DNA of 64,000 nt from Peredibacter starrii (GTDB lineage: Bacteria > Bdellovibrionota > Bacteriovoracia > Bacteriovoracales > Bacteriovoracaceae). Shown piece after piece: positions 1 through 64,000 of this stretch (the stretch's first letter is position 1; every line of letters begins with the position of its first letter). Where the stretch lies: contig NZ_CP139487.1 of the NCBI RefSeq assembly GCF_034259205.1, positions 1,550,001-1,614,000 on the forward strand. Reading direction: 5' to 3'. A program made the position numbers and the translations under genes. The notes under the pieces were generated by a model, which saw nothing but the letters and a program-made list of their open reading frames with translations, was not told the origin of the DNA and searched no databases.

Positions 1-97
1 GTAACGATATATCAGATTAAAGCTGAATATGATTATAGAGTCTTTAACTGTCTGGAAGTTCATTCAACTTCTCGATTTTGTGGAGTAAACTCTTAAA

Positions 98-559
98 ATG
101 GTATTTATAAAAATCTATATCGACGGTGACGGCTGCCCTGTTAAAGAAGAAACCTACAAGGTAGCCTTCCGCTATCAAATCCCAGTTATCGTGGTGGCGA
201 ACAAAGCCATCAATATTCCCTTGCACCCTTTAGTCTCTATGCAAGTCGTGTCTCAAGGACCTGACGAGGCAGACAATTGGATTGCTGAAAATATCCAGGC
301 AAACGATATCTGTATTACCGCTGACATTCCGTTGGCCGACAGATGCCTGAAGAAGTCTGCCAAGGCACTGAACGTCCGAGGAGAGGAGTTCACCGAGGAC
401 ATGATTGGTGATGCCATGGCCACCCGGGAACTCATGAAGCATTTACGGGAGCTTGGCGAGATGAAAGGCGGGCCTCCTCCTTTTGAGAAGAGGGATCGAT
501 CGGCATTTCTAGGGTCTTTAGATCGAATAATTCAGGCCATTAAGCGGAAATCTGTGTAG
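98..559 (+). CDS. UPF0178 / DUF188 (YaiI/YqxD-type) protein
   Basis: A 153-residue protein opening with the family hallmark [11 protein letters not shown] (residues 6-16). It continues with the conserved IPVIVVAN strand, the D(I/E)CITADIPLA motif near residues 91-100 and the C-terminal [14 protein letters not shown] signature. This Asp-rich layout is typical of the UPF0178 family, whose fold is related to PIN-like nucleases. The biochemical role is not established. The length is normal. The start at 98 puts the conserved strand five residues from the N terminus, as in relatives. It is followed after 22 bases by a small Lys-rich ORF on the same strand. Confidence 0.9.
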
Positions 560-581
560 TATCCCGGAAAAAGGACCACCT

Positions 582-806
582 ATGGAAGACGCTAAATATT
601 TAAGTAAAGAAGATAAGGCAAAGATGGAAGCTCTAAAGAAAGAGCTGGAAGTGCTTAAGGCCGAACACAAAGACTTTGCTAAAAACAAAGGCGGACTTAC
701 GCCTGAGCAAAGAGAAACATGGCGTGTGAATTCTCAAAGAACTAATCAAGTTCATATTGAGATCAAAGATCTTCGTCATAAGAATATCTTAGAAGCTGGG
801 AAGTAA
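582..806 (+). CDS. small Lys/Glu-rich helical protein, unknown
   Basis: This 74-codon ORF is preceded by AAAAAGGA, a good ribosome-binding site, eight bases before the ATG. The protein is highly charged (many Lys and Glu), lacks cysteine, a signal peptide and membrane segments, and reads as a coiled coil in residues 8-35. It lies 22 bases after the UPF0178 gene and may be cotranscribed with it. I do not recognise a family. Coding is supported by the ribosome-binding site, an uninterrupted frame and a sensible amino-acid composition. Confidence 0.65.
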   Translation: MEDAKYLSKEDKAKMEALKKELEVLKAEHKDFAKNKGGLTPEQRETWRVNSQRTNQVHIEIKDLRHKNILEAGK

Positions 807-829
807 TACCTTCTTACCAGATTTAATAT

Positions 830-1372
830 CTAATGATCGAATTTCGCTAAATCAATTCTTTCTTTTATGACGTGGTCCCGTTCTGTATGGAATGCGATTG
901 TTAGATAATGATTCACTCCACCTCTATTTTCGAAGATAATCCATTCGCCAGTCATTTCATTAGCATTACTCCGATCAAAATAGGCCTCTTGTACAGCCAT
1001 ATAGGTTAGCGGATTCAGGAGTTTAGGTGAAATAGGATCACCTGGCTTTAATCCATTGTCCTCGCATACCTTTTTAATCTTTTCTTTCAGATCATTTTTC
1101 GACCAGTGATTAAGTAAGTTCTGGGCAATAAATCTAGCATCCGTCCAGTGAGCGTAAGAATATCCTTTTAATGGCTCTTTCTTGAATTGCCTGATGCCTT
1201 TTATTGATTTGAGCTTACCATTCTCAATACGCTCAATAACGTCTGTTATCTGAAATATATTAAATTTGCGTCCCCATAGAAAATCTTCAATTTGATTTAC
1301 GAAAACATCTGAAAATTTTGCGTTCCCATTACTTTTTAATTTTAAAAGTTCTGTTACGTAATTTTGGTCCAT
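830..1372 (-). CDS. hypothetical protein in TetR operon
   Basis: A 180-residue cytoplasmic protein with no signal peptide. It starts five bases after the stop of the upstream TetR gene, so the two very probably share a transcript. The C-terminal half has a patterned beta-rich stretch: HWTDARFIAQNLL around residues 75-87, and GEWIIFENRGG followed by NHYLTIAFH near residues 142-162. I recall this GEW-I-YL-H pattern from small uncharacterised bacterial proteins but cannot name the family. The function is unknown. It may be controlled by, or act with, the neighbouring regulator. Confidence 0.6.
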   Translation of the reverse strand: MDQNYVTELLKLKSNGNAKFSDVFVNQIEDFLWGRKFNIFQITDVIERIENGKLKSIKGIRQFKKEPLKGYSYAHWTDARFIAQNLLNHWSKNDLKEKIKKVCEDNGLKPGDPISPKLLNPLTYMAVQEAYFDRSNANEMTGEWIIFENRGGVNHYLTIAFHTERDHVIKERIDLAKFDH

Positions 1373-1377
1373 AGTAG

Positions 1378-1923
1378 TTAATTCTTCAGCATCTCCAAAA
1401 ACGCCTTCGTTTCAGCTTCCAACGCCTCTGGTTTCATAGCATTGAGTTTTAAACTTGCTCCACCTGCATAAGTCATAATCATCTTTGCAAGTAGATCGGG
1501 ATCTTTCTTCGTCCCAGTCGCTTTGATATTTTTAAGCAGTAGTTCATAGATATGAACAGAATTCTCCTCCATGAGATTCTTAACCTTCTGAGGAATGATC
1601 GAATACTCACGAGTCGTATTTGAAAGGAAACAACCTTTCTGGCCTTTGCAGGTCATATTGGCCTTAAAGAAATTTTCGATGTTGTGCCAACCGAATGGTT
1701 CATTCTCAAGAACCGCGTATCCAGGATGCGTCTCACGATACAGCTTCAATGCCTCAAGAAAGATATCGTCCTTATCCTTAAACTCCGAATACAGCCCAGA
1801 CTTGTTAACACCAGTGGCCTTCTCCAGGTCGGAGAGACTTGTGTCAGCGTAGCCCTTTTTCCAGAACAACTGGATGGCCTCTTTTAGAACTTCAGTACGG
1901 TCGAATTGTTTTGTGCGTCCCAT
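1378..1923 (-). CDS. TetR/AcrR-family repressor
   Basis: A 181-residue regulator. The N-terminal HTH covers about residues 8-55: TEVLKEAIQLFWKKGYADTS, then a recognition helix with GVNKSGLYSEFKDKDDIF. A helical ligand-binding domain with a C-F-L-S-N-T segment follows. It is divergent from the SDR gene across a 121-base gap containing two palindromes (1944-1955 and 1997-2010). The layout is the usual one for a self-regulated TetR repressor controlling the neighbouring enzyme. The inducer is unknown. The regulator class is firm; the target assignment is inferred from position. Confidence 0.9.
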   Translation of the reverse strand: MGRTKQFDRTEVLKEAIQLFWKKGYADTSLSDLEKATGVNKSGLYSEFKDKDDIFLEALKLYRETHPGYAVLENEPFGWHNIENFFKANMTCKGQKGCFLSNTTREYSIIPQKVKNLMEENSVHIYELLLKNIKATGTKKDPDLLAKMIMTYAGGASLKLNAMKPEALEAETKAFLEMLKN

Positions 1924-1943
1924 GTGCTTAAAATAACATAAAA

Positions 1944-1955
1944 AACCGTTCGGTT
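1944..1955. promoter_or_regulatory. TetR operator candidate, proximal to the repressor gene
   Basis: A 12-base palindrome, AACCGTTCGGTT, lies 21 bases upstream of the tetR start codon. It shares the CGGTT half-site with the second palindrome 54 bases away (centre to centre). It is probably the autoregulatory site of the TetR protein. Confidence 0.6.
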
Positions 1956-1966
1956 CAATATTTTAG

Positions 1967-2010
1967 TTGCAAAGGATTAGGGTAGGTGTATATTTTGAAC
2001 CAATCGGTTC
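1967..2010 (+). promoter_or_regulatory. SDR promoter with overlapping TetR operator
   Basis: TTGCAA (1967-1972) and TATATT (1989-1994) are separated by 16 bases and form a plausible sigma-70 promoter. The inverted repeat GAACC-AATC-GGTTC (1997-2010) begins three bases after the -10 element, where a bound repressor would block initiation. The site faces the SDR gene that starts at 2045. Confidence 0.65.
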
Positions 2011-2044
2011 AGAAAAAGAGAACCTCAACTCAAAGGATTTACAT

Positions 2045-2782
2045 ATGTCTAAGTTAAGTAACAAAGTCGCTCTAGTAACAGGTGGAAACTCAGGGATTGG
2101 TTTGGCGACTGCCAAGCTCTACAAGGACGAGGGCGCTCAGGTGATCATTACGGCCCGTTCAAATGAGACGTTCGAGAAGGCCAAAAAGGAATACGGGAAT
2201 GTTTTTGATGTGGTTCAAACCGACGTAAGTAAGGTTGAGGATCTGGACCGTCTTTATGCTCATATCAAATCAAAATATGGCAAGCTGGATGTGATCTTTG
2301 CTAATGCCGGTATCGCGCAAACAGCTCCAACTGCTGAAGTCACTCCAGACTTTTTCGATAATCAGTTCAATACAAACGTGAAAGGTGTTTTCTTTACTGT
2401 CGCTAGGGCGCTACCGATTTTAGCGAAGGGAAGTACAGTTGTACTTAACGCTTCTGTGGTAGCGAGCAAAGGCTTTGTTGGTTCGAGCGTTTACTCAGCA
2501 ACTAAAGCCGCTGTGAGAAACTTCGCTCGTACATGGACAGCAGAAATTCCAGTAGATCAAGTTCGTTTCAATGTTCTTTCACCTGGACCAATTGAAACTC
2601 CGATCTTCGGTAAAATGGGAATGCCAGATGAACACAAAGCTGGAATGGCCGCTGGTCTGCCGATTAAGAGACTTGGTCGTCCGGAAGAAATGGCGAGAGT
2701 GGCGTTGTTCTTAGCGAGTGATGATTCAAGTTATCTTGCTGGTGCTGAGATTATGGCCGATGGTGGGTTTGGACAGGTTTAA
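2045..2782 (+). CDS. SDR-family NAD(P)-dependent oxidoreductase
   Basis: A classical short-chain dehydrogenase of 245 residues. It has the cofactor motif TGGNSGIG (residues 12-19), NAG (87-89), and catalytic Ser137, Tyr150 and Lys154 in YSATK, with the PGP-ET-(I/F) segment after it. The start at 2045 is chosen because AAAGGA lies nine bases upstream and the protein then begins just before the Rossmann strand. An in-frame extension to 1967 would run through the promoter. It is probably repressed by the divergent TetR protein, a common arrangement for quinone- or aldehyde-reducing SDRs. The substrate cannot be read from sequence. Confidence 0.92.
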   Translation: MSKLSNKVALVTGGNSGIGLATAKLYKDEGAQVIITARSNETFEKAKKEYGNVFDVVQTDVSKVEDLDRLYAHIKSKYGKLDVIFANAGIAQTAPTAEVTPDFFDNQFNTNVKGVFFTVARALPILAKGSTVVLNASVVASKGFVGSSVYSATKAAVRNFARTWTAEIPVDQVRFNVLSPGPIETPIFGKMGMPDEHKAGMAAGLPIKRLGRPEEMARVALFLASDDSSYLAGAEIMADGGFGQV

Positions 2783-2795
2783 ACAATATGATTTT

Positions 2796-2825
2796 GGTCC
2801 AAAAGGCTTACTTACCTTTTGGACC
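2796..2825 (+). terminator. perfect 11-bp hairpin after the SDR gene
   Basis: GGTCCAAAAGG and CCTTTTGGACC are exact complements around the 8-base loop CTTACTTA, 14 bases after the SDR stop. No U-tract follows (TTAAG), so it is either a weak terminator or an mRNA 3'-end stabiliser. Confidence 0.5.
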
Positions 2826-2923
2826 TTAAGATCCTAGCTGAAACTTTTTCAATCTAGCCTTCAAATCATTGAATTACGTAGCTTTTCAGACTAAATATTC
2901 TTCATCTACAAAAAGGAAGCTCC

Positions 2924-3586
2924 ATGAAAACGCTCGTATTCACTTCGATCGCTCTACTATCTTTAAGTGCTAATACTTTCGCAGGAATCTGTGGTGTCGA
3001 GGCCACTCGAATTGAAAGCAATTACTCAGAGTACAATGGAAGATCAGTGCCTATGGCCCTTAATACAATAAGTTCTGCTGATAGAGTTCTTCAAATCTCT
3101 CTGGCGATCCGTGAAGCAACAACCAAAGCGCCAGTTCCTGAAGGCTATGGAAATGTGGTCCTCGAGCAAGCAAATCAACTGGAAAGAGAAATTCAATATA
3201 AACTTGATGAGAATCTTGCTCTTAGAAGAAAGCTTGTTGATACAAATTTTGAAATGTTGGGATGTCTAAATAGATCTAATAATACAAACTGTCATGATAG
3301 CGCTATGGAACTCATTAACTACGATACAAATAAGTTAACGGAAGCTAATTCGATTCATCATTCCGGTATGGATTTGAAAAATGATTTTGCCGCCCTTGGG
3401 GAAAAGTTGAATAAACTAAGTCGTTCAGGAGCATCGGCCCAGATGTCAGACTTTCAAATGACAATTGAAAAGGCCCAAAACTTATTCTCGTTGCGCAACT
3501 CATATTTGAATCAAGTGGATGCAGATGCCAAAGTAAGAAGCAATTTGAGCCAATCACTGAATAATTGCTTGAACTCGAGCAACTAA
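2924..3586 (+). CDS. exported protein with four-cysteine pattern (paralogue A)
   Basis: A 220-residue protein with a clear Sec signal peptide (MKTLVFTSIALLSLSANTFA, cleavage before GICG). AAGGAAG precedes the ATG. The mature part is mostly helical with four cysteines: one just after cleavage, a pair in LGC-LNRSNNTN-C near the middle, and one in NNCL at the C terminus. The next gene has the same layout and overlaps this stop by one base (TAATG). The family is not recognised. The product is probably periplasmic and disulfide-stabilised. Confidence 0.8.
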   Translation: MKTLVFTSIALLSLSANTFAGICGVEATRIESNYSEYNGRSVPMALNTISSADRVLQISLAIREATTKAPVPEGYGNVVLEQANQLEREIQYKLDENLALRRKLVDTNFEMLGCLNRSNNTNCHDSAMELINYDTNKLTEANSIHHSGMDLKNDFAALGEKLNKLSRSGASAQMSDFQMTIEKAQNLFSLRNSYLNQVDADAKVRSNLSQSLNNCLNSSN

Positions 3587-4230
3587 TGAAAAGACTAATT
3601 GTTGTATTTATTCTAGCTCTATCAAGTCTCTCGTCTTTTGCAGCAGTTTGTCCTTCAGAGAATTCCGCGTCTCAAGCCCTGTGGTCTAAGTTCACTGGGA
3701 TTTATTCTGAGACTGTGAAACAAACCCCACGCGGTGATGTGCTTGTTAAATATATTGGTTCTCTCCGAATGACTTATTTTAGAGGCCAAGTACCAGCGGA
3801 GGTAGGAATTGCCGTGGCCCAGGACGCGAAATCTTTCGACGAAATGGTATTAGGTCTTTATGCTCAATCCTCAAATCACGCCTCGAATCTTCAGTCGAAT
3901 TTAATATCTCTAGGTGACTGTATTAAGGGCATAAGACCGTCTTGTAGCTCTGCCTTCAGCAGAGTTGAAGATCATGCTTATATGACTTTCGCTTCACTTA
4001 GAGAAGTCGTCGATAGCGGTCACTATGCAAGACATCGCTACAATGACTTTGCTGTTATTCTTAATCAAGTCATCCAAAATGGACGTGTGTTTCCAGAAGA
4101 GGCCTCATCAGATGCTATGAATGGTGGTGCTCACTTTTATTTCTCTGGAAGGTCAAAAGATGCATGGTTGGCAGAACAGTTATCTATTCGACAAAGTCTT
4201 GATGCTGAATTAACGAATTGTCTTAAATAA
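3586..4230 (+). CDS. exported protein with four-cysteine pattern (paralogue B)
   Basis: A 214-residue protein starting at the ATG that overlaps the previous stop (TAATG), so it is probably translationally coupled. The signal peptide is MKRLIVVFILALSSLSSFA. The mature protein keeps the same cysteine placement as its neighbour: VCPSEN after cleavage, LGDC-IKGIRPS-C in the middle, and LTNCLK at the C terminus. Overall identity with the first copy is low but the architecture matches, so I read them as an old tandem duplication. The function is unknown. A strong hairpin terminator follows directly. Confidence 0.8.
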   Translation: MKRLIVVFILALSSLSSFAAVCPSENSASQALWSKFTGIYSETVKQTPRGDVLVKYIGSLRMTYFRGQVPAEVGIAVAQDAKSFDEMVLGLYAQSSNHASNLQSNLISLGDCIKGIRPSCSSAFSRVEDHAYMTFASLREVVDSGHYARHRYNDFAVILNQVIQNGRVFPEEASSDAMNGGAHFYFSGRSKDAWLAEQLSIRQSLDAELTNCLK

Positions 4231-4233
4231 AGT

Positions 4234-4260
4234 AAGGCCCCATAGGGGCCTTCTTGTTTT
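4234..4260. terminator. bidirectional intrinsic terminator
   Basis: AAGGCCCC-ATA-GGGGCCTT followed by CTTGTTTT on the plus strand. Read on the minus strand it also has a T-rich tail (ACTTTATTT). It ends the exported pair and the convergent decarboxylase gene. Confidence 0.85.
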
Positions 4261-4729
4261 AGTTCAAACCAGCTTTTTCTAGCCCATACATTTTATCTAG
4301 AGTTCCCGGTACGCCGTGGAAAGCAACGTTAATACGATTCCACACATTGATTGTACCAATCATGAAAGTAAGGTCTGAAAGTTCTTTCTTTGATAGGTGA
4401 GTGAGTGCTCTCTCATAATCCTGATCCGAAATTCCACCAGGAGCAAGTCTTGTAACAAGTTCTGTCCACTCAAGCGCCGCACGCTCTTTATCTGTGAAGA
4501 GTTTTGATTCACGCCATACAGCTACGTGATGTAGACGAAGTTCTCTTTCTCCATGAATCTTGGCCTCTTTTACGTGCATATCAACACAGAAAGTACATCC
4601 ATTCATTTGAGAAGCACGGATCTCAATAAGTGCTTTGATAGTAGGATCAATTGAAGTTTTAGTTTGTCCTAGCTCGGCTAGTTTTTTTACAAGATCAAGG
4701 CTTTCAGCTGTGAAGTTTAAACGTGACAT
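4259..4729 (-). CDS. carboxymuconolactone decarboxylase / AhpD-family protein
   Basis: A 156-residue all-helical alkylhydroperoxidase-like protein. The active-site signature EIRASQMNGCTFCVDMHVKEA (about residues 37-57) carries the CxxC and downstream His of AhpD-type proteins. Family members act as peroxidase or disulfide-exchange proteins. The start at 4729 has AAAGGA upstream; the frame stays open to 4780 but that extension overlaps the promoter. A TGTCCCT-N16-CGTC element at 4807-4781 matches the one before the sigma-factor gene. ECF41 sigma factors are known to neighbour and transcribe such genes. Confidence 0.9.
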   Translation of the reverse strand: MSRLNFTAESLDLVKKLAELGQTKTSIDPTIKALIEIRASQMNGCTFCVDMHVKEAKIHGERELRLHHVAVWRESKLFTDKERAALEWTELVTRLAPGGISDQDYERALTHLSKKELSDLTFMIGTINVWNRINVAFHGVPGTLDKMYGLEKAGLN

Positions 4730-4780
4730 ATATTCGTCCTTTGGTTTTGAGCGATGGTAATCATCCGCTTTCAACAACAA

Positions 4781-4807
4781 GACGAAATAAGATTTGAAAA
4801 AGGGACA
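4781..4807 (-). promoter_or_regulatory. ECF41-type promoter of the decarboxylase gene
   Basis: Read on the minus strand, TGTCCCT (4807-4801), 16 bases, then CGTC (4784-4781). This resembles the reported ECF41 consensus TGTCACA-N16-CGTC. It shares the 13-mer CTTGTCCCTTTTT and the exact spacing with the promoter of the sigma gene. The predicted transcript has a leader of about 45 bases. Confidence 0.75.
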
Positions 4808-4813
4808 AGGCGA

Positions 4814-5041
4814 TTAGGCCGCTTCGCCTTTATCAGCACGAAGCCCTCGACGAATGTCTCTTACCCGAGGCCCAAACTCACGAATCGCTTCAGTAAGTTC
4901 ACGCTCGGTAAGACCCAATACATTACACCAATTCGCGAATGCGATCTTGTCATTAGGATCGATCACAGCGGGCTTGGAGGCCTTGTAATAAGCGCCTGGA
5001 GAGTATCCACCTGAATCACCGGTTCCAACTTTAATAGCCAT
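4814..5041 (-). CDS. DUF3606 family small protein
   Basis: A 75-residue protein. Its C-terminal part, DKIAFANWCNVLGLTERELTEAI then FGPRVRDIRRGL, matches the pattern of the DUF3606 family (short cytoplasmic proteins of unknown role, often near stress genes). It lies between the sigma factor and the decarboxylase on the minus strand. The ECF41-type promoter for the decarboxylase sits just after its stop, so it need not be in that operon. Positively charged residues at the C terminus may suggest nucleic-acid contact, but this is only a guess. Confidence 0.75.
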   Translation of the reverse strand: MAIKVGTGDSGGYSPGAYYKASKPAVIDPNDKIAFANWCNVLGLTERELTEAIREFGPRVRDIRRGLRADKGEAA

Positions 5042-5098
5042 GCTCCTATTATATTATCCTGCAGAGTACCAACAAAATTCAGGTATTTGGCAGGGACT

Positions 5099-5125
5099 TG
5101 TCCCTTTTTTGGGCCTAGAATCGTC
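5099..5125 (+). promoter_or_regulatory. ECF41-type autoregulatory promoter of the sigma gene
   Basis: TGTCCCT (5099-5105), 16 bases, CGTC (5122-5125), identical in both boxes and spacing to the decarboxylase promoter. The start codon at 5134 is only eight bases after the -10 box, so the transcript would be leaderless or nearly so. Confidence 0.75.
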
Positions 5126-5133
5126 TTAGATTT

Positions 5134-6072
5134 ATGGCACATACAAATAACTATCTTAAAGAGTGGGAAGGTCTATTTATTCAATATAGACCGTATTTAA
5201 TTTCGTTCGCTTTCAGAATGACGGGAAGCCTGTCTGAATCGGAAGATATCGTACAAGATACTTTCATTCAGTGCGCTTCGATCAATCCAAAAGAATTGAA
5301 TAATCCTAAGTCGTGGCTCACGAAGATTACTTCGAATAAGTCACTCGACTATATGAAGGTCGCGTATAAAAAGCGTGAAATTTATCACGGCACGTGGTTA
5401 CCGGATGCGGTTCCTGATAGTTTTCAGTATTGGGGAAATCTTATCGATGGAGTTGCCCCGGATAAAAAGCTTCTTTATACCGAAAGTCTGTCAACCTCGT
5501 TTCTTCTCTTGCTTCAAAAGCTTAGTCCTGAAGAGAGGATGATCTACATTTTAAATGAGGTCTTTGATTATTCTTTTTCAGAGATTGCTGAGTTTATGAA
5601 TAAGTCAGAAGACGCTTGTAAGAAGTCGGCCCAGCGCGCTCGTAAGGCACTGGAGAATGAGAAGCGCTATCGTTCATACACCAAGGAAGACGAATCTGTG
5701 GTTTCTAAGTTCTTTGATCTCGCTAATCGTGGAGACAAAGAAGGGCTTATGGCCATGCTGTCTTCTGATTCTGAGTTCTGGTCAGATGGTGGCGGTAAAG
5801 TTTCTGTGGCCTCGAAAGTCGTGGTTTACGATCCGCAGTTCATTTCGAAATTTATCTCTGCGGTCTGGTCGGCTCCGATCTTTAAGAACGAAAACATTCG
5901 CCAGGAGCTAAAGATAGTGAACGAGAAACCGGGTCTCGTGATTTCTCGTCGACATGAAGATGGGGTATGGAGATTTGAAACCATCATGACGATGGAAGTA
6001 GAAAACGGGAAGATCGCCCGAATCTTTACTCAAAGAAATCCGGACAAATTACAAGCTCTGCTCAAATCTTAA
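5134..6072 (+). CDS. ECF41-type RNA polymerase sigma factor with SnoaL-like C-terminal domain
   Basis: A 312-residue sigma-70 family factor. Region 2 (residues 10-75) carries the DIVQDTFIQ motif and region 4 spans about 122-180. A C-terminal NTF2/SnoaL-like extension follows (about 190-312). The three ECF41 marks are all visible: WLPDA in the linker (88-92), DGGGK (218-222) and NPDKL (302-306). In this group the extension replaces an anti-sigma factor and tunes activity. It is flanked by a decarboxylase (AhpD-type) gene and a flavin oxidoreductase, the classical ECF41 targets. The inducing signal is unknown. Confidence 0.93.
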   Translation: MAHTNNYLKEWEGLFIQYRPYLISFAFRMTGSLSESEDIVQDTFIQCASINPKELNNPKSWLTKITSNKSLDYMKVAYKKREIYHGTWLPDAVPDSFQYWGNLIDGVAPDKKLLYTESLSTSFLLLLQKLSPEERMIYILNEVFDYSFSEIAEFMNKSEDACKKSAQRARKALENEKRYRSYTKEDESVVSKFFDLANRGDKEGLMAMLSSDSEFWSDGGGKVSVASKVVVYDPQFISKFISAVWSAPIFKNENIRQELKIVNEKPGLVISRRHEDGVWRFETIMTMEVENGKIARIFTQRNPDKLQALLKS

Positions 6073-7341
6073 ATTCTGCATTTCATAAGCGGTCGCAATT
6101 TCTTCGGCCGCTTCCTTACCTGATTGAAGAGCACCTTCGACGGTTCCACTCATCTCTTCATGGAAGGCCTCTCCCGCAAAGTAGAGAGTGTTCTCAAAGC
6201 TCGTTACCATCTCTGCCATTCTTCTATAGTTTACTCTTGGATAAGAGTAAGCACCTAAGAAAGATGGATCTTCATCCCAGTTGTGGTGATGAATATTAAT
6301 AATCTGGCATCGCACTTCCTCTGGAGAAAGTGATGAGATCTTGGCAAGTTCCTGAATGTAAACTTCTTTTCGTTCATCCTCTGTCATCGCAGTCAATTTT
6401 CTCGCTCTCGCACCTCCACACCAAGCTGTTACAATTGGTAAGTGAAGAGGAGAGGCCGACCACCAGGCACTGAAGTTTAAATCAGGTGAGGCGACGAATG
6501 GAAAGGAATGATCCTCAAAAGCATAGAAGAACGCCGGGTGAAATTCTCCGATCATCTTCACCACCTGTCCCATTTCAACTTGATCTAGGAAATGATTTAA
6601 GAGGTCTGGCATCGGACTAATGAAGACGTTTCTCAAAACTCCCACAGACATTGTGTTAATCACTTTCTCACCAAAGAACTCAAAGGGAATGTCTTCTTCC
6701 TTAATGGCCCCTCGAACAGTGACTTTGTCCCGGTTCCAGACAATTTCTTCCACGATGTGGGAGAAATAGATGTGAGGCAGAAGATCCTGAGCGAGATTTT
6801 CAATCAGTTCACCGTAGCCATTTAAAAGCCTACGGAGACGTCTTACTTTTGGATCCGCGACCTGATCTTTCATATCATGAAGCTCTTTAGAGCTAATCGT
6901 ATCCAAATCCGCAGCATCAAACCCTTCAACAAAGATTTTTGCCATATCTTGATCAATTTTGGAGTTTTGATCATACATACGAAGGTAATCTGAGAATGAA
7001 ATATCGTTCTTGAGATCAATATCCTCAATCACGTGAGTAAGCCGCTCCCAAAAGTCTGGAGTCGCTCTCATTTCACCATCTTTGAAGTAATGATAATCAA
7101 ACTTCACGTCATAGGTTGTGAGACCAAAGCGTTCGACCAGTTTATCGGTGAGGGGAGTATCGCCATGGAGATATTCGGGTCCATACTCAATATGAGGATG
7201 ACTCTTCAAAGTATTCGCTCTACCACCCAAGCGATGAGTTGATTCGAGGATGATGAAATCAACCCTTTGCTCTTTCAAAACTCTGGCGGCCATTAGACCT
7301 GCTGCACCTGCTCCAATAATGATCACTTTAGTCTGATTCAT
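6049..7341 (-). CDS. FAD-dependent amine-oxidase-type oxidoreductase
   Basis: A 430-residue flavoprotein. The N-terminal dinucleotide-binding motif is IIIGAGAAGLMAA (residues 7-19) with E33 and R42-G-R44 in the HRLGGRAN segment. The C-terminal FAD motif LYFAGEAFHEEMSGTVEGAL is near residues 387-406. The layout fits the monoamine-oxidase/phytoene-desaturase superfamily; there is no signal peptide. Its 3' end overlaps the sigma-factor gene by 24 bases on the opposite strand. It may be part of the ECF41 neighbourhood ('O' of carboxymuconolactone decarboxylase/oxidoreductase/epimerase genes). I found no TGTCCCT-N16-CGTC element upstream of it. Confidence 0.85.
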   Translation of the reverse strand: MNQTKVIIIGAGAAGLMAARVLKEQRVDFIILESTHRLGGRANTLKSHPHIEYGPEYLHGDTPLTDKLVERFGLTTYDVKFDYHYFKDGEMRATPDFWERLTHVIEDIDLKNDISFSDYLRMYDQNSKIDQDMAKIFVEGFDAADLDTISSKELHDMKDQVADPKVRRLRRLLNGYGELIENLAQDLLPHIYFSHIVEEIVWNRDKVTVRGAIKEEDIPFEFFGEKVINTMSVGVLRNVFISPMPDLLNHFLDQVEMGQVVKMIGEFHPAFFYAFEDHSFPFVASPDLNFSAWWSASPLHLPIVTAWCGGARARKLTAMTEDERKEVYIQELAKISSLSPEEVRCQIINIHHHNWDEDPSFLGAYSYPRVNYRRMAEMVTSFENTLYFAGEAFHEEMSGTVEGALQSGKEAAEEIATAYEMQNLRFEQSL

Positions 7342-7417
7342 AAGTATTCTCCTGGAAAATAATGAGCAAGAGCCGGGCCAGTTGGCGAAGAGTTAGAGGA
7401 GGAGTAATATCAATGAA

Positions 7418-7786
7418 ATGAAAATACTATTTCTCACTATGGCATTATTGAGCACGGCTTCTTTTGGACAATCTCGACCCACGTTGGAGGAAGTTTCCAA
7501 GGAAATGAATAAGGAGCTACCTGAGATCTATGATCATATGACGAAGCTCATGCGCACGAGTGTAGAAAATAATAATTTTAAATATCAGTTTCTCATCAAT
7601 GCTGATCAGAAAGAATATAACTGGGCCCTACCGAAGGTTCGTTCTCAGATTTTAAGTAATATCTGTAAGAACTCGCGCCAGAAGGCGATTCTTAAAAACT
7701 ATTCGGCCAATATCGTTTACAGCTATGAGAATGTGAAGGGGCAATCGCTGGGCGAGTTTATGGTGAAGCCAGATCACTGTAATTAA
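7418..7786 (+). CDS. small exported protein, unknown
   Basis: A 122-residue protein with a signal peptide (MKILFLTMALLSTASFG, cleavage before QS). The mature part is charged and helical, with two cysteines: ICKNS in the middle and DHCN at the very C terminus. GAGGAGTAAT precedes the start. It is divergent from the flavoprotein and convergent with the transglycosylase, whose stop overlaps by four bases. The family is not recognised. A periplasmic location with one disulfide is likely. Confidence 0.7.
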   Translation: MKILFLTMALLSTASFGQSRPTLEEVSKEMNKELPEIYDHMTKLMRTSVENNNFKYQFLINADQKEYNWALPKVRSQILSNICKNSRQKAILKNYSANIVYSYENVKGQSLGEFMVKPDHCN

Positions 7787-8457
7787 TTTAAGACATTCTG
7801 ATTCTTCATAATAATCACCACAGCCATGACCTTCGCGAGATACTCCTTATCTCCGTGATGACCTTTTCTAATAAGTTTCCAAGCATCGCGAGTTTTTGTA
7901 CTTTTTATCGCAGCCTTCGTTCTATATTCACCCATGTTGTAGGCGAGAAGGGCAAGCTGCCAGTCCTTGAACATCTTGTGATTGGACTTAAGATACTTCA
8001 GAGCAGCTTCCGTTGAAAGCTTCACATTGAGACGCTGATCTGTTCGATCATTAACTTTTAATCCAAAACTCTTGGCGGTTGGTTTGACGAACATCCAAAG
8101 CCCTGATCCCCATCCTCGTTCAGAATGAATATTTTGATAGCCTGATTCAACCAACGGAACCGCGAGAAGCTCTTGAGGAAGTTTGTGTCGTGCGATCTTT
8201 TTACTAATGAGTGGTTTGAAGGTCTTCATTCTTTTAAAGCAGACCTGCATATGTTTTCGGCCAGAAGGTTTGCCGAGTAGACGATTCAATTGTTTTAAAA
8301 CCTGATCATTGACCACAATGGGAAACTTGGTGTTCTTCTGTGCCCTCTCAGCAAGAGTAAGTGCCTCGGTTTTTGTGATCTTGTTATCTCTTACTATTTT
8401 GTGAGAAGCAGCCGCTTCAGTTACAAACAGGAAGACACAAATAACTAAATACTTCAT
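7783..8457 (-). CDS. lytic transglycosylase (SLT/MltD-like)
   Basis: A 224-residue exported murein hydrolase. The signal peptide MKYLVICVFLFVTEAAA is followed by a helical linker and a Slt domain. That domain has the catalytic Glu in VPLVESGY, then the GWGSGLWMFVKPTAKSFGL and LLAYNMGEY segments typical of the lysozyme-like fold. Start choice: ATG at 8457 gives a clean signal peptide. ATG at 8475 has a slightly better Shine-Dalgarno (AAGG) but adds MILDDV. It is predicted to cleave peptidoglycan glycan strands, useful for wall remodelling or prey-wall work. The specific role is not shown. Confidence 0.85.
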   Translation of the reverse strand: MKYLVICVFLFVTEAAASHKIVRDNKITKTEALTLAERAQKNTKFPIVVNDQVLKQLNRLLGKPSGRKHMQVCFKRMKTFKPLISKKIARHKLPQELLAVPLVESGYQNIHSERGWGSGLWMFVKPTAKSFGLKVNDRTDQRLNVKLSTEAALKYLKSNHKMFKDWQLALLAYNMGEYRTKAAIKSTKTRDAWKLIRKGHHGDKEYLAKVMAVVIIMKNQNVLN

Positions 8458-8646
8458 GACATCATCTAAAATCATGAACCTTAAATGATTATGGAGGCAT
8501 TATCTACCTCTTGAGTCTGATTAACTTTCCCCATCACGACACAGTCGTAAAATTCAAATCTCACCAACTTACATGTGGCCGCCATTTTGCTTTTTTATCG
8601 AAAGTCATTTTTATGTGCCTAAGCACACTTTAAAAAGGAGTTTTAA

Positions 8647-9567
8647 ATGAAAAAGAAGAATAAGTTGCAGCATGTAGCGCCGATGGCACTTAGTGCATTA
8701 CTGTTAATGTCGGTTGTTTCATGTGGTAGCGATGACGATGACAGTAGTAGCTCTACTCCTCAACAACAGCAGAATCAAGAGGGGACATTCACGGCCACTC
8801 TAACGCCTGAAAATCCAAGTGTAACATCTCCTACAGGAACAGCTGAAATTCTTGTTCAGGGTGATAACTTCAATCCTAAAATTCAAGTAATGAATGCTCT
8901 TGATACAACTCACGCTCAGCACATTCACCAGGGTACACGTTGTCCGACTGCGGCCGATGATACTAACGGTGATGGTGTGATCGATGCAACAGAAGCAACT
9001 GCAGTATATGGTCCGGCAATTATTCCTCTAGATGATGATCTAGCGGCAACAACTGGTAACTTCCCATCTGGTGCAGATTATAACTACGATGAAAGTGCAT
9101 CACTTTCTGAAATGCTGACTAATCTAAATCTTGCAACACTTAACCTAGAAGGCCTTGTGGTAAATATTCATGGTGTGCCTGAAGACACTACATTACCATC
9201 AACTGTTCAAGGTTCAAAAGCTGACTTCCCAATCGCATGTGGTACTTTAGCTCTATCAACAGGTGGAACTACAGGTGGCACAACAGGCGGTACAACTGGT
9301 GGTACAACAGGCGGAACTACTGGTGGCACAACAGGTGGAACAACTGGGGGCACAACAGGCGGAACTACTGGTAGTACAGTAGGCGGCACTGCTGGCGGTA
9401 CAGCTGGTGGAACAGTTGGTGGTACAGCAGGCGGCACAGCTGGTGGTACAGTAGGTGGCACAGCTGGCGGTACTGCAGGTGGAACAGCTGGTGGTACAGT
9501 GACTGGTGGAACTGCAGGCGGAACGGCCGGTGGTACAGTGACTGGTACAACAACAACAGGTTACTAA
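8647..9567 (+). CDS. lipoprotein with CHRD-like domain and Gly-Gly-Thr repeat tail
   Basis: A 306-residue lipoprotein with lipobox VVSC at Cys26, followed by an Asp/Ser/Gln linker. The globular part (about 45-200) has THAQHIHQG-RCP, a calcium-loop-like DTNGDGVIDATEA, a second NIHG motif and IACGTL. It resembles CHRD-type beta domains. From about residue 206 to the C terminus there is a tetrapeptide repeat: first GGTT, then GGTA/GGTV. AAAGGAG precedes the ATG. It is likely outer-membrane anchored and surface exposed, with the tail as a flexible or adhesive stalk. The repeat DNA could vary in length by 12-base steps without frameshift. Confidence 0.8.
   Translation: MKKKNKLQHVAPMALSALLLMSVVSCGSDDDDSSSSTPQQQQNQEGTFTATLTPENPSVTSPTGTAEILVQGDNFNPKIQVMNALDTTHAQHIHQGTRCPTAADDTNGDGVIDATEATAVYGPAIIPLDDDLAATTGNFPSGADYNYDESASLSEMLTNLNLATLNLEGLVVNIHGVPEDTTLPSTVQGSKADFPIACGTLALSTGGTTGGTTGGTTGGTTGGTTGGTTGGTTGGTTGGTTGSTVGGTAGGTAGGTVGGTAGGTAGGTVGGTAGGTAGGTAGGTVTGGTAGGTAGGTVTGTTTTGY
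9261..9557 (+). repeat. 12-bp coding tandem repeat (GGN-ACN-ACN/GCN/GTN-GGN)
   Basis: About 300 bases of near-perfect 12-base units encode Gly-Gly-Thr-(Thr/Ala/Val). An upstream block is Thr-rich and a downstream block Ala/Val-rich. Antisense frames stay open only because of this repetition. Confidence 0.9.
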
Positions 9568-9576
9568 GATTAAATC

Positions 9577-9600
9577 AGGGCCTCGCAAGGGGCCCTTTTT
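9577..9600 (+). terminator. intrinsic terminator of the repeat lipoprotein
   Basis: AGGGCC-tcgcaagg-GGCCCT followed by TTTTTT, nine bases after the stop codon. Confidence 0.85.
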
Positions 9601-9677
9601 TATTCCAATTTCTCGATAGTTGGCCCTCCTTTTCAAACTTCACTTTATATCCTCAAAAATTATCCGATAACCCTAAT

Positions 9678-10808
9678 ATGACTTTGGTTTTGGCCATTCT
9701 CTCACTCTTATTTTCGCTCTCATTGTGGGCCCAGGAAGTCACATACACCAACGCCACTTTCAAAGGGGCGCCACTTGAACATGCTCATAAGCTAAACGAA
9801 TTTTTTAAAGACGAGGGGTTCATTCCCTTGGCCGATTCTCAGTTTGGAATTCCTTCACTCGGAATCAATCAGGTTTATTTTGCGGACGCTGGCAAGTTTG
9901 TGATGGTGAAGTATGGCATTGAAGGTGAGTTTCCTTTAAAGCAGATTATTGAAACAGCAGAAGGCTACTTGGTTCATGATAAGGTTGGAGATAATAGGTT
10001 CTTTATCTATTTTCGTGGGATCAATCAGGAAGCAGTGAAACTAACTCTGCTTCGCATGCAGGATAAAATTTCTAAGTATTCACTTCCATCAGTAAAATCC
10101 ATCTTCATTCCTGAGGCACGCGCACAGGTCGACTGTGGAAGTCCTGTTCTGGTTCAGCAGATGACTGACTTCGCAAACCTCTCTGGCACCATGGTTTGGA
10201 ACTTCGCTAAGAACTGTGTGAGTGGACTAGGTGAAGGCGCATGGGCCGCAAGTGGTGGCGCTATTGCGAGTGGGATTTCAAGTCTCTGGGAAGCAGTTAA
10301 GCATCCAATTGATACTATCGATAAAGTTGGAAACGCAGTGGAGAACTTCACTGTCGGTGTTGCGAACTTCACAAAAGGTCTCATCAACGATCCTCGCGGA
10401 ACTCTCACCAAAATGGGAGCGAAGGTTGGTGGTGCTTGGGATGACATGGTGGATGTTGTGACAAACATGTCGACGGACATGAAGATTCAATTTATCTGTT
10501 CATTCATTGGTTCTCTTGGCGTGGACGCGGCGATTGCATTATTCACGGCCGGAGCTGCCAGTGGGAAAATTGCCGTCAGTTTAGGTTTATTGGCGAAGCG
10601 ATTCTCAGCCGTGGCCAAGACCATGGGACTACTTTCAAAATTATCTGTAGCGGCAAGGGCCAAGCTCGGCATGTCGGCCGACAAGATGAAAAACTTCATG
10701 GAAAAACTTATGCATAATAAAATTCCAGAAGGAGATTTGAAGCATCTTGATGGTCTAACGACTTTTGATAAGGATTTTAGCGTGAAGGTGGTCGCATGTT
10801 ATATGTGA
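9678..10808 (+). CDS. exported protein with hydrophobic Gly/Ala-rich domain, unknown
   Basis: A 376-residue protein with a signal peptide (MTLVLAILSLLFSLSLWA, cleavage before QE). An N-terminal globular part (about 20-150) ends with PEARAQVDCG. A helical, Gly/Ala-rich region follows: GEGAWAASGGAIASGISSLWEAV, later a hydrophobic helix near 275-300. It ends VVACYM. The middle region resembles amphipathic 'pre-toxin' segments seen in secreted effectors, but no toxin domain is recognisable. Its stop overlaps the next exported gene by 13 bases, so the two form a translationally linked pair. The function is unknown. Confidence 0.7.
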   Translation: MTLVLAILSLLFSLSLWAQEVTYTNATFKGAPLEHAHKLNEFFKDEGFIPLADSQFGIPSLGINQVYFADAGKFVMVKYGIEGEFPLKQIIETAEGYLVHDKVGDNRFFIYFRGINQEAVKLTLLRMQDKISKYSLPSVKSIFIPEARAQVDCGSPVLVQQMTDFANLSGTMVWNFAKNCVSGLGEGAWAASGGAIASGISSLWEAVKHPIDTIDKVGNAVENFTVGVANFTKGLINDPRGTLTKMGAKVGGAWDDMVDVVTNMSTDMKIQFICSFIGSLGVDAAIALFTAGAASGKIAVSLGLLAKRFSAVAKTMGLLSKLSVAARAKLGMSADKMKNFMEKLMHNKIPEGDLKHLDGLTTFDKDFSVKVVACYM

Positions 10809-11326
10809 TGACCTTGCTTCTATCATTCTCGGTTTTCGCTGAACTTGAGCCGATGTCGCTCAGGATGAGAGAATGCATGACTAATGTTTTTGATCGAGCA
10901 GGTTTTGATAAGAGTAAACAACATAAACTTCTGGTCGGGCAAGGTGACCGTGCTTTCGATAAGCGAGTCCGTGCTTTCGTTGAGCAGGCCAGGCCAGCTG
11001 TCTATGAGAAGCATACCAAGGCGAGAAATCCGGCCGAAGCGGCTGAGATGTCTAAGAAGCATGCTCAGTATATGCCGGGGATTGTTCGCGAACGACTTGA
11101 GCGCCGGGCTCTTCGTATGGATACTCCTGGAGTTCTTCGTGAGAACCAGGGGACACTATTCAAATTTGTTAAGTTTGAAAGTCCCGTTGGCTATGACCTA
11201 GGTAAGCCCACATACTTTATGAGGGTTGAAATTGGGCCCACTGGAGAGTTTCATGGACATCCCATGAGTCCAAATAGGGTCAGAGACAGTATTGGGGACG
11301 CGGACTTTAAGGCCCTTTCAGAATAA
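10796..11326 (+). CDS. exported basic protein paired with the preceding gene
   Basis: A 176-residue protein with a short signal peptide (MLYVMTLLLSFSVFA, before ELEP). The ATG at 10796 lies inside the end of the previous gene with GAAGGTGG upstream. An alternative ATG at 10808 overlaps the stop as TGATG. The mature protein is rich in Arg and Lys (RERLERRALRMD) and ends with a beta-rich part containing TGEFHGHPMSPNR. The family is not recognised. The basic character and His-Gly-His motif leave open a nucleic-acid- or metal-related role, but this is speculation. Confidence 0.65.
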   Translation: MLYVMTLLLSFSVFAELEPMSLRMRECMTNVFDRAGFDKSKQHKLLVGQGDRAFDKRVRAFVEQARPAVYEKHTKARNPAEAAEMSKKHAQYMPGIVRERLERRALRMDTPGVLRENQGTLFKFVKFESPVGYDLGKPTYFMRVEIGPTGEFHGHPMSPNRVRDSIGDADFKALSE

Positions 11327-11385
11327 TAATTCTTTGGCCAAGTTCATTGGGCCATCCTCCGATAATCATCTAAACGGAGGATCTC

Positions 11386-11862
11386 ATGCTTAAGCTATTA
11401 CCACTTCTACTTGTATTTGCCTGTGCTCACCAACCTACATTCCAAATGGACGCCAATAGAGTGACGTGGATTGATAGAAGTGAAGACGATGTGCTTACTC
11501 ATCCGCATTTTTCAACAATGCCTGTGCAAGAGCGAGTAACTAGTACTGGTACAAAAATGTTTTCTTTTAAAAATGAAGCGCGCTCAGGTGAAACAACTTG
11601 TGGAGATATTCGCTGGGGCGGTAAGTGTAATACAGTTGTTCAAGATCAATCTTGTAATCATGTATTTACAGTCAAAAAATCTGTCGTAGTTGAATATAAC
11701 AGAGTTGGGGCATGTGGCCCTGAGCAACTTAAATTTCGTCCATTTCAAGATGGGGAGCCTGTTCTAACTGATCGTGAAGCGGCTCACTTTGGTTCTAGAG
11801 ATGTTGCTAGTGAAACGAAAAAGAAAAATTGCGGGATTGCTGGTCAGTTGTTCGGTTGTTAG
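11386..11862 (+). CDS. small lipoprotein, unknown
   Basis: A 158-residue protein. The signal sequence ends in LVFAC (lipobox, Cys12), followed by AHQPTF. Six cysteines lie in the second half (TTCGD, GGKCN, QSCNH, ACGPE, NCGI, FGC), suggesting disulfides. AACGGAGG precedes the ATG. A promoter may lie in the 59-base gap. It precedes the AT-rich nuclease/HEPN pair by 15 bases but looks like an ordinary envelope gene. No family is recognised. Confidence 0.7.
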   Translation: MLKLLPLLLVFACAHQPTFQMDANRVTWIDRSEDDVLTHPHFSTMPVQERVTSTGTKMFSFKNEARSGETTCGDIRWGGKCNTVVQDQSCNHVFTVKKSVVVEYNRVGACGPEQLKFRPFQDGEPVLTDREAAHFGSRDVASETKKKNCGIAGQLFGC

Positions 11863-11877
11863 ATATTTAGGTGTAAA

Positions 11878-12945
11878 ATGGCTAAAAAGCGAGACCCCGA
11901 TAAAAGTGCAAGAAATAGAATAATTAAAGATCTAAAAGAAAGATTAAAGGCTCTACAGCCTGATGTTTTAAGGACAACGGGAATTCGAAGTGAATTATCT
12001 CTTAATGCTATTATAGGTAGCAAAAATGATGAATATCTCGATTTGAAAAATGATGTCATTAACTCGGACGCAGAATTCATAAACAAATGGCTGTCGGGAC
12101 TGAAAAAGATGTCTCAATTAGGGGATGATGCCGCAATAAGGTTAGTTTCACTCCTGCGAGCAAATAACTTTTTCAAAAACTATCTAATGCTTTACCTTAA
12201 AAGGTCCTTCCTTATTCACTTCGATGAATTATCAAAAAAACGACCGTCCCTAGATAAGTCTGAGATTTGGATTGGACAGGAAAACGCCAACTACGGATTA
12301 TTTGTAACTCCAAGATTTAAAGATGGGAAATGGGAGAACGATAAAAGTGAGATTCGTGCATTCTCTTATGGCTATTGGACAATTGGTCATGTGTTGAGTA
12401 CTGGATTGGTTATACCAAATAAAAATAAGAAAATTGAGTTCAAGGACCTTGATCAACTTCTTATATTTTTTACTGAAACTCTTGTTCGAAATTCAGGATC
12501 ACAATATGAATATGACATTGCAGATCAGTATGCTGAATTTGTTAAAAATAGTGATAATCCACTGAACATTCCTTTTATGATTCCAGAATTTCGATATTTG
12601 GGAATTGAGAAAAAACATAAATATCGTTTAGATTTTATGATCACGAATCCGTATACGTTGGAAAGAGTTGGAATAGAGCTTTCACCCTGGTCTACCCATG
12701 GTTATTTGAGCAAGATTGGAGATTTAACTCAGAAAGAAATAAATGAAATGGCTTTGGACAATTTTGAATATGAAATGACAAAACACAAAAATTTCTTCAA
12801 ACGACATGGGATATTCTCTTTGATCTATACAGATTCAGATCTCAAAGACTGTAAAAAACTTTTCAAGGAAGACATCCAACCATTACTTGAAGTTGAACAA
12901 CCAGTAACTCAAATCTCTTTCTCTATTATGGAAGAATTTCTATAG
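11878..12945 (+). CDS. putative PD-(D/E)xK-like nuclease, defence cassette candidate
   Basis: A 355-residue cytoplasmic protein with no recognised family. Residues 237-275 run IPEFRYLG, then YRLDF (Asp252), then VGIELSPWSTHG (Glu267, His274). This E-D-E-spaced layout is like the core of restriction-type endonucleases of the Vsr/DUF559 kind, though the usual Lys is not in place. The N-terminal half is helical and charged; residues 128-175 carry the striking IWIGQENANYGLFVTPRF and YWTIGHVL. The local DNA is more AT-rich than the flanks. It is followed after nine bases by a HEPN-type gene. The nuclease reading is an inference. Confidence 0.5.
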   Translation: MAKKRDPDKSARNRIIKDLKERLKALQPDVLRTTGIRSELSLNAIIGSKNDEYLDLKNDVINSDAEFINKWLSGLKKMSQLGDDAAIRLVSLLRANNFFKNYLMLYLKRSFLIHFDELSKKRPSLDKSEIWIGQENANYGLFVTPRFKDGKWENDKSEIRAFSYGYWTIGHVLSTGLVIPNKNKKIEFKDLDQLLIFFTETLVRNSGSQYEYDIADQYAEFVKNSDNPLNIPFMIPEFRYLGIEKKHKYRLDFMITNPYTLERVGIELSPWSTHGYLSKIGDLTQKEINEMALDNFEYEMTKHKNFFKRHGIFSLIYTDSDLKDCKKLFKEDIQPLLEVEQPVTQISFSIMEEFL

Positions 12946-12954
12946 GTCCAAACT

Positions 12955-13521
12955 ATGTTGAATCCTGAAATTGTAAGATTTACTCAATCTTGGCTTACTA
13001 AAGCTGAAGCTTATTCTGAAGAAAATGTTTCTGGCTGTTATGATAAGTTTTTTACCTTGTTTGTAGTTTATAATAGGCTTTATGCTGAGGCTACCTTCCA
13101 CTTGTCTCGACTAGGGCAGATTGATATCGAAAGCCGCGAAGCTTTTCCGGATACGAATGCAGGCCTTAAATACATCATTACATTTCTAACTCCTGAATAT
13201 ATCCAGCAGAGACTTGATGCCGAAACCGCCGCTGCAATTGAAACAATCAAGTCCTTGATTGAAAGTGAAAGGTTTCATATTGTTTTAGATATGAGAGATG
13301 GATCTGTTCGAAGAGACAAAGACATGGAGTTATTGAAATGGCTTAGTTCGGAAAACATTAAGCATAAAGCAAATGGTTTAGCGTTATTACTTTATAGTGT
13401 TAGATGCAATATGTTTCATGGGAACAAATCATATGAACCAGTTCAGGTTGAGCTACTAAGACCTGTAATCATAATTCTAAAATTCTTCATTAGGATCACG
13501 CAAGACAAGCTAATGACCTAG
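12955..13521 (+). CDS. HEPN-like protein (candidate RNase)
   Basis: A 188-residue, all-helical protein. The C-terminal helix has VRCNMFHGNK with Arg150 and His155, i.e. the Rx4H motif of HEPN ribonucleases. An upstream helix reads FVVYNRLYAEA, a pairing common in HEPN proteins. It lies nine bases after the nuclease-like gene on the same strand, so the two are likely an operon. HEPN proteins serve as toxins or RNA-cleaving effectors in defence and toxin-antitoxin systems. No typical MNT antitoxin is adjacent. The stop overlaps the convergent glycerate kinase stop by four bases. Confidence 0.65.
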   Translation: MLNPEIVRFTQSWLTKAEAYSEENVSGCYDKFFTLFVVYNRLYAEATFHLSRLGQIDIESREAFPDTNAGLKYIITFLTPEYIQQRLDAETAAAIETIKSLIESERFHIVLDMRDGSVRRDKDMELLKWLSSENIKHKANGLALLLYSVRCNMFHGNKSYEPVQVELLRPVIIILKFFIRITQDKLMT

Positions 13522-14702
13522 CTTTGTACTAGCACCTGCAAATCACAAACGTTCGTTCCAGTAGGTCCAGTCTTCAAAAGTCCTTGGACCTTCTGGAAAA
13601 AATGATAAGAATCGTTCCTTTCCAGATACTCACTAACTTCAGCTTCGGCCTTATTGTAAATCTCCTCGGTTGCATACGCTCCTGCCGCATCCGTTGGACC
13701 ATCGGTTCCATCAGTTGAAGCAGCTAAGAAAGCCACTCCGGAAGGCCAGCTCTCACGTTTTTCCATTTCTGATAGAAACGCCAAGGCCATCTCTTGATTA
13801 CGTCCGCCTTTACCGTTTCCTTTAAGTGTTACAGTGGTTTCTCCACCGGCGAGATAACATACGCCTTTTTCAAGTTTATCTACGACTGAGGCAAATAAGT
13901 GTGCCGCATCTTTGGCTTCACCTGTTAGCCGTTCAGATAAGATGACTGTCTTATACCCAAGTCTTTTGGCCTCTGCTTCTGCCGCCGCCAGCGCAAGTCG
14001 ATTAGATCCAATAACTAAATTATGCAAATTAGCAGGACCAACTTCACCCGGCTCAGGAACCGTAATCCCTGAAGCAATCGTATGAAGATCATCACCCAAC
14101 ACATCTGACAAAATTAAATTCAACGAAGTAGCAGACGCAATGACTTTCGCGAGCTTCCCACCTTTAATCTTAGAGAGACTCTTTCTAACTTTATTGATCT
14201 CTTGAATCGTGGCCCCAGTTGCAAGTAACTCTTTGGTCTTTGCTTGCTTCTGGGCCAATGTCACTCCATCAATCGGAAGTGCGGCCAATGCCGATGCTCC
14301 ACCAGAGATAAGACCAATAACTAAATCATCAGCTTTTGCTTTTTCACAAAACTCATACAATTTCCTACCAGCTTCAACACTTCGCTCATCCGGAACCGGA
14401 TGAGAAGATTCAAGCTGAAAAAAATGAGAGGGAAGTGATTCACTGTGACCATCTTTCGTAATTATAAGTCCGGCATCAATCCGCTTTCCAAGAACATCGA
14501 TAAGTCCTAAAGCCATTCTTGACGAGGCCTTGCCGACTCCAAATACGAAGATTCTCTTGTAAGCTTTCAGATCAAAACTTTTACCCTGAACAGTAAGAAC
14601 TTCACCATCTAACTTCAAAGTCTGCCCAAGCATACTCCTTGAATCGACTCGATTGAGCCCGGCCCTAAAAATCTTTTCAGCATCTTGAGCAGCTTTATTC
14701 AT
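13518..14702 (-). CDS. glycerate 2-kinase (DUF4147/MOFRL family)
   Basis: A 394-residue enzyme that would phosphorylate D-glycerate to 2-phosphoglycerate. The N-terminal domain has FVFGVGKASSRMALGL, LIISGGASAL and the KxxSxIKGGKLA segment. The C-terminal MOFRL domain has LAGGETTVTLKGNGKGGRNQE and STDGTDGPTDAAGA. The start at 14702 is chosen because it overlaps the permease stop as ATGA, implying translational coupling. With the GntP permease this forms a glycerate or sugar-acid uptake unit feeding glycolysis. Confidence 0.93.
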   Translation of the reverse strand: MNKAAQDAEKIFRAGLNRVDSRSMLGQTLKLDGEVLTVQGKSFDLKAYKRIFVFGVGKASSRMALGLIDVLGKRIDAGLIITKDGHSESLPSHFFQLESSHPVPDERSVEAGRKLYEFCEKAKADDLVIGLISGGASALAALPIDGVTLAQKQAKTKELLATGATIQEINKVRKSLSKIKGGKLAKVIASATSLNLILSDVLGDDLHTIASGITVPEPGEVGPANLHNLVIGSNRLALAAAEAEAKRLGYKTVILSERLTGEAKDAAHLFASVVDKLEKGVCYLAGGETTVTLKGNGKGGRNQEMALAFLSEMEKRESWPSGVAFLAASTDGTDGPTDAAGAYATEEIYNKAEAEVSEYLERNDSYHFFQKVQGLLKTGPTGTNVCDLQVLVQS

Positions 14703-16039
14703 ACGAAGAAACTCAATAACCATGCAACAAGGAAGGCCACTGTTCCTTCAACGAACGTTGCCGTTGAAAATACTCGGTATGCCGTTCCCACTTCTAAATT
14801 AGAAAACTGAGAAACTACCCAAAAATAAGAATCATTTGCGTGTGAAACTACCATCGCACCTGCACCAATCACTACAACCGTAAGCGCAGGGTGAAGTCCA
14901 AGTGTTGCCATGAGTGGTGCCATAATAGTTGAAGTCGTAATGATCGCAACTGTCGATGAACCCTGAGCAGTTTTAAGTGCCGCCGAAATCATAAACGGTA
15001 AGAATAAACCAAGTCCAAGTTTCGGATCGGCCAGAACTGTACTTACATAATCCTTAAGTGGTGAAACACTCAGAATCTTACCAAGCGATCCACCAGCACC
15101 TGTAATCACAAGAATCAGGGCCGCGTCCTTGATCCCTTCACTGGTCCAAGTCGAAAGTGCTTCAGTCCATTCTTTCTTAGACTGAAGAAGAGTAAACGAA
15201 AGAAACATCCCGATGATCAAGGCCACAACTGGATCTCCAATGAACTGAGCAACAGAAGTTAATGCCCCATCACCAAATGGCTTTGAAGGAAGATCGGCCA
15301 CAGATTTACCAACGATTAAAATAATTGGTCCAATGATCGGAAGAAACGAAAGCCATGGAGAAGGAAGTTTTCCATAACGATCAATGAGTGTTTGATAAGA
15401 TTCAGACGCTGGGACTGGTGCCGGAAAACGATTACCAATCTTAGTAGCAAAGAACCAGGCCGCAAGTGCGGCCGGAATTGCGGCCATCGTTCCGAAGAGA
15501 ATAACCATTCCAATGTCAGCATTTAAAGCACCTGAAGCGGCCAAAGGACCCGGAGTAGGTGGAACCATCGTGTGAGTAGCATAAAGACCAGTTGCCAATG
15601 CTACTGCCATAACCACCATTGAAGTTGATGATTCCTTTGCTAATGCCTGATTAAGCGGGTTCATAATAACAAAGCCCGAATCACAGAAAACAGGAATAGA
15701 AACCACAACACCGGCCGCATTCATAGCAAGAGATGAGCGCTCTTTTCCAACGATCTTCAAAATAGACCGAGTCATTGATAAAGCAGCACCTGTTTTCTCC
15801 AAGGTGAGACCCATGATAGTTCCGGCAACGATCACGATACCAATATTTGTAAGCGTTCCCCCGAAGCCTTCTTTTACCAGCTTGATTACTTCCAGAGGTG
15901 GAAGACCGATAGCAACTCCATAGGCAATGGCCACACCAATCAGGACAAGAAAGGCGTTTACCTTATATTTTCCAGTTAGAATGACAATTAGACCTACTGC
16001 CATTAAGAGCATAATGAGCGCAATCTGACCTGATACCAC
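14699..16039 (-). CDS. GntP-family gluconate/glycerate:H+ symporter
   Basis: A 446-residue integral inner-membrane protein with about 12-14 hydrophobic segments. It has family landmarks: the IGIVIVAGTIMG helix, SIPVFCDSGFVIMNPL (about residues 114-129), THTMVPPTPGPLAA, and VSHANDSYFWVV near residue 400. A GTG start at 16039 follows CAGGAGG. It is first in a two-gene operon with glycerate kinase, which makes glycerate a likely substrate. GntP members also carry gluconate and related acids, so the exact substrate is inferred only from context. Confidence 0.92.
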   Translation of the reverse strand: MVSGQIALIMLLMAVGLIVILTGKYKVNAFLVLIGVAIAYGVAIGLPPLEVIKLVKEGFGGTLTNIGIVIVAGTIMGLTLEKTGAALSMTRSILKIVGKERSSLAMNAAGVVVSIPVFCDSGFVIMNPLNQALAKESSTSMVVMAVALATGLYATHTMVPPTPGPLAASGALNADIGMVILFGTMAAIPAALAAWFFATKIGNRFPAPVPASESYQTLIDRYGKLPSPWLSFLPIIGPIILIVGKSVADLPSKPFGDGALTSVAQFIGDPVVALIIGMFLSFTLLQSKKEWTEALSTWTSEGIKDAALILVITGAGGSLGKILSVSPLKDYVSTVLADPKLGLGLFLPFMISAALKTAQGSSTVAIITTSTIMAPLMATLGLHPALTVVVIGAGAMVVSHANDSYFWVVSQFSNLEVGTAYRVFSTATFVEGTVAFLVAWLLSFFV

Positions 16040-16249
16040 GAAGCCTCCTGTCTATTAATTCCTTATATTTATCAATGCTATACGAGACAGCGCATTAGAG
16101 AAATCTTAATAGTCTTACTTTTAATCATTCTTTGAGAACAATGTCTGGCGGCCGGAGGTACACTTTTTGATGGTGATTCCGCGGAATTGTAAATTTTTAA
16201 TCATAATCATGAAATCTTGAGCTAGAATTTATGTGTCGGAGATACTTCT

Positions 16250-16645
16250 ATGAATTTCTCATTTAAGAAAGCTTGTCCCCACTGTAGTCAGAGTCTGAAA
16301 TTCAGAGTCGGTGACAACTACAAAAAAATGATTGTTTGTACTCATTGCAATCAAGAGCTTGGATTTCACTGCTCGCGAAACATCTATTTCTATGGCTTCA
16401 GTACTTGTTTTTGGATTGTGGTCTCTTTCTTCTTACTTAAAAATTATCCGCTAGTACTTACAACTCTTGCGATTCTTCTGTTCTGTAGCGCTATTTTCAC
16501 AAGTATCCCTCTTTCACGTCTGATTAAAGGTGAAGAGAAGGCCTATCGACCTTTTATCCCGGCCTTTCAAATGATTCTTCTGGGAACAGTTGTTAATACA
16601 TTTATCCTAACTCTTGGGATTATGGTGTACACAAAAGTATCCTGA
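16250..16645 (+). CDS. zinc-ribbon membrane protein (paralogue 1)
   Basis: A 131-residue protein. The N-terminal zinc ribbon is CPHC-(~18 residues)-CTHC (residues 9-37), followed by two or three hydrophobic segments with ACSAIFTSIPLSRL-like residues between them. A paralogue at 32904 shares the FSF-KK-CPHCSQ opening and the SIPLS(K/R)L motif. It is probably anchored in the inner membrane with the ribbon in the cytoplasm. The role is unknown. Transcription likely starts in the 210-base gap upstream. Confidence 0.75.
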   Translation: MNFSFKKACPHCSQSLKFRVGDNYKKMIVCTHCNQELGFHCSRNIYFYGFSTCFWIVVSFFLLKNYPLVLTTLAILLFCSAIFTSIPLSRLIKGEEKAYRPFIPAFQMILLGTVVNTFILTLGIMVYTKVS

Positions 16646-16648
16646 AAA

Positions 16649-16930
16649 CTAGAAGCCTCTCATTCTCGGACTCGAATTATAGATATTCGTGTTGTAAGGC
16701 GCTTCCTCTTCTTTTTGAATGAAGTCCTCATCTCTTGGTTGAGTGCCTGGCTGTCCAGTGTATGGATTTACATTTCCTCGTGTACTGTAGTTGTCGTTAC
16801 GTGTTTCATTGGGATCTGTTTTATAATGACCTTGCACAAAGGTACCATCTGATTGTGTGTAAGGATCAACGTATTGATCGGCAAGAGCAGCAAATGAGAA
16901 GAATGAAAGTCCTAGTAGTATAAGTTTCAT
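16649..16930 (-). CDS. small periplasmic protein with DGT-F-V-x-H / NPYTG motif
   Basis: A 93-residue protein starting at 16930, where AAGGAG precedes the ATG. Signal peptide MKLILLGLSFFSFAALA is followed by DQYVDPYTQSDGTFVQGHY and later DNYSTRGNVNPYTGQPGT. This motif order recurs in short exported proteins of many Gram-negative bacteria and their phages; no role is established. There are no cysteines. The C terminus is acidic and then basic. It is convergent with the zinc-ribbon gene, leaving three bases between the stops. Confidence 0.75.
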   Translation of the reverse strand: MKLILLGLSFFSFAALADQYVDPYTQSDGTFVQGHYKTDPNETRNDNYSTRGNVNPYTGQPGTQPRDEDFIQKEEEAPYNTNIYNSSPRMRGF

Positions 16931-16997
16931 AACATCTCCTTCATTCATAATCGTATCACTCAGTGACCATTAATTGAATTTAACTTCGTTTTCCTAT

Positions 16998-17153
16998 CTC
17001 CCGGAATGTATTTACGTAAACGAAAATTAATAATTTTTTCCTTACGTTTCGCTAAGGCCGGGAGCAGAATGGATATATGAACTCGAGGCCATAAATCTTG
17101 ATTTCTTTTTTCCCTCTCTCAGAATACTAAACCACATCAAGAATTCATGGCCT
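16998..17153 (+). ncRNA. structured leader candidate upstream of the 80-residue ORF
   Basis: Two nested inverted repeats can be read. CTCCCGG (about 16998-17004) pairs with CCGGGAG (about 17057-17063). AGGCCATAAATCTTGAT (17086-17102) pairs, with one mismatch and one bulge, with ATCAAGAATTCATGGCCT (17136-17153). Together they nearly fill the 241-base gap between divergent genes and end eight bases before the ribosome-binding site of the next gene. I read this as a structured 5' leader or a small RNA; no known riboswitch family was recognised. Confidence 0.35.
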
Positions 17154-17171
17154 ACTAACTCAGGAGTGTAT

Positions 17172-17414
17172 ATGAGCTCAAGGCCCTTTGATTATTTCCA
17201 CGACTCTCTTTTGTCTCAATATAGGGAGCTGATCCGTGAGGCGATTCTGGAGAGTGAGATTGACCACAAATTGCACATCGATATGAATATTCTTTCAATT
17301 AAAGTTCAGAACATCATTCATGCGGCCTTAATTGATGGTATTTCAGAATTAGAGGTGAGGGGACTTCTGGCAGAAGCACAGAGGTTTGAAGGACGAACAT
17401 TAAAAGTTGTCTAA
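17172..17414 (+). CDS. small cytoplasmic protein, unknown
   Basis: An 80-residue helical protein. The ATG at 17172 is preceded by CAGGAG with normal spacing, so I prefer it to the GTG at 17166. The sequence is acidic, with no cysteine, signal or membrane helix. SRPFDYFHDSLLSQYRELI opens a long amphipathic helix. It is preceded by an unusually structured leader and followed by a strong terminator, so it appears to be a single-gene transcript. The family is not recognised. Confidence 0.7.
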   Translation: MSSRPFDYFHDSLLSQYRELIREAILESEIDHKLHIDMNILSIKVQNIIHAALIDGISELEVRGLLAEAQRFEGRTLKVV

Positions 17415-17418
17415 GAAA

Positions 17419-17448
17419 AAGGCCCTCGATTGAGGGCCTTATCTTTTT
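17419..17448. terminator. bidirectional intrinsic terminator
   Basis: AAGGCCCTC-GATT-GAGGGCCTT, then ATCTTTTT on the plus strand and TTTTTC on the minus strand. It separates two convergent genes. Confidence 0.9.
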
Positions 17449-17956
17449 AAAGAGTCGTTTGAAGTTGCTGGGCTTCTTTCAAATGATCCTGAACGTGACC
17501 TTTAGTTGTTTGTAACATGGTCTTCAACTGATCATTTTTAGCATTAGGGATAAGTTCTGTATCAAGCTTCTTGAGAGTGTCCTGATGCATTTGAATTTGA
17601 GCATTCATATAAGCTTTGTCGAAATTCTTAGCGTCCATTCCTTTTAGGTTTTCAATTGTATTCTCAGCTTTCGTTTTGGTTTTTACAGAAGGCTTACTTT
17701 CAGCAAGCTTGAGATTTTCTTTCTTCTGCAAAGACATGGCACGCTCATTATTATTTGTGTGGGCATTGAACATTTTTTCTGAGAAAGACTTCACTTTTTC
17801 ATTTGTTGATTTTGTCTTCCCCACAGTACTTAGATTCATTTCTTCTGTGTTGACCGTCATGAGCATGTTCATGATTTCGGCATCATTCTTGGGTGCCGCT
17901 GCCAGGGTAAAACCACTAATTAATAGAGACGAAATTAAAACAGTAAGCTTCATCAT
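17447..17956 (-). CDS. exported DUF4142-like four-helix protein
   Basis: A 169-residue protein with a signal peptide (MMKLTVLISSLLISGFTLAAA). The mature part is a Lys- and Met-rich four-helix bundle: NTEEMNLSTVGKTKSTNEKVKSF in the first helices, then AYMNAQIQMHQDTLKKLD and GHVQDHLKEAQQL. This pattern fits DUF4142 / ferritin-like exported bundles. CAAGGAG lies seven bases before the ATG. The function is unknown; family members are linked to envelope stress. Confidence 0.8.
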   Translation of the reverse strand: MMKLTVLISSLLISGFTLAAAPKNDAEIMNMLMTVNTEEMNLSTVGKTKSTNEKVKSFSEKMFNAHTNNNERAMSLQKKENLKLAESKPSVKTKTKAENTIENLKGMDAKNFDKAYMNAQIQMHQDTLKKLDTELIPNAKNDQLKTMLQTTKGHVQDHLKEAQQLQTTL

Positions 17957-18039
17957 GTGATGACTCCTTGTTGATTTAAATATCTCTGCAATTTTAGTCG
18001 GAGAAACTCTAATGCCAAGGGCGGGCGCCCTTAAATAAA

Positions 18040-18062
18040 AAGGCCCTCAAAAAGAGGGCCTT
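18040..18062 (-). terminator. intrinsic terminator for the minus-strand ORF at 18068
   Basis: On the minus strand: AAGGCCCTC-TTTTT-GAGGGCCTT, then TTTATTT. It begins six bases after the stop. Confidence 0.85.
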
Positions 18063-18067
18063 CTCAT

Positions 18068-18289
18068 TTACTCAAGTCTTTGTCTGAACGAATACACCAG
18101 AGGAATCAAGTCTTGTTTACTTTTCAATCCACGGTTGCGGGGATTCTGCATTTGGTGTTTGAAATGTGTTTCCATCTTTTTCCATGCATCGATTTCGTTC
18201 CTAAACTCGAAGCCAATTTCCCCACTGCCAGCGAAGCGGGCCTTTGCTAGTTCAACGTGAGCGATCAAAAAATCATCCTGTTTTTTCAT
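18068..18289 (-). CDS. small hypothetical protein
   Basis: A 73-residue basic protein with no signal peptide, membrane segment or cysteine: KKQDDFLIAHVELAKARFAG, then WKKMETHFKHQMQ. It has an AAGGACTGATC-type Shine-Dalgarno and its own terminator, which support real expression. The family is not recognised. The 194 bases upstream, to the next gene on the other strand, contain only AT-rich promoter-like sequence. Confidence 0.6.
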   Translation of the reverse strand: MKKQDDFLIAHVELAKARFAGSGEIGFEFRNEIDAWKKMETHFKHQMQNPRNRGLKSKQDLIPLVYSFRQRLE

Positions 18290-18483
18290 GATCAGTCCTT
18301 AGTCTAAAAGAATGTATAGGAAGGGAAGCGAGAGTCTTTATTATAAACCAAGACTCGGATTGCCAAAGATATTTAAGACTTACCAACTTAATCTATAGGG
18401 CTTTCCATGCATCGAGAAACAGGGGAGATAATTACCTTCTAACTCTTAAACGACTTCACTCTTATAATTTTATTGAGGTATGT

Positions 18484-18864
18484 ATGAGATTATTAGCAAT
18501 TTTGTCCGTTATTTTCTGCTTGGCCGCTCATGCCGAGGATCATCAAAAACAAATCTGGATGAAGGGTGAAGAGTACTTTCTATTCTCCTATCAAGCATCA
18601 ACAAACATTCTCATCTCTGAGAGTTGTATTCCTCTGGATAAATTGAAGTGTGATGCCGCTAAAGCGCTTAAGAAAAAACATTCTTTGCAATCTCCTAAGA
18701 CAAATGTTGGAGGAAAAAATCCTGGCGCCATTGTATGTAAGGATCTTCTAAAAAAAGAAATTCGAATTTTAAAGAATCACAAAGACGATGAAAATTCTTT
18801 CTGCGTTTTTGAAGACGGTTCTATGATATCAGCTATTAACCTTCAATCCCTACTCAAGGAGTAA
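18484..18864 (+). CDS. small exported protein ahead of a papain-like protease
   Basis: A 126-residue protein with a signal peptide (MRLLAILSVIFCLAAHA, before EDHQ). The mature part is Lys-rich with four cysteines (ESCIP, LKCDA, IVCKD, SFCVF), probably two disulfides. It ends three bases before the start of the protease gene and is surely cotranscribed with it. This arrangement would fit an inhibitor, chaperone or partner of the protease. That is inference from position only; no family is recognised. Confidence 0.7.
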   Translation: MRLLAILSVIFCLAAHAEDHQKQIWMKGEEYFLFSYQASTNILISESCIPLDKLKCDAAKALKKKHSLQSPKTNVGGKNPGAIVCKDLLKKEIRILKNHKDDENSFCVFEDGSMISAINLQSLLKE

Positions 18865-18867
18865 TGC

Positions 18868-20655
18868 ATGAAACTTGGGTGGATCCTGCTTTTCTTATCT
18901 TTCAATGCTCTCGCTTTAGAGTGTGGCAATATTCCCGAAGGAACGGTGGTTAGGCTCGATCAAGGAAACGGAACTCTTGCGAAGGCCGCAGTTCAAGATC
19001 AGGACGGGATTGGTAGTTGTTATGTTAACCAAGCTTCATTGATGCTCCAGTCTACCCTTCCGGGTAATCCGAACATTTCTTACTTAAGTCTTGGTGTGTT
19101 TTACGCAAATGACGTCAATCTCCCTAATCAAAGAGAAAAGGGAAACAAGAAGTACACTGTTCCTGAAAAGAAGGCAGACAACACTGTTGTAGAAGATGGT
19201 TCCACGGCCATCGATGCCGGGTCTGGATGTCGAGCGATTAATAACGCCGTTGAACGTCAGAAGAAGACCGGCATTGGTTCTCTCTGTAGAACGCAAGATG
19301 TAGCACTCGAGCATAATTTCTTTGATCAGCAAGGCAATTATCAGGATCCGGGGTTCATTCAAGATAAATCCATGCTTCAGGCCTCTCGTTTTATGAATGC
19401 CTATCAAAAGGTTTTTGGTTATGCATTTGAGAAAGACAAAAAAATTCAGGAGAAGCGTGAAGAAGCCGACAAATTCTCACTTGCTCTAAGAAACTTTGTA
19501 AAAGGGCAGAGTGACGATTACTTCGAAAAGAAATGTGTTAATAAAGATCCTGCCATTCTTATAAATGCAGTTCAGGATTCACTTATCAGGGCCGCTGCCA
19601 AAAAAATCGATTGTTTTTCGCCTCAAATGTTCATTCCTGATAATACAAGAGATCAGGTTTGTAAGAGCTTCAAAAAAGTCGGAATCCTTCTTCTGAATGA
19701 CAAAAAGAACAGTAAAGTTACTGCTTACTTGAATGCTGATGTGAAGGAAAAAATTAAAAAGGACATGTCCACTTTCTATCAAAGTAAAGGCGGCTATGGA
19801 GACATGCTGAACAAACTTCGTGAGTTTTATCGTTCATTTGCGGCCGGGAACCAATCTCAGAAAGACTCTTTTGTTGATCTCATGATGACAAGCCTTTCAC
19901 CTGAGCATAATGGCAAACTTGAAGACAGTTACAAACAAGTGGCCTTGGGACAAATTGATAAATGTAAGACCGACAATATGCTAAGCTTTTTTAAGGACAA
20001 ACAAGAGTTCCTTGAAAAGGCAAAGCAGGACTCAATACTTTGTAACTATATGGACATCCTGGAAGGAACCTCTGATCTTGCCGGCGTTCTTCCACAAGGC
20101 GCATTTACCAACATGTCTTCTTTCCTTGACTTCATTACGGCCAAGGCAGGACTGAATTACGACGATGCGATGCTTGCCCTCATTGCCAGCGATTGCCCTC
20201 CTGAGAAGCGAATCAAGGTTCCTGCCACACTTAGATGCGAAAGTGTCAGAATGAGTTACGATACCCAAGACTTTGCCGGATCAGTTCCTTCGAAAGATGC
20301 GACTAAGGTCATCTTGGAAAATAGAACAAAAATGTTTGAAGGTCTAAAGAAGGGGATTGGAACGGGTATTGATATTTGTACGAAGTTCTGGAAAGACGAT
20401 AGCTACGATTTTAATAAAGAAGATCCAAAAACCCGATCAAGCACTTGTAAGAGCACAGGTCTCCATGGTTTTCATGCCATCACCGTTATTGGATACCGTT
20501 GTAAGAATAATCGCATTGAGTATCTTTCGCAAAATTCCTGGGGACCAAACTGGAACTTAGATAATAAATCTTATGAGATTGAGAATGGTAAGATCTGGAT
20601 GGATGAAGACAAGATTCATATGAACCTTGATAACATCAATTACCTTTCACAATAA
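18868..20655 (+). CDS. exported papain-like (C1) cysteine protease with large insert
   Basis: A 595-residue protein with a signal peptide (MKLGWILLFLSFNALA). The N-terminal active site AVQDQDGIGSCYVNQAS holds the oxyanion Gln and nucleophile Cys51. The C-terminal active site has His536 in HAITVIGY and Asn556 in the classical NSWGPNW. The roughly 480 residues between are much longer than the ~150 in papain. They are cysteine-rich and helical, so the protein looks like a C1 fold with a big inserted domain. It is likely a periplasmic or secreted protease. It overlaps the convergent thioesterase gene by 20 bases. Confidence 0.85.
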   Translation: MKLGWILLFLSFNALALECGNIPEGTVVRLDQGNGTLAKAAVQDQDGIGSCYVNQASLMLQSTLPGNPNISYLSLGVFYANDVNLPNQREKGNKKYTVPEKKADNTVVEDGSTAIDAGSGCRAINNAVERQKKTGIGSLCRTQDVALEHNFFDQQGNYQDPGFIQDKSMLQASRFMNAYQKVFGYAFEKDKKIQEKREEADKFSLALRNFVKGQSDDYFEKKCVNKDPAILINAVQDSLIRAAAKKIDCFSPQMFIPDNTRDQVCKSFKKVGILLLNDKKNSKVTAYLNADVKEKIKKDMSTFYQSKGGYGDMLNKLREFYRSFAAGNQSQKDSFVDLMMTSLSPEHNGKLEDSYKQVALGQIDKCKTDNMLSFFKDKQEFLEKAKQDSILCNYMDILEGTSDLAGVLPQGAFTNMSSFLDFITAKAGLNYDDAMLALIASDCPPEKRIKVPATLRCESVRMSYDTQDFAGSVPSKDATKVILENRTKMFEGLKKGIGTGIDICTKFWKDDSYDFNKEDPKTRSSTCKSTGLHGFHAITVIGYRCKNNRIEYLSQNSWGPNWNLDNKSYEIENGKIWMDEDKIHMNLDNINYLSQ

Positions 20656-21034
20656 GCGCCTCAAGATTTTTCCTGATCTCATCTGGGATCTTCACCGACT
20701 TATTGGTCGAATAATCGAAATGCACCAGGAAAGACTTCCCGCGGGCAACGACCACGTTTTCTTGATAGGCTTCCTGGACTAGTACAAACGAAGAATTTCC
20801 CACTTTCTCAACCCAAGTTTTAACTGTCGTTTCTTTCTGATAATGACCTTGGGCCAGGAAATCAACCTCGATTCGGGCAATAATAAGTGACCATTTCTTA
20901 GGATCTAAGTCCGGGACGAAGAACTTAAAAATAGGACGTCGTGCTTCCTCAAACCAGGTTGAGTAGCTTGCGTTATTAATGTGGCCGAGAGCATCTGTAT
21001 CTTTAAAGCGAGGATAGAATTTTGATTCAAGCAT
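20636..21034 (-). CDS. 4-hydroxybenzoyl-CoA-thioesterase-fold acyl-CoA thioesterase
   Basis: A 132-residue hotdog protein. FYPRFKDTDALGHINNASYSTWFEEARR (near residues 6-33) contains the catalytic Asp and the HINNASY motif of the YbgC/FcbC group. IARIEVDFLAQGHY and SFLVHFDYSTNKSVKIP follow. It would hydrolyse acyl-CoA thioesters. The ATG at 21034 is preferred over an upstream TTG in frame. The substrate chain length is not deducible. Confidence 0.88.
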   Translation of the reverse strand: MLESKFYPRFKDTDALGHINNASYSTWFEEARRPIFKFFVPDLDPKKWSLIIARIEVDFLAQGHYQKETTVKTWVEKVGNSSFVLVQEAYQENVVVARGKSFLVHFDYSTNKSVKIPDEIRKNLEALIVKGN

Positions 21035-21073
21035 AGAGTGAATTATAAGGGCCAATTCACTCTATGGTCAAAG

Positions 21074-21529
21074 TTATTTCTTTTTGCGCGGATCATCCGA
21101 TGGATTGATGTAAGTAATCTCGAAAGGTCCCATGCCATGAACTTGAACAATTGCACCTTCAGGACCTGCATAGGCATAGTGATGAAACTTTGCAGGCATT
21201 AGAGCATAGCTTCCAGTTGGGAGTGCATGAGAAGTCTTCTCATTGATGATATCAGTCGTTCCCATATTAAGAGTACCCTGAACGACTGTAACGTGCTCAT
21301 CCGTTGGGTGCCAGTGAGGCATGATTCTGTAATTGGCCGGTAGTTGAAGGCGAAGAGTATAGAGTCCCTTCTTGTGTGGATCTCCACTCATCACTGCTAA
21401 TTTCGCTCCCGGCATTAGAAACGGCGGAGCTTCACCCCATTGAATGTCTGATGGCATTTTCATAACGTGGTCAACGCTGAATGCGCTTACGGTCCAAATG
21501 CTGAGTAAGGTCACGAGAACTAATTTCAT
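21074..21529 (-). CDS. exported cupin-domain protein
   Basis: A 151-residue protein starting at 21529, where GGAGGTAACT precedes the ATG. The signal peptide MKLVLVTLLSIWTVSAFS is followed by a single cupin domain. Cupin motif 1 reads HWHPTDEHVTVVQG (metal-binding His, His, Glu and the closing Gly) and motif 2 is ALMPAKFHHYAYA. There is room for one metal site. The periplasmic location is predicted. The reaction is unknown; such small cupins act as dioxygenases, isomerases or sensors. Confidence 0.85.
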   Translation of the reverse strand: MKLVLVTLLSIWTVSAFSVDHVMKMPSDIQWGEAPPFLMPGAKLAVMSGDPHKKGLYTLRLQLPANYRIMPHWHPTDEHVTVVQGTLNMGTTDIINEKTSHALPTGSYALMPAKFHHYAYAGPEGAIVQVHGMGPFEITYINPSDDPRKKK

Positions 21530-21645
21530 AGTTACCTCCATTTTTATCCTTTCTCCCATGGGCCATGATCATTAACAAGCCCACCCTCATAATTTTAGAG
21601 TCGATAAAGGAAGCGGAATGTTTGTTGTGCTAGTGTTCCCAATCA

Positions 21646-22977
21646 ATGAAAAAGTTAAACTTCATTTTTATATTCATTTTTTTCATCTCCTTTAAAGCTT
21701 TTGCCCTTGATGTTGCAGTCATTGGCGCAGGAGCTTCTGGCCTTACTGCTGCTCATTATCTTGCTAAGCAGGGCCACAAAGTAACGGTGTTCGAGAAGAA
21801 CAATAGAGTAGGTGGAAAGGTCTACACAACAAATCTTGATGCAACAACGATTGAGCTTGGTGGCCTGCTCGTGACTCCCGGTTTTGTTACGATAAATGAA
21901 TTGATTAAAATCTATGGTCCGAGGCCTCGAGTCCTCCCTTCAAAGATTCAGTTTTTGAATAAGAAAAATCAATGGAGAAATTTCAAAGGTTATTCGGCTC
22001 TTGGACCAGTAAGGACTTTCATTCAGTACAAGAGGTTGATGCGATCTTTTAAAAGGTTTCCTGAACTCAATACACCTCATCTCGTTTCAGATATTCATCC
22101 TGATCTCTTTATGCCACTTACAGATTTTGCCCGGAAGTATGGCTTCTACGAAGTCCTTCCACCTTTTGTGATGAGCTTAAGTGCTTCAGGTTATCTATTC
22201 CCTGAAATCGTGCCGGCCTACTATGCCCTGAAACTTTTCAAGACAATTGCACCTGTTGGGATTGAGGCCTATGTGGATACTGTTCTTCCTTTCAGCTCAC
22301 CATACATTAATGGACTTCGCTATTTTAAAGGGGGCTTTACTCAGCTTTGGGAGAATGTTGCGAAAGATTTGGATGTGCGATTAGAGGAGGAGGTGATCTC
22401 TGTTCGAAAAGGACAGATTGAAACTTCTAAAGGAATTTACTCCTTTGATCGAGTTGTGGTTTCGGTAAATCCTCAATCAGCACGGTTATTTATTGATAAA
22501 CCTACTACCGAGCTAGAAACTTTCGCCTCTAATTTGAAAAAGCATCGCTTCCTTGTGACGGCCATTAAAACTTATGACCTTCCCAAAAGTGCCCATCGGT
22601 CCTACTTCTTCTATAAGCATATGAGTTTGAAATACATCAACCATATCCAATCGATGGTTAACTTCTGGGACAATTCCAAGCTCTATGTGACTTATCAGAC
22701 TCTGGATAATGAAATCACCTGGGAAGAGGCAAAGGAAATTCTTTTAAAGGATCTGAATGAGACTCTCGGAGTAAATGGATTTGAAGTTTTAACTCGTGTG
22801 GAGTGGTCTTACTTTCATCACATTGATGTAAACGGATATAGTCCTGAGGTTTCGGAGGCCATTAAGGGGCTCCAGGGTAAAGACGGAATTTATTTTGTGG
22901 GAGAGGCGCTGAACTTTGAATCTACTGAATCGGCGGCACATAATGCGAAATACGTTATTCAGAAGCTTTTTAACTAA
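21646..22977 (+). CDS. exported FAD-dependent amine-oxidase-type protein
   Basis: A 443-residue flavoprotein with a hydrophobic N terminus ([20 protein letters not shown]) that reads as a signal peptide. The FAD motif is [18 protein letters not shown] with [11 protein letters not shown], and the C-terminal flavin motif is [22 protein letters not shown] distant relative of the flavoprotein at 6049, it differs by being exported, which is unusual for a Rossmann flavoprotein on the Sec route. No Tat twin-arginine is visible. The substrate is unknown. It is convergent with DUF1398, overlapping by four bases. Confidence 0.82.
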
Positions 22978-23357
22978 GGCATCGGCTCAACATGACTCTC
23001 ACCCTTACGTCCTAAGTAATCCACTTTTCTGCCATCCAAATAAACAATGTAATACACACATCCGGCCACAGTAATCTCATGCATGAACTGACGATATGTG
23101 ATCCGTCCCGCCTGCGATTTTGAGATGGCCTCTCTTATTTTCTCGGCCGAAAACTCAACCGCGGGTTTATCAAATGGGTGAGGGAACTTCGCAGTAAAGG
23201 TCTCACCACTTTTGTGGTAGTAGCGAGTTTCACTCATGACGATATCGACGTGATAAGACTCGATACCGTCTTCATGAAGAAGTTTTACAATCTGCGGAAA
23301 AGACAACGTCTTGTTCAAAGAACCAGAGACGATGTCTTTCAGCATTTGAATATTCAT
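22974..23357 (-). CDS. DUF1398 family (YbcV-like) protein
   Basis: A 127-residue cytoplasmic protein. It shows the DUF1398 pattern: [64 protein letters not shown]. The function of the family is unknown. The start overlaps the stop of the upstream prolyl oligopeptidase as TAATG, so translation is likely coupled. Confidence 0.9.
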
Positions 23358-25333
23358 TAAAGGCCCAGTTGTTGAGCAAAGAACGTATAGAAGGCAGCTA
23401 CGTACTTAGAGCTTTCACGAGCTGAACCACTGGCACGTCCGTGACCACCCCATTCTTTATTATAAAGAAGGATTGGAGCGTCCGAAGTATTATACTCTTG
23501 AAGACGAGCTAGATACTTATACGAGTGCATTGGAACTACACGGTCATCAAACTCCGCCGTCATAACCATTGTCGCTGGATATGGGCGGCGCTCAATATTG
23601 TGATACGGAGATAGCGGGAAGATCGCACGGAAGTCTTTCTCAACAAAAGGATTACCATAGTCTTCAGTCCAGTATTTACCGGCCGTGAATAGCGTGAAGT
23701 TTAATAGATCCATTACACCAACGATGGGAATCGCGGCCTTGAATGTATCCGAGTGACGCTGAAGAGTTCCGGCAGTCAAAGTACCACCGTTAGAAGCACC
23801 CATCATTCCGATGTTATCAGCTGAAGTCCAACCAAGGCGGAAAAGTTCCTTCGCAGCTAGAGCAAATGAATCCCAAGAGTGAATTCTGCCACCCACACGA
23901 GCAACCTGGAACCAAGAGTTACCAAGGTCAAGTGAACCTGGAAGTGTCACAACGACGAATGACCCACCTTTCTCCATCCAAGAAAGTGATTCATACATAC
24001 CGAAGGCCGGAGTGATCGCTGATTTGAAACCACCGTAGCCGTAAAGGATGGTCGGTGTCTTAGAAGTGAGCTTAACACCTTTCTTACGAACCACCCACAT
24101 TGAAGCGCGCTCGCCATTAGAGGCCGTGTAGTAAACTTTATCAAGATCAAGTTCGATTGGATAAGATTGGGCGGCCAGAACTTTAAGGTCTAGTGTCTTA
24201 AGATCATATGAATAAACTTTACGAGGCTGAGTATAAGTCTCAAAGCCAAGTTTAAGCACACCGTCTTTAGCACTCACGAGATCAATTGTTCCATCTTGAA
24301 GATCAATCATCTTCATCGATTCTGTAATTGAATTGTAGATACCGGCAACATGAGCACCATCTTTAAGACCGATGATGAAAGTTGAAGCTAGATCAAGAGT
24401 CTTTGCTGACTCAGCTACGAAGTCCTGTTCTTTAACGAAAAGACGACGTGAACCATCACGAAGGCGAAGTTTATATAGCTCGCCGTAGTTAGCGTTCTTG
24501 AAAGAGCGAATGGTTGCTTCGGCCTCTAGATCGCCTTGCATTTCAATAATCTCACCATCAACGATGTGACGGTTTGTTAGTTTACCAGTTGAAAGCTGAA
24601 GTGAACCAATGAACTCATCAACCTGAGCGTAGAAGTTTTTACCAACCTGATGGATCGTAAGATCCGAACTCGCCGATCTTCCTGAAAGAAGAAGTTTATC
24701 TTCACTTTGGATTTCTCCAACCGTGTGCTTGAAAAGAGCAGGGCGACCGCCACCAATGTTTTGGTCCATGTCCGAAACGTAGTAGAAGCTATTATCATCG
24801 GCCCATGTGATGAACTGATAGAATTTTACCATCAGGATATCAACCAGTTTATTATCAGACTTCTGCGTGATGATGACGCGAGAAAGGTCACCGTTACCTA
24901 CAGTTTGAGTTTTTACTGCATAAGTAGCGCTTTCAGTTTTAGGTTCATTTGATTTAAAGTTTGAGCTTTTTGTTTCCCACTTAATGAAACGCTTCTGGGT
25001 CATATTTTCATCAAACGGAATAGGAAGAGCGAATTTAGGCTCGGCCGCATCTGTAAGTTTTGTCTGTTCAACTTTTAGTTTGCGAAACTCAAGCGTGCGA
25101 GCAGCGAAAGCGTCCGATAGATTTGCATCCAAGTAATTATTTGTAACGGCTTTCTGTTCTTCAATCCAGCTCCACAAATCAGGATCAGATGGATTCTCCA
25201 TCCACTTGTAGTGATCTTCGATCAAAACACCAAAACGAGTTTCAACCTGAGGGATCTTTTTAGCAACCGGATACTCGATATAAGCGAGGGCGGTTTGAGA
25301 CAACATAAGAGCACAAATAATTAATGATTTCAT
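23357..25333 (-). CDS. exported prolyl oligopeptidase (S9A)
   Basis: A 658-residue protease with a signal peptide (MKSLIICALMLSQTALA). The mature protein has an N-terminal helical cap and beta-propeller (about 20-390) and a C-terminal alpha/beta-hydrolase domain. That domain has nucleophile Ser514 in GASNGG, an Asp at about 597 in FDDRVVP and His631 in GGHGR. Relatives cleave short peptides after proline. The start at 25333 follows GGAGAA. Secreted or periplasmic peptidases suit a predator that digests prey protein. A DUF1398 gene is coupled downstream. Confidence 0.92.
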   Translation of the reverse strand: MKSLIICALMLSQTALAYIEYPVAKKIPQVETRFGVLIEDHYKWMENPSDPDLWSWIEEQKAVTNNYLDANLSDAFAARTLEFRKLKVEQTKLTDAAEPKFALPIPFDENMTQKRFIKWETKSSNFKSNEPKTESATYAVKTQTVGNGDLSRVIITQKSDNKLVDILMVKFYQFITWADDNSFYYVSDMDQNIGGGRPALFKHTVGEIQSEDKLLLSGRSASSDLTIHQVGKNFYAQVDEFIGSLQLSTGKLTNRHIVDGEIIEMQGDLEAEATIRSFKNANYGELYKLRLRDGSRRLFVKEQDFVAESAKTLDLASTFIIGLKDGAHVAGIYNSITESMKMIDLQDGTIDLVSAKDGVLKLGFETYTQPRKVYSYDLKTLDLKVLAAQSYPIELDLDKVYYTASNGERASMWVVRKKGVKLTSKTPTILYGYGGFKSAITPAFGMYESLSWMEKGGSFVVVTLPGSLDLGNSWFQVARVGGRIHSWDSFALAAKELFRLGWTSADNIGMMGASNGGTLTAGTLQRHSDTFKAAIPIVGVMDLLNFTLFTAGKYWTEDYGNPFVEKDFRAIFPLSPYHNIERRPYPATMVMTAEFDDRVVPMHSYKYLARLQEYNTSDAPILLYNKEWGGHGRASGSARESSKYVAAFYTFFAQQLGL

Positions 25334-25513
25334 AGGGTTCTCCACTGGGGGAAGGTTTTATCGCTCAGGGCGTTTTAGGTCAAGAAACTCTTGTTTTATA
25401 AGGCGTTGAAATCAATTGATTCTTGATTTCTAATCAAATGTTAATTGCGGATTAGGGTCTAAATCAGAGGGTAATCCAGTGATAGATTGGACTCAGCTTT
25501 CAAAGGAGCTTTT

Positions 25514-26308
25514 ATGCAAATGCCACAAATAGGATTAGGAACATTTCGTTTAAAAGGTGACGATGCTTACAATTCGGTCAAGACAGGACTCGAAGTTGGT
25601 TACCGTCATATCGATACGGCCCAAATTTACGATAATGAAGAAGAAGTAGGGAAGGCACTCACGGATAGTGGATTACCTCGAGCGGAAGTTTTCGTTACCA
25701 CTAAAATTTGGAACTCAAATTTAGGGAAGGAGAATCTCATCCCATCACTCATGGAGAGTCTTCGTAAGCTTCAAACCTCATACGTTGATCTACTTCTCAT
25801 CCACTGGCCATCAAAAGAATTCGCTCTTAAAGAAACACTCGATGAGTTAATGAAGGCCAAGGCACAGGGTCTAACGAAAGAAATCGGAATCTCAAATTTT
25901 CCGATCAAAGAAACTCAAGAGGCGATTGATCTCATCGGTGCAAATAACATCTACACCAATCAAATTGAGATTCATCCTTTCTTACAAAATAAGAAGCTTG
26001 TGAACTTTTTAAATGAGAAGGGCATCCGAGTTACAGCGTATATGCCGCTCGCTTATGGAAAAGTCATGACGGATGAAACTCTTAAATCAGTCGGAGGCAT
26101 TCACGACGCAAGTCCGGCGACAGTTTCAATGTCGTGGTTATTGGATCAGGGATTCACGGTCATTCCGTCTTCTACAAAAAGAAGTAACCTCGAGAACAAT
26201 CTGAAAACGAGAGTTAAATTCCTCACAAGTCAGGATGCCATTAAAATTCAAAGTCTCGATCGAAATGAGCGTTTAGCTCAACCGGAATTTTCTCCGAAGT
26301 GGGATTAG
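25514..26308 (+). CDS. aldo/keto reductase
   Basis: A 264-residue NADPH-dependent reductase of the DkgA-like type, with a (beta/alpha)8 barrel. It has VGYRHIDTAQIYDNEEEVG (catalytic Asp and Tyr), VTTKIW (Lys), YVDLLLIHWP (His) and the cofactor loop VIPSSTKRSNLENNL. CAAAGGAGC precedes the ATG at 25514. A longer frame from 25487 lacks a Shine-Dalgarno. It would reduce aldehydes or keto sugars. It stands alone on the plus strand. Confidence 0.93.
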   Translation: MQMPQIGLGTFRLKGDDAYNSVKTGLEVGYRHIDTAQIYDNEEEVGKALTDSGLPRAEVFVTTKIWNSNLGKENLIPSLMESLRKLQTSYVDLLLIHWPSKEFALKETLDELMKAKAQGLTKEIGISNFPIKETQEAIDLIGANNIYTNQIEIHPFLQNKKLVNFLNEKGIRVTAYMPLAYGKVMTDETLKSVGGIHDASPATVSMSWLLDQGFTVIPSSTKRSNLENNLKTRVKFLTSQDAIKIQSLDRNERLAQPEFSPKWD

Positions 26309-26339
26309 GTAAGTAAAAGATATTAGGGAAAGGCAAATA

Positions 26340-26377
26340 ATTTTACCTTGATCATGAGAGTGATGTTTAGGTAAAAT
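26340..26377 (+). promoter_or_regulatory. promoter with inverted repeat ahead of the efflux operon
   Basis: ATTTTACCT (26340-26348) and AGGTAAAAT (26369-26377) are exact inverted copies 20 bases apart. They coincide with TTGATC (26348-26353) and TAAAAT (26372-26377), an 18-base-spaced promoter. A dimeric regulator could bind here. The next ATG is only six bases on, so the first transcript would be nearly leaderless. Confidence 0.45.
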
Positions 26378-26383
26378 ACGGAC

Positions 26384-26716
26384 ATGAACAAAGCTCGTTC
26401 ATTTACGATCCTTTCCCTAATTGCCTTACTCTTCGTAAGTGTCTGTGTTCATTTCTATAATACTGAGTCTTATCTAAACAACGAAAACCTGGCGAAGAAA
26501 AGTCGCGACTATGACCGCGATGGTGAGAAGGAAAGAGATCAGTCTCAAGCTCCTGAAGCGTTGAAGGTTGCTCAACTTAATATTCTTCCAACTGCTGCTC
26601 ATATTGTTCCTGTTTCATTCGTCGTTTCAGAAAAATATCGTATTCCAGTGAAGTCTGATTCTAATTTCTACTCTCTATTCGTCCTCTCTATTTTTAAACC
26701 ACCCATTTTCGTTTAA
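26384..26716 (+). CDS. small membrane-anchored leader protein of the metal-efflux operon
   Basis: A 110-residue protein with one N-terminal hydrophobic helix (about 8-26). A charged segment KSRDYDRDGEKERDQSQAPEA follows, then a hydrophobic C-terminal segment. It lies 52 bases before the outer-membrane factor gene and downstream of an operator-like inverted repeat. It has few His or Cys residues, so it is not an obvious metal sensor. The family is not recognised. It may be a regulatory or accessory peptide of the Czc-type pump. Confidence 0.55.
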   Translation: MNKARSFTILSLIALLFVSVCVHFYNTESYLNNENLAKKSRDYDRDGEKERDQSQAPEALKVAQLNILPTAAHIVPVSFVVSEKYRIPVKSDSNFYSLFVLSIFKPPIFV

Positions 26717-26768
26717 TCCCCTTATTTTCCAGTTCTAAAATTTATTAAACTCACGACAGGGGGTTGTT

Positions 26769-28067
26769 GTGTTGTACCCATTCGGTATGCGTGTCATCGC
26801 ATGCGTGGTGACGGCATGGCTTTACGCGAGCGTCTCGTTCGCGGCAGGTTCCGTTTTAACTTTGGCAGAAGCCGAAGCACTATTTACTAAGAATAACTTT
26901 AATCTCATTGCTCAAAACTACGGGGTAGAGATTGAGAAGGCATTAATCATTCAGGAAAAGCTTTGGGACAATCCTGAATTGTCGGTGGATCAAAACATCT
27001 ATAATAAATCCACTAAGAAGTACTTTGATACAACGGCCACAGGACAGAGCCAGGTATCGATTACTCAACTAATCTATCTTGTGGGCCAAAAGGGGAAGGC
27101 CGGTGAGGTCGCGACTTTCAAAGCGAAGTCAAAGGAAGAGGACCTTTATGATTTAATCCGAAGACTTAAACTTGAACTTCGCTCCAACTACTTTCAGTAT
27201 CACTACAAAACGAAAATTTTGGAGTTCTATGCTGAAAGTTTAGACCACTTAGAAAAGACACTTGAGACGGCGGAGAAGAACTTCTCGGCAGGTTACATTA
27301 CTTTGACCGAAGTCATGCGTATCCGCAGTATGGTCTTTTCAATTGAGTCAGAGAGAAAAACTCTGGTGCTTGAAGTGAAGAAGCATCTGGAAGATCTAAA
27401 AGTTCTCCTCGGAGGACATGATGGAGATTTCCAAACCGAGATTGCTGAGTCTTATGAGGTTCACGATTATCGTCCTGACATCGGAACCGTCGATTCTTCA
27501 ATGAATAAGGCCTATGATTCAAGGCCGGATCTAAGGTCGATTGCTTTTTTAAGGAAGGCCGAAAAATACAACCTCACACTAGAGAAGGCACGTGCCATTC
27601 CAAACCTGAGGCTCGGTGGAACTTACGATCGCGCATCTAACTACATTAAAGACTACTATGGGCTCTTGGTAAGTTTTGAGATTCCAATCTTTGATCGAAA
27701 CCAAGGGAACATTGCGGTCTCTTCGGCCCGTCTTAAGTCTTTTGAGGCCCAGGAAAAACAACTTCAACTTGAGCTTGAAAGAGAAATTCGTATGGCCCAT
27801 ACACGGGCAACGGAAAATATCCTTCTCTTGAAGAAGTACAAGGGACGTTTCCGTGACGGCTTTGAGAAGCTCACGGCCATTCTAAATTCTAACTATCAAA
27901 AGAAATACATTAGTGTTCTTGAATTTTCCGATTCCTTTGAGGCCCTAAGAAACTCAGTGACTCAATACCTTCTCTTAAAAGCAGAGAGACTGGAGAGTTT
28001 AGAGAATTTCAACTTCGCGGTTGGGAAAGAAATTGTGTCACTAAGTCACGCACCTAAGGAAGATTAA
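26769..28067 (+). CDS. czcC: outer-membrane factor (TolC/CzcC family)
   Basis: A 432-residue protein with a signal peptide ending SVSFA. It is helical with the repeated TolC pattern: LTLAEAEALFTKNN, RPDLRSIAFLRKAEKYNL, IPNLRLGGTYDR. A GTG start with AGGGGG upstream is used; an ATG at 26787 is a possible alternative. It forms the outer-membrane channel of a tripartite pump. Two bases separate it from the membrane-fusion protein gene, so it is clearly part of the operon. Confidence 0.88.
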   Translation: MLYPFGMRVIACVVTAWLYASVSFAAGSVLTLAEAEALFTKNNFNLIAQNYGVEIEKALIIQEKLWDNPELSVDQNIYNKSTKKYFDTTATGQSQVSITQLIYLVGQKGKAGEVATFKAKSKEEDLYDLIRRLKLELRSNYFQYHYKTKILEFYAESLDHLEKTLETAEKNFSAGYITLTEVMRIRSMVFSIESERKTLVLEVKKHLEDLKVLLGGHDGDFQTEIAESYEVHDYRPDIGTVDSSMNKAYDSRPDLRSIAFLRKAEKYNLTLEKARAIPNLRLGGTYDRASNYIKDYYGLLVSFEIPIFDRNQGNIAVSSARLKSFEAQEKQLQLELEREIRMAHTRATENILLLKKYKGRFRDGFEKLTAILNSNYQKKYISVLEFSDSFEALRNSVTQYLLLKAERLESLENFNFAVGKEIVSLSHAPKED

Positions 28068-28068
28068 T

Positions 28069-29019
28069 ATGAAGAAGTTCATTTTTTTATTACTTATCAT
28101 TACGGCATGCTCTAAGGAGACGCCGGATAATACATATTCAGTAGAGAACAACCGTCCTGAACTTTCAGCTGACAAGAAAACCATTATCTTCCCGGAGAAA
28201 GCTCAGGGCTTAAAACAATTCACCCGAGTTGCAGTCGGGAAGAAAGGCGAGTTTATCTCTGTGATTGCTCCCAGCCGAGTGATCGCTGCCATTTTTCCTC
28301 GTAAGGGACAAGACCCTAAAGTGGTGTTCGAGAACTCTGAGCTGAACGAAATTTACTATAACTATGCTCAAGCGACTCAGAATCGTAAGAACTATGAAAG
28401 AAACTATGAACGTCTGCAAGAGATGCACAAACAGCAGGCAGCGACCGTTAAAGAACTAAGAGACGGTGAGAGAGATCTGTTGAACTCTCGTTATTCTGAG
28501 ATTGAGTTTCAGAACAAGGTTCGTGCTCAAGGTTTTGATCCAAAGTTCCTCTCAAATAAGTCAGATACAGTGATTCTGGTTTCAGATATCCCTGAAATTC
28601 AGATCAATCACGTAGAAATGGAAGAAAACGTTGATGTGTATTTTAACTCTTATCCTCAGGATAAGTTTTCTGGGAAGGTCATTCATATCGGCGAGGTGAT
28701 TGATCCTGTCTCGAGAACCTTGAAGATTGTGACCTCCCTTCCAAATCTCAATGGGAAATTCCGTCCGGGAATGTATGCCAAGATTGAATTTGGTGACTTT
28801 AACTCGGAGGCGCTGAGTTTACCGCTGACATCTCTTTTTACTGTTGATGGAAAAAACTTTGTCTTCGTAGCAGTGAATGATCATTCATTTGCTCTAAGAG
28901 AAGTGACACCTTCGTTTTATGGTGATCAGACGGTTGGCATCTACAGTGGACTTAAAGAAGGCGAGATGGTCGTGAGCGAGGGGGTTCTTTTACTGAAAAG
29001 AATCATCTTCGGACACTAA
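28069..29019 (+). CDS. czcB: membrane-fusion (periplasmic adaptor) lipoprotein, CzcB-type
   Basis: A 316-residue lipoprotein with lipobox ITAC (Cys14). A short coiled-coil hairpin (about 95-150: ENSELNEIYYNYAQATQNRKN onward) joins a beta-barrel domain with DPVSRTLKIVTSLPN and GKFRPGMYAKIEFG. It bridges the inner-membrane RND pump and the outer-membrane channel. It is shorter than many CzcB proteins because the lipoyl region is reduced. There is no His-rich metal-binding extension. Confidence 0.88.
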   Translation: MKKFIFLLLIITACSKETPDNTYSVENNRPELSADKKTIIFPEKAQGLKQFTRVAVGKKGEFISVIAPSRVIAAIFPRKGQDPKVVFENSELNEIYYNYAQATQNRKNYERNYERLQEMHKQQAATVKELRDGERDLLNSRYSEIEFQNKVRAQGFDPKFLSNKSDTVILVSDIPEIQINHVEMEENVDVYFNSYPQDKFSGKVIHIGEVIDPVSRTLKIVTSLPNLNGKFRPGMYAKIEFGDFNSEALSLPLTSLFTVDGKNFVFVAVNDHSFALREVTPSFYGDQTVGIYSGLKEGEMVVSEGVLLLKRIIFGH

Positions 29020-29028
29020 GGGGGAAGT

Positions 29029-32000
29029 ATGATCAATAAATTAATTGATTACTCCCTTAAGTGGCGGATACCGACACTTATAATAGGGCTAATCATTTGT
29101 GTGATGGGTTGGATTTCTTGGGTCTATCTACAAAAAGAAGCTTATCCGGATGTCGGTGATACTCAGGTAACTATCATCACGACTTATCCAGGAAGAGCGG
29201 CCGAAGAAGTTGAACAACTGGTCACGAGACCACTTGAGCGAGAGCTCAATTCGGTTCCAAAGAAGATTGTTAGACGTTCGAAAACCATTTTCGGTCTCTC
29301 AGTGATTCAGATCACGTTTGAAGATGGAGTCGACGATTACTGGGCCCGCCAACGAGTTTTAGAAAAAATTGCCACGGCCGATCTTCCTGAAGGAGTAGAA
29401 CCTGAGCTTGCTCCTTTAACAGGTCCAACCGGTGAGATTTATCGTTACGTGCTTGAGAGTACGCAAGGTCACTCGGCGATGGAGCTTAGAACGATTCAGG
29501 ACTGGGTAGTCATTCCCAAACTTCTAGAGGTGTCAGGTGTTGCTGATGTTTTGAACTTCGGTGGTTTCTCAAAGCAGTACCACGTTGTGACGACACCTGA
29601 GAAACTTTTCTCGGTGAATATGTCTCTTGCTGACATCATCAAGGTCATTCAGGAGAACAACGTCAACACTGGCGGTAATATTTTAAGACAAGGAGATCAG
29701 GGCTTTGCCGTTCGTGGCATGGGTGCCATTCGTACGATTAAAGACATTGAGAATACTCTAGTGAGTGCTCATGATGGTATTCCCGTCATGGTTAAGCACG
29801 TTGCGAAGGTCGAAGAAGCCGCGGCTTTTCAGGCGGGGATTCTTGGATTTGCACTTAAAGATGACAAAGGAAAAATTGAGACCGAGGATCAAGCGGTTCA
29901 GGGTCTTGTGGCCATGCGAAGGGGCGAGAATGCGTCTTCCATTCTTGAGAAGTTAAAGACCCGAATTGATGATATTAATGCCAGTGAACTACCTCCAGGT
30001 GTGAAGATCAAAGTTACTTATGATCGTGGTGAACTTGTTGATTACACCATCAGAACCGTTACCCATACACTTTTTGAAGGTGTATCGATTGTGGCGATCG
30101 TTCTATATTTCTTCCTAGGAAGTGTGCGCTCGTCTCTGGTGGTAGCAGTTACCATCCCGCTCTCGATGCTTTTTGCCTTCTTCATGATGAAGATCTCCAA
30201 TATTCCGGCAAACCTTCTTTCATTGGGGGCGATTGATTTCGGTATCATTGTCGATGGTGCGGTCGTGATGGTGGAGAACATCATCCGGCGATACAAGTCT
30301 GCCTCAGATGAAGAACTTGAGCGAGGGATAATTCCGCTGACTTTTGATGCCGCTAAAGAAGTGGGAAGTGAGATTTTCTTCTCAATTCTTATTATCGTTA
30401 TGGCCTATATCCCGATTTTTAGTTTCGAGCGCGTGGAAGGAAGGCTTTTCCGTCCTATGGCAACGACACTTTCTTTTGCAATTTGTGGTTCGATGTTGTT
30501 TGCCCTGACAGTGATTCCGGTTCTCATGACTTTCTTTTATAGAAAATTCGCTGAGACTAAGGACAGGTCACTGCTGGAAGAGGACAACAAGATCTATCAC
30601 AAGCTTGAAAAGCTTTATGAGAACTCCATTAGGTTTCTGGTTGATCGTTCTAAAAAAACCTTGGTCTGGGGAAGTACGTTAGTTCTTGCAGTGACCTTAG
30701 TTGGTTGGAGTCAGCTCGGAACGGAGTTCTTACCGGAATTGGATGAAGGGGCGATTAACATTCGTTGTTTCTTCCCAGTGGGATACTCTCTTCAAGGCGC
30801 CAATAAGCTAGTTCCAAAAATTAAAGACACTCTTATTCAGCATGATGAAGTTCAACTCGCCATCACTCAGCTCGGACGAAACGATGATGGTACTGATCCT
30901 TACGGGCCAAATCGTCTAGAGATTCTTGTGGTGCTTAAAGACTATAAGGATTGGAAGAAGAAGGTCTCGAAGAAAGAGTTCCTTGGAAGTCTCAAAGAAG
31001 AGTTAAGTGCTAAGTATCCGGGACTCACGTTTCTCTACTCGCAACCCATCATGGATAACGTGACGGAAGCGGTGACAGGAAGTGTGTCGGATCTCGCGGT
31101 TCTCATTAATGGGCAAGATCTTACGCTGATGCGTGAAATCGCCAAGAAGACAATTGCTGTGATTGAGAAAATTCCTGGTGCGACTCAAGTGGGTGTTGAG
31201 CAAGAGCCTCCTCAGGATCAGTTACAAATTTCCATCGATCGTGAAGCAGCTGCTCGATACGGCGTGAGTGTCGATGATATTCAGACTCTGATTGAAACGG
31301 CCATTGGTGCAAAACCAGTGAGTACTCTCTACGCTGAAACTGGAGAGCGATTTCCAATTGTTACTCGTTATTCAGGTGCTTACCGCCGAGATATTCAACA
31401 AGTGAAGAACTTAGTGGTGATTCCAGAGAAAGGAACCGCCAAAATTCCTCTCTCTCAAGTGGCGAATATCAAATTCAGTCCTGGTCAGACCATTATTCAA
31501 AGACAAAACGGTCTTCGCCAAATTTCTATTCGTATCAATATTCAAGGCCGCGATCAAGGTGGCTTCGTGAAAGAGGCGAAGGAAAAGGTGAAAGAAGCGA
31601 TTGAACTTCCTCACGGTTACAAAATGGAGTGGGGCGGACAGTATGAAAACTTAGAACGAGCGAGTAAGAAGCTTATTGTCGTAATTCCACTCACAATTCT
31701 TCTTATTTATGGAGCTCTCTTCCTTCATTACCGTAACAATCGTGAATCACTCATTGCCATGAGCTGTATTCCGTTTGCCTTAATTGGAGGGATAATCGCT
31801 CTTTTACTGAGAGGTTACAACTTCAACGTATCTTCGGGGGTTGGATTTATTTCTCTCTTCGGGATTGCCACCATGTCAGGGGTTCTTTTCGTTTCTCGCC
31901 TGAAAGATCTAAAAGAGAAGATGGATTTAAAAACAGCTGTTTTAACTGGAGCAATAACTCAGTTTAAGCCACGGCTCATGACCATTCTTTTAGCAGCACT

Positions 32001-32169
32001 TGGACTTATCCCGGCAACTATGGCACAAGGAGTGGGTTCTGACATTCAAAGACCATTAGCGACAGTAATTGTCGGGGGACTGGTTACGAAACTTGTTCTC
32101 GCTTTGTTTGTTCTTCCGTCGCTTTATTACTATTTTTACAGGGAGAAAAATCATGCAGATGATAAATAA
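29029..32169 (+). CDS. czcA: heavy-metal efflux RND pump, CzcA-type
   Basis: A 1046-residue inner-membrane proton/cation antiporter. TM4 holds the HME signature DFGIIVDGAVVMVENIIRR with the proton-relay Asp, Asp and Glu. Large periplasmic loops follow TM1 and TM7, and the protein ends with a TM helix block and a Lys-rich tail. GGGGGAAGT precedes the ATG. The family exports divalent or monovalent metals such as Co, Zn, Cd, Cu or Ag. The HME motif supports metal rather than drug export, but the metal is not defined. Confidence 0.94.
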   Translation: MINKLIDYSLKWRIPTLIIGLIICVMGWISWVYLQKEAYPDVGDTQVTIITTYPGRAAEEVEQLVTRPLERELNSVPKKIVRRSKTIFGLSVIQITFEDGVDDYWARQRVLEKIATADLPEGVEPELAPLTGPTGEIYRYVLESTQGHSAMELRTIQDWVVIPKLLEVSGVADVLNFGGFSKQYHVVTTPEKLFSVNMSLADIIKVIQENNVNTGGNILRQGDQGFAVRGMGAIRTIKDIENTLVSAHDGIPVMVKHVAKVEEAAAFQAGILGFALKDDKGKIETEDQAVQGLVAMRRGENASSILEKLKTRIDDINASELPPGVKIKVTYDRGELVDYTIRTVTHTLFEGVSIVAIVLYFFLGSVRSSLVVAVTIPLSMLFAFFMMKISNIPANLLSLGAIDFGIIVDGAVVMVENIIRRYKSASDEELERGIIPLTFDAAKEVGSEIFFSILIIVMAYIPIFSFERVEGRLFRPMATTLSFAICGSMLFALTVIPVLMTFFYRKFAETKDRSLLEEDNKIYHKLEKLYENSIRFLVDRSKKTLVWGSTLVLAVTLVGWSQLGTEFLPELDEGAINIRCFFPVGYSLQGANKLVPKIKDTLIQHDEVQLAITQLGRNDDGTDPYGPNRLEILVVLKDYKDWKKKVSKKEFLGSLKEELSAKYPGLTFLYSQPIMDNVTEAVTGSVSDLAVLINGQDLTLMREIAKKTIAVIEKIPGATQVGVEQEPPQDQLQISIDREAAARYGVSVDDIQTLIETAIGAKPVSTLYAETGERFPIVTRYSGAYRRDIQQVKNLVVIPEKGTAKIPLSQVANIKFSPGQTIIQRQNGLRQISIRINIQGRDQGGFVKEAKEKVKEAIELPHGYKMEWGGQYENLERASKKLIVVIPLTILLIYGALFLHYRNNRESLIAMSCIPFALIGGIIALLLRGYNFNVSSGVGFISLFGIATMSGVLFVSRLKDLKEKMDLKTAVLTGAITQFKPRLMTILLAALGLIPATMAQGVGSDIQRPLATVIVGGLVTKLVLALFVLPSLYYYFYREKNHADDK

Positions 32170-32512
32170 TCTCTTTTTAACTTTGACACTTTTACTAGTG
32201 AGTTGCGCGAGTAATTCAAAGTATCAGGCAGTGACAATGGCGGGGCCTTTAACCACGTATGCTCGTGGCGACCATCGCATTGATGTGATTTTAATTAATG
32301 GGGGATTGAAGATTTGTCCTCAGGATGAGGGCGAAATCCGAAATGGCTTCTATAGCCCTATTCGTTCTAAATCAAATTACACCTTACGTTTTGAAAGACA
32401 AAGGAATTGTTTTTGGGCCCCTATGAACATTGATCGTAAGAAAAGTTATCGCGTCTATGTCATGGTTGAAGAGCTAAATAAGGGGCCAAGAGAAGTTATG
32501 TTTGAGTTTTAA
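32153..32512 (+). CDS. small lipoprotein at the end of the efflux operon
   Basis: A 119-residue lipoprotein starting at the ATG inside the end of czcA (17-base overlap), preceded by AGGGAGAAA. The lipobox is LLVSC (about residue 17), then ASNSKYQ. The rest is beta-rich with two cysteines (KICPQ, RNCFW). Coupled to the pump by position. The function is unknown; it could be an accessory or metal-scavenging protein, though no metal-binding cluster is visible. Confidence 0.7.
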   Translation: MQMINNLFLTLTLLLVSCASNSKYQAVTMAGPLTTYARGDHRIDVILINGGLKICPQDEGEIRNGFYSPIRSKSNYTLRFERQRNCFWAPMNIDRKKSYRVYVMVEELNKGPREVMFEF

Positions 32513-32706
32513 AGCCATGAACTGAAGTGAAGAAAGTATTTTTCGATTTTCCCTTTTGCTGTTGTGTATTCGGGGCCAGGACTAGATTCTTGGCCCTCTT
32601 TTATCTGCTGATCTTCCTGTGAGTTGAATGTTGTAGGAAAAGGCTTACCGGAAGCATCGCTATCATTCCCATTAAAACCGCCATTTCCATAAAATTCCTT
32701 TTCCAT
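32509..32706 (-). CDS. small acidic hypothetical protein (doubtful)
   Basis: A 65-residue ORF starting at 32706 with GGGAGG upstream: MEKEFYGNGGFNGNDSDASG, then an acidic, Gln-rich, disordered-looking region. It lies in the 391-base gap between the efflux operon and the zinc-ribbon gene, which otherwise holds nothing I recognise. The upstream extension to 32784 lacks a ribosome-binding site. Low confidence, because composition and length do not separate it well from chance. Confidence 0.35.
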   Translation of the reverse strand: MEKEFYGNGGFNGNDSDASGKPFPTTFNSQEDQQIKEGQESSPGPEYTTAKGKIEKYFLHFSSWL

Positions 32707-32903
32707 TCGAGGCCTCCCTGCCGTTGTTCGAGTCACCATCCTGGTGTGCTCTGTTGGAATCCCTATAAGCAGGTTCTGTGCCAAGTTTTTGTGACTGGAA
32801 ATCAGCTATTTAGAAAGGGGCTTATATAGGTAGATTCAAAATGGGACTGGTGCTTAAGAATTCTTGGTTAAGAAAGGGGACTGGTTGGGTCGAAAAGGAC
32901 ACC

Positions 32904-33284
32904 ATGATGTTCTCATTTACCAAGAAATGTCCTCATTGCTCTCAAAAGTTAAGCTTTGAGCCTTATGATGATTGGAAGGAAGAGATACATTGCCCGTACT
33001 GTGATCATTTAGTGGAGTTCACATGCACTCAAGATAAAATTTTGTTAGTCTTTTTAGTAGAGGTTTGGGTAATTTTTTTATTTGATACGTTTCTTCCATT
33101 TCCTGCCTCTGTCTCATTTCTATTTTTGGGAACCTTGTACGTAAGTATTCCACTATCAAAATTGAAATTAAGAAAAGGTGAACCTGAGTCATTTCAAAAA
33201 TATTATTTGCTGTTAATGAAAATGACAGTGTTCTCTTTTGTTTTATTGGGGGCCATTTCTAAGTGGTTCGGAATGGTCATATGA
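32904..33284 (+). CDS. zinc-ribbon membrane protein (paralogue 2)
   Basis: A 126-residue protein. The ATG at 32904 follows AAAAGGAC. The zinc ribbon CPHC-(~18)-CPYC (residues 9-33) is followed by hydrophobic segments and the same SIPLSKL motif as the protein at 16250. This gene family is therefore present twice within 17 kb. It is probably an inner-membrane protein with a cytoplasmic ribbon; the role is unknown. It overlaps the convergent YheT-type hydrolase gene by eight bases. Confidence 0.75.
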   Translation: MMFSFTKKCPHCSQKLSFEPYDDWKEEIHCPYCDHLVEFTCTQDKILLVFLVEVWVIFLFDTFLPFPASVSFLFLGTLYVSIPLSKLKLRKGEPESFQKYYLLLMKMTVFSFVLLGAISKWFGMVI

Positions 33285-34254
33285 CACCAAGATACTTCCC
33301 AATCGCCAAATCCAGCCATCTCTTATAACCCAATCCATCCCTCGCCACATACCCCACATGGCCACCATGCTTTTCAATATGAACCACAGTTGTTGGAGAG
33401 TACTGAGCTTCCCGATAATCTTCGATCCCAATAAATGGATCATCCTCGGCCGTAATAATCACGGTTGGGATATTAATCTTTGGCAGATACTGCTTGGCCG
33501 AACAGGTCTCATAATAATCAGCTCGATTTTTGAATCCACCCAATGGTGCCGTATAACGTTCATCAAAATCGCGAAGGTCTTTGACCAATGAAAAGTCACC
33601 CACATCCTGCGGACGATTAACTTTCATGTATCTTTCAAGGTCATTGGTGAAGCGCTTATCATAGATCTTATTCAGACCTTTCCCCAACTTAATCGAAGCA
33701 CGATCAAGATTAATCGGACCATTAACTGCTATAGCGAAATCCGGTTGTACTTCTCCGCGAACACTGGCAGCGAGGAGAAGTAGAGCATTCGCACTTAGAC
33801 TAAATCCGATAGCAATATGTTTATGATTTGGCAGCATCTCTCGCCCGTAAGCGATTACCTTGGACAAATCCTCAGAACGTCCTGAGTGATACGGCTCAAC
33901 CGCAAGACCGGCACCCAATCCACAACCTCGATGGTTATTTATAAAAACGTGATGGCCCATTTTCCTGGCGAGTATCGCTGCTCTTTGAACGTATGCTGAA
34001 TCTGCACTTCCACCAAGTCCATGGAAAAGGTAAACGACTGTTTGAGACGAGCCTTTTAGATAAGTCGAATGAATTCTTTCAGTCTCTTTCTCTAAGGTCA
34101 CATTGATGTGAATTCCATCCTCGGTCACTTTCTCAGAAGGTAAAAGATAACCCAGAATAGTTTGAAGATGCCCAGTTCTGGCCCATAAAGGTGGCAAGCA
34201 TGGTGGAATTGACCGCTTAACTTCTTTTAATGACTCAATAATACTTTTTTCCAT
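33277..34254 (-). CDS. YheT-family alpha/beta hydrolase
   Basis: A 325-residue cytoplasmic hydrolase. PPLWARTGHLQTILGYLLP near the N terminus is the YheT/EMB8 signature. The fold motifs are YLFHGLGGSADS (oxyanion), nucleophile Ser in GFSLSANALLLL, Asp in ITAEDDPFIG and His in HGGHVGY. It has esterase or hydrolase activity on an unknown substrate. No signal peptide. Confidence 0.92.
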   Translation of the reverse strand: MEKSIIESLKEVKRSIPPCLPPLWARTGHLQTILGYLLPSEKVTEDGIHINVTLEKETERIHSTYLKGSSQTVVYLFHGLGGSADSAYVQRAAILARKMGHHVFINNHRGCGLGAGLAVEPYHSGRSEDLSKVIAYGREMLPNHKHIAIGFSLSANALLLLAASVRGEVQPDFAIAVNGPINLDRASIKLGKGLNKIYDKRFTNDLERYMKVNRPQDVGDFSLVKDLRDFDERYTAPLGGFKNRADYYETCSAKQYLPKINIPTVIITAEDDPFIGIEDYREAQYSPTTVVHIEKHGGHVGYVARDGLGYKRWLDLAIGKYLGVI

Positions 34255-34398
34255 ATCGAATATTATTCATCTAAGTAGATGTAGTCGCAAGAATACAGGA
34301 GTCGAAAACTTAATTTTATCTTCAGAGAGAGGTCCTTCTGTTCTTATAAAGCAGTGGCCTTTGTAAAATATAAGGCCAACCACTAATAACTGGGTTTT

Positions 34399-35538
34399 AT
34401 GGAATCAATTTTAACGGCCTATTCGAATAATCAAGATGAGGACAAGGCATGCGAAGAGCTCTCTCAGAAACTGCATGGAAAAGATGCGAAGTTAAACTTC
34501 CTTTTTTGTTCCCGTTCTTATGATCCGGCAAAAATGTCTGCTGCGTTCAATAAGCACTTTAATGCCTCGACGATAGGTAGTACCACTGCTGGAGAAATTT
34601 CTCCTGAGGGGTTCTCAGACGATAGCATTGTGGGCATTTCCTTTCATGGAGATGAGTTTGAATCTGATTTAATTTCGATTCCCGATCTTAACGATGAAAA
34701 TGAAGAAGCTATCATTGATCTAAAAAAGCAATTCCATGCCATTCAGGCACGCCACGAGAAGTCTCTAAAAACAGGTAAGACTTTTGCCGTACTCTTAATT
34801 GACGGTCTTTCTGTACAGGAAGAAGAGTATGTCTCTATTATTGATGACATCCTGAAAGGAGTGCCACTGATCGGTGGTTCTGCCAGTGATAAACTTGAGT
34901 TCAAATCGACCCTCGTTTATTCAAATGGTGTCCTTCAGGAAAACACAGCAACTTTGGCGATCATTACAACCACCATCCCATTCGAGATATTCAAAGTTCA
35001 GCACTTTATGGAAACGGATAAACGGTTTGTCATTACAAATGCCGATCCTAAGACGCGTACTGTTCATGAAATTGAAGGTTATCCTGCGGGACAGTTTTAT
35101 GCAGATCTTTTAGGTGTACAGCTTTCTGATTTGAGCCCGACTGTTTTTTCAAAGAATCCTGTTATGCTCAAAATGGGCGACGACTATTATGTTCGAAGCA
35201 TCCAAAAGATGAATCCCGATCTTAGTTTGACCTTCTACTGTGCAATTGACAGTGGTCTGGTGCTAAGACTTGGATCATTAAAATCCCTGCATGAAACAAC
35301 GAGTGATTTCTTTATGGACCTGGCCAATAATCTGGGTGGTTTCAAGACCTGTATATTCTTTGAGTGTATCCTACGTCGTTTAGAAATTATGGAGATGTCA
35401 CAAGAGGAACGGGATCGCATAACTGAGTTATACAGAAAAAATAATGCCCTGGGGTTTCATACTTTTGGAGAGCAGTTTGGAGGAGTTCACGTTAATCAAA
35501 CCTTAACTGGAGTGGCGTTTGGAAAAAGAAGAGTCTGA
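34399..35538 (+). CDS. FIST-domain sensory protein
   Basis: A 379-residue soluble protein. The FIST N domain covers about 20-200: KLNFLFCSRSYDPAKM, then STIGSTTAGEISPEGFSDDSIVG and GLSVQEEEYVSIIDDILKGVPLIGGSASD. The FIST C domain (about 210-370) has FFECILRR and GFHTFGEQFGGVHVNQTLTGVAFG. The family binds small ligands such as amino acids and feeds signalling proteins. Its 3' end overlaps a histidine kinase by 20 bases, so it is likely the kinase's input module carried as a separate polypeptide. No response regulator lies next to it. Confidence 0.9.
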   Translation: MESILTAYSNNQDEDKACEELSQKLHGKDAKLNFLFCSRSYDPAKMSAAFNKHFNASTIGSTTAGEISPEGFSDDSIVGISFHGDEFESDLISIPDLNDENEEAIIDLKKQFHAIQARHEKSLKTGKTFAVLLIDGLSVQEEEYVSIIDDILKGVPLIGGSASDKLEFKSTLVYSNGVLQENTATLAIITTTIPFEIFKVQHFMETDKRFVITNADPKTRTVHEIEGYPAGQFYADLLGVQLSDLSPTVFSKNPVMLKMGDDYYVRSIQKMNPDLSLTFYCAIDSGLVLRLGSLKSLHETTSDFFMDLANNLGGFKTCIFFECILRRLEIMEMSQEERDRITELYRKNNALGFHTFGEQFGGVHVNQTLTGVAFGKRRV

Positions 35539-36796
35539 GAAAGTCGAACAACTCTTAAAAGAAATTGAGCGACTTAAAAAAGTTAACTCAGCCCTAATGG
35601 ACCGAGTGGAAGGTAGACTCTCTTCGGGGAAAGGTCCGTTTTCTTTGTTTGAGAAAAACGTCAATCTGGCCTCACAGGTCAAAGAAAGAACCATTGAATT
35701 AGAAGAACTGACTCTTGCCTTGAAACATGAGAAGAACAAACTCTCAGGTATCATTCAAACTCTTCCAGGTAGTATCATCATCTTCAACAAGAATTTCCAC
35801 GTTGATAGTTCCTTTGATACTTTGCTTGAAACCAGTTTTATTCCCAAGCATGGACTTGTACTGGGAGAAGTCGTTGGTGAGGAATTAAGTGAGATTGTTA
35901 AGAGTCATGTTAATAGAATAGATAAGAACCATGAAGTTGTACTTTTTGACTTCTTCACCGAAATTAATGGCAGGGAAGTCAGTTATATGTGTTCGGTCTC
36001 TAGCCGCGATCTTCATCAATATATCCTTTACATCCAAGACAATACTGAAAAGTACATGCAGGACCGAGTGATTAAAAACCAAGAAGCGAAGATCCTTCAG
36101 TCATCGAAGCTTGCTTCCCTTGGGGAAATGGCCGCAGGAGTTGCCCACGAAATTAATAACCCCCTTGCCGTGATTGATGTGGCAACTGAAAGTCTTAAGA
36201 AGCAGATCAAGCGAAACAATATTAACAATCCATCCATCATCAATATGGTGAATGTGATTGAGTCCACGGTGGCAAGAATTTCTAAAATCATCACGGTGAT
36301 GAGAACCATCTCCAGAGAAAGTCCTAACTTCCATAAGGAAGATGTTTTTTTAATGGATATTATCAATGATGTTTTTGCTCTTTGTGCTGAGAAGTTTAAG
36401 CACAATAGTGTTGATTTAAGATTAACCATACCGCCATCAATGCTTAAGCATGTCATCTATTGTGATAGGATCCAAATCTCTCAAGTCCTTTTGAACCTAC
36501 TCAACAATGCCTTTGATGCCATTGAAGGGGATAAGGGTGCATGGATCCACGTCGGTTTTGTAGATAATCTTACTCACGACTATATTCAGGTAGAAAATAG
36601 CGGAAAACGCATCCCTGAAAGCATTGTTCCTAAGATTTTTAATCCTTTCTTTACTACTAAAGAAGTGGGGAAAGGTACCGGGCTCGGTCTTTCTATTTCA
36701 AAATCTATTATGGAAAATCATTTAGGCAGCATAGAACTTGCGGCCACAGAACACACTCGTTTTGTATTGAAACTTCCGAAGCGATCGTCTTTATGA
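35519..36796 (+). CDS. sensor histidine kinase (cytoplasmic, PAS-like)
   Basis: A 425-residue kinase. An N-terminal coiled coil (about 1-75) precedes a PAS-like domain (80-180). The HisKA box SLGEMAAGVAHEINNPLAV has His210. HATPase motifs are NLLNNAFDAIEG (N box), VENSGKRIPE (G1-like) and GKGTGLGLSISKSIM (G2). There is no transmembrane segment. It starts at TTG 35519 with GGAG upstream, within the FIST gene, so the sensor and kinase are translationally linked. The partner response regulator is not in the window. Confidence 0.9.
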   Translation: MEKEESEKVEQLLKEIERLKKVNSALMDRVEGRLSSGKGPFSLFEKNVNLASQVKERTIELEELTLALKHEKNKLSGIIQTLPGSIIIFNKNFHVDSSFDTLLETSFIPKHGLVLGEVVGEELSEIVKSHVNRIDKNHEVVLFDFFTEINGREVSYMCSVSSRDLHQYILYIQDNTEKYMQDRVIKNQEAKILQSSKLASLGEMAAGVAHEINNPLAVIDVATESLKKQIKRNNINNPSIINMVNVIESTVARISKIITVMRTISRESPNFHKEDVFLMDIINDVFALCAEKFKHNSVDLRLTIPPSMLKHVIYCDRIQISQVLLNLLNNAFDAIEGDKGAWIHVGFVDNLTHDYIQVENSGKRIPESIVPKIFNPFFTTKEVGKGTGLGLSISKSIMENHLGSIELAATEHTRFVLKLPKRSSL

Positions 36797-37000
36797 ATTT
36801 GCGGCAGCGGCCTCAAGTTTCTTGAACTTTAAACCTGATCTGATGAGAAGATCTTCGACAGTGCTTTCAAAGTCGACTTCTGTATGGATGGTATTTCCTC
36901 GAACGATAATCTTAGTGCCCATTGCTTTAACAATAGAATCTTGAATACGACGTCTTTTAAAATCCGGCTCGAGCTTGTCCAACTCAAATACAACTTTCAT
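36791..37000 (-). CDS. small hypothetical protein
   Basis: A 69-residue basic protein: MKVVFELDKLEPDFKRRRIQ, then VKAMGTKIIVRGNTIHTEVDF and a helical tail. It reads as a small alpha/beta domain without cysteine or signal. AGGAGC precedes the start. It converges with the kinase gene, overlapping by six bases. The family is not recognised. Confidence 0.55.
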   Translation of the reverse strand: MKVVFELDKLEPDFKRRRIQDSIVKAMGTKIIVRGNTIHTEVDFESTVEDLLIRSGLKFKKLEAAAANS

Positions 37001-37089
37001 GCATGCTCCTGATATTAAATATTATCAAGGCATCTCTAAATTAGGGGAACACAAGAAAGCTTAAAAAATGCTCCAAGTGCTCACTTTTA

Positions 37090-38487
37090 CTAGTCTTCAG
37101 AAACCACAGGGACTTCTTTCTCAGCAACTTCGGCCAAATTCAGCTGGCCAAAAATCCAGGCAGAAGTACAGGTAAGTGCACCCATACAGAAAAAGGTCAT
37201 ATGGAATGCTCGAAGCATTTCATGGTTAGCAAGAAAAGTTGAAAGAAGAGAACTGGCGGCAGCGACTGAGAAACTCATACTGAGCATTTGAACCATTGAG
37301 AACATTGTATTGCCGTGACTCGAAAGACGTTTCTCCAAGTCTTTCATCGTAAGAGTATTCATGGCCGTGAACTGCATAGAGTTGAAGGCACCGAAGATAA
37401 AGAACTGGAGCATGCGAAGATACTCATTACCAAAATTACTCGTGAAGTAGAAACTTGCAATACCAATACCAACGAGAATGGTGTTGCCCATAAGGAACTT
37501 GCGATAACCGAATCGGTTCACCAAAGGCAGTACAACTTTTTTCGCCAGGATCGCTGCAAAGGCAAGTGGAAGCATGGCCATGCCGGATTCCATCGGAGAG
37601 TAGCCAAGACTTGTTTGCAAGAACAGTGGCAATAGGAAAGGCATACACCCTGTACCAATTCGCGCGAAGAGATTTCCCAAAATACCAATGCTGTAAGTTC
37701 TAGTTTTGAACAATTCCAGAGAAAGAAGAGAGTCGTGATTTTTGGCCGCTTTCAAGCCATAGGACACGAGTGAAGCGAGGCCAAAGATAAATAAAAAGAG
37801 GATCACCCCATTAGAATATTGTTTCTCAGAAATTGCATCGAAGGCCACAGACACACACACCATGAAGATGGCGAGTTGTAAAAAACCGAGGATGTCGAAC
37901 TTCCTCTTAATAATGAAATCATCCTGAGGCATGGCCTTGTAAGTAGCAAAGCAGCCAATGATCCCAATTGGAATGTTAATAAGGAAGATCCAATGCCACG
38001 AAAAATATTGAACGATCCATCCACCAAGAGTTGGGCCAATGAGTGGTCCAATCAACGCTGGCATGGTCACAAAACTTAGGGCCGGAAGATATTTGTCGCC
38101 AGGAAAAGCGCGAAGTACGGCAAGGCGACCAACCGGTAACAACATCGAGCCACCCGCGCCCTGAAGGACACGCGCGAACACTAACCAATTAAGCGTTGGT
38201 GCCATGGCACACATTAAAGAACTCAATGTAAATGTAATGATGGCGCCGAGATAAACACGTTTTGTTCCAAAGCGATCAGTGAGCCAACCAGATAAAGGAA
38301 TTAATACTGCAAGAGTAAGAGCGTAGCTGATGATCACGAGCTGCATAGAGAAAGGACTTTTCCCCAGGTCTCGTGCCATTGATGAAAGGGCCGTGTTAAC
38401 GATAGTTGAGTCGAGGGTTTCCATAAAGAAACCGATGGCCACGAGCCAGAGAAGTGTCCTGTCTGATGAGGAACTTTTCATGCTCAC
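37090..38487 (-). CDS. DHA2/EmrB-QacA-type multidrug MFS transporter
   Basis: A 465-residue inner-membrane protein with about 14 hydrophobic helices. MFS motifs: DSTIVNTALSSMARDL (DHA-type motif D1), GWLTDRFGTKRVYLGA (motif A) and RVLQGAGGSMLLPVGRLAV (motif B). The GTG start at 38487 has AGGAG six bases upstream. It probably exports drugs or toxic compounds using the proton gradient. There is no adjacent regulator. Confidence 0.92.
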   Translation of the reverse strand: MSMKSSSSDRTLLWLVAIGFFMETLDSTIVNTALSSMARDLGKSPFSMQLVIISYALTLAVLIPLSGWLTDRFGTKRVYLGAIITFTLSSLMCAMAPTLNWLVFARVLQGAGGSMLLPVGRLAVLRAFPGDKYLPALSFVTMPALIGPLIGPTLGGWIVQYFSWHWIFLINIPIGIIGCFATYKAMPQDDFIIKRKFDILGFLQLAIFMVCVSVAFDAISEKQYSNGVILFLFIFGLASLVSYGLKAAKNHDSLLSLELFKTRTYSIGILGNLFARIGTGCMPFLLPLFLQTSLGYSPMESGMAMLPLAFAAILAKKVVLPLVNRFGYRKFLMGNTILVGIGIASFYFTSNFGNEYLRMLQFFIFGAFNSMQFTAMNTLTMKDLEKRLSSHGNTMFSMVQMLSMSFSVAAASSLLSTFLANHEMLRAFHMTFFCMGALTCTSAWIFGQLNLAEVAEKEVPVVSED

Positions 38488-38537
38488 ATCCTACTCCTGT
38501 TGTTGCCGTCCCACAATCGTAGGATTATATTTTCTTT

Positions 38538-39476
38538 GTGACACTTGCACATTTCATCATACCGATTGCTGCACTTCTTAGTTTAACTCCTTGGATTTCA
38601 TCTGGTGTCGCTCTTGTTATGGGACTTGTGATTGCTCTTTCCATCGGCAATCCTTACATTTTAAAAATAAAAAACTGGACCCATAAACTCCTTGCCATCT
38701 CAGTAATCGGACTAGGGGCAGGAATGGATCTCGGAGTAATTGCAAAAGCAACAAAGGATGGATTCGCTTTCACAGTCATCAGCATCTCAGGCACATTTAT
38801 CGTTGGAATGATTCTCGGAAAACTTCTTAAAACAGAAAAAGATACTTCATTATTAGTTACAGTCGGTACTGCCATTTGTGGTGGCAGTGCCATCGCTGCT
38901 GTCGCCCCCGTTATTCGGGCCAAGCATCATGAGGTCACGGTTTCTCTTGGAATTGTGTTCTTATTGAATGCTGCTGCTTTATTTATTTTTCCAGCAGTAG
39001 GGCACTACTTTCATTTAACACAATGGCAGTTTGGCGTCTGGAGTGCACTTGCAATTCACGACACGAGTTCGGTTGTAGGCTCTACACTGCAATTTGGAGC
39101 TGAGGCCCTGTCAATTGGAACAACCGTAAAACTCACTCGAGCTCTTTGGATCATACCGGTTGCGATGATGGTGAGCCTTTGGGGTTCTAAGACGAATAAA
39201 GAAGAAAACGGTGAGAAACAAAAGGCCAAGCGTCCTTGGTTTATTCTGGGCTTCATTATTGCCGCAAGTCTTGTGACTTTCTTTCCTGAATTAAAACCTG
39301 TTGGTCACTTTGTTGAAGGTCTATCAAGAAAGCTGATGGTTCTGACACTGTTTTTTATTGGGTCCGGATTAAATCGCGAAACCATTCGCAATGTGGGAAT
39401 CAAGCCATTTATTCAAGGTGTGGTTCTTTGGATTATTGTGGCGGGAACTTCGTTGTTCTTTATTAGTTTAAGTTAA
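38538..39476 (+). CDS. YeiH-family (UPF0324) putative sulfate exporter
   Basis: A 312-residue membrane protein with about nine to ten hydrophobic segments. Conserved family segments: KLLAISVIGLGAGMDLG, VGTAICGGSAIAAVAPVIRAK, HDTSSVVGSTLQFG. The GTG start at 38538 lies 50 bases from the divergent MFS start. YeiH relatives have been described as sulfonate or sulfate related, without firm proof. Confidence 0.88.
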   Translation: MTLAHFIIPIAALLSLTPWISSGVALVMGLVIALSIGNPYILKIKNWTHKLLAISVIGLGAGMDLGVIAKATKDGFAFTVISISGTFIVGMILGKLLKTEKDTSLLVTVGTAICGGSAIAAVAPVIRAKHHEVTVSLGIVFLLNAAALFIFPAVGHYFHLTQWQFGVWSALAIHDTSSVVGSTLQFGAEALSIGTTVKLTRALWIIPVAMMVSLWGSKTNKEENGEKQKAKRPWFILGFIIAASLVTFFPELKPVGHFVEGLSRKLMVLTLFFIGSGLNRETIRNVGIKPFIQGVVLWIIVAGTSLFFISLS

Positions 39477-40391
39477 AACTGTCGCTAATACTGAAATCAA
39501 ACTCTCATCATAGAACTGACCGTTCTTTTCAAAAAATGGATCAATCGCCTGTGCGGCCAAAAGATTTTCTTCAAAACAAAAGTGATCAAAAGCATTCACC
39601 ATACTTAGGATCTGATAGGTGAGTGGCTTCTTGAAGAGATTTACTTTCTCTGGATAGCCGCGGCCTTCACCTTTTTCTTCGTGAGCAGCAATCAGACCTA
39701 GAATTCTCGGATTGATATAAGGTTTACCGGCCAGCATATCAGCACCATCCTGAGGATGGTTCTTGTATTGTTTTTGCTCGGCGGGAGTGAATTCTGCCCA
39801 TGGTTTCATGTAATTGAACTTCAGACGATTCTTTCCAATATCATGAAGAAGAGCGGCAATACCAAGTTCAAAAATTTCCGTCTTATCTTCGAGACCCGCT
39901 TTTGCAGCCACTGCCAGGCAAAGACTACTGACGGTAGCAGCATGATGGTTATTATCCATCGATACTCCAGCAGAGGCGAGAATGCTCTTTAAAGCACCTT
40001 TCTCCGTGGATAAGAACTCGCTCACTTTTTCGAATTGTTTTTTCTGCTTATTGAAGCCAGATTCAGTTTCAAGAATTCGCTCAGCGTTTTCAGCGGCTGT
40101 GATAAGAGAGTCGTGAGCAATGGAGCCTTTCGAAGCGATATCGAGATTGCTGTTTTTAAGAACTGAAAGTCCGCTTTCCAGATAAGAAAGGTAGGCATCT
40201 TCGTCGGCCGTCTTGATAAAAACCTTTCTCACACCATGAGATTTAAGCTTTTTCTGACGTTCTCCTTCAAGTTCTTCGTTACAATGAATATAATGAACGT
40301 ACCGAGTGGTTAATTTTAGATATAAATCAAAAGTTATCGCCTCGTCTGGACGAATAGTATTTAACCGGACTGGAAAAAAGTCATCAAGCAT
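39468..40391 (-). CDS. HD-GYP-like phosphodiesterase-fold protein
   Basis: A 307-residue cytoplasmic protein. The N-terminal part (about 1-130) is a regulatory domain found in related proteins. The HD domain has LLHDIGKNRLKF, NHPQDGADML, then IAAHEEKGEGRGYP. The last motif keeps His and GYP, but the canonical HHExxDGxGYP is altered to HEEKGEGRGYP (His-to-Glu, Asp-to-Glu). Cyclic-di-GMP hydrolysis is thus possible but not assured. Its ATG shares base 40391 with the potential TTG start of the divergent gene, an extremely tight divergent start. Confidence 0.82.
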   Translation of the reverse strand: MLDDFFPVRLNTIRPDEAITFDLYLKLTTRYVHYIHCNEELEGERQKKLKSHGVRKVFIKTADEDAYLSYLESGLSVLKNSNLDIASKGSIAHDSLITAAENAERILETESGFNKQKKQFEKVSEFLSTEKGALKSILASAGVSMDNNHHAATVSSLCLAVAAKAGLEDKTEIFELGIAALLHDIGKNRLKFNYMKPWAEFTPAEQKQYKNHPQDGADMLAGKPYINPRILGLIAAHEEKGEGRGYPEKVNLFKKPLTYQILSMVNAFDHFCFEENLLAAQAIDPFFEKNGQFYDESLISVLATVLT

Positions 40392-40402
40392 TGGAGATTC
40401 TC

Positions 40403-40918
40403 TTGGAGCAACTCGATAAGGAAATTATAGAGGCTTTTCAGAGTGAAGCAAATGAACTTCTTAAAGAGCTCAAAGTAGTGGTCGAACAAATCGAAGACTC
40501 GGGTGATGTATTTCCTAAGACCCTTCTGGAGGAATTCGCCAATAAGACCGATCGTCTAATGGGAACAGCGAAAACTTTCGAGGCCATGTGTCCGGGGCAC
40601 AAGGTATTTTTTCAGATCGGGAAGTTCTGTGAGCTTTGTAAGGCCACAGGTTACAAAGCATCTACCCTGAATCATCTTCAACTAATTCCAATATTTTCGG
40701 CCTTTTGGGCGGATACACTGGACATGCTGGAAGAGCTTTGCAACAACATTGAGACAGCAGAGAAGGTAGAAGAGGTCACTCGCTCATTTGCCCCTATGTT
40801 ACAAAAGCGTTTGATTTGGCTCGCTCAGCAGATTGTTTCCCTGACCAAAGGGGCCAATGCTGATCAGGCAATCATTAACGTCGATGGTCTCTTGAAGAAA
40901 ATGGGAATCGACGTTTAG
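40403..40918 (+). CDS. Hpt-like helical protein with Asp in place of His
   Basis: A 171-residue helical protein starting at TTG 40403 with TGGAG upstream. Residues 1-62 look like a histidine-phosphotransfer domain: IIEAFQSEANELLKEL and then ANKTDRLMGTAKTFEA. This resembles the HTLKGSAxM motif with Asp50 at the position of the phosphorylated His. The rest has two cysteines (CELC) and several helices. It is divergent from the HD-GYP-like gene. It may be a non-phosphorylatable Hpt mimic that binds response regulators or CheA-type partners. The function is inferred only from the motif. Confidence 0.55.
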   Translation: MEQLDKEIIEAFQSEANELLKELKVVVEQIEDSGDVFPKTLLEEFANKTDRLMGTAKTFEAMCPGHKVFFQIGKFCELCKATGYKASTLNHLQLIPIFSAFWADTLDMLEELCNNIETAEKVEEVTRSFAPMLQKRLIWLAQQIVSLTKGANADQAIINVDGLLKKMGIDV

Positions 40919-40932
40919 TTACCGGAGTAAAT

Positions 40933-42228
40933 GTGTCCGACTTTAAAAATCTTGGTTTAAGTAATGAGCTTGCGCAAAATTTAGCGGAGCTAAAATATGT
41001 ATCTCCAACTCCGATTCAATCTGAGGCCATTCCTTTAATACTTAAAGGTCATGATCTTTTGGGAATTGCCCAAACTGGAACGGGAAAATCTGCGGCCTTT
41101 TTACTTCCAATTATTCAGCAAACAAACAATTGTGAAGTCAGAAAAGCTGAGCCCTTGGTGTTGATCCTCGCGCCAACTCGCGAGCTATGTATTCAGATTG
41201 ATGAGTCCATTCAGGCCTATGCCAAAAATCTCTCATTAAAAAGTTGTGCGATCTTTGGTGGAGTGGAGCAAGAAGGACAAGTGAAGCGCTTACAAGAAGG
41301 AGTGCAGATTGTTGTTGCTACTCCGGGACGCTTACTTGATTTGGTAGAGCAGAAGTTGCTCCGTCTGGCAAAGGTTGAATCATTCGTTCTGGATGAAGCA
41401 GATCGTATGCTCGATATGGGTTTCATTGATGATATTAACTTTATCCTCGAGAAACTGACCGAGCGAAAGCAGACGATGCTTTTCTCTGCGACCATGCCTG
41501 CTGAAATTCAGAAACTCGCTTCAACAATTCTTCGCGATCCTAAGACGGTAGAGGTAACTCCAGTTTCATCAGTCGCAAAGAACATCGAGCAGAAGGTCAT
41601 CTTCTGTAAAAAAACAGAAAAGTTTCAGTTACTCAAAAAGATTCTGAAGGAAGAAGAAATTGAATTGGTTCTCGTTTTTGCGAAAACCAAAAACATCGTT
41701 GATAACATCGTTGAGTATCTTGCCCAAAACCGAAGGGCAGCACGTGCCATTCATGGTGATAAAACACAGGAAGAGCGTGAACGAGCAATTCTTCACTTTA
41801 AAGAAAAGGTCGTTAAGATTCTTGTGGCAACAGATATTGCCTCACGTGGAATTGATATCGATGGTGTGAGCCACGTTATTAATTTTGATATTCCTATCGA
41901 TCCAGAAAGTTACGTTCACCGTATTGGAAGAACCGCTCGTGCTGGTAAGGCCGGGATCGCCATTTCATTTTGTGATGAAGAAGAAAAGCCGAGCCTGGAG
42001 AAAATCCAAAAACTTTCGGCCATTAAGTTCAAGACTGAGAAATTCCATGGCGGCGGCGGTGAAGGCTATAAAGTCAAAGCAGTGGCCAAGAAAACCACAG
42101 CGCCAACTCCCGGAAAAAGTCAGGAAAAGAACGCTTGGCTTGATCACTCAAAGCGCCAAACACTTCAAAGTGATGGGTCTAAACGAGTGCATCCTGGTAT
42201 GAAAAACAATAAGAAGAAAAGAAGATAG
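40933..42228 (+). CDS. DEAD-box RNA helicase (RhlE-like)
   Basis: A 431-residue helicase. Ordered motifs: Q motif (YVSPTPIQSEAIP), I (AQTGTGKS), Ia (PTRELCIQ), GG, Ib (TPGRLLDL), II (DEAD), III (SAT), IV (VLVFAKTK), V (TDIASRGIDIDGV), VI (HRIGRTARAGKAG). The C terminus is a Lys-rich tail, common in RhlE-type cold-shock helicases. The GTG start at 40933 has GGAG upstream, 14 bases after the Hpt-like gene. It is predicted to remodel RNA, for example in ribosome assembly or decay. Confidence 0.94.
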   Translation: MSDFKNLGLSNELAQNLAELKYVSPTPIQSEAIPLILKGHDLLGIAQTGTGKSAAFLLPIIQQTNNCEVRKAEPLVLILAPTRELCIQIDESIQAYAKNLSLKSCAIFGGVEQEGQVKRLQEGVQIVVATPGRLLDLVEQKLLRLAKVESFVLDEADRMLDMGFIDDINFILEKLTERKQTMLFSATMPAEIQKLASTILRDPKTVEVTPVSSVAKNIEQKVIFCKKTEKFQLLKKILKEEEIELVLVFAKTKNIVDNIVEYLAQNRRAARAIHGDKTQEERERAILHFKEKVVKILVATDIASRGIDIDGVSHVINFDIPIDPESYVHRIGRTARAGKAGIAISFCDEEEKPSLEKIQKLSAIKFKTEKFHGGGGEGYKVKAVAKKTTAPTPGKSQEKNAWLDHSKRQTLQSDGSKRVHPGMKNNKKKRR

Positions 42229-42297
42229 AGTTTTTGAGTCGGAACTCTTGCGCCTAAATTGATGAGCTTAACTTAAAACAGTGAGCTATCATTTCTT

Positions 42298-42831
42298 ATG
42301 GCAAGAAAGACTATCTATACCATCGGTCATTCTACACATCCCACTCGCGAGTTCATGAAGATTCTGAAGAGCTACGGCATCGAGCTCTTAGTAGACGTAA
42401 GGCACTATCCAGGATCTCGGCACTGTCCACAATTCGGAAAAGCTCGCTTAAGAAAGAATCTCGAAAGAAATGGAATCCAGTATAAGCACTTACTGGCTTT
42501 AGGCGGAAGAAGGAGAGTGGATAAGGAATCCGAGCTCAATGTGGGATGGAGAAGTCCTCAGTTTCGAGGATATGCCGATTACATGCAGACACAGGAATTC
42601 AAAGAGGGATTGAAAGAACTCATGAATCTCGCCTCAAAATCGAAAGTCGCCATTATGTGCTCTGAAGCAGTTCCCTGGAGATGCCACCGTTCTATGATTG
42701 GAGACGCTTTACTGAGCTATCGCTTTCTTGTGTTGGATATCTTAAGCGACAAAATTGTTCGACCTCATAATTTAACATCATTTGCAGAAGTTCATGGCAA
42801 AATTATTACTTATCCTGAACAAGCAGCTTAA
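42298..42831 (+). CDS. DUF488 family protein
   Basis: A 177-residue protein. IYTIGHSTHPTREFMKIL (residues 6-23), VDVRHYPGSRHCPQFGK, the GGRR motif, and MCSEAVPWRCHRSMIGDAL with conserved Cys and His residues are DUF488 hallmarks. The function of the family is unknown; some members are tied to stress operons. It is alone on the plus strand, with a four-base gap to a convergent gene. Confidence 0.92.
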   Translation: MARKTIYTIGHSTHPTREFMKILKSYGIELLVDVRHYPGSRHCPQFGKARLRKNLERNGIQYKHLLALGGRRRVDKESELNVGWRSPQFRGYADYMQTQEFKEGLKELMNLASKSKVAIMCSEAVPWRCHRSMIGDALLSYRFLVLDILSDKIVRPHNLTSFAEVHGKIITYPEQAA

Positions 42832-42835
42832 AAAG

Positions 42836-43240
42836 CTATTTCTTCCTTTTTGAACGATGGACCTGTACATCCTCAATTCTTTTCTCTGTCTTTTTATGAT
42901 ACGCAAGCAATTCCTTGTGGACCTTGTCTAACTCTTCGTCACTTAGTGCCTCCAGTTCGATCATTTGATTTCTAGCATGTTTATTTGCCCGTATGAGTTC
43001 ATCAAGTTTCAGGTGAATCGCGCGAGCATCACGATTTTGTGTATTTTGAATCAGGAAGACCATTAGGAAAGTAATGATGGTAGTACCCGTATTGATGATG
43101 AGTTGCCAGGTGTCTGAGTAACCAAAGAATGGACCCGAAAAAATCCAGGTAATAATAGTGAGGAGGGCCACACCGAATGTGTAAGGGGAACCGCAGATTA
43201 ATGAGACTTTAGAGGCGAATTTATGAAAACGATCTTTCAT
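42836..43240 (-). CDS. low-affinity iron-permease family protein (PF04120-type)
   Basis: A 134-residue membrane protein with two hydrophobic helices (about 20-40 and 47-66) linked by FSGPFFGYSDTWQLIINTGTTI. The tail QNTQNRDARAIHLKLDELI and a charged helix complete the family pattern. The family name comes from yeast Fet4-like proteins; iron transport in bacteria has not been shown for such short members. The ORF starts 42 bases before the csaA start on the opposite strand. Confidence 0.88.
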   Translation of the reverse strand: MKDRFHKFASKVSLICGSPYTFGVALLTIITWIFSGPFFGYSDTWQLIINTGTTIITFLMVFLIQNTQNRDARAIHLKLDELIRANKHARNQMIELEALSDEELDKVHKELLAYHKKTEKRIEDVQVHRSKRKK

Positions 43241-43282
43241 TCTGAAACTTTATGTTATGCTGAAACTAAGAAGGAATACGCT

Positions 43283-43654
43283 ATGCACGTAACACATGAT
43301 TCTACTGCACCTGCTTCTCCCAATATCACTTTCGAGGACTTCTTAAAGGTTGATATTAGGATCGGAACCATCATTTCTGCCAATCCATTTCCTGAGGCCA
43401 GGAAACCGGCCTATCAACTCCTGATTGATTTTGGTGGAACTATTGGTAAGAAGAAATCCAGTGCTCAAATCACAACTCAGTATTCTTTGGATGAATTGGT
43501 AGGAAGACAAATAGCGGCCGTTGTGAATTTTCCACCAAGGCAAATTGGAAAGTTTATGTCAGAGGTCTTAACTTTAGGTTTTCCAAATGAGAATGGGGAA
43601 GTGATCTTGTTCTCACCAGATAAAGCTGTTCCCAACGGCGCCCGCTTATTCTAA
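43283..43654 (+). CDS. csaA: CsaA-like tRNA-binding domain protein
   Basis: A 123-residue protein. The start at 43283 has GAAGGAA upstream; the frame runs to 43223 but that segment lacks homology. The sequence NITFEDFLKVDIRIGTIISANPFPEARKPAYQLLIDFG, then KKKSSAQITTQYSLDELVGRQIAAVVNFPPRQIG, is the OB-fold tRNA-binding domain of CsaA, a small dimeric protein with chaperone-like effects on secretion. It converges with soxR, overlapping by nine bases. Confidence 0.93.
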   Translation: MHVTHDSTAPASPNITFEDFLKVDIRIGTIISANPFPEARKPAYQLLIDFGGTIGKKKSSAQITTQYSLDELVGRQIAAVVNFPPRQIGKFMSEVLTLGFPNENGEVILFSPDKAVPNGARLF

Positions 43655-44101
43655 TAAAACGGCACCTGTACCTTTCTTGGAAAGTTTATCGAGCGGATTT
43701 CTTAGAGGGCACTCTTTAAGTGAAAGGCATCCACATCCGATGCAATGATTGAGTTGATCTCTCATTAGAGTCATTTTCGCAATTCTTTCATTGAGATCTT
43801 CTTTCCACTTTTTTGAAAGCTTCTGCCAATCCTCACCAGTGGGCTGACGATTCTTTGGCATTGTATCCAAAGCATTTTTGATGGCCTCAAGAGGAATGCC
43901 CAACCCTTGTGCAACTTTGATGAGAGAGATGATCCTTAAAACATCTCGTTTAAAGCGACGTTGATTTCCTTTGTTTCTACGGCTACTGATAAGACCTTTT
44001 TCTTCATAAAAGTGTATGGCGGATACAGCGACGCCTGAGCGTTCTGCGACTTCTCCAACACTTAGCTCAGCTTTGAGAATTTCCTGATCAAATTTGGCCA
44101 T
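43646..44101 (-). CDS. soxR: SoxR redox-sensing MerR-family regulator
   Basis: A 151-residue regulator. The MerR HTH (residues 13-50) has SVGEVAERSGVAVSAIHFYE. The dimer helix ends in the [2Fe-2S] motif CIGCGC-LSLKE-C with Cys120, 123, 125 and 131. The protein senses redox-cycling compounds or superoxide. A near-perfect SoxR box lies between it and a 42-codon ORF transcribed away from it, so that small gene is its probable target. No soxS lies here, as in most bacteria outside the enterics. Confidence 0.96.
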   Translation of the reverse strand: MAKFDQEILKAELSVGEVAERSGVAVSAIHFYEEKGLISSRRNKGNQRRFKRDVLRIISLIKVAQGLGIPLEAIKNALDTMPKNRQPTGEDWQKLSKKWKEDLNERIAKMTLMRDQLNHCIGCGCLSLKECPLRNPLDKLSKKGTGAVLLE

Positions 44102-44110
44102 AAATATCCT

Positions 44111-44141
44111 TTGACCTCAAGTTAACTTAAGGTTCTATAAT
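44111..44141 (+). promoter_or_regulatory. SoxR-activated promoter
   Basis: TTGACC (44111-44116) and TATAAT (44136-44141) are separated by a 19-base spacer, the over-long spacing of MerR-type activated promoters. It contains CCTCAAGTTAACTTAAGG (44115-44132), one mismatch from the canonical SoxR box CCTCAAGTTAACTTGAGG. Confidence 0.9.
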
Positions 44142-44179
44142 CTGCACACAGTATAAATCAAATAAGGAAGTTCCTAAAT

Positions 44180-44308
44180 ATGAATAATCATCAACTGAGT
44201 CTACTTTCAACTCTCATAGGTTCTTTATTGATTAAGGATGATGAGGAAGGAAAAGACATCAACGATAGAGAGGCCCCGACTGTTTTGCCGGAGCCTGATG
44301 AAACTTAG
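44180..44308 (+). CDS. 42-residue SoxR-controlled small protein
   Basis: ORF of 42 codons. ATG at 44180 is preceded by AAGGAAG. It starts 38 bases after the -10 of the SoxR promoter. The protein begins with a short hydrophobic stretch (LSLLSTLIGSLLI) followed by an acidic tail (KDDEEGKDINDREAP). This resembles a small membrane-tethered or amphipathic stress protein, but no family is recognised. It ends by overlapping the convergent CBS gene by four bases. The promoter context makes it a real gene despite its size. Confidence 0.75.
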   Translation: MNNHQLSLLSTLIGSLLIKDDEEGKDINDREAPTVLPEPDET

Positions 44309-44712
44309 TGTTTAATTTCTTGAAGAACTTCTGATTTCAATTCGGGGTTCTCCGTACCTTGAGCAAGGTCTTGTAACGAGACAATGCCAACAGGCTTATT
44401 ACCATCAACGACTAAAAGTCTTGAAATTTGCTTGTCCTCCATAATTCTTGCCGCTTCTGTAACATCTTTATCTTTTGCAATGGCAATAAATTCTGGAGAC
44501 ATGGCCTCAGAAATGGCGCCGTCTAGCGAGGCCCCATCAGCGACACACGAAATGACAATGTCTCTGTCTGTAACAAAGCCCGCCGGTTTTTCATTGTCAT
44601 AGATTGGTACTGCACCAATATCATTGTCCCTCATCAGTTGAGCGACAGTCTTAATTGAGTCAGTTACTTGTGCAACAGTAACTCCCTCATGCATAACTTC
44701 TGATACCAACAT
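44305..44712 (-). CDS. two-CBS-domain protein
   Basis: A 135-residue cytoplasmic protein of two CBS domains. The first is residues 1-57 (SEVMHEGVTVAQVTDSIKTVAQLM, then IGAVPIYDNEKPAGFVTDRDI). The second is residues 65-125 (EAMSPEFIAIAKDKDVTEAARIM, then ISRLLVVDGNKPVGIVSLQDL). It probably binds adenine nucleotides as an energy sensor. It adjoins a stress gene group. AGGAGG precedes the start. Confidence 0.92.
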   Translation of the reverse strand: MLVSEVMHEGVTVAQVTDSIKTVAQLMRDNDIGAVPIYDNEKPAGFVTDRDIVISCVADGASLDGAISEAMSPEFIAIAKDKDVTEAARIMEDKQISRLLVVDGNKPVGIVSLQDLAQGTENPELKSEVLQEIKH

Positions 44713-44724
44713 AAAACCTCCTAT

Positions 44725-44862
44725 TTATTTTGTATCTGGAGTGTCCTGAGGTCCTGAAGATCGTTTTACACCTCCAGCTCCTCCTGATTGGCCACTACCT
44801 GTTCCCACTGATTTATTACTATCGTTTGTTGGTTTAGTTTTTTGATCTTTAGCATTATCCAT
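44725..44862 (-). CDS. small Gly/Ser-rich disordered protein
   Basis: A 45-residue ORF starting at 44862 with AAGGATGG upstream: MDNAKDQKTKPTNDSNKSVG then a Gly/Ser-rich tail. It lies 12 bases before the CBS gene and is probably cotranscribed. It has no hydrophobic segment or cysteine and is expected to be disordered. The family is not recognised. Confidence 0.5.
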   Translation of the reverse strand: MDNAKDQKTKPTNDSNKSVGTGSGQSGGAGGVKRSSGPQDTPDTK

Positions 44863-45002
44863 AAAAACCATCCTTGTTTTATTGGCCCAGAATGAAGGAT
44901 GCAATAGGAGTGCCATGAAAGTAATTTACGTTTTTTCTTCGAGCATGACTGTGAAGGAAAGTTGTCGATAGAATGACTTAAAGAATGAACAGGAGGTTCT
45001 TT

Positions 45003-45467
45003 ATGCCTGGAAAACATCGTGATAATTCCACTCGATTAAATATTGAGAGAAATCTAGGAACAAGTGGAAGATATGCTCCGAATGATGATTATAGTTTGTA
45101 TCGCAGAGATCTCGATCGCCTGGGAGCCGGCCGAAATGGAAGGGTCTTTGTTGATGAAGCGTTAGAACGAGAAGTTGATAAAGCGGGAATGGTCCATCAA
45201 AGAAGGCCAGCTCTGCGCCTTCAAGAAGACTATTTCGGAAAAGGACCCAAGGGCTACAAAAGATCTGATGACCGTATCCGCGATGAGGTCAATGAAGCGC
45301 TTTATTTAAGTCGAGAGATTAATGCCTCTGAAATCGAAATAGAAGTCACTGATGGCTTGGTCTTCTTAAGAGGGAAAGTAGAAAGCCGTCCTATTAAACG
45401 ACTAACTGAAGAAGTGATTGAGAACATTGCAGGAGTCATTGATGTCCGCAATGAACTGACCTTTTAA
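45003..45467 (+). CDS. BON-domain protein
   Basis: A 154-residue protein. AGGAGG precedes the ATG at 45003. The N-terminal half is Arg- and Gly-rich and polar. The C-terminal BON domain (about 92-154) reads IRDEVNEALYLSREINASEIEIEVTDGLVFLRGKV, then ENIAGVIDVRNELTF. It has no clear signal peptide, unusual for BON proteins (mostly periplasmic). First gene of a plus-strand stress operon, with 11 bases to the next start. Confidence 0.85.
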   Translation: MPGKHRDNSTRLNIERNLGTSGRYAPNDDYSLYRRDLDRLGAGRNGRVFVDEALEREVDKAGMVHQRRPALRLQEDYFGKGPKGYKRSDDRIRDEVNEALYLSREINASEIEIEVTDGLVFLRGKVESRPIKRLTEEVIENIAGVIDVRNELTF

Positions 45468-45478
45468 AGGTGGTTCCT

Positions 45479-46141
45479 ATGAAAAAAGAAATCGTTATTC
45501 AATACAATGATATTGGCCTTCGTGGGCATATTAATTTCGATGATGATTCCAGATGCTGGATCATCTTCGCGCATGGGAGCGGGAGTTCTAGACTTAGCTC
45601 TCGAAATAATTGGGTGGCGGACCGGTTGAATGAAATGGGTTTTGCTACCATATTATTTGATCTTTTGACCGAGGATGAGGATCTAAATTATAAAAATAGA
45701 TTTGATATTTCCTTGCTGGCCGAGAGACTTTTAATTGCGACTAATTGGTTGATGAAGAGTGAATACTACAGAGGTCAGCCCTTGGCCTATTTTGGAGCAA
45801 GCACAGGCGCAGGGGCCGCGTTGACTGCGGCCGCACATCATTCTCCTTTTGTCCCTTTATTCACCGTAATAAGTCGAGGTGGTCGTCCCGACCTCGCAGG
45901 TATCAATGATCTTAAAAATGTAAAAGTACCAGTTCTATTGATCGTGGGTGATAAGGACCATCAGGTGATTGATTTGAACCAATTGGCGATGAATAATCTT
46001 GCTGATGCCAAGCTTGTACTTATTCCAGGAGCGACTCACTTGTTTGAAGAGCCAGGTACTCTTGATGAAGTCGTTAAAGTCATAGGTGAATGGCTGGAAA
46101 CGAAGTTACCAGCAAGGAGCAGTGATGGACTTTTTATTTAA
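45479..46141 (+). CDS. alpha/beta hydrolase, dienelactone-hydrolase-like
   Basis: A 220-residue enzyme. Ser in FGASTGAGAAL, Asp in VGDKDHQV, His in GATHLFEEPG. AAAGGTGG precedes the ATG at 45479. Its 3' end overlaps the next gene by 17 bases. In many bacteria this hydrolase is neighboured by (or fused to) a phosphoribosyltransferase of exactly the next gene's type. The physiological substrate is unknown. Confidence 0.88.
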   Translation: MKKEIVIQYNDIGLRGHINFDDDSRCWIIFAHGSGSSRLSSRNNWVADRLNEMGFATILFDLLTEDEDLNYKNRFDISLLAERLLIATNWLMKSEYYRGQPLAYFGASTGAGAALTAAAHHSPFVPLFTVISRGGRPDLAGINDLKNVKVPVLLIVGDKDHQVIDLNQLAMNNLADAKLVLIPGATHLFEEPGTLDEVVKVIGEWLETKLPARSSDGLFI

Positions 46142-46763
46142 AGACAGAAAAGATGCCGGACATAAACTTTATAAGTATTTGCGACAATTTCATTTTAAGA
46201 ACCCCATAGTGCTCGCACTACCCCGTGGCGGTGTAGTGGTTGGAGCAGAAGTGGCCGAAGAACTTCACGCACCATTTGATGTTGTTATTGCCAGAAAAAT
46301 CGGGGCCCCGGGACATCTGGAATTTGGCATTGGAGCATTATCTGAAGATGAAATCCCGCTTTTTAATAAAGAAACTTCTGCATACTTCAGGCCTGATCAT
46401 CCTGAGATCCAAAGAGTAGTTGATGAAGAAATTGAAGAACTCCATCGGCGAATTGAACTCTATAGAGACGGAAATGATCTACCTGACCTGACTGATAGAA
46501 CCGTCATTGTAGTGGATGATGGTTTGGCCACTGGTGTAACAGCGGCCGCGGCCGGTAAATATCTACGCAATCAAAAACCAGAGGAACTCATCCTTGCCGT
46601 CCCCGTTGGGCCATCTCAAGTTTCCAGAGACGTCCTGGAGAACTACGATGAGATCATCTGTTTGCATTCACTAGACAATCTCAGGGCCGTGGGACTCTGG
46701 TATGACAGGTTTGATCAAACCAAAGACGAAGAAGTCATTCAAATTCTTAAACGATTTCATTGA
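46125..46763 (+). CDS. phosphoribosyltransferase family protein
   Basis: A 212-residue protein. The start at 46125 has AAGGAG upstream. The PRPP-binding motif is VIVVDDGLATGVTAAAA. The N terminus DFLFKDRKDAGHKLYKYL and the segment VLALPRGGVVVGAEVAEEL are typical of the type that pairs with dienelactone-hydrolase-like enzymes. The catalysed reaction is unknown. It is translationally overlapped with the hydrolase. Confidence 0.9.
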   Translation: MDFLFKDRKDAGHKLYKYLRQFHFKNPIVLALPRGGVVVGAEVAEELHAPFDVVIARKIGAPGHLEFGIGALSEDEIPLFNKETSAYFRPDHPEIQRVVDEEIEELHRRIELYRDGNDLPDLTDRTVIVVDDGLATGVTAAAAGKYLRNQKPEELILAVPVGPSQVSRDVLENYDEIICLHSLDNLRAVGLWYDRFDQTKDEEVIQILKRFH

Positions 46764-46772
46764 GAGGTCATT

Positions 46773-48071
46773 ATGGATATCAATCAATTTCAGGACGAGG
46801 TACTCGCGATCGGTAACCCTGTTAACAATATAGATGACTTGGGTCCATTGATTGAAAAAATCAAAGATAAGAAAATTGTCATGCTTGGAGAATCAAGTCA
46901 TGGGACTGAAGACTTTTATAGATGGAGAAGAATAATTTCTCATGAACTAATTACCAAGTTTGGATTTAATTTTATCGCGGTGGAGGGGGATTGGCCCGCT
47001 TGCGAAAGAATCAATAAATTTATCCAGGAAGGTTCAAAGACAGATACTATGACCACCATTAATTCCTTCTCTCGTTGGCCGACCTGGATGTGGGCCAATA
47101 CTGAGATACTTAACTTAATGGACGATCTTAGAGATTGGAACGAGCATTCCGAATTCTCAGTGGGGTTTCATGGGTTGGATGTTTATTCCCTTTATGAATC
47201 TCTTGATGAGGTTTTATCTATTCTTAGGACCCTCGATCCTAAATTTGGAGAAGAAATCAAGGCTTACTATACTTGTTTTGATCCATACAGACATGATGAA
47301 AAGGCCTATGCCAGATCATTAGTTCATCACAACCCTGGTTGTAAACAAGAGGTCGCGACGGCCCTTCAAAAGATATTAGAAAAAAAATTATCTGATGGTA
47401 GTAAAGTAATGAATGCAGTCCAAAATGCACGCATTATACAAAATGGAGAACACTACTACCATGTCATGATGTCCATGGAAGAAGACTCCTGGAACGTCAG
47501 AGATCGTCATATGATGGAGACCTTAAGCATGTTGTTAAATTATTATGGAGCTCAGTCTAAAGCGATTGTATGGGCGCATAATACTCATATAGGAGATTAT
47601 CGGGCGACAGACATGGTGAATTATGGACAGATAAATATTGGAGGTCTTGCTCGACAAGAGTATGGGGGAGATAAAGTTGCACTGGTTGGATTTACCACCT
47701 ACCAAGGTGAGGTCATTGCTTCTCACGCTTGGGACGGCCCCACAGAAGTGATGAATGTTCCCAGCGCAAAGGCCGAAAGTTTAGAGAGTTATCTTCATAG
47801 TTGTGTTGGCCTGATGGAAAATGAGAATTTTTATCTCGACTTCTCTGATCTTAATATTAATTCCGAATTTTATAATCTGACTTCTCACCGTGCCATTGGA
47901 GTGGTTTATGATCCAGAAAGGGAAAGAAGAGGGAATTATGTACCGACAATTCCCGGGAAAAGGTACGATGCTTTATTTTTTATTAACAGATCCGAGGCCC
48001 TAACTCCATTGGAAGTAAAATTTCAACCGGACAAAATGCCTGAAACTTATCCTTATGGCAGTCGTATTTAA
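46773..48071 (+). CDS. erythromycin-esterase family protein
   Basis: A 432-residue protein. MLGESSHGTEDFYRWRR (about 34-50) carries the conserved Glu and His of the EreA/EreB fold. AVEGDWPACERINKF and VWAHNTHIGDYRATDM (about 266-281) complete the pocket. The family includes macrolide esterases, but environmental members beside phosphoribosyltransferases and BON proteins are usually not resistance genes. It is last in the stress operon, nine bases after the phosphoribosyltransferase stop. Confidence 0.9.
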   Translation: MDINQFQDEVLAIGNPVNNIDDLGPLIEKIKDKKIVMLGESSHGTEDFYRWRRIISHELITKFGFNFIAVEGDWPACERINKFIQEGSKTDTMTTINSFSRWPTWMWANTEILNLMDDLRDWNEHSEFSVGFHGLDVYSLYESLDEVLSILRTLDPKFGEEIKAYYTCFDPYRHDEKAYARSLVHHNPGCKQEVATALQKILEKKLSDGSKVMNAVQNARIIQNGEHYYHVMMSMEEDSWNVRDRHMMETLSMLLNYYGAQSKAIVWAHNTHIGDYRATDMVNYGQINIGGLARQEYGGDKVALVGFTTYQGEVIASHAWDGPTEVMNVPSAKAESLESYLHSCVGLMENENFYLDFSDLNINSEFYNLTSHRAIGVVYDPERERRGNYVPTIPGKRYDALFFINRSEALTPLEVKFQPDKMPETYPYGSRI

Positions 48072-48076
48072 TGAAT

Positions 48077-48100
48077 AGGGCAACCTTTTAGAGTTGCCCT
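48077..48100. terminator. hairpin between convergent genes
   Basis: AGGGCAAC-cttttaga-GTTGCCCT, with no U-tract on the plus strand and only weak T-richness on the minus strand. It could terminate one or both converging transcripts. Confidence 0.5.
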
Positions 48101-48108
48101 AATGAAGT

Positions 48109-49722
48109 CTAAGATAATTGAAGAGAAAGGGTTTTCGCTTTATCCAAGCGGAAGCTCTCAGAGCTTGCTGCCTCAAAAGCATATTTCCAGTTAGCGGGAA
48201 TCTCACCTTTTAAGTAAGAACCTTCTTCTACCCATGGAATCATGTCTGAAAGTGGACGTACATCCAGTTGAGAAACACGACGACGTAGGTGATGAGGAGT
48301 TAGATCGTGGTGATCTGAAACACCCATGGCGCCTAGAATTTCGGCCACACCTTTAATTGTTTGTTCGTGGAAGTTCTTCACACGTTTTCTCTTATTAGTC
48401 ACAACCAGACCACCAACGAGGTGAGGATCTTGAGTCGCAACACCTGTCGGACAATCGTTGGTATTACAGCGAAGGGCCTGAATACAGCCTAGAGAAAGCA
48501 TGAACGGACGAGCAGCATAACAAACGTCTACACCCATAGAGAGAAGGCGAATAATGCCAAACGCTGAAGTTAGCTTACCTGAAGCAAGTACCTTGATGTC
48601 TTTTTTAAGGTTAAGACCACGAAGAGTATTTACCACGAAAAGAATCGCGTCCTGTCCTGGCATACCAACTGAGTTAGAGAACTCTAACGGAGCAGCACCA
48701 GTACCACCTTCTGAACCATCGATTGAGATGTAATCAGGAGTAATACCTGTTTCAAGCATCGCCTTACAGAAAGCGAAGAACTCACATTCGCGACCAATAC
48801 TTAGTTTAATACCAATTGGTTTTCCACCAGAGAAATCACGAAGCTTCTTGATAAAAAGACAAAGTTCTTTTGGTGTATTGAAGGCCGAGTGACCCGGAGG
48901 AGAGATAACGTCTTTCCCCATTGGTACACTACGAATCTTTGAAATTTCTTCGGTAAGTTTTTCTTTCGGAAGAATACCACCGTGACCAGGCTTAGCACCT
49001 TGAGAGAGTTTGATCTCAATCATTTTCACGCGATCATCTGAAGCTCTTTCTGCAAAAAGCGCAGGATTGAAATTCCCTTGGTCATCACGACAACCAAAAT
49101 ATCCTGTACCGATTTGCCAGATAAGGTCTCCGCCATTTTCTAAGTGATAAGGAGAGATACCACCTTCACCAGTGTTATGAGCGAAAGCACCATCTTTGGC
49201 ACCACCGTTAAGAGCAAGAACTGAGTTCTTACTTAGTGACCCGTAACTCATGGCCGAAATATTGAAGATCGAAGCGAGATAAGGTTTTTTACATTCCTTA
49301 CCGCCAATTGAAACACGCAGACTCTTTGGATCTACATGAACTGGTGACATTGAATGAGGTACGTATTCGTAACCTTCTTCATAAACGTTTCTTTGAGTTC
49401 CGAAAGGAATTGTATCCGTTACTTTTTTAGAACGCTGGTAAACCACCGAACGCTCTTCGCGTGAGAACGGAGTTCCGTCAGTATTTGATTCGATGAAGTA
49501 CTGATTGATTTCCGGACGGATCATCTCGAGCAAGTAGCGCATGTGACCAATAACCGGAAAGTTTCTACGGATTGAGTGCTTTGTCTGCTTCATATCAATG
49601 ATCCCGATCACGAAGAGCGGGAGTGTTAACAGGCAGAGTAGTAACAGGTATGGAGAAATGAAGAATGTAATGGCGTGAAACACTAATGCCATCGCCGAGG
49701 CATACCAAAATAAACTACGCAT
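48109..49722 (-). CDS. FMN-binding glutamate-synthase-like protein (membrane-tethered)
   Basis: A 537-residue protein. Two hydrophobic helices open it (about 2-42). The GltS/GOGAT FMN barrel follows (about 130-480): PYLASIFNISAMSYGSLSKNSVLALN, KPGHGGILPKEKL, SIDGSEGGTGAAPLEF. C-x5-C-x4-C (GCIQALRCNTNDCPTG) gives a [3Fe-4S] cluster. There is no amidotransferase domain, so it may not make glutamate. Stand-alone members are of unknown electron donor and substrate. It is separated from pckA by a 160-base divergent gap. Confidence 0.9.
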   Translation of the reverse strand: MRSLFWYASAMALVFHAITFFISPYLLLLCLLTLPLFVIGIIDMKQTKHSIRRNFPVIGHMRYLLEMIRPEINQYFIESNTDGTPFSREERSVVYQRSKKVTDTIPFGTQRNVYEEGYEYVPHSMSPVHVDPKSLRVSIGGKECKKPYLASIFNISAMSYGSLSKNSVLALNGGAKDGAFAHNTGEGGISPYHLENGGDLIWQIGTGYFGCRDDQGNFNPALFAERASDDRVKMIEIKLSQGAKPGHGGILPKEKLTEEISKIRSVPMGKDVISPPGHSAFNTPKELCLFIKKLRDFSGGKPIGIKLSIGRECEFFAFCKAMLETGITPDYISIDGSEGGTGAAPLEFSNSVGMPGQDAILFVVNTLRGLNLKKDIKVLASGKLTSAFGIIRLLSMGVDVCYAARPFMLSLGCIQALRCNTNDCPTGVATQDPHLVGGLVVTNKRKRVKNFHEQTIKGVAEILGAMGVSDHHDLTPHHLRRRVSQLDVRPLSDMIPWVEEGSYLKGEIPANWKYAFEAASSESFRLDKAKTLSLQLS

Positions 49723-49850
49723 ATCAGATCCTTGTTATTAGGCCCCTATTCTAGTCATTATGTTTCAGAGCGTGAAGTAAGAAAAATTTGAATATATTAA
49801 AGCTCAACTATTTTTGATTAATGGGTCATGACTAGTTTTTAATTACCTTG

Positions 49851-49885
49851 ATAATTCACATAGATAAACAGAGAGGTGAATTATG
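49851..49885 (+). promoter_or_regulatory. hairpin covering the pckA ribosome-binding site and start codon
   Basis: ATAATTCAC (49851-49859) pairs exactly with GTGAATTAT (49876-49884). The loop contains GAGAG and the stem includes most of the ATG at 49883. In mRNA it could limit initiation until opened. Confidence 0.35.
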
Positions 49886-51436
49886 ATCTCTTGGTGGAAT
49901 GAATGTGTTTCGGACAAAGTGAATTGCATCCAAAACCTAGATATGGATGCTCTGGTTAAGGAGGCCTTAAAAAACAAGGAGGGAATCCTGAGTGCGGATG
50001 GGGCCTTAGTGGTCCAAACCGGCAGTTTTACAGGCCGGGCCGCGGATGACAAGTATGTGGTAAGGGATAACTACTCCGATTCTCGAATTCATTGGGAAGG
50101 GGTCAAGGCCATGAAGCCGGACGCTTTCGAAAAGCTAAAAACCGAATTTATTAGAGATTTCAACCGAGAACCCCGCTCTCTGTACATGATGGAGCGCTCG
50201 GTGGGGGCCGATGAAAACTATTCATTGGGTGTGAGATTAATGACTACACATGCGACCCACGCACTGTTTGCCCGCCACATGTTTCGGGACTCCATCAAAA
50301 ATCCGGAAATGGGCTTTTTTACCATTTTCCATAACCCGAATATTGTCTTGGACCCGAAAACTTTCGGACTCCGGAGTCCAACTGTAATCGCCATTAATTT
50401 TGAGCGAGGGGAAATCCTGATTGGAGGGACGGCCTACGCCGGTGAAGTGAAAAAGGCGATCTTCTCGGTGATGAACGTTCTTCTTCCTGACCGTGGTGTA
50501 CTTCCGATGCATGCAGGTTCAAATATCGATGAAAATAATAAAGTCACGGTTTTCTTCGGGCTTTCTGGCACTGGGAAAACAACTCTTTCTACGGATGAAG
50601 GGAAGTATCTCATTGGTGATGATGAACATGGAATTTCACCGGCCGGAATTTTTAATATCGAGGGTGGTTGTTACGCCAAGACCTACAACTTAACCGAGAA
50701 AGGGGAACCTCAGGTTTATCATGCGGTAAACAGTTACGGTGCCATTCTTGAAAATGTGGTCTTAGATGAAAACAAACGTCCCAAGTTCGATGATAAATCG
50801 ATCACTGAAAATGGGCGAGGTTCATATCCTTTGACTTTCATTAGTGATGCTTCCGAGACGGGCCTTGGACCTTTTCCTTCCAATATTTTCTTTTTAAGTG
50901 CGGATGCGATGGGAGTTTTACCAGCGATTGCAAAACTCGATAGTGAGCAAGCGATGTACTATTTCCTTTCTGGTTATACGGCGAAACTCGCGGGGACAGA
51001 AGTTGGTCTCGCTGGAATCAAGGCCGCATTCTCTCACTGCTTTGGGGCACCGTTCATGATGAGACATCCTCAGCACTATGCCGAGTTATTAAAAAAATAT
51101 CTCGAGTCTCACAAAGTGAATGTCTGGTTAGTAAACACAGGTTGGTATGCGGGTCCTTATGGCGAAGGCACTCGTTATGATCTTTCTATAACCAGAAGTA
51201 TCATCCGAGGAATTCAGAAGGGTCTTCCGGATAATACGCGCTTTTCCCGAGAAGCTGTTTTTGGTCTCAGCATTCCAGAATCAATTCCGGGAGTGGAGAG
51301 TAAATTCCTGAATGCCCGAGCGTTGTGGAGTGATGGTAGGAAATACGATGTGATGGCGCAGAATCTGAAACAATTGTTCTCGGATAACTACAAGAAGATT
51401 TCGCCGGAAACATCGACGATCGAATATCAAATTTGA
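49883..51436 (+). CDS. pckA: phosphoenolpyruvate carboxykinase (ATP)
   Basis: A 517-residue gluconeogenic enzyme converting oxaloacetate to PEP. The kinase P-loop is GLSGTGKTTLS (about 222-232). The metal and nucleotide segment is GDDEHGIS, followed by EGGCYAKT, and the adenine-binding loop lies in the C-terminal part (TGWYAGPYGEGTRYDLSITRSII). Length and motif order match the ATP-dependent class. It fits a bacterium living on amino acids. Confidence 0.96.
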   Translation: MISWWNECVSDKVNCIQNLDMDALVKEALKNKEGILSADGALVVQTGSFTGRAADDKYVVRDNYSDSRIHWEGVKAMKPDAFEKLKTEFIRDFNREPRSLYMMERSVGADENYSLGVRLMTTHATHALFARHMFRDSIKNPEMGFFTIFHNPNIVLDPKTFGLRSPTVIAINFERGEILIGGTAYAGEVKKAIFSVMNVLLPDRGVLPMHAGSNIDENNKVTVFFGLSGTGKTTLSTDEGKYLIGDDEHGISPAGIFNIEGGCYAKTYNLTEKGEPQVYHAVNSYGAILENVVLDENKRPKFDDKSITENGRGSYPLTFISDASETGLGPFPSNIFFLSADAMGVLPAIAKLDSEQAMYYFLSGYTAKLAGTEVGLAGIKAAFSHCFGAPFMMRHPQHYAELLKKYLESHKVNVWLVNTGWYAGPYGEGTRYDLSITRSIIRGIQKGLPDNTRFSREAVFGLSIPESIPGVESKFLNARALWSDGRKYDVMAQNLKQLFSDNYKKISPETSTIEYQI

Positions 51437-51470
51437 GATTTGACTGAGATTTGGTAGGATTCAATGAATC

Positions 51471-52070
51471 ATGCCAAGTCTCAAGTCTATTCATCAGAAA
51501 CTTCAAAAATGTCGCGCCTGTCCCAATATGTGCGGAACACCTGTGCATGGGAAAGCGAACATGACTGATATCATGCTTATTGGGCAAGCTCCTGGTCCGC
51601 ACGAAGCGAATCGCGGAAAACCTTTTGCGTATACTGCAGGTAAAACTCTTTTTGGCTGGCTTAATTCTGTGACAGGGTTGGAGGAAGAAGAGCTCCGCGA
51701 GCGTATTTATTTTGCGGCGGTGGCGAGATGTTTTCCGGGAAAGGCGAGCAGTGGTGGAGATCGAGAACCAACACCTGTTGAAATTGAGAATTGTCGCGTG
51801 TTCCTTGAAGCAGAAGTTCAGGTCTTAAAACCAAAACTCATTATTGCAGTTGGAAAGCTCGCGATTAGTGAAGTCTTGGGAATTAAAAAATCGACTAAAC
51901 TTACAGACGTCATTGGTAAAAAGTTTGAAGTTGAATATCATGGCGAGAAAGTCATTGTAGTGCCACTTCCTCATCCAAGTGGTGTCTCCACTTGGCACAA
52001 AACGGAGCCTGGAGTGACTCTACTTAAAAAGTCCTTACTGCTCTTGAATACCCTGAAAATAACTACGTAG
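51471..52070 (+). CDS. uracil-DNA glycosylase superfamily protein (family 4/5-like)
   Basis: A 199-residue protein. The N-terminal KCRACPNMCG gives the first cysteines and ARCFPGK plus NCRVFLEAEV the later ones, suggesting an Fe-S cluster as in family 4 enzymes. The active site is GQAPGPHEANRGKPFAYTAGKTLFGWL and the C-terminal motif is PLPHPSGVSTW. It removes uracil or related bases from DNA. It overlaps the convergent TetR gene by 36 bases. Confidence 0.9.
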   Translation: MPSLKSIHQKLQKCRACPNMCGTPVHGKANMTDIMLIGQAPGPHEANRGKPFAYTAGKTLFGWLNSVTGLEEEELRERIYFAAVARCFPGKASSGGDREPTPVEIENCRVFLEAEVQVLKPKLIIAVGKLAISEVLGIKKSTKLTDVIGKKFEVEYHGEKVIVVPLPHPSGVSTWHKTEPGVTLLKKSLLLLNTLKITT

Positions 52071-52640
52071 GGAATCGTAGAGCGCATCGAAGGCCCTCTT
52101 GTCGTTGAGCCCTTTGAGCATCCCATAGAATCCCTCATGGGCCATCACCACGAAGTGGGCGACCTGGCGGGTATTCACGTCTTTTTTGATAAAGCCCTCT
52201 TTTTGAGCACGCTTTAACTGCTTATCCATTTCTGAGATCCAAAGATTCAAAGCCATCTGTAGGCGCTCATGAAAACCCTCATCCACTGGGGCCATTTCTT
52301 GAACGAGATTATTAAGGGGACACCCGAGTTTTAGTTCTTCGGCCGGGGCTTTTCCAATCAAAGTCTTTAACTGTTTTAAGATTCCTTCGAGAGGATTTTC
52401 ATATTCGTTTAATGGATTAATCCAACGTTCAATGATCATCGGTTTAATCACATCATCAACCAGGGCGTAACCAAGATCTAATTTAGTTGGGAAGATATGA
52501 TAGAAGGCCCCTTTCGTAAGAGTCGTTTTCTTAACGATGTCATCAATACTCACTCCCTGAAAGCCTCGGCTAAAAACTTCCATAAAGGCGGCATCTAATA
52601 TTTCTTTCCTGGTTCTTTCCAGGTCTCTGGTCTTTTTCAT
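52035..52640 (-). CDS. TetR-family repressor
   Basis: A 201-residue regulator. The HTH (about 8-50) has RKEILDAAFMEVFSRGFQGVS and DDIVKKTTLTKGAFYHIFPTKLDLGYALV. The C-terminal domain has NNLVQEMAPVDEGFHERLQ, close to the TetR_C type of the AcuR/YcdC group. It is divergent from an SRPBCC-domain gene with a perfect 20-base palindrome between them, so it probably represses that pair and itself. Confidence 0.92.
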   Translation of the reverse strand: MKKTRDLERTRKEILDAAFMEVFSRGFQGVSIDDIVKKTTLTKGAFYHIFPTKLDLGYALVDDVIKPMIIERWINPLNEYENPLEGILKQLKTLIGKAPAEELKLGCPLNNLVQEMAPVDEGFHERLQMALNLWISEMDKQLKRAQKEGFIKKDVNTRQVAHFVVMAHEGFYGMLKGLNDKRAFDALYDSLRSYFQGIQEQ

Positions 52641-52673
52641 AGGTAAATCCTAGCAAAATTTCCCCTACTTGGC

Positions 52674-52693
52674 AACATACTAGTTAGTATGTT
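52674..52693. promoter_or_regulatory. TetR operator, perfect 9-bp-arm palindrome
   Basis: AACATACTA-GT-TAGTATGTT, arms exactly complementary, 34 bases upstream of the tetR start codon and 31 bases upstream of the divergent gene. The arrangement is typical of a TetR operator. Confidence 0.75.
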
Positions 52694-52723
52694 AAGCTCC
52701 ATTTATCAAATAAGGGGGGTCCC

Positions 52724-53686
52724 ATGCTGATGAAGATTGGATTGGGTGTTGTAGCAGTGTTAATCGGATTTCCTGGTTATGTTTCAACCCGTGAAGGGAA
52801 GTTTCGATATGAGAGAAGTGGAGTGATCAATGCTACTCCGGAAAAGAACTTCCCTTATTTAAGTGATTTCAAATTAGGTGGTGAGTGGTCGCCATTTGAA
52901 CAAGTCGATCCCAACATGAAAAAGACCTTCACTGGAAATGTAATGGAATTCGAAGGCAACAAAGATGCTGGATCAGGGAGACTAGAACTTCTCAACACGG
53001 TTCCAAATCAATCAGTCGATATTAAGCTCACAATGTTAAAACCATTCCATGCAGAAAATTTGGTGCAGTACAAACTGACTCCTGAACAAAATGGAACACG
53101 TTTTACGTGGATCATGTCGGGAGATGGCGGCTTCATGGGTAAACTTATGAATGTCTTCATGGACTGCGAAAAGATGATCGGAGATCAATTCTTGAAAGGG
53201 ATTTCAAACCTCAAAAGTGTTGTGGAGGGTAAAAATATGAATCTTACCGAAAAACCAGAGATCGTTACCTGGCCTGAAACTCATTATGTATTCGTAGAGA
53301 AGACCGGCCCGTTCCAAGAAACAGCACAACCTGCTTGGGAATCACTTCATAAAAATGTTCCGAACATTAAATCAGTGAAGGGCTTCATGAGTCTTTATAA
53401 AGTAGAACCTAAAATGGTTTATCGTGCGGGTGCTATGGTTGCCGTGAAACCAGATCAAGTTCCGGCCGGTTTGGCCCATGTGAAGTTTGAAGGTGGGAAA
53501 TATGCTAAGTTCACTCTTATTGGTGCATATGAAAATCTTCCCGAGGCCAGTGGAAAAGTATTCGAAATCATCAAGCGTGATCATATGAATCTTCGTGATG
53601 CTTTCTTCATTGAGAATTATGTGAATGATCCAGCGACGACTCCAGCAGATAAACTTGTGACAGAAATTCTTGTCCCAATCCAATAG
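52724..53686 (+). CDS. SRPBCC plus GyrI-like two-domain protein
   Basis: A 320-residue protein. It has an N-terminal hydrophobic helix (about 5-20), then an SRPBCC/polyketide-cyclase-like domain (about 30-165: INATPEKNFPYLSDFKLGGEWSPFEQ), then a GyrI/effector-binding-like domain (about 175-320: YVFVEKTGPFQETAQPAWESL, AHVKFEGGKYAKFTLIGAYENL). Both domains bind hydrophobic ligands in other proteins. It is likely membrane-tethered. GGGGGG precedes the ATG. It is probably controlled by the divergent TetR repressor and is followed after nine bases by another SRPBCC gene. Confidence 0.85.
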   Translation: MLMKIGLGVVAVLIGFPGYVSTREGKFRYERSGVINATPEKNFPYLSDFKLGGEWSPFEQVDPNMKKTFTGNVMEFEGNKDAGSGRLELLNTVPNQSVDIKLTMLKPFHAENLVQYKLTPEQNGTRFTWIMSGDGGFMGKLMNVFMDCEKMIGDQFLKGISNLKSVVEGKNMNLTEKPEIVTWPETHYVFVEKTGPFQETAQPAWESLHKNVPNIKSVKGFMSLYKVEPKMVYRAGAMVAVKPDQVPAGLAHVKFEGGKYAKFTLIGAYENLPEASGKVFEIIKRDHMNLRDAFFIENYVNDPATTPADKLVTEILVPIQ

Positions 53687-53695
53687 GAAGAAAAT

Positions 53696-54175
53696 ATGAA
53701 ACTTGATCTTAATCCTGAACTCGATTTGATTCTTGAACGTATGACGGATCTTCCAGCTTCTGCTATTTGGGAGGCCTGGACTAATCCGGAACTTATTAAA
53801 GAATGGTTCTGTCCTCGTCCCTGGAAGACAACTGCGTGTACGATTGATCTTCGTCCAGGTGGTGTGTTCGCGACAACGATGAAAGGTCCTGAAGGCGAAG
53901 AGTTTAGTGGTGCTGGCTGTATTCTTGAAGTGATTCCCAATAAGAGATTTGTTTGGACCGATGCTCTGACAACAGACTATCGTCCATCAACAAAACCATT
54001 CTTCACTGGCATCATTATGATGGAAGAGCTAAACGGTAAAACGAAATACACCGCCATCGCTCGTCACGGAAGTGTTGAGACAAAAAAACAACATCAGGAA
54101 ATGGGATTTGAGCAGGGCTGGGGCATTGCATTTGACCAAATGGTCGAATTAATGAAAGCTCGACAAAGTAAATGA
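53696..54175 (+). CDS. SRPBCC (AHSA1-like) protein
   Basis: A 159-residue protein of the START/AHSA1 fold: LERMTDLPASAIWEAWTNPELIKEWFCPRPWKTTACTIDLRPGG, then FVWTDALTTDYRP and the C-terminal MGFEQGWGIAFDQMVELM. This is a ligand-binding domain of the glutathione-S-transferase-like/ATPase-activator type. AGGAAG precedes it. It is cotranscribed with the two-domain SRPBCC/GyrI gene, hence probably in the same TetR regulon. Confidence 0.9.
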   Translation: MKLDLNPELDLILERMTDLPASAIWEAWTNPELIKEWFCPRPWKTTACTIDLRPGGVFATTMKGPEGEEFSGAGCILEVIPNKRFVWTDALTTDYRPSTKPFFTGIIMMEELNGKTKYTAIARHGSVETKKQHQEMGFEQGWGIAFDQMVELMKARQSK

Positions 54176-54260
54176 GTTTTTAAACAACGCCGGGAGCTTA
54201 GTTGGCCTTGAATGAAAAAGCTATAATCCTTGCAGTGTAAAACTGTTCCAGGAGGACTTT

Positions 54261-54773
54261 ATGCCAGTCGATTCACGCAAAGAACTACGTACTCCCTCTG
54301 ACCTTGGTGATGATGCAAGAAAGAACATCACCGCATCTCTTAATGGATTGCTGTCAGACGTATTTGCTCTTTATATGAAAACGAAAAACTTCCATTGGCA
54401 CGTGAGTGGGCCACACTTCCGTGACTTTCACCATATGTTGGACGACCAATCGGAAGAAATCTTCGCCATGACTGATGATATTGCTGAACGAGTTCGAAAA
54501 GTTGGCGGCCGAACTCTTCGTTCAATTGGTGAGATCGCCAAGAAACAAAGAATCAAAGATAACGACGCCGATTTCGTTACTCCGCAAGACATGCTTTCTG
54601 AGCTGGCCGAAGATAACCGTCAGCTGGCGTCTTACATGCGAGAGATCCATGATATCTGTGATGAGTATCGCGACTTTTCAACTGCGAGCTTATTAGAGAA
54701 TTGGATTGATGAAGCGGAAGAAAGAAACTGGTATTTATTTGAATCGACGAGAAGACTTGGGTCCGAAGGCTAG
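54261..54773 (+). CDS. dps: Dps-family DNA-binding ferritin
   Basis: A 170-residue mini-ferritin. LLSDVFALYMKTKNFHWHVSGPHFRDFHHMLDDQSEEIFAMTDDIAERVRKVGG spans the ferroxidase site: His in NFHWHV, His/Asp in FHHMLDDQ, and Glu. It forms a dodecamer that stores iron and protects DNA from peroxide. GGAGGAC precedes the ATG. A strong terminator follows nine bases after the stop. Confidence 0.95.
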   Translation: MPVDSRKELRTPSDLGDDARKNITASLNGLLSDVFALYMKTKNFHWHVSGPHFRDFHHMLDDQSEEIFAMTDDIAERVRKVGGRTLRSIGEIAKKQRIKDNDADFVTPQDMLSELAEDNRQLASYMREIHDICDEYRDFSTASLLENWIDEAEERNWYLFESTRRLGSEG

Positions 54774-54782
54774 AGAAAAAAG

Positions 54783-54812
54783 AAGTGCGGGTTTTGGGCC
54801 CGCACTTTTTAT
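54783..54812. terminator. bidirectional intrinsic terminator
   Basis: AAGTGCGGG-tttTGGG-CCCGCACTT with a TTT-rich tail on each strand. It ends dps and the convergent exported-protein gene. Confidence 0.9.
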
Positions 54813-54824
54813 ATGTAGATACAA

Positions 54825-55304
54825 TTACTTCGTAATGAAAGTAACTGTTAATTCGCCTTTGCGAGAAACGTTAGCTTCTAGTTTACAGTTACCGTTAAGA
54901 AGCAGAGTTGGCTTCTTGAAAATACGAGTTACACCCATAGTTCCACATTCAACTTCACCTTCAGCACCAAGATAAATAAGCTTATCGTCAACTAGGTTAA
55001 GGTTATCGATTTTCACTGAATCGCTGAAAACAGTCATTGTAGAAGGCATTGGACGATTTGGTGACCATGGACCATTTGGGAATGGGTAGTGACCAGGAGT
55101 TCCGTCCCACTCATTGAAAATTTCTTCAGTAACAAGAATTTTAGCAGCAGTTTCTTTTGTATCGAAATCGATTGCGAATTTAGCGTAAGCAGTTTGGTTA
55201 TAAGCACGAGCAGTTGTAGGAACTGTTGTTTTAAGAACTGTAACTTCAGCAGCGTTTGCGATTGATGTAGCAAGAACTAGAGCAGCGATCAAAGTCTTTT
55301 TCAT
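54825..55304 (-). CDS. exported beta-rich protein, unknown
   Basis: A 159-residue protein with a signal peptide (MKKTLIAALVLATSIANA, before AEVTV). The mature part is Thr- and Val-rich, with one segment YPFPNGPWSPNRPMPSTM and two cysteines (ECGTM, NCKLE). AGGAGACAT precedes the ATG. A single-gene unit between Dps and the nuclease. The family is not recognised; probably a periplasmic beta protein. Confidence 0.75.
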   Translation of the reverse strand: MKKTLIAALVLATSIANAAEVTVLKTTVPTTARAYNQTAYAKFAIDFDTKETAAKILVTEEIFNEWDGTPGHYPFPNGPWSPNRPMPSTMTVFSDSVKIDNLNLVDDKLIYLGAEGEVECGTMGVTRIFKKPTLLLNGNCKLEANVSRKGELTVTFITK

Positions 55305-55384
55305 AATGTCTCCTGAACTGTGTTGTTTGATGGCGCACTTATAGCAACAATCTGTAGCAAACGAAAAGTGGGAGTGTAAAAACT

Positions 55385-57391
55385 TCAGCTACGTTTTTGA
55401 TTAATGAGATTTAATAGATGAGCGGCGGCGGTCGCGTCGCAAAGGGCTCGGTGATGGCTCTCTAAACTAATATTGAAGGTCTGGCACAGGTTTTTGAGCC
55501 CATAAGAGGGAAGTCCCGGATAGTATTTACGCATCCAGGCCTTGGTGCAGATATAAGGCATCACAAAACGTTCTTCTAAGCGGGCAAATTCATTTTGAAT
55601 GAAGCCATAATCAAAGCCCGCATTGTGGGCGACGAAGATACTTCCATCCATAAAATCGAGAAATTTTTCCACGATCCCTGAGAAGGTCGGAGCGTCCTTG
55701 ACCATTTCATTGGTGATGCCGGTGAGTTCCTGGATGCTTTGAGGAATAGATCTTTCTGGATTAATGAGGGTCTGAAAGGTATCGATGACCTGTCCGTTTT
55801 GGATTTTAACCGCACCAATTTCCGTTACCCGGTTCCAGCTTGAAAGACTACCGGTGGTCTCTAAATCCACCACCACATAAGTCTGCTGAGGATTTAACTT
55901 GTAGTTCACCTGAAGGACTTTAACCTTAAAGCCCACTTTCTCAAGTTGCCTCATCTGCTTAATCTGAGAAGGCCTTAAAGAATCTCCTTCGGCCTTAACT
56001 TCAATGAAACTCACTTCATTGTTTTCGATAATAAAGAGGTCTGGAAAGCCAGAGCTTCGGCCATAAAAGTCCTGTGCCATATAGGCGAGCATTTGAAATA
56101 TCTTATCCAGGTCAGTGAACTCGATGAAGTCTAAAAGGATTTCGTCTTCAGCGAAGAGGGCCTTTAAATCTTCTTTCGAGGTCGTTTTAAATTTATGAAA
56201 GATGGTCTCTTCATGCTTAGCAAAGAAAGTTTTCTCCACTAGTTCAGGAGGAGCATAATCAAATTCCGAATGAGCGCTGTCCTCAAGTTGTTCCTGAAAG
56301 AAGGTCCAGAACAATGTGTTCCAGAGATAGTTTTCGGCAAAATGACCATTTTCATAATGAGCAAGAACGCCAAATTCCGGATGGCGATAAAAAGACTCAT
56401 CAATAGAAAGAGACTCGGCGTTTCGGAGAGTTTCAGTGAGAAGGCTCAAGCGCTTCTTCTGGTACTTTCGCTGGAGAAAGTCCTCGGCAAAAAGAAGCTC
56501 TTCATCATTATTAGGATCGTCCATCATACGCTCAAGTTCTAATAGGCATTCATCAACAAATCCCAGTTGATGAAGAAGACGAGCGCGATGGGTGGTGGCC
56601 GGATAATCCTGGCAAAGTTTTAGAATCGAGAGAGCGATATTTGGGTCTTCAGTTTTCTGGGCCGACTTTAGTAAGAGTTCTTCTCTTAATGATTTAGTCT
56701 CAACTAAGTGGGCCGTGGGCCAGGTCTCAATTTCTTCCAGAGTAAAGACCCGCTTTTGCTGCTTTAAATGAGCGTAGAAGTATTGAGTGAATGCTTCTTC
56801 CTTATTCTGAAATTTGGCGACAAACTTTCCTTTCTTATTGGATTGCCTGATCCCAAGATCACGAAGGGTAGGAAGGATCAGTTTATTCTGAAGCTTCCCA
56901 AAATACAGAAAGAGAAGATAATCAATTTCTTCATGGCGATTGAGCACCACCATGTGATCGAGGCCTCCCAAATCGCTTAGTGAGTAATTCAAATTGAGCG
57001 CCAGAGTAAGGAGCTCCTCGCGAGAAGCGGATTTCTTAAATGGGATGTTGGCGTTTAAAAGAATCTTTTTGAAATCATCCTTCTTAAGCCAGTTCAGATA
57101 ATCTAATAGGTCTTGTTCTTCTAAACTGCGAACGAGATTAAGTTCTCGGAGTTCTTCCCAATTATAAGCTTCAATCTCTTCATAAATAAGTGAGGACTTA
57201 TCGAAGATCTTTCCTGAACGATTGATCATGCGAATAAGCAGGCACTTGGAATCGTTCACCAGTTTGTCGTAATCGGCCAGATACAAATGATGACGCTCTT
57301 CCATTAAAGGAGAGTGGTGTTTCTTCACTTCGCGAATAAATTCTTCGAAGTGATCGAGGTAGTACTTAGGTGGGAGAACGATATCCGACAT
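55385..57391 (-). CDS. FAN1-like VRR-NUC nuclease fused to a DnaQ-type exonuclease
   Basis: A 668-residue protein. The N-terminal helical part (about 8-320) resembles FAN1 (YYLDHFEEFIREVKKHHSPLMEERHH; IRMINRSGKIF). The VRR-NUC nuclease domain is at 443-502: PD (450-451) in SSGFPDLFII, and E464-V-K466 in SFIEVKAEG. The C-terminal DEDDh 3'-5' exonuclease domain is at about 503-668: VVVDLETTG (Asp509, Glu511), FDYGFI (Asp594), and His647 and Asp652. ATG at 57391 has AAAAGGAAT. It would process branched or cross-linked DNA and trim 3' ends. Divergent from umuDC. Confidence 0.88.
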   Translation of the reverse strand: MSDIVLPPKYYLDHFEEFIREVKKHHSPLMEERHHLYLADYDKLVNDSKCLLIRMINRSGKIFDKSSLIYEEIEAYNWEELRELNLVRSLEEQDLLDYLNWLKKDDFKKILLNANIPFKKSASREELLTLALNLNYSLSDLGGLDHMVVLNRHEEIDYLLFLYFGKLQNKLILPTLRDLGIRQSNKKGKFVAKFQNKEEAFTQYFYAHLKQQKRVFTLEEIETWPTAHLVETKSLREELLLKSAQKTEDPNIALSILKLCQDYPATTHRARLLHQLGFVDECLLELERMMDDPNNDEELLFAEDFLQRKYQKKRLSLLTETLRNAESLSIDESFYRHPEFGVLAHYENGHFAENYLWNTLFWTFFQEQLEDSAHSEFDYAPPELVEKTFFAKHEETIFHKFKTTSKEDLKALFAEDEILLDFIEFTDLDKIFQMLAYMAQDFYGRSSGFPDLFIIENNEVSFIEVKAEGDSLRPSQIKQMRQLEKVGFKVKVLQVNYKLNPQQTYVVVDLETTGSLSSWNRVTEIGAVKIQNGQVIDTFQTLINPERSIPQSIQELTGITNEMVKDAPTFSGIVEKFLDFMDGSIFVAHNAGFDYGFIQNEFARLEERFVMPYICTKAWMRKYYPGLPSYGLKNLCQTFNISLESHHRALCDATAAAHLLNLINQKRS

Positions 57392-57457
57392 TATTCCTTT
57401 TCGACTGAGCACACTGCGCTCTGTGTGTGGCAGTATAACAAATATTGCCTCCCTTGC

Positions 57458-57480
57458 GTATACGGAAAATTTACGTATAC
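57458..57480. promoter_or_regulatory. SOS-like palindrome between nuclease and umuDC
   Basis: GTATACG (57458-57464) and CGTATAC (57474-57480) flank an AT-rich core with a near-symmetric AAA-TTT. TTGCGT (57454-57459) and TATACT (57476-57481) with 16 bases between fit a promoter for umuD, so the palindrome sits in the spacer. Likely a LexA-type operator; the repressor is not in the window. Confidence 0.6.
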
Positions 57481-57500
57481 TCGCTTTTATGGAGGTTCCC

Positions 57501-57869
57501 ATGCCTGAAATTCAAGAAATGACCGGTTTTCAAAGCCCTTGCGCCGAATATGCGGAGGATCGATTGTCCCTGGACGAGAGATTCCTGACTAATCCGCCGG
57601 CCATGTATCCACTCAGGGTCTCAAGCGACAGTAAGCTTTTTGACCTTAAAAAGGGTGATCACCTTATTATCGACCGTTCGCTCGATCCTAAACCAGGGGA
57701 GCTGGTTATCGCCGTGATCAGTAATGAATTTAAGATCGCTCGCTTCACAATTGCTCAAAATGGCGAAGGATATCTCATGCCTTTTAACAAAAAGGTCGGA
57801 GATGTGGAAGCGGAAGAAGATTTCATCTGGGGAGTCATTTCATCTCAACATAGGAAGTTTCGCTCATGA
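57501..57869 (+). CDS. umuD: UmuD-like protein, near-processed (UmuD'-length)
   Basis: A 122-residue S24/LexA-fold subunit of polymerase V. The ATG at 57501 follows GGAGG. Alignment by eye to E. coli UmuD: MTGFQSPCAEY corresponds to CGFPSPAADY, so only eight residues precede the cleavage-site Gly25, and Cys24 is Thr. Ser60 is kept (SSDSK), but Lys97 is replaced by Ala (NEFKIAR). The protein is thus probably not self-cleaving and is born near its active form. Its stop overlaps umuC (ATGA). Confidence 0.85.
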   Translation: MPEIQEMTGFQSPCAEYAEDRLSLDERFLTNPPAMYPLRVSSDSKLFDLKKGDHLIIDRSLDPKPGELVIAVISNEFKIARFTIAQNGEGYLMPFNKKVGDVEAEEDFIWGVISSQHRKFRS

Positions 57870-59113
57870 CCATTGGATTAGTGGACTGCAATTCTTTTTA
57901 TTGTTCCTGCGAGCGGGTCTTTAAACCAGAGACCCGCGGTCGTCCGATCATCGTGCTTTCAAATAACGATGGTTGCGCGATTGCTTTTTCCCGTGAGGCG
58001 AAGGCGATTGGATTTGGACAAATGTGTGAGCCCTTCTTTGAGACCGAAGAAAGAATTAAAAAACACAAGGTCGTGGTTTTTTCATCCAACTATACACTCT
58101 ACGATGATATGTCGAAGCGAGTAATGACACTTCTAAAAAACTACACGCCGGAGCTGGAGGTGTATTCAGTGGACGAGGCCTTCCTTTCCCTCGACGGTTA
58201 TGACCATTTTGATTTGGTTGAGTATGGTAAAAAAATTCGAAAAGACATTTTAAAGATCACAGGCATCCCTGTGGGGGTGGGAATTTCTAAAACGAAGGTC
58301 CTTTCAAAGATCGCCAATAAACTTTCGAAAAAATCGAAAGGCGTTTGGGTGATGAATACAGATAAAGAAATCGATGAGGCCCTGAAAAATTATCCCGTAA
58401 GAGACATCTGGGGCATTGGTTCGGCCAGTGCCAGAAAGCTTAATCTCTTAGGCATCACCACTGCCTATGAATTTAAGATGTATAAGAATGAAAATCTCAT
58501 TCAGAAAATGCTCACCAAGACCGGACGAGAAGTGCAAGAAGAGCTTCGTGGTGTTCGGTGTCTTGAGATGGAAGAAGTGGAGGCGAAGGTCAATATCGCC
58601 AACACTCGAAGCTTTGGTAAGGACACTTACAGTAAGCGAGAACTCCAGGAAGCGATTGCCACTTTTGCCACCAAGTGCGCGGAAAAGCTTCGTTACCAAG
58701 ACAGCGTTTGTTATGGGCTCAGTGTTTTTGTTCACACCAATGCTTTTAAAGAAATTGAGCAGTACTACGGATCAGGAAGTTTTGTTTTTGGCAGTGGCAC
58801 TAGCGACACGATCAAAATCATTAAGGCCGCTTGGCATGTCCTGGATCAAATTTACAGGCCGGGCTTTGGTTACAAGAAGGGCGGAGTGATTTTAAATCAC
58901 ATCGTCTCTAAGAACGAAAATCAGCTGAATCTTTTTAATCAGGACCCAAGTGATAATGAAAAACTAAGTAATGTAATTGATCTTATCAATAATCGTTACG
59001 GGCCCCGTACCATTAAAAGTGCTGCCTGTGGCATTAATCACGCCTGGAAACTCCGGGCCGATTACATCACTAAACGTTATACAACGAATTGGAACGAGAT
59101 CTTAACAGTATGA
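57866..59113 (+). CDS. umuC: translesion DNA polymerase V catalytic subunit UmuC
   Basis: A 415-residue Y-family polymerase. GLVDCNSFYCSCERVFKP with catalytic Asp7 opens the palm. NNDGCAIAFSREAKAIGF and YSVDEAFLSLDG (second catalytic Asp-Glu) follow, with the HhH region VGVGISKTKVLSKIANKLSKKS and the little finger after that. It overlaps umuD by four bases (ATGA). It copies damaged DNA with UmuD'. Its 3' end overlaps the convergent MHS transporter gene by 44 bases. Confidence 0.96.
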   Translation: MTIGLVDCNSFYCSCERVFKPETRGRPIIVLSNNDGCAIAFSREAKAIGFGQMCEPFFETEERIKKHKVVVFSSNYTLYDDMSKRVMTLLKNYTPELEVYSVDEAFLSLDGYDHFDLVEYGKKIRKDILKITGIPVGVGISKTKVLSKIANKLSKKSKGVWVMNTDKEIDEALKNYPVRDIWGIGSASARKLNLLGITTAYEFKMYKNENLIQKMLTKTGREVQEELRGVRCLEMEEVEAKVNIANTRSFGKDTYSKRELQEAIATFATKCAEKLRYQDSVCYGLSVFVHTNAFKEIEQYYGSGSFVFGSGTSDTIKIIKAAWHVLDQIYRPGFGYKKGGVILNHIVSKNENQLNLFNQDPSDNEKLSNVIDLINNRYGPRTIKSAACGINHAWKLRADYITKRYTTNWNEILTV

Positions 59114-60353
59114 TTGAGATCACGATCGTGACTGTTGTTGCAAGCGCCACATAGTGGGCCGGAGCAAGTCCGCCGAAGTGAGAACTCAGGTATGAGATGA
59201 ATGGTGGAGTGATGGCCCCAAAAATCGCGTAAGAAATATTGTACGAGAATGATAGACCTGAGAAACGAATGACTGGTGGGAAGGCCGCCACCATCACTGA
59301 TGGAACAATTCCCACGACCCCTACAGTGAAGCCGGCAATTGTATAAAGAAGAATGAAGTTCTCCGCACCTTTGGTGAGGTCGATATAAAGAGCATAGTTT
59401 GCGATGAGAAGTATGATGGAACCAAAGAAAAGAGCTTTGGCGTATCCAATCTTGTCTGCAGAAACTCCTCCGGCAAGACAACCTAGTACCAGGGCAAATG
59501 AGGCCCAGTTATTTCCGCGGAAAGCATCGGCCGCACTGATTTGGAACTGAGATTGAATTAAAGTCGGAGTCATGAGAATAATCACGAGGATCGCAGCAGT
59601 TAGCATCCAAGTGATGAGCATTGAGAGCACAACACTTCGGCGATGTTTTTGAAGAACAGTTTTTAGAGGAATATCACGGTTAAGTTCTTTTCTCTCTTTC
59701 ATAGCCTCAAATACCGGAGTCTCTTTTAACCATCCACGAAGCCAAACCGCAAAGATCCCGAAAGCGCCCCCCACCAAGAAAGCAATCCTCCAGCCGTAAC
59801 TAAGAACGGCCTCAGGAGAAAGTTGAGTATAAATAGTTGTTCCCATCAAAGAACCCAGAAGAATTCCCAAAGTAAGGCCTGAAGTTAAGCTCGCGCATGC
59901 AAAGCCCACGCGGTTCTGGGGAACGTGTTCGGCAACGAAGACCCATGCCGCAGGAACTTCGCCACCAATGGCGATACCTTGAACCACGCGAAGGATTAAA
60001 AGCAGAATCGGGGCAAGAAGACCGAGCTGCGCATAAGTTGGAAGAAGACCAATGCAAAGAGTTGGAAGGGCCATCAAAAGAACACTCAGCGTGAACATTT
60101 TCTTGCGACCCAGTAGATCACCGAAGTGGGCCATGATCACACCACCAATCGGGCGTGCCACATAACCAGAGGCAAAGATTCCATAGACCTGAAGCTGGGC
60201 AAGCCAGGCCGGCATGTCGGCCGGGAAAAAAAGTGTGCTGAGAGTTTTCGTGAAGAAAACGAAAATGACGAAGTCGTAAAACTCCAGTGCTCCACCCAAT
60301 GCCGCAAGGCCTAGAGTGCGCATATCTTGAAAGCTAAGTTTCGATGACGTCAT
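59070..60353 (-). CDS. MHS-family (metabolite:H+ symporter) MFS transporter
   Basis: A 427-residue, 12-helix inner-membrane protein. GALEFYDFVIFVFFTKTLSTLFF and GVIMAHFGDLLGRKKMFTLSVLLMALPT are MHS hallmarks (as in ProP, KgtP, ShiA), with VVQGIAIGGEVPAAWVFVAEH. The substrate, an organic acid, osmolyte or aromatic acid, cannot be fixed. The last 44 bases of the gene are antisense to the end of umuC. Confidence 0.93.
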   Translation of the reverse strand: MTSSKLSFQDMRTLGLAALGGALEFYDFVIFVFFTKTLSTLFFPADMPAWLAQLQVYGIFASGYVARPIGGVIMAHFGDLLGRKKMFTLSVLLMALPTLCIGLLPTYAQLGLLAPILLLILRVVQGIAIGGEVPAAWVFVAEHVPQNRVGFACASLTSGLTLGILLGSLMGTTIYTQLSPEAVLSYGWRIAFLVGGAFGIFAVWLRGWLKETPVFEAMKERKELNRDIPLKTVLQKHRRSVVLSMLITWMLTAAILVIILMTPTLIQSQFQISAADAFRGNNWASFALVLGCLAGGVSADKIGYAKALFFGSIILLIANYALYIDLTKGAENFILLYTIAGFTVGVVGIVPSVMVAAFPPVIRFSGLSFSYNISYAIFGAITPPFISYLSSHFGGLAPAHYVALATTVTIVISIILLRSRSNSLYNV

Positions 60354-60437
60354 GAACAGTTCCCTTTTAAGTTTCCCTTAATTTGATCACGTCAAACTGG
60401 ATTGTTAAACTTTTTTATTCTTAATCCGGAGGGGTGC

Positions 60438-60893
60438 ATGAGAATTCTCTTTCTTCTTTTGCTTCTGGTCTCTTGTAGCACGATGAATAGAACCAAAACT
60501 GGATACATTCTGGTTCTCAAGGAAGGAGATAACGTTTTCAAAACGGTCGAAGAGTTTGTGAAGAAACAAGAAATTCAAGGCGCCACCATGTTTGGGACGG
60601 GCTTTGTAAAAGTAAAGTTTGGTTATTTTAAAGCGGAAGAGAAAAAATACGATGAGCGCGAGATGCCGCCCATGGAACTCGCAAGTTTCACGGGAACAAT
60701 TGCCTGGGAAGGCAAAGAGCCTTCCATTCATGCTCATGGGGTCGTCTCAGGAGAAGATTTTATGGCCTATGGCGGTCATATATTAGATGCCACGGTAGGA
60801 AAGGGCACTATGGAAATAACTATTCTTGATCATGGACAGAAATTAAAGCGCAAAGAGGATAAGCAATTAGGTGCGAAGGTTTTAATACCTTAA
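60438..60893 (+). CDS. lipoprotein with PPC/DUF296 domain
   Basis: A 151-residue protein. GGAGGGGTGC precedes the ATG at 60438. The lipobox is LLVSC (Cys12). The rest is a PPC/DUF296-type domain (about 20-130): YILVLKEGDNVFKTVEEFVKK, IQGATMFGTGFVKVKFGYF, then PSIHAHGVVS and AYGGHILDATVGKGTMEI. The His-x-His and Gly-Gly-His residues correspond to the metal site of bacterial PPC proteins. These are normally cytoplasmic or attached to DNA-binding hooks, so the lipoprotein form is unusual. Confidence 0.82.
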   Translation: MRILFLLLLLVSCSTMNRTKTGYILVLKEGDNVFKTVEEFVKKQEIQGATMFGTGFVKVKFGYFKAEEKKYDEREMPPMELASFTGTIAWEGKEPSIHAHGVVSGEDFMAYGGHILDATVGKGTMEITILDHGQKLKRKEDKQLGAKVLIP

Positions 60894-60957
60894 ATTCTCA
60901 TTAAGTCATTTGATAAGCACCACTACGAGTGAGAAGGTTTTATCAAGTGAGGTCGTT

Positions 60958-61203
60958 ATGAATGCACTAATAAGATTATTTAGCTCGACTGCCTTGAGAT
61001 ATTTGCCTGCTGCAGGGCCTCAGCGTATGGCCTTTAGATTTTTAGGTCCCTACACAGCTCTCGGAGTTTTGGGAGGATTTGCTCTTTATAAAGCTTATAA
61101 AAGAGGAGATCTAGATTCGGTTGTCAGGCAAGCTAATGAATATTTTCCCGTTCAAAGCAGCTCAGAAAGAGCGGCCGGTCACCCAATAGTGGGATCTTAT
61201 TAA
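60958..61203 (+). CDS. small hypothetical protein with a hydrophobic segment
   Basis: An 81-residue protein starting at ATG 60958 with GAGGTC upstream. It has one short hydrophobic stretch (GPYTALGVLGGFALYKAYKRG) that may be a membrane helix, a basic N terminus and a polar C terminus. It ends nine bases before the family 9 glycosyltransferase, with which it may be cotranscribed. The family is not recognised. Confidence 0.6.
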   Translation: MNALIRLFSSTALRYLPAAGPQRMAFRFLGPYTALGVLGGFALYKAYKRGDLDSVVRQANEYFPVQSSSERAAGHPIVGSY

Positions 61204-61212
61204 GAGGTCCTC

Positions 61213-62301
61213 ATGGCCATTAGAAAGATTGGAGTATTGCGTGCCAATGCTCTAGGTGATCTTATCGTCAGTCTTCCCGCACTCGAAGCCATTAAGGCCT
61301 CATACCCAGATGCTGAACTAGTCCTAATAGGAAGAAAAAGCCATTCAGAACTTTTACGGGGAAGAAAACCGGTCGATCGTGTGATCGTTCTTCCTCCGTC
61401 CATTCGTTTTGATCGACCCATCGAGCTTAACGAAGAAGATCAAAAGATTGTTGATAATATTAAGGAAGAAAAGTTTGATGTTTTAGTTCAGCTCCATGGA
61501 GGAGGTCGATACTCAAATGCCTTCATCAATATGCTCAGGCCCATTATTTCTGTTGGTGCCAAAACCTCAGATGCTCAACCCTTAAATAAATATCGGCCCT
61601 ATACTCAATTTCAACATGAGGTTCTTCGAGAACTGGAGATTGTTGAACTCTTAGGAGCAAAGAGCAGTTCGTTTGCGCCCAGAATTTCTGTTTATGATAA
61701 TGAAAGAGAGGAGGGCAGAAAGGTATTACAAAGTATTTCTGGATCTTCGGTTCGGAAAATCGTGCTCCTTAATCCAGGTGCAACCGATCCTAAAAGAAGA
61801 TGGCCATGGGAGAAATTTGCAGCAGTCGCCCGGGAGCTTTCAAGGAAGTTTACAGTTCTTATCAACACTGGACCGGGTGAAGAGAAGATATCAGAAGAGA
61901 TAAAGAAGATTTGTCCGGAAGTAATAATCATTCAACCTTCTCTCAATAAACTTGTGGCAGTTCTTAGTAATTGTGATTTGGTCATCTCTAACGATACAGG
62001 GACTATGCATTTATCGATGGCCCTTGAAGTTCCAACGGTTGCTTTGTTCTGGCATCGGAACGTTATGAATTATGCTCCACTTAAGGCCGAGAACACTCGC
62101 TTAGTTATTTCATGGCAAAGCCAGTGCTCAATATGTGGAAAAAATTGTTGTATGGAGACTTGTAAGCATGAAAGTTCGCTCTTAAGTGAGCTGACTGTGA
62201 AGGAAGTTTTGAATGCCTCTTATGAACTCTTAGAAATTAATAGTCGCCCCTACCATCTGACTCAAAACCAAGGGCGAATCTTTCTGAAGTCCCGCAAATG
62301 A
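61213..62301 (+). CDS. glycosyltransferase family 9 (ADP-heptose:LPS heptosyltransferase-like)
   Basis: A 362-residue GT-B enzyme. N-terminal KIGVLRANALGDLIVSLPALEAIKASYPDAELVLIG, the central VLLNPGATDPKRRWPWEKFAAVA and the donor-binding ISNDTGTMHLSMALEVPTVALFWH are family marks. Cysteines form a small cluster at the end (CSICGKNCCMETC), probably a zinc site. It likely works on LPS core sugars. AAGAGGTCC precedes the start. Its 3' end is antisense to the end of the next gene for 72 bases. Confidence 0.92.
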   Translation: MAIRKIGVLRANALGDLIVSLPALEAIKASYPDAELVLIGRKSHSELLRGRKPVDRVIVLPPSIRFDRPIELNEEDQKIVDNIKEEKFDVLVQLHGGGRYSNAFINMLRPIISVGAKTSDAQPLNKYRPYTQFQHEVLRELEIVELLGAKSSSFAPRISVYDNEREEGRKVLQSISGSSVRKIVLLNPGATDPKRRWPWEKFAAVARELSRKFTVLINTGPGEEKISEEIKKICPEVIIIQPSLNKLVAVLSNCDLVISNDTGTMHLSMALEVPTVALFWHRNVMNYAPLKAENTRLVISWQSQCSICGKNCCMETCKHESSLLSELTVKEVLNASYELLEINSRPYHLTQNQGRIFLKSRK

Positions 62302-62781
62302 ACTAATAGATACTCCAAACCGAGGAGTTAATTGATATTGAAGAGTACTGTTAAAATTTGAATGCGGTTCCCATGGTTGAGTCTCATATTTATCGCTGTA
62401 AACGTTCATGAGAGCAGAGAGCTTCTCAGTCAACTTTTGATGATGAGTAAAGTTCAACATGTACTTGCGAGGATTCTCAGATTGTACTGACTGATCCAGG
62501 GCCATATTCATTGAAAGAGAGCGGTCCTTTTTCATTTTGTAATTAATGTTTAAAGACATTCCCTGCTTATACTCACCTCCAAGGTATCCCGGAGACTGAT
62601 TTTGAGAGCTGAATGAGAGTTTACTTCCCTCATGTTCGAGCCATTGATATCTCTGGCGAATAGTCGAATTGTGAACCTGTAATAGCGTTTCAATTTCGGT
62701 CCTACGGTCTTGATGAGATTGAGCGTAGAGAGAAGGTGCTCCGGCCAGGAGAGTGAATATTAAAAGAAAGTAGAATTTCAT
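62230..62781 (-). CDS. exported outer-membrane-barrel-like protein
   Basis: A 183-residue protein with a signal peptide (MKFYFLLIFTLLAGAPSLYA, before QSHQ). The mature part alternates short polar beta strands (SLNINYKMKKD, STLQYQLTPRFGVSISSF) and ends in Phe, a typical outer-membrane barrel terminus. The ATG at 62781 is preferred over an upstream TTG. Its last 72 bases overlap the end of the glycosyltransferase gene on the other strand. The family is not recognised. Confidence 0.6.
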   Translation of the reverse strand: MKFYFLLIFTLLAGAPSLYAQSHQDRRTEIETLLQVHNSTIRQRYQWLEHEGSKLSFSSQNQSPGYLGGEYKQGMSLNINYKMKKDRSLSMNMALDQSVQSENPRKYMLNFTHHQKLTEKLSALMNVYSDKYETQPWEPHSNFNSTLQYQLTPRFGVSISSFAGLQKDSPLVLSQMVGATINF

Positions 62782-62901
62782 TGCCCACAAATTAAGTGAA
62801 GACAGACTTTTTGCCAAAAGCTAAAGACATGACAAAAATACATTTATTCTCACAGCAAATCAGTGCATTATAGATAGTAAGTTCTATTGCTTAGAGGGTT
62901 T

Positions 62902-63702
62902 ATGAAAAATATTTATTATCTGTGCATTTTAATCTCGTTTATGTCATGTGCTTCAAAACCAAAATGGGATTCAACAAAATTTGACCAAGAATTCGCAGTT
63001 AAAGAGATTGCTCCTGATACATATGTGGTCACTGATAAAACATTTTTTGATTCCAATATCCTTGTCGCTAAGATGAAAGATGGAACTGTCTTCATCGCTT
63101 CATCGCCATTTGAAACAGTAGGAACAAGAGAGCTCATTGGCTGGATCAAGGCCAAGTTGGAACCCAAAAAGATTGTGGCAGTTAACACTCACTTCCATGC
63201 CGACGGTACAGGTGGGAATGAGGCCTTCAAAGAAGCAGGAATTGAAACGTGGGCAAGTACTCTGACAAGCAAGCTACAGCAGGAGAATGCAGAAAGCGCA
63301 CGTAAGTTTGAAGCGACTAACTTTGCAGATAAACCTGAACTTCTGAAGCGTTTGAATGAGCGAAAGATGGTTCAGGCCGATTACGTCTTTTATGAGAAAG
63401 CAGGAAAGACCTTCACTTTCGGTGAAGAAAAAGTTCAACTCATTTATCCAGGTCCCGCTCACACTAAAGACAATATGGTTGCTTATTTTCCTGAGAGAAA
63501 GGTTCTATACGGAACTTGTATGATCAGACCGGGTGATTCTCTAGGTAACATTGCCGATGCAGATATTAGAGCTTGGCCTAAATCAGTTGAGAAGATTCAA
63601 GCACTAGATGCTTCCATCATCATTCCTGGACATGGCCCTGTAGGTGGCCCTGAACTACTTAGTAAAACATCTGAACTCGCAAAATCAGCTAAAAAGAAAT
63701 AA
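62902..63702 (+). CDS. subclass-B1-like metallo-beta-lactamase lipoprotein
   Basis: A 266-residue protein. The lipobox is FMSC (Cys16). All B1 metal ligands are in order: His97, His99 and Asp101 (HFHADG), His187 (GPAHTKDN), Cys206 (YGTCMIR) and His244 (IPGHG). B1-like segments are NMVAYFPERKVLYGTC and LGNIADADIRAWPKSVEKI. The basic residue after Cys is Arg rather than Lys224. Likely a periplasmic-facing beta-lactamase or other MBL hydrolase; activity is not shown. TTATGAAAAAT start at 62902 with AGAGGG upstream. Confidence 0.9.
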   Translation: MKNIYYLCILISFMSCASKPKWDSTKFDQEFAVKEIAPDTYVVTDKTFFDSNILVAKMKDGTVFIASSPFETVGTRELIGWIKAKLEPKKIVAVNTHFHADGTGGNEAFKEAGIETWASTLTSKLQQENAESARKFEATNFADKPELLKRLNERKMVQADYVFYEKAGKTFTFGEEKVQLIYPGPAHTKDNMVAYFPERKVLYGTCMIRPGDSLGNIADADIRAWPKSVEKIQALDASIIIPGHGPVGGPELLSKTSELAKSAKKK

Positions 63703-63717
63703 TGGTCTATGACTTGC

Positions 63718-63748
63718 AAAAGATCTCCTTGAACCAGGGAGATCTTTT
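63718..63748 (+). terminator. intrinsic terminator after the MBL gene
   Basis: AAAAGATCTCC-ttgaaccag-GGAGATCTTTT followed by GT. Stem of 11 exact pairs. Confidence 0.85.
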
Positions 63749-63802
63749 GTAAGGGTCTCCAAAGACGAGCGGGGCAGTTTGCCTCCAAGTCGTGGAGGTA
63801 TT

Positions 63803-64000
63803 ATGCGCATACATCATTTGAATTGTATTTCTTCTTGCCCCTTGGGTGGAAGATTGATGGATGATGGTGTCGAATCAATCCTTCATAGAGGCCACCTAAC
63901 TAATCACTGCTTATTAATAGAAACTTCTGAGAGTCTGGTACTGGTAGACACCGGTTTTGGTTTGAACGATGTCAAAGACCCGTCCTCACGCTTAAGTCAC
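63803..64000 (+). CDS. MBL-fold hydrolase, 5' fragment cut by the window end
   Basis: A frame open from ATG 63803 (GGAGG upstream) to the window edge, 66 codons. It starts MRIHHLNCISSCPLGGRLM, then LTNHCLLIETSESLVLVDTGFG, where VDTGFG is the first strand motif of MBL-fold lactonases and hydrolases of the AHL-lactonase sort. The HxHxDH motif would lie beyond the edge, so the fold call is provisional. Confidence 0.7.
   Translation, partial: MRIHHLNCISSCPLGGRLMDDGVESILHRGHLTNHCLLIETSESLVLVDTGFGLNDVKDPSSRLSH

Follow-up and report, generated by a model that had tools for sequence, protein, structure and literature searches.

A Predicted Stand-Alone Nuclease and an Independent HEPN Gene Lie Side by Side in Peredibacter starrii

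Two Adjacent AT-Rich Genes

The window that we analyzed is a stretch of 64,000 nucleotides from Peredibacter starrii (NZ_CP139487.1, positions 1,550,001 to 1,614,000). It contains two adjacent genes, whose features are given here in window coordinates:

11878..12945, + strand: nuclease-like ORF of 355 aa, a predicted stand-alone PD-(D/E)XK-type nuclease of an unnamed family
12268..12405, + strand: central conserved module, residues 131-176 (WIGQ..YG..P...W.NDKSEIR....YW.IGH....G), possible recognition part
12586..12588, + strand: Glu237 (PExR), putative catalytic residue, invariant
12631..12633, + strand: Asp252 (YRLDF), putative catalytic residue, invariant
12676..12699, + strand: E267-L-S-P-W-S-T-H274 motif, putative active-site strand/loop
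12955..13521, + strand: HEPN-like ORF of 188 aa, member of an independent mobile family
13402..13428, + strand: R150-C-N-x-x-H155-G-x-K158, HEPN Rx4H motif

As the initial annotation of this DNA had stated, both ORFs are present with nine bases between them, and both are richer in AT than their surroundings: the nuclease ORF has 33.8% GC and the HEPN ORF 36.5%, against a mean of 42.6% (sd 2.9, n = 55) for the window ORFs of at least 150 codons, among which they rank lowest and third lowest, respectively. Comparison within the window thus bore out the low GC that had been proposed as a mark of the pair but revealed nothing unusual in the codon usage of either gene; base composition alone deviates. 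The lipoprotein-like ORF upstream of the nuclease gene is 15 nt away from it and hence nearly as close as the HEPN gene, so that spacing in the Peredibacter genome is uninformative.

To the left of the pair are small ORFs that are secreted or lipoprotein-like, and the sole relatives of a left-flank protein are 20-25% identical to it. Farther to the left, a GGT-rich tandem repeat (9207-9567), open on both strands, encodes the Gly/Thr/Ala/Val repeats at the tail of an ORF of 306 aa that resembles secreted proteins. On the right are genes for a glycerate kinase (MOFRL; 13518-16039) and an adjoining GntP permease. The glycerate kinase is absent from all 25 other genomes of the genus, and the region to the right may therefore, like the pair itself, be accessory. 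We saw no element ends, repeats, promoters or terminators above chance around the pair, no tRNA insertion site in the window, and no known defense gene close to the pair. In agreement with the statement that no MNT, methyltransferase or known defense gene accompanies the two genes, no model for any of these was matched when the seven-gene neighborhood was compared with Pfam and the nuclease and HEPN proteins with PADLOC. Neither protein had a significant match in Pfam, NCBIfam, PADLOC 2.0.0 or PHROGs or a sequence match among solved structures; likewise, a profile of the nuclease family found nothing among PDB sequences, and profile searches with the HEPN family gave no match.

An Invariant Active Site with a Variant PD-(D/E)XK Motif

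The initial annotation had called the first protein nuclease-like on the basis of Glu237, Asp252, Glu267 and His274. These positions are correct, and all four residues are invariant in 23 homologs that are 34-63% identical; that the pattern persists across homologs so divergent indicates that it is not due to chance and supports the assignment to the PD-(D/E)XK type. E237, D252 and E267 correspond to the conserved acidic residues that PD-(D/E)XK enzymes carry on successive strands. The complete set of C-terminal invariants among the 23 sequences is E237, H247, R250, D252, G265, E267, S269, P270, S272, H274, E299, T318 and D319, of which E267, S269, P270, S272 and H274 fall in the motif at 267-274. 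The lysine of the classical (D/E)XK signature is absent, being replaced at E267-L-S, and H274 is invariant; the family therefore has a variant of the motif. A second cluster of invariant residues (W131, G133, G140, W152, N154, D155, S157, R160, Y166, H171 and G176) marks the central module, which matched no known domain.

Structure prediction and fold search, which had been proposed for both proteins, were informative for one. The single-sequence model of the HEPN protein was all helical with a pLDDT of 41, too poor for a fold search. The AlphaFold (AF2) model of the nuclease, built from 20 sequences, had a mean pLDDT of 80.5 and a pTM of 0.68. It is helical up to residue 120 and has a small beta module with strands at 129-154; between residues 209 and 316 it runs helix-strand-strand-helix-strand, an order that fits that of the PD-(D/E)XK elements. 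The catalytic loop at 272-274 has a pLDDT below 50.

Foldseek found no significant match to the model in the PDB (E > 0.01). In a second-look structural alignment (VIA list), the matches spanning approximately residues 205 to 341 were mostly nuclease-fold proteins, namely Bax1 (Z 4.8 and 4.2), Can2 (4.0 and below), VC1899 (3.6), the RAP domain of FASTKD4 (2.9) and TnsA (2.8), all of these Z scores being under 5 and so below the level that the tool calls safe. A search of the BFVD viral predicted structures returned a DUF2726 protein (E 0.03, probability 0.99), head-completion nucleases and restriction enzymes. Bax1, Can2, VC1899, DUF2726 and RAP proteins are known to share the PD-(D/E)XK fold. 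Although each match is weak, the matches agree with one another and with the invariant residues, and on this basis we infer that the C-terminal part of the protein is PD-(D/E)XK-like.

A Rare and Patchy Family

When 84,980 species genomes were scanned with a profile, relatives of the nuclease turned up at 20 loci, a lower bound given that the scan relies on short exact patterns. The records are named for Gamma- and Alphaproteobacteria, Solidesulfovibrio, a Clostridiaceae MAG, Mucilaginibacter and Edaphobacter, such that the family ranges from Bacteroidota to Acidobacteriota. The closest of the aligned members, at 63% identity to the window protein in a range of 34-63%, is from a Methylobacter MAG. 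A tblastn search added five records, all plasmids: four large ones from Sphingobium, Tritonibacter and Rhizobium (two records), whose relatives aligned with 99% coverage and 46-50% identity, and a Pseudomonas plasmid with a split copy. None of the 128 other genomes of Peredibacter's order has the gene, samples of two other classes (385 and 369 genomes) contained it only in the seed genome, and none was found in viral contigs and phages. This scatter of hits, together with the absence from the order, shows that the family is rare, patchy and horizontally spread.

In every one of 24 loci compared, the GC content of the nuclease gene was lower than that of its 5-kb flanks, the largest drop being as much as 29 points (L013, 38% versus 67%). 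Two copies are interrupted. On a Pseudomonas plasmid (L005; NZ_CP115240.1, 70-16648) the halves of the gene are separated by some 7 kb, split by an IS66-family/mercury-resistance insertion, and in Mucilaginibacter (L024, 9995-11067) the copy occupies two ORFs, owing to a frameshift or a sequencing error.

The Nuclease Stands Alone, Often near Defense Genes

No co-directional gene lies within 60 nt of the nuclease gene in 20 of 24 loci, and we therefore regard it as a stand-alone gene. The loci have no family of neighbors in common beyond mobile-element genes and a few similarities between two loci, for example in the Argonaute genes near L008 and L025. When open frames of at least 25 codons were sought in the 900 nt on each side, no small partner gene or antitoxin was conserved, and the only flanks that resembled each other over this distance were those of L014 and L016 and those of L008 and L025. 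Among the neighbors scanned, a methylase was present beside L002 alone, which is not the arrangement of a Type II restriction-modification system.

The suggestion that the first gene might serve in defense gains support from its copies in other genomes, for at least seven loci have known or predicted defense genes within about 5 kb. These neighbors are PD-T7-1 and a type IIG-like methylase (L002), AbiEi/AbiEii and Abi_C (L004), a short Argonaute at each of two loci (L008 and L025), a Cap4 nuclease and a DUF3732/Lamassu-like ATPase (L009), a TIR protein (L012), and SIR2 with HerA (L018). A PADLOC scan of the neighbors, pooled and hence not attributed to particular loci, added matches to the PbeA/PbeC, PtuA, LmuB, AbiJ and PDC-S46 models. 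The neighbors at four loci (L010, L013, L016 and L023) look ordinary, and the association was judged by inspection.

A Second Family of Mobile HEPN-Like Genes

HEPN proteins are recognized by an Rx4-6H motif in which the residue after the arginine is usually polar (PMC3710099). The 188-aa protein conforms, with the slight departure that the arginine is followed by Cys and then Asn. R150/H155 is its only Rx4H motif and alone could be a product of chance; R150, C151, N152, H155, G156 and K158 are invariant in six divergent members of the family (28-43% identity). The Rx4H motif noted earlier at Arg150/His155 is thus present as part of an invariant RCNxxHGxK signature, and the protein is likely, as judged from this signature, to be a HEPN RNase.

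Relatives (L043-L046 and L048) came from both cells and viruses: three among 326 genomes sampled in the Mucilaginibacter record's phylum, one among 329 in that of the Pseudomonas record, and one on a viral contig, at about 43% identity. A 369-genome sample of Peredibacter's phylum yielded only spurious matches elsewhere. Three weak ones were considered and rejected: the best overlaps an unrelated membrane protein, and the other two contain stops and have weak scores.

By our reading of the sequences, the HEPN gene adjoins genes for RloB and its ATPase in L046, an integrase-like gene precedes it in L045, and in L043 it has conjugation-like genes on one side and a DUF2326-like ATPase gene on the other. 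On the prophage contig L048 (7995-8573), it is a single cargo gene between small- and large-terminase-like genes, an unusual site for an accessory gene. The contexts of the HEPN gene are mobile, and its family is independent of the nuclease.

The Two Genes Are Not a Conserved Pair

The initial annotation had proposed that the genes form a two-gene cassette, an unnamed system, and that conservation of the neighborhood be examined across genomes. This part of the proposal fails. The HEPN gene is next to the nuclease in none of the 24 other nuclease loci, where HEPN-like motifs among the neighbors amounted to scattered regular-expression matches, and the nuclease is in none of the four cellular HEPN-bearing genomes checked. 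Nor was a HEPN relative found anywhere in the 20 genomes holding a relative of the nuclease by a single-sequence query, or in 13 of those 20 by a profile query. By these sequence comparisons, the pairing is a chance or island-level neighborhood of separate mobile units; both may have reached Peredibacter at once, in a small AT-rich block, or have been inserted one after the other at the same place.

Resemblance to Known Systems

Stand-alone PD-(D/E)XK and HEPN defense proteins are a known and growing kind. PD-(D/E)XK was the commonest domain in both the uncharacterized and the newly validated sets of the DefensePredictor study (PMC13092281, 2026). Like the stand-alone PD-(D/E)XK defense proteins of that study, the nuclease is one protein with a predicted nuclease-fold core and an extra, unassigned domain and is accessory and widely scattered; the likeness to the validated proteins is one of description (PMC13092281). 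Type IV (modification-dependent) enzymes share with the nuclease the lack of a partner methylase and an occurrence in defense islands, but the N-terminal half of the nuclease matched no known modified-base reader domain. Bax1, Can2, VC1899, DUF2726 and RAP proteins have weak structural similarity to residues 205-341 but no detectable sequence similarity, and the nuclease has no CARF or helicase partner.

For the HEPN protein the nearest parallel in description is Tha, a prophage-encoded, single-gene anti-phage protein of 301 aa with an RxxxxH motif in a C-terminal HEPN domain (PMC11087260). Both are single HEPN genes with an RxxxxH motif and are borne by prophages (here in L048), but the window protein is 188 aa with its motif at 150-155. 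The Rx4H motif is also common to HEPN-MNT toxin-antitoxin modules; no MNT nucleotidyltransferase gene lies beside the HEPN gene in the window, which thus does not have the partner of such modules.

A Model and Its Alternatives

The explanation that we favor, with a probability of about 0.62, is that two independently mobile genes lie side by side by chance, one for a one-protein anti-phage or anti-plasmid nuclease and the other for a separate HEPN-type RNase. The N-terminal helical part of the nuclease and its central beta module would sense the target or a cue of infection, and the C-terminal domain, of PD-(D/E)XK type and with E237, D252, E267 and H274, would be catalytic. Since no methyltransferase travels with the nuclease, self DNA would probably be spared by a restriction of activity to modified DNA, as in Type IV enzymes, or to cells in which infection has triggered the enzyme. 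The HEPN-type RNase would probably be a separate toxin or abortive-infection effector of a prophage-carried kind. The data themselves show two families, their conservation and horizontal spread, defense genes near the nuclease and the want of a conserved partner; the fold class (from weak matches), DNA as the target, the mode of self/non-self discrimination and any anti-phage effect are what we infer. A bolder reading, to which we would give somewhat less than even odds, is a joint one: that the 355-aa family is an uncharacterized immune nuclease acting as one protein, whose new sensing module (approximately residues 60-205, WIGQ...WENDKSEIR...YWTIGH) distinguishes foreign from self nucleic acid with no methylase as partner, and that the HEPN family is another single-gene immune system, an RNase borne by prophages.

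The favored explanation can be narrowed, to a version that we hold less likely than not: the nuclease would be an orphan restriction enzyme, either Type II-like or modification-directed, with a specific site at which it cleaves foreign DNA. The PD-(D/E)XK-like core and the want of a methylase partner are consistent with this, as is a marginal match to the PADLOC mREase_II model, but that match (E 0.011) falls short of any usable threshold, and an N-terminal half that matches no known modified-base reader argues the other way.

It is improbable that the genes constitute a genuine, co-transcribed two-gene system in the Peredibacter lineage, with the nuclease as a first line and the HEPN RNase following as a suicidal backup or as a regulated toxin. 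Restriction systems are known that have a HEPN protein embedded next to them as a further line of defense (PMC3710099), and the 9-nt gap, common strand and shared AT-richness would suit such an arrangement; against it are the separation of the two genes in all other genomes compared, in both directions of search, and the nearly equal proximity of the lipoprotein-like ORF upstream.

Slightly less probable still is that the nuclease is transposon cargo or an accessory nuclease with a TnsA-like function, serving a mobile element and not the host. In L003 and L015 its flanking genes are Tn7-like (TnsA/TnsB/TnsC/TniQ-like), and in L020 they are Tn402-like, the names being drawn from gene order, shared clusters and hits to TniQ/TnsB models. 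This suggests that carriage by transposons is one route of its spread, and its model weakly resembles TnsA. L003 and L015, however, each contain a separate TnsA-like gene placed where TnsA belongs, as judged from gene order and a shared cluster, and most loci have no such genes, several having defense genes instead. Finally, although the pair sits between ordinary genes in the Peredibacter window, a housekeeping role for ordinary chromosomal genes is very improbable for a nuclease missing from the rest of the order and a HEPN gene missing from the rest of the phylum sample, with rare and patchy occurrence elsewhere and low GC in every nuclease locus; the distribution already contradicts such a role.

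Implications

Adjacency in one genome had hinted at a two-component system, which the comparative data do not back. Both families are unnamed in the libraries searched (Pfam, NCBIfam, PADLOC 2.0.0 and PHROGs), and the lack of further fold matches is no evidence for a new fold. What is left is a nuclease that recurs near Argonaute, SIR2-HerA, Cap4, TIR, AbiE and PD-T7-1 genes across several phyla and is yet missing from the defense catalogues used. It is a small, single-gene candidate that is easy to test. Its invariant non-catalytic module offers a well-delimited starting point for studying how the host genome escapes a nuclease that has no methylase.
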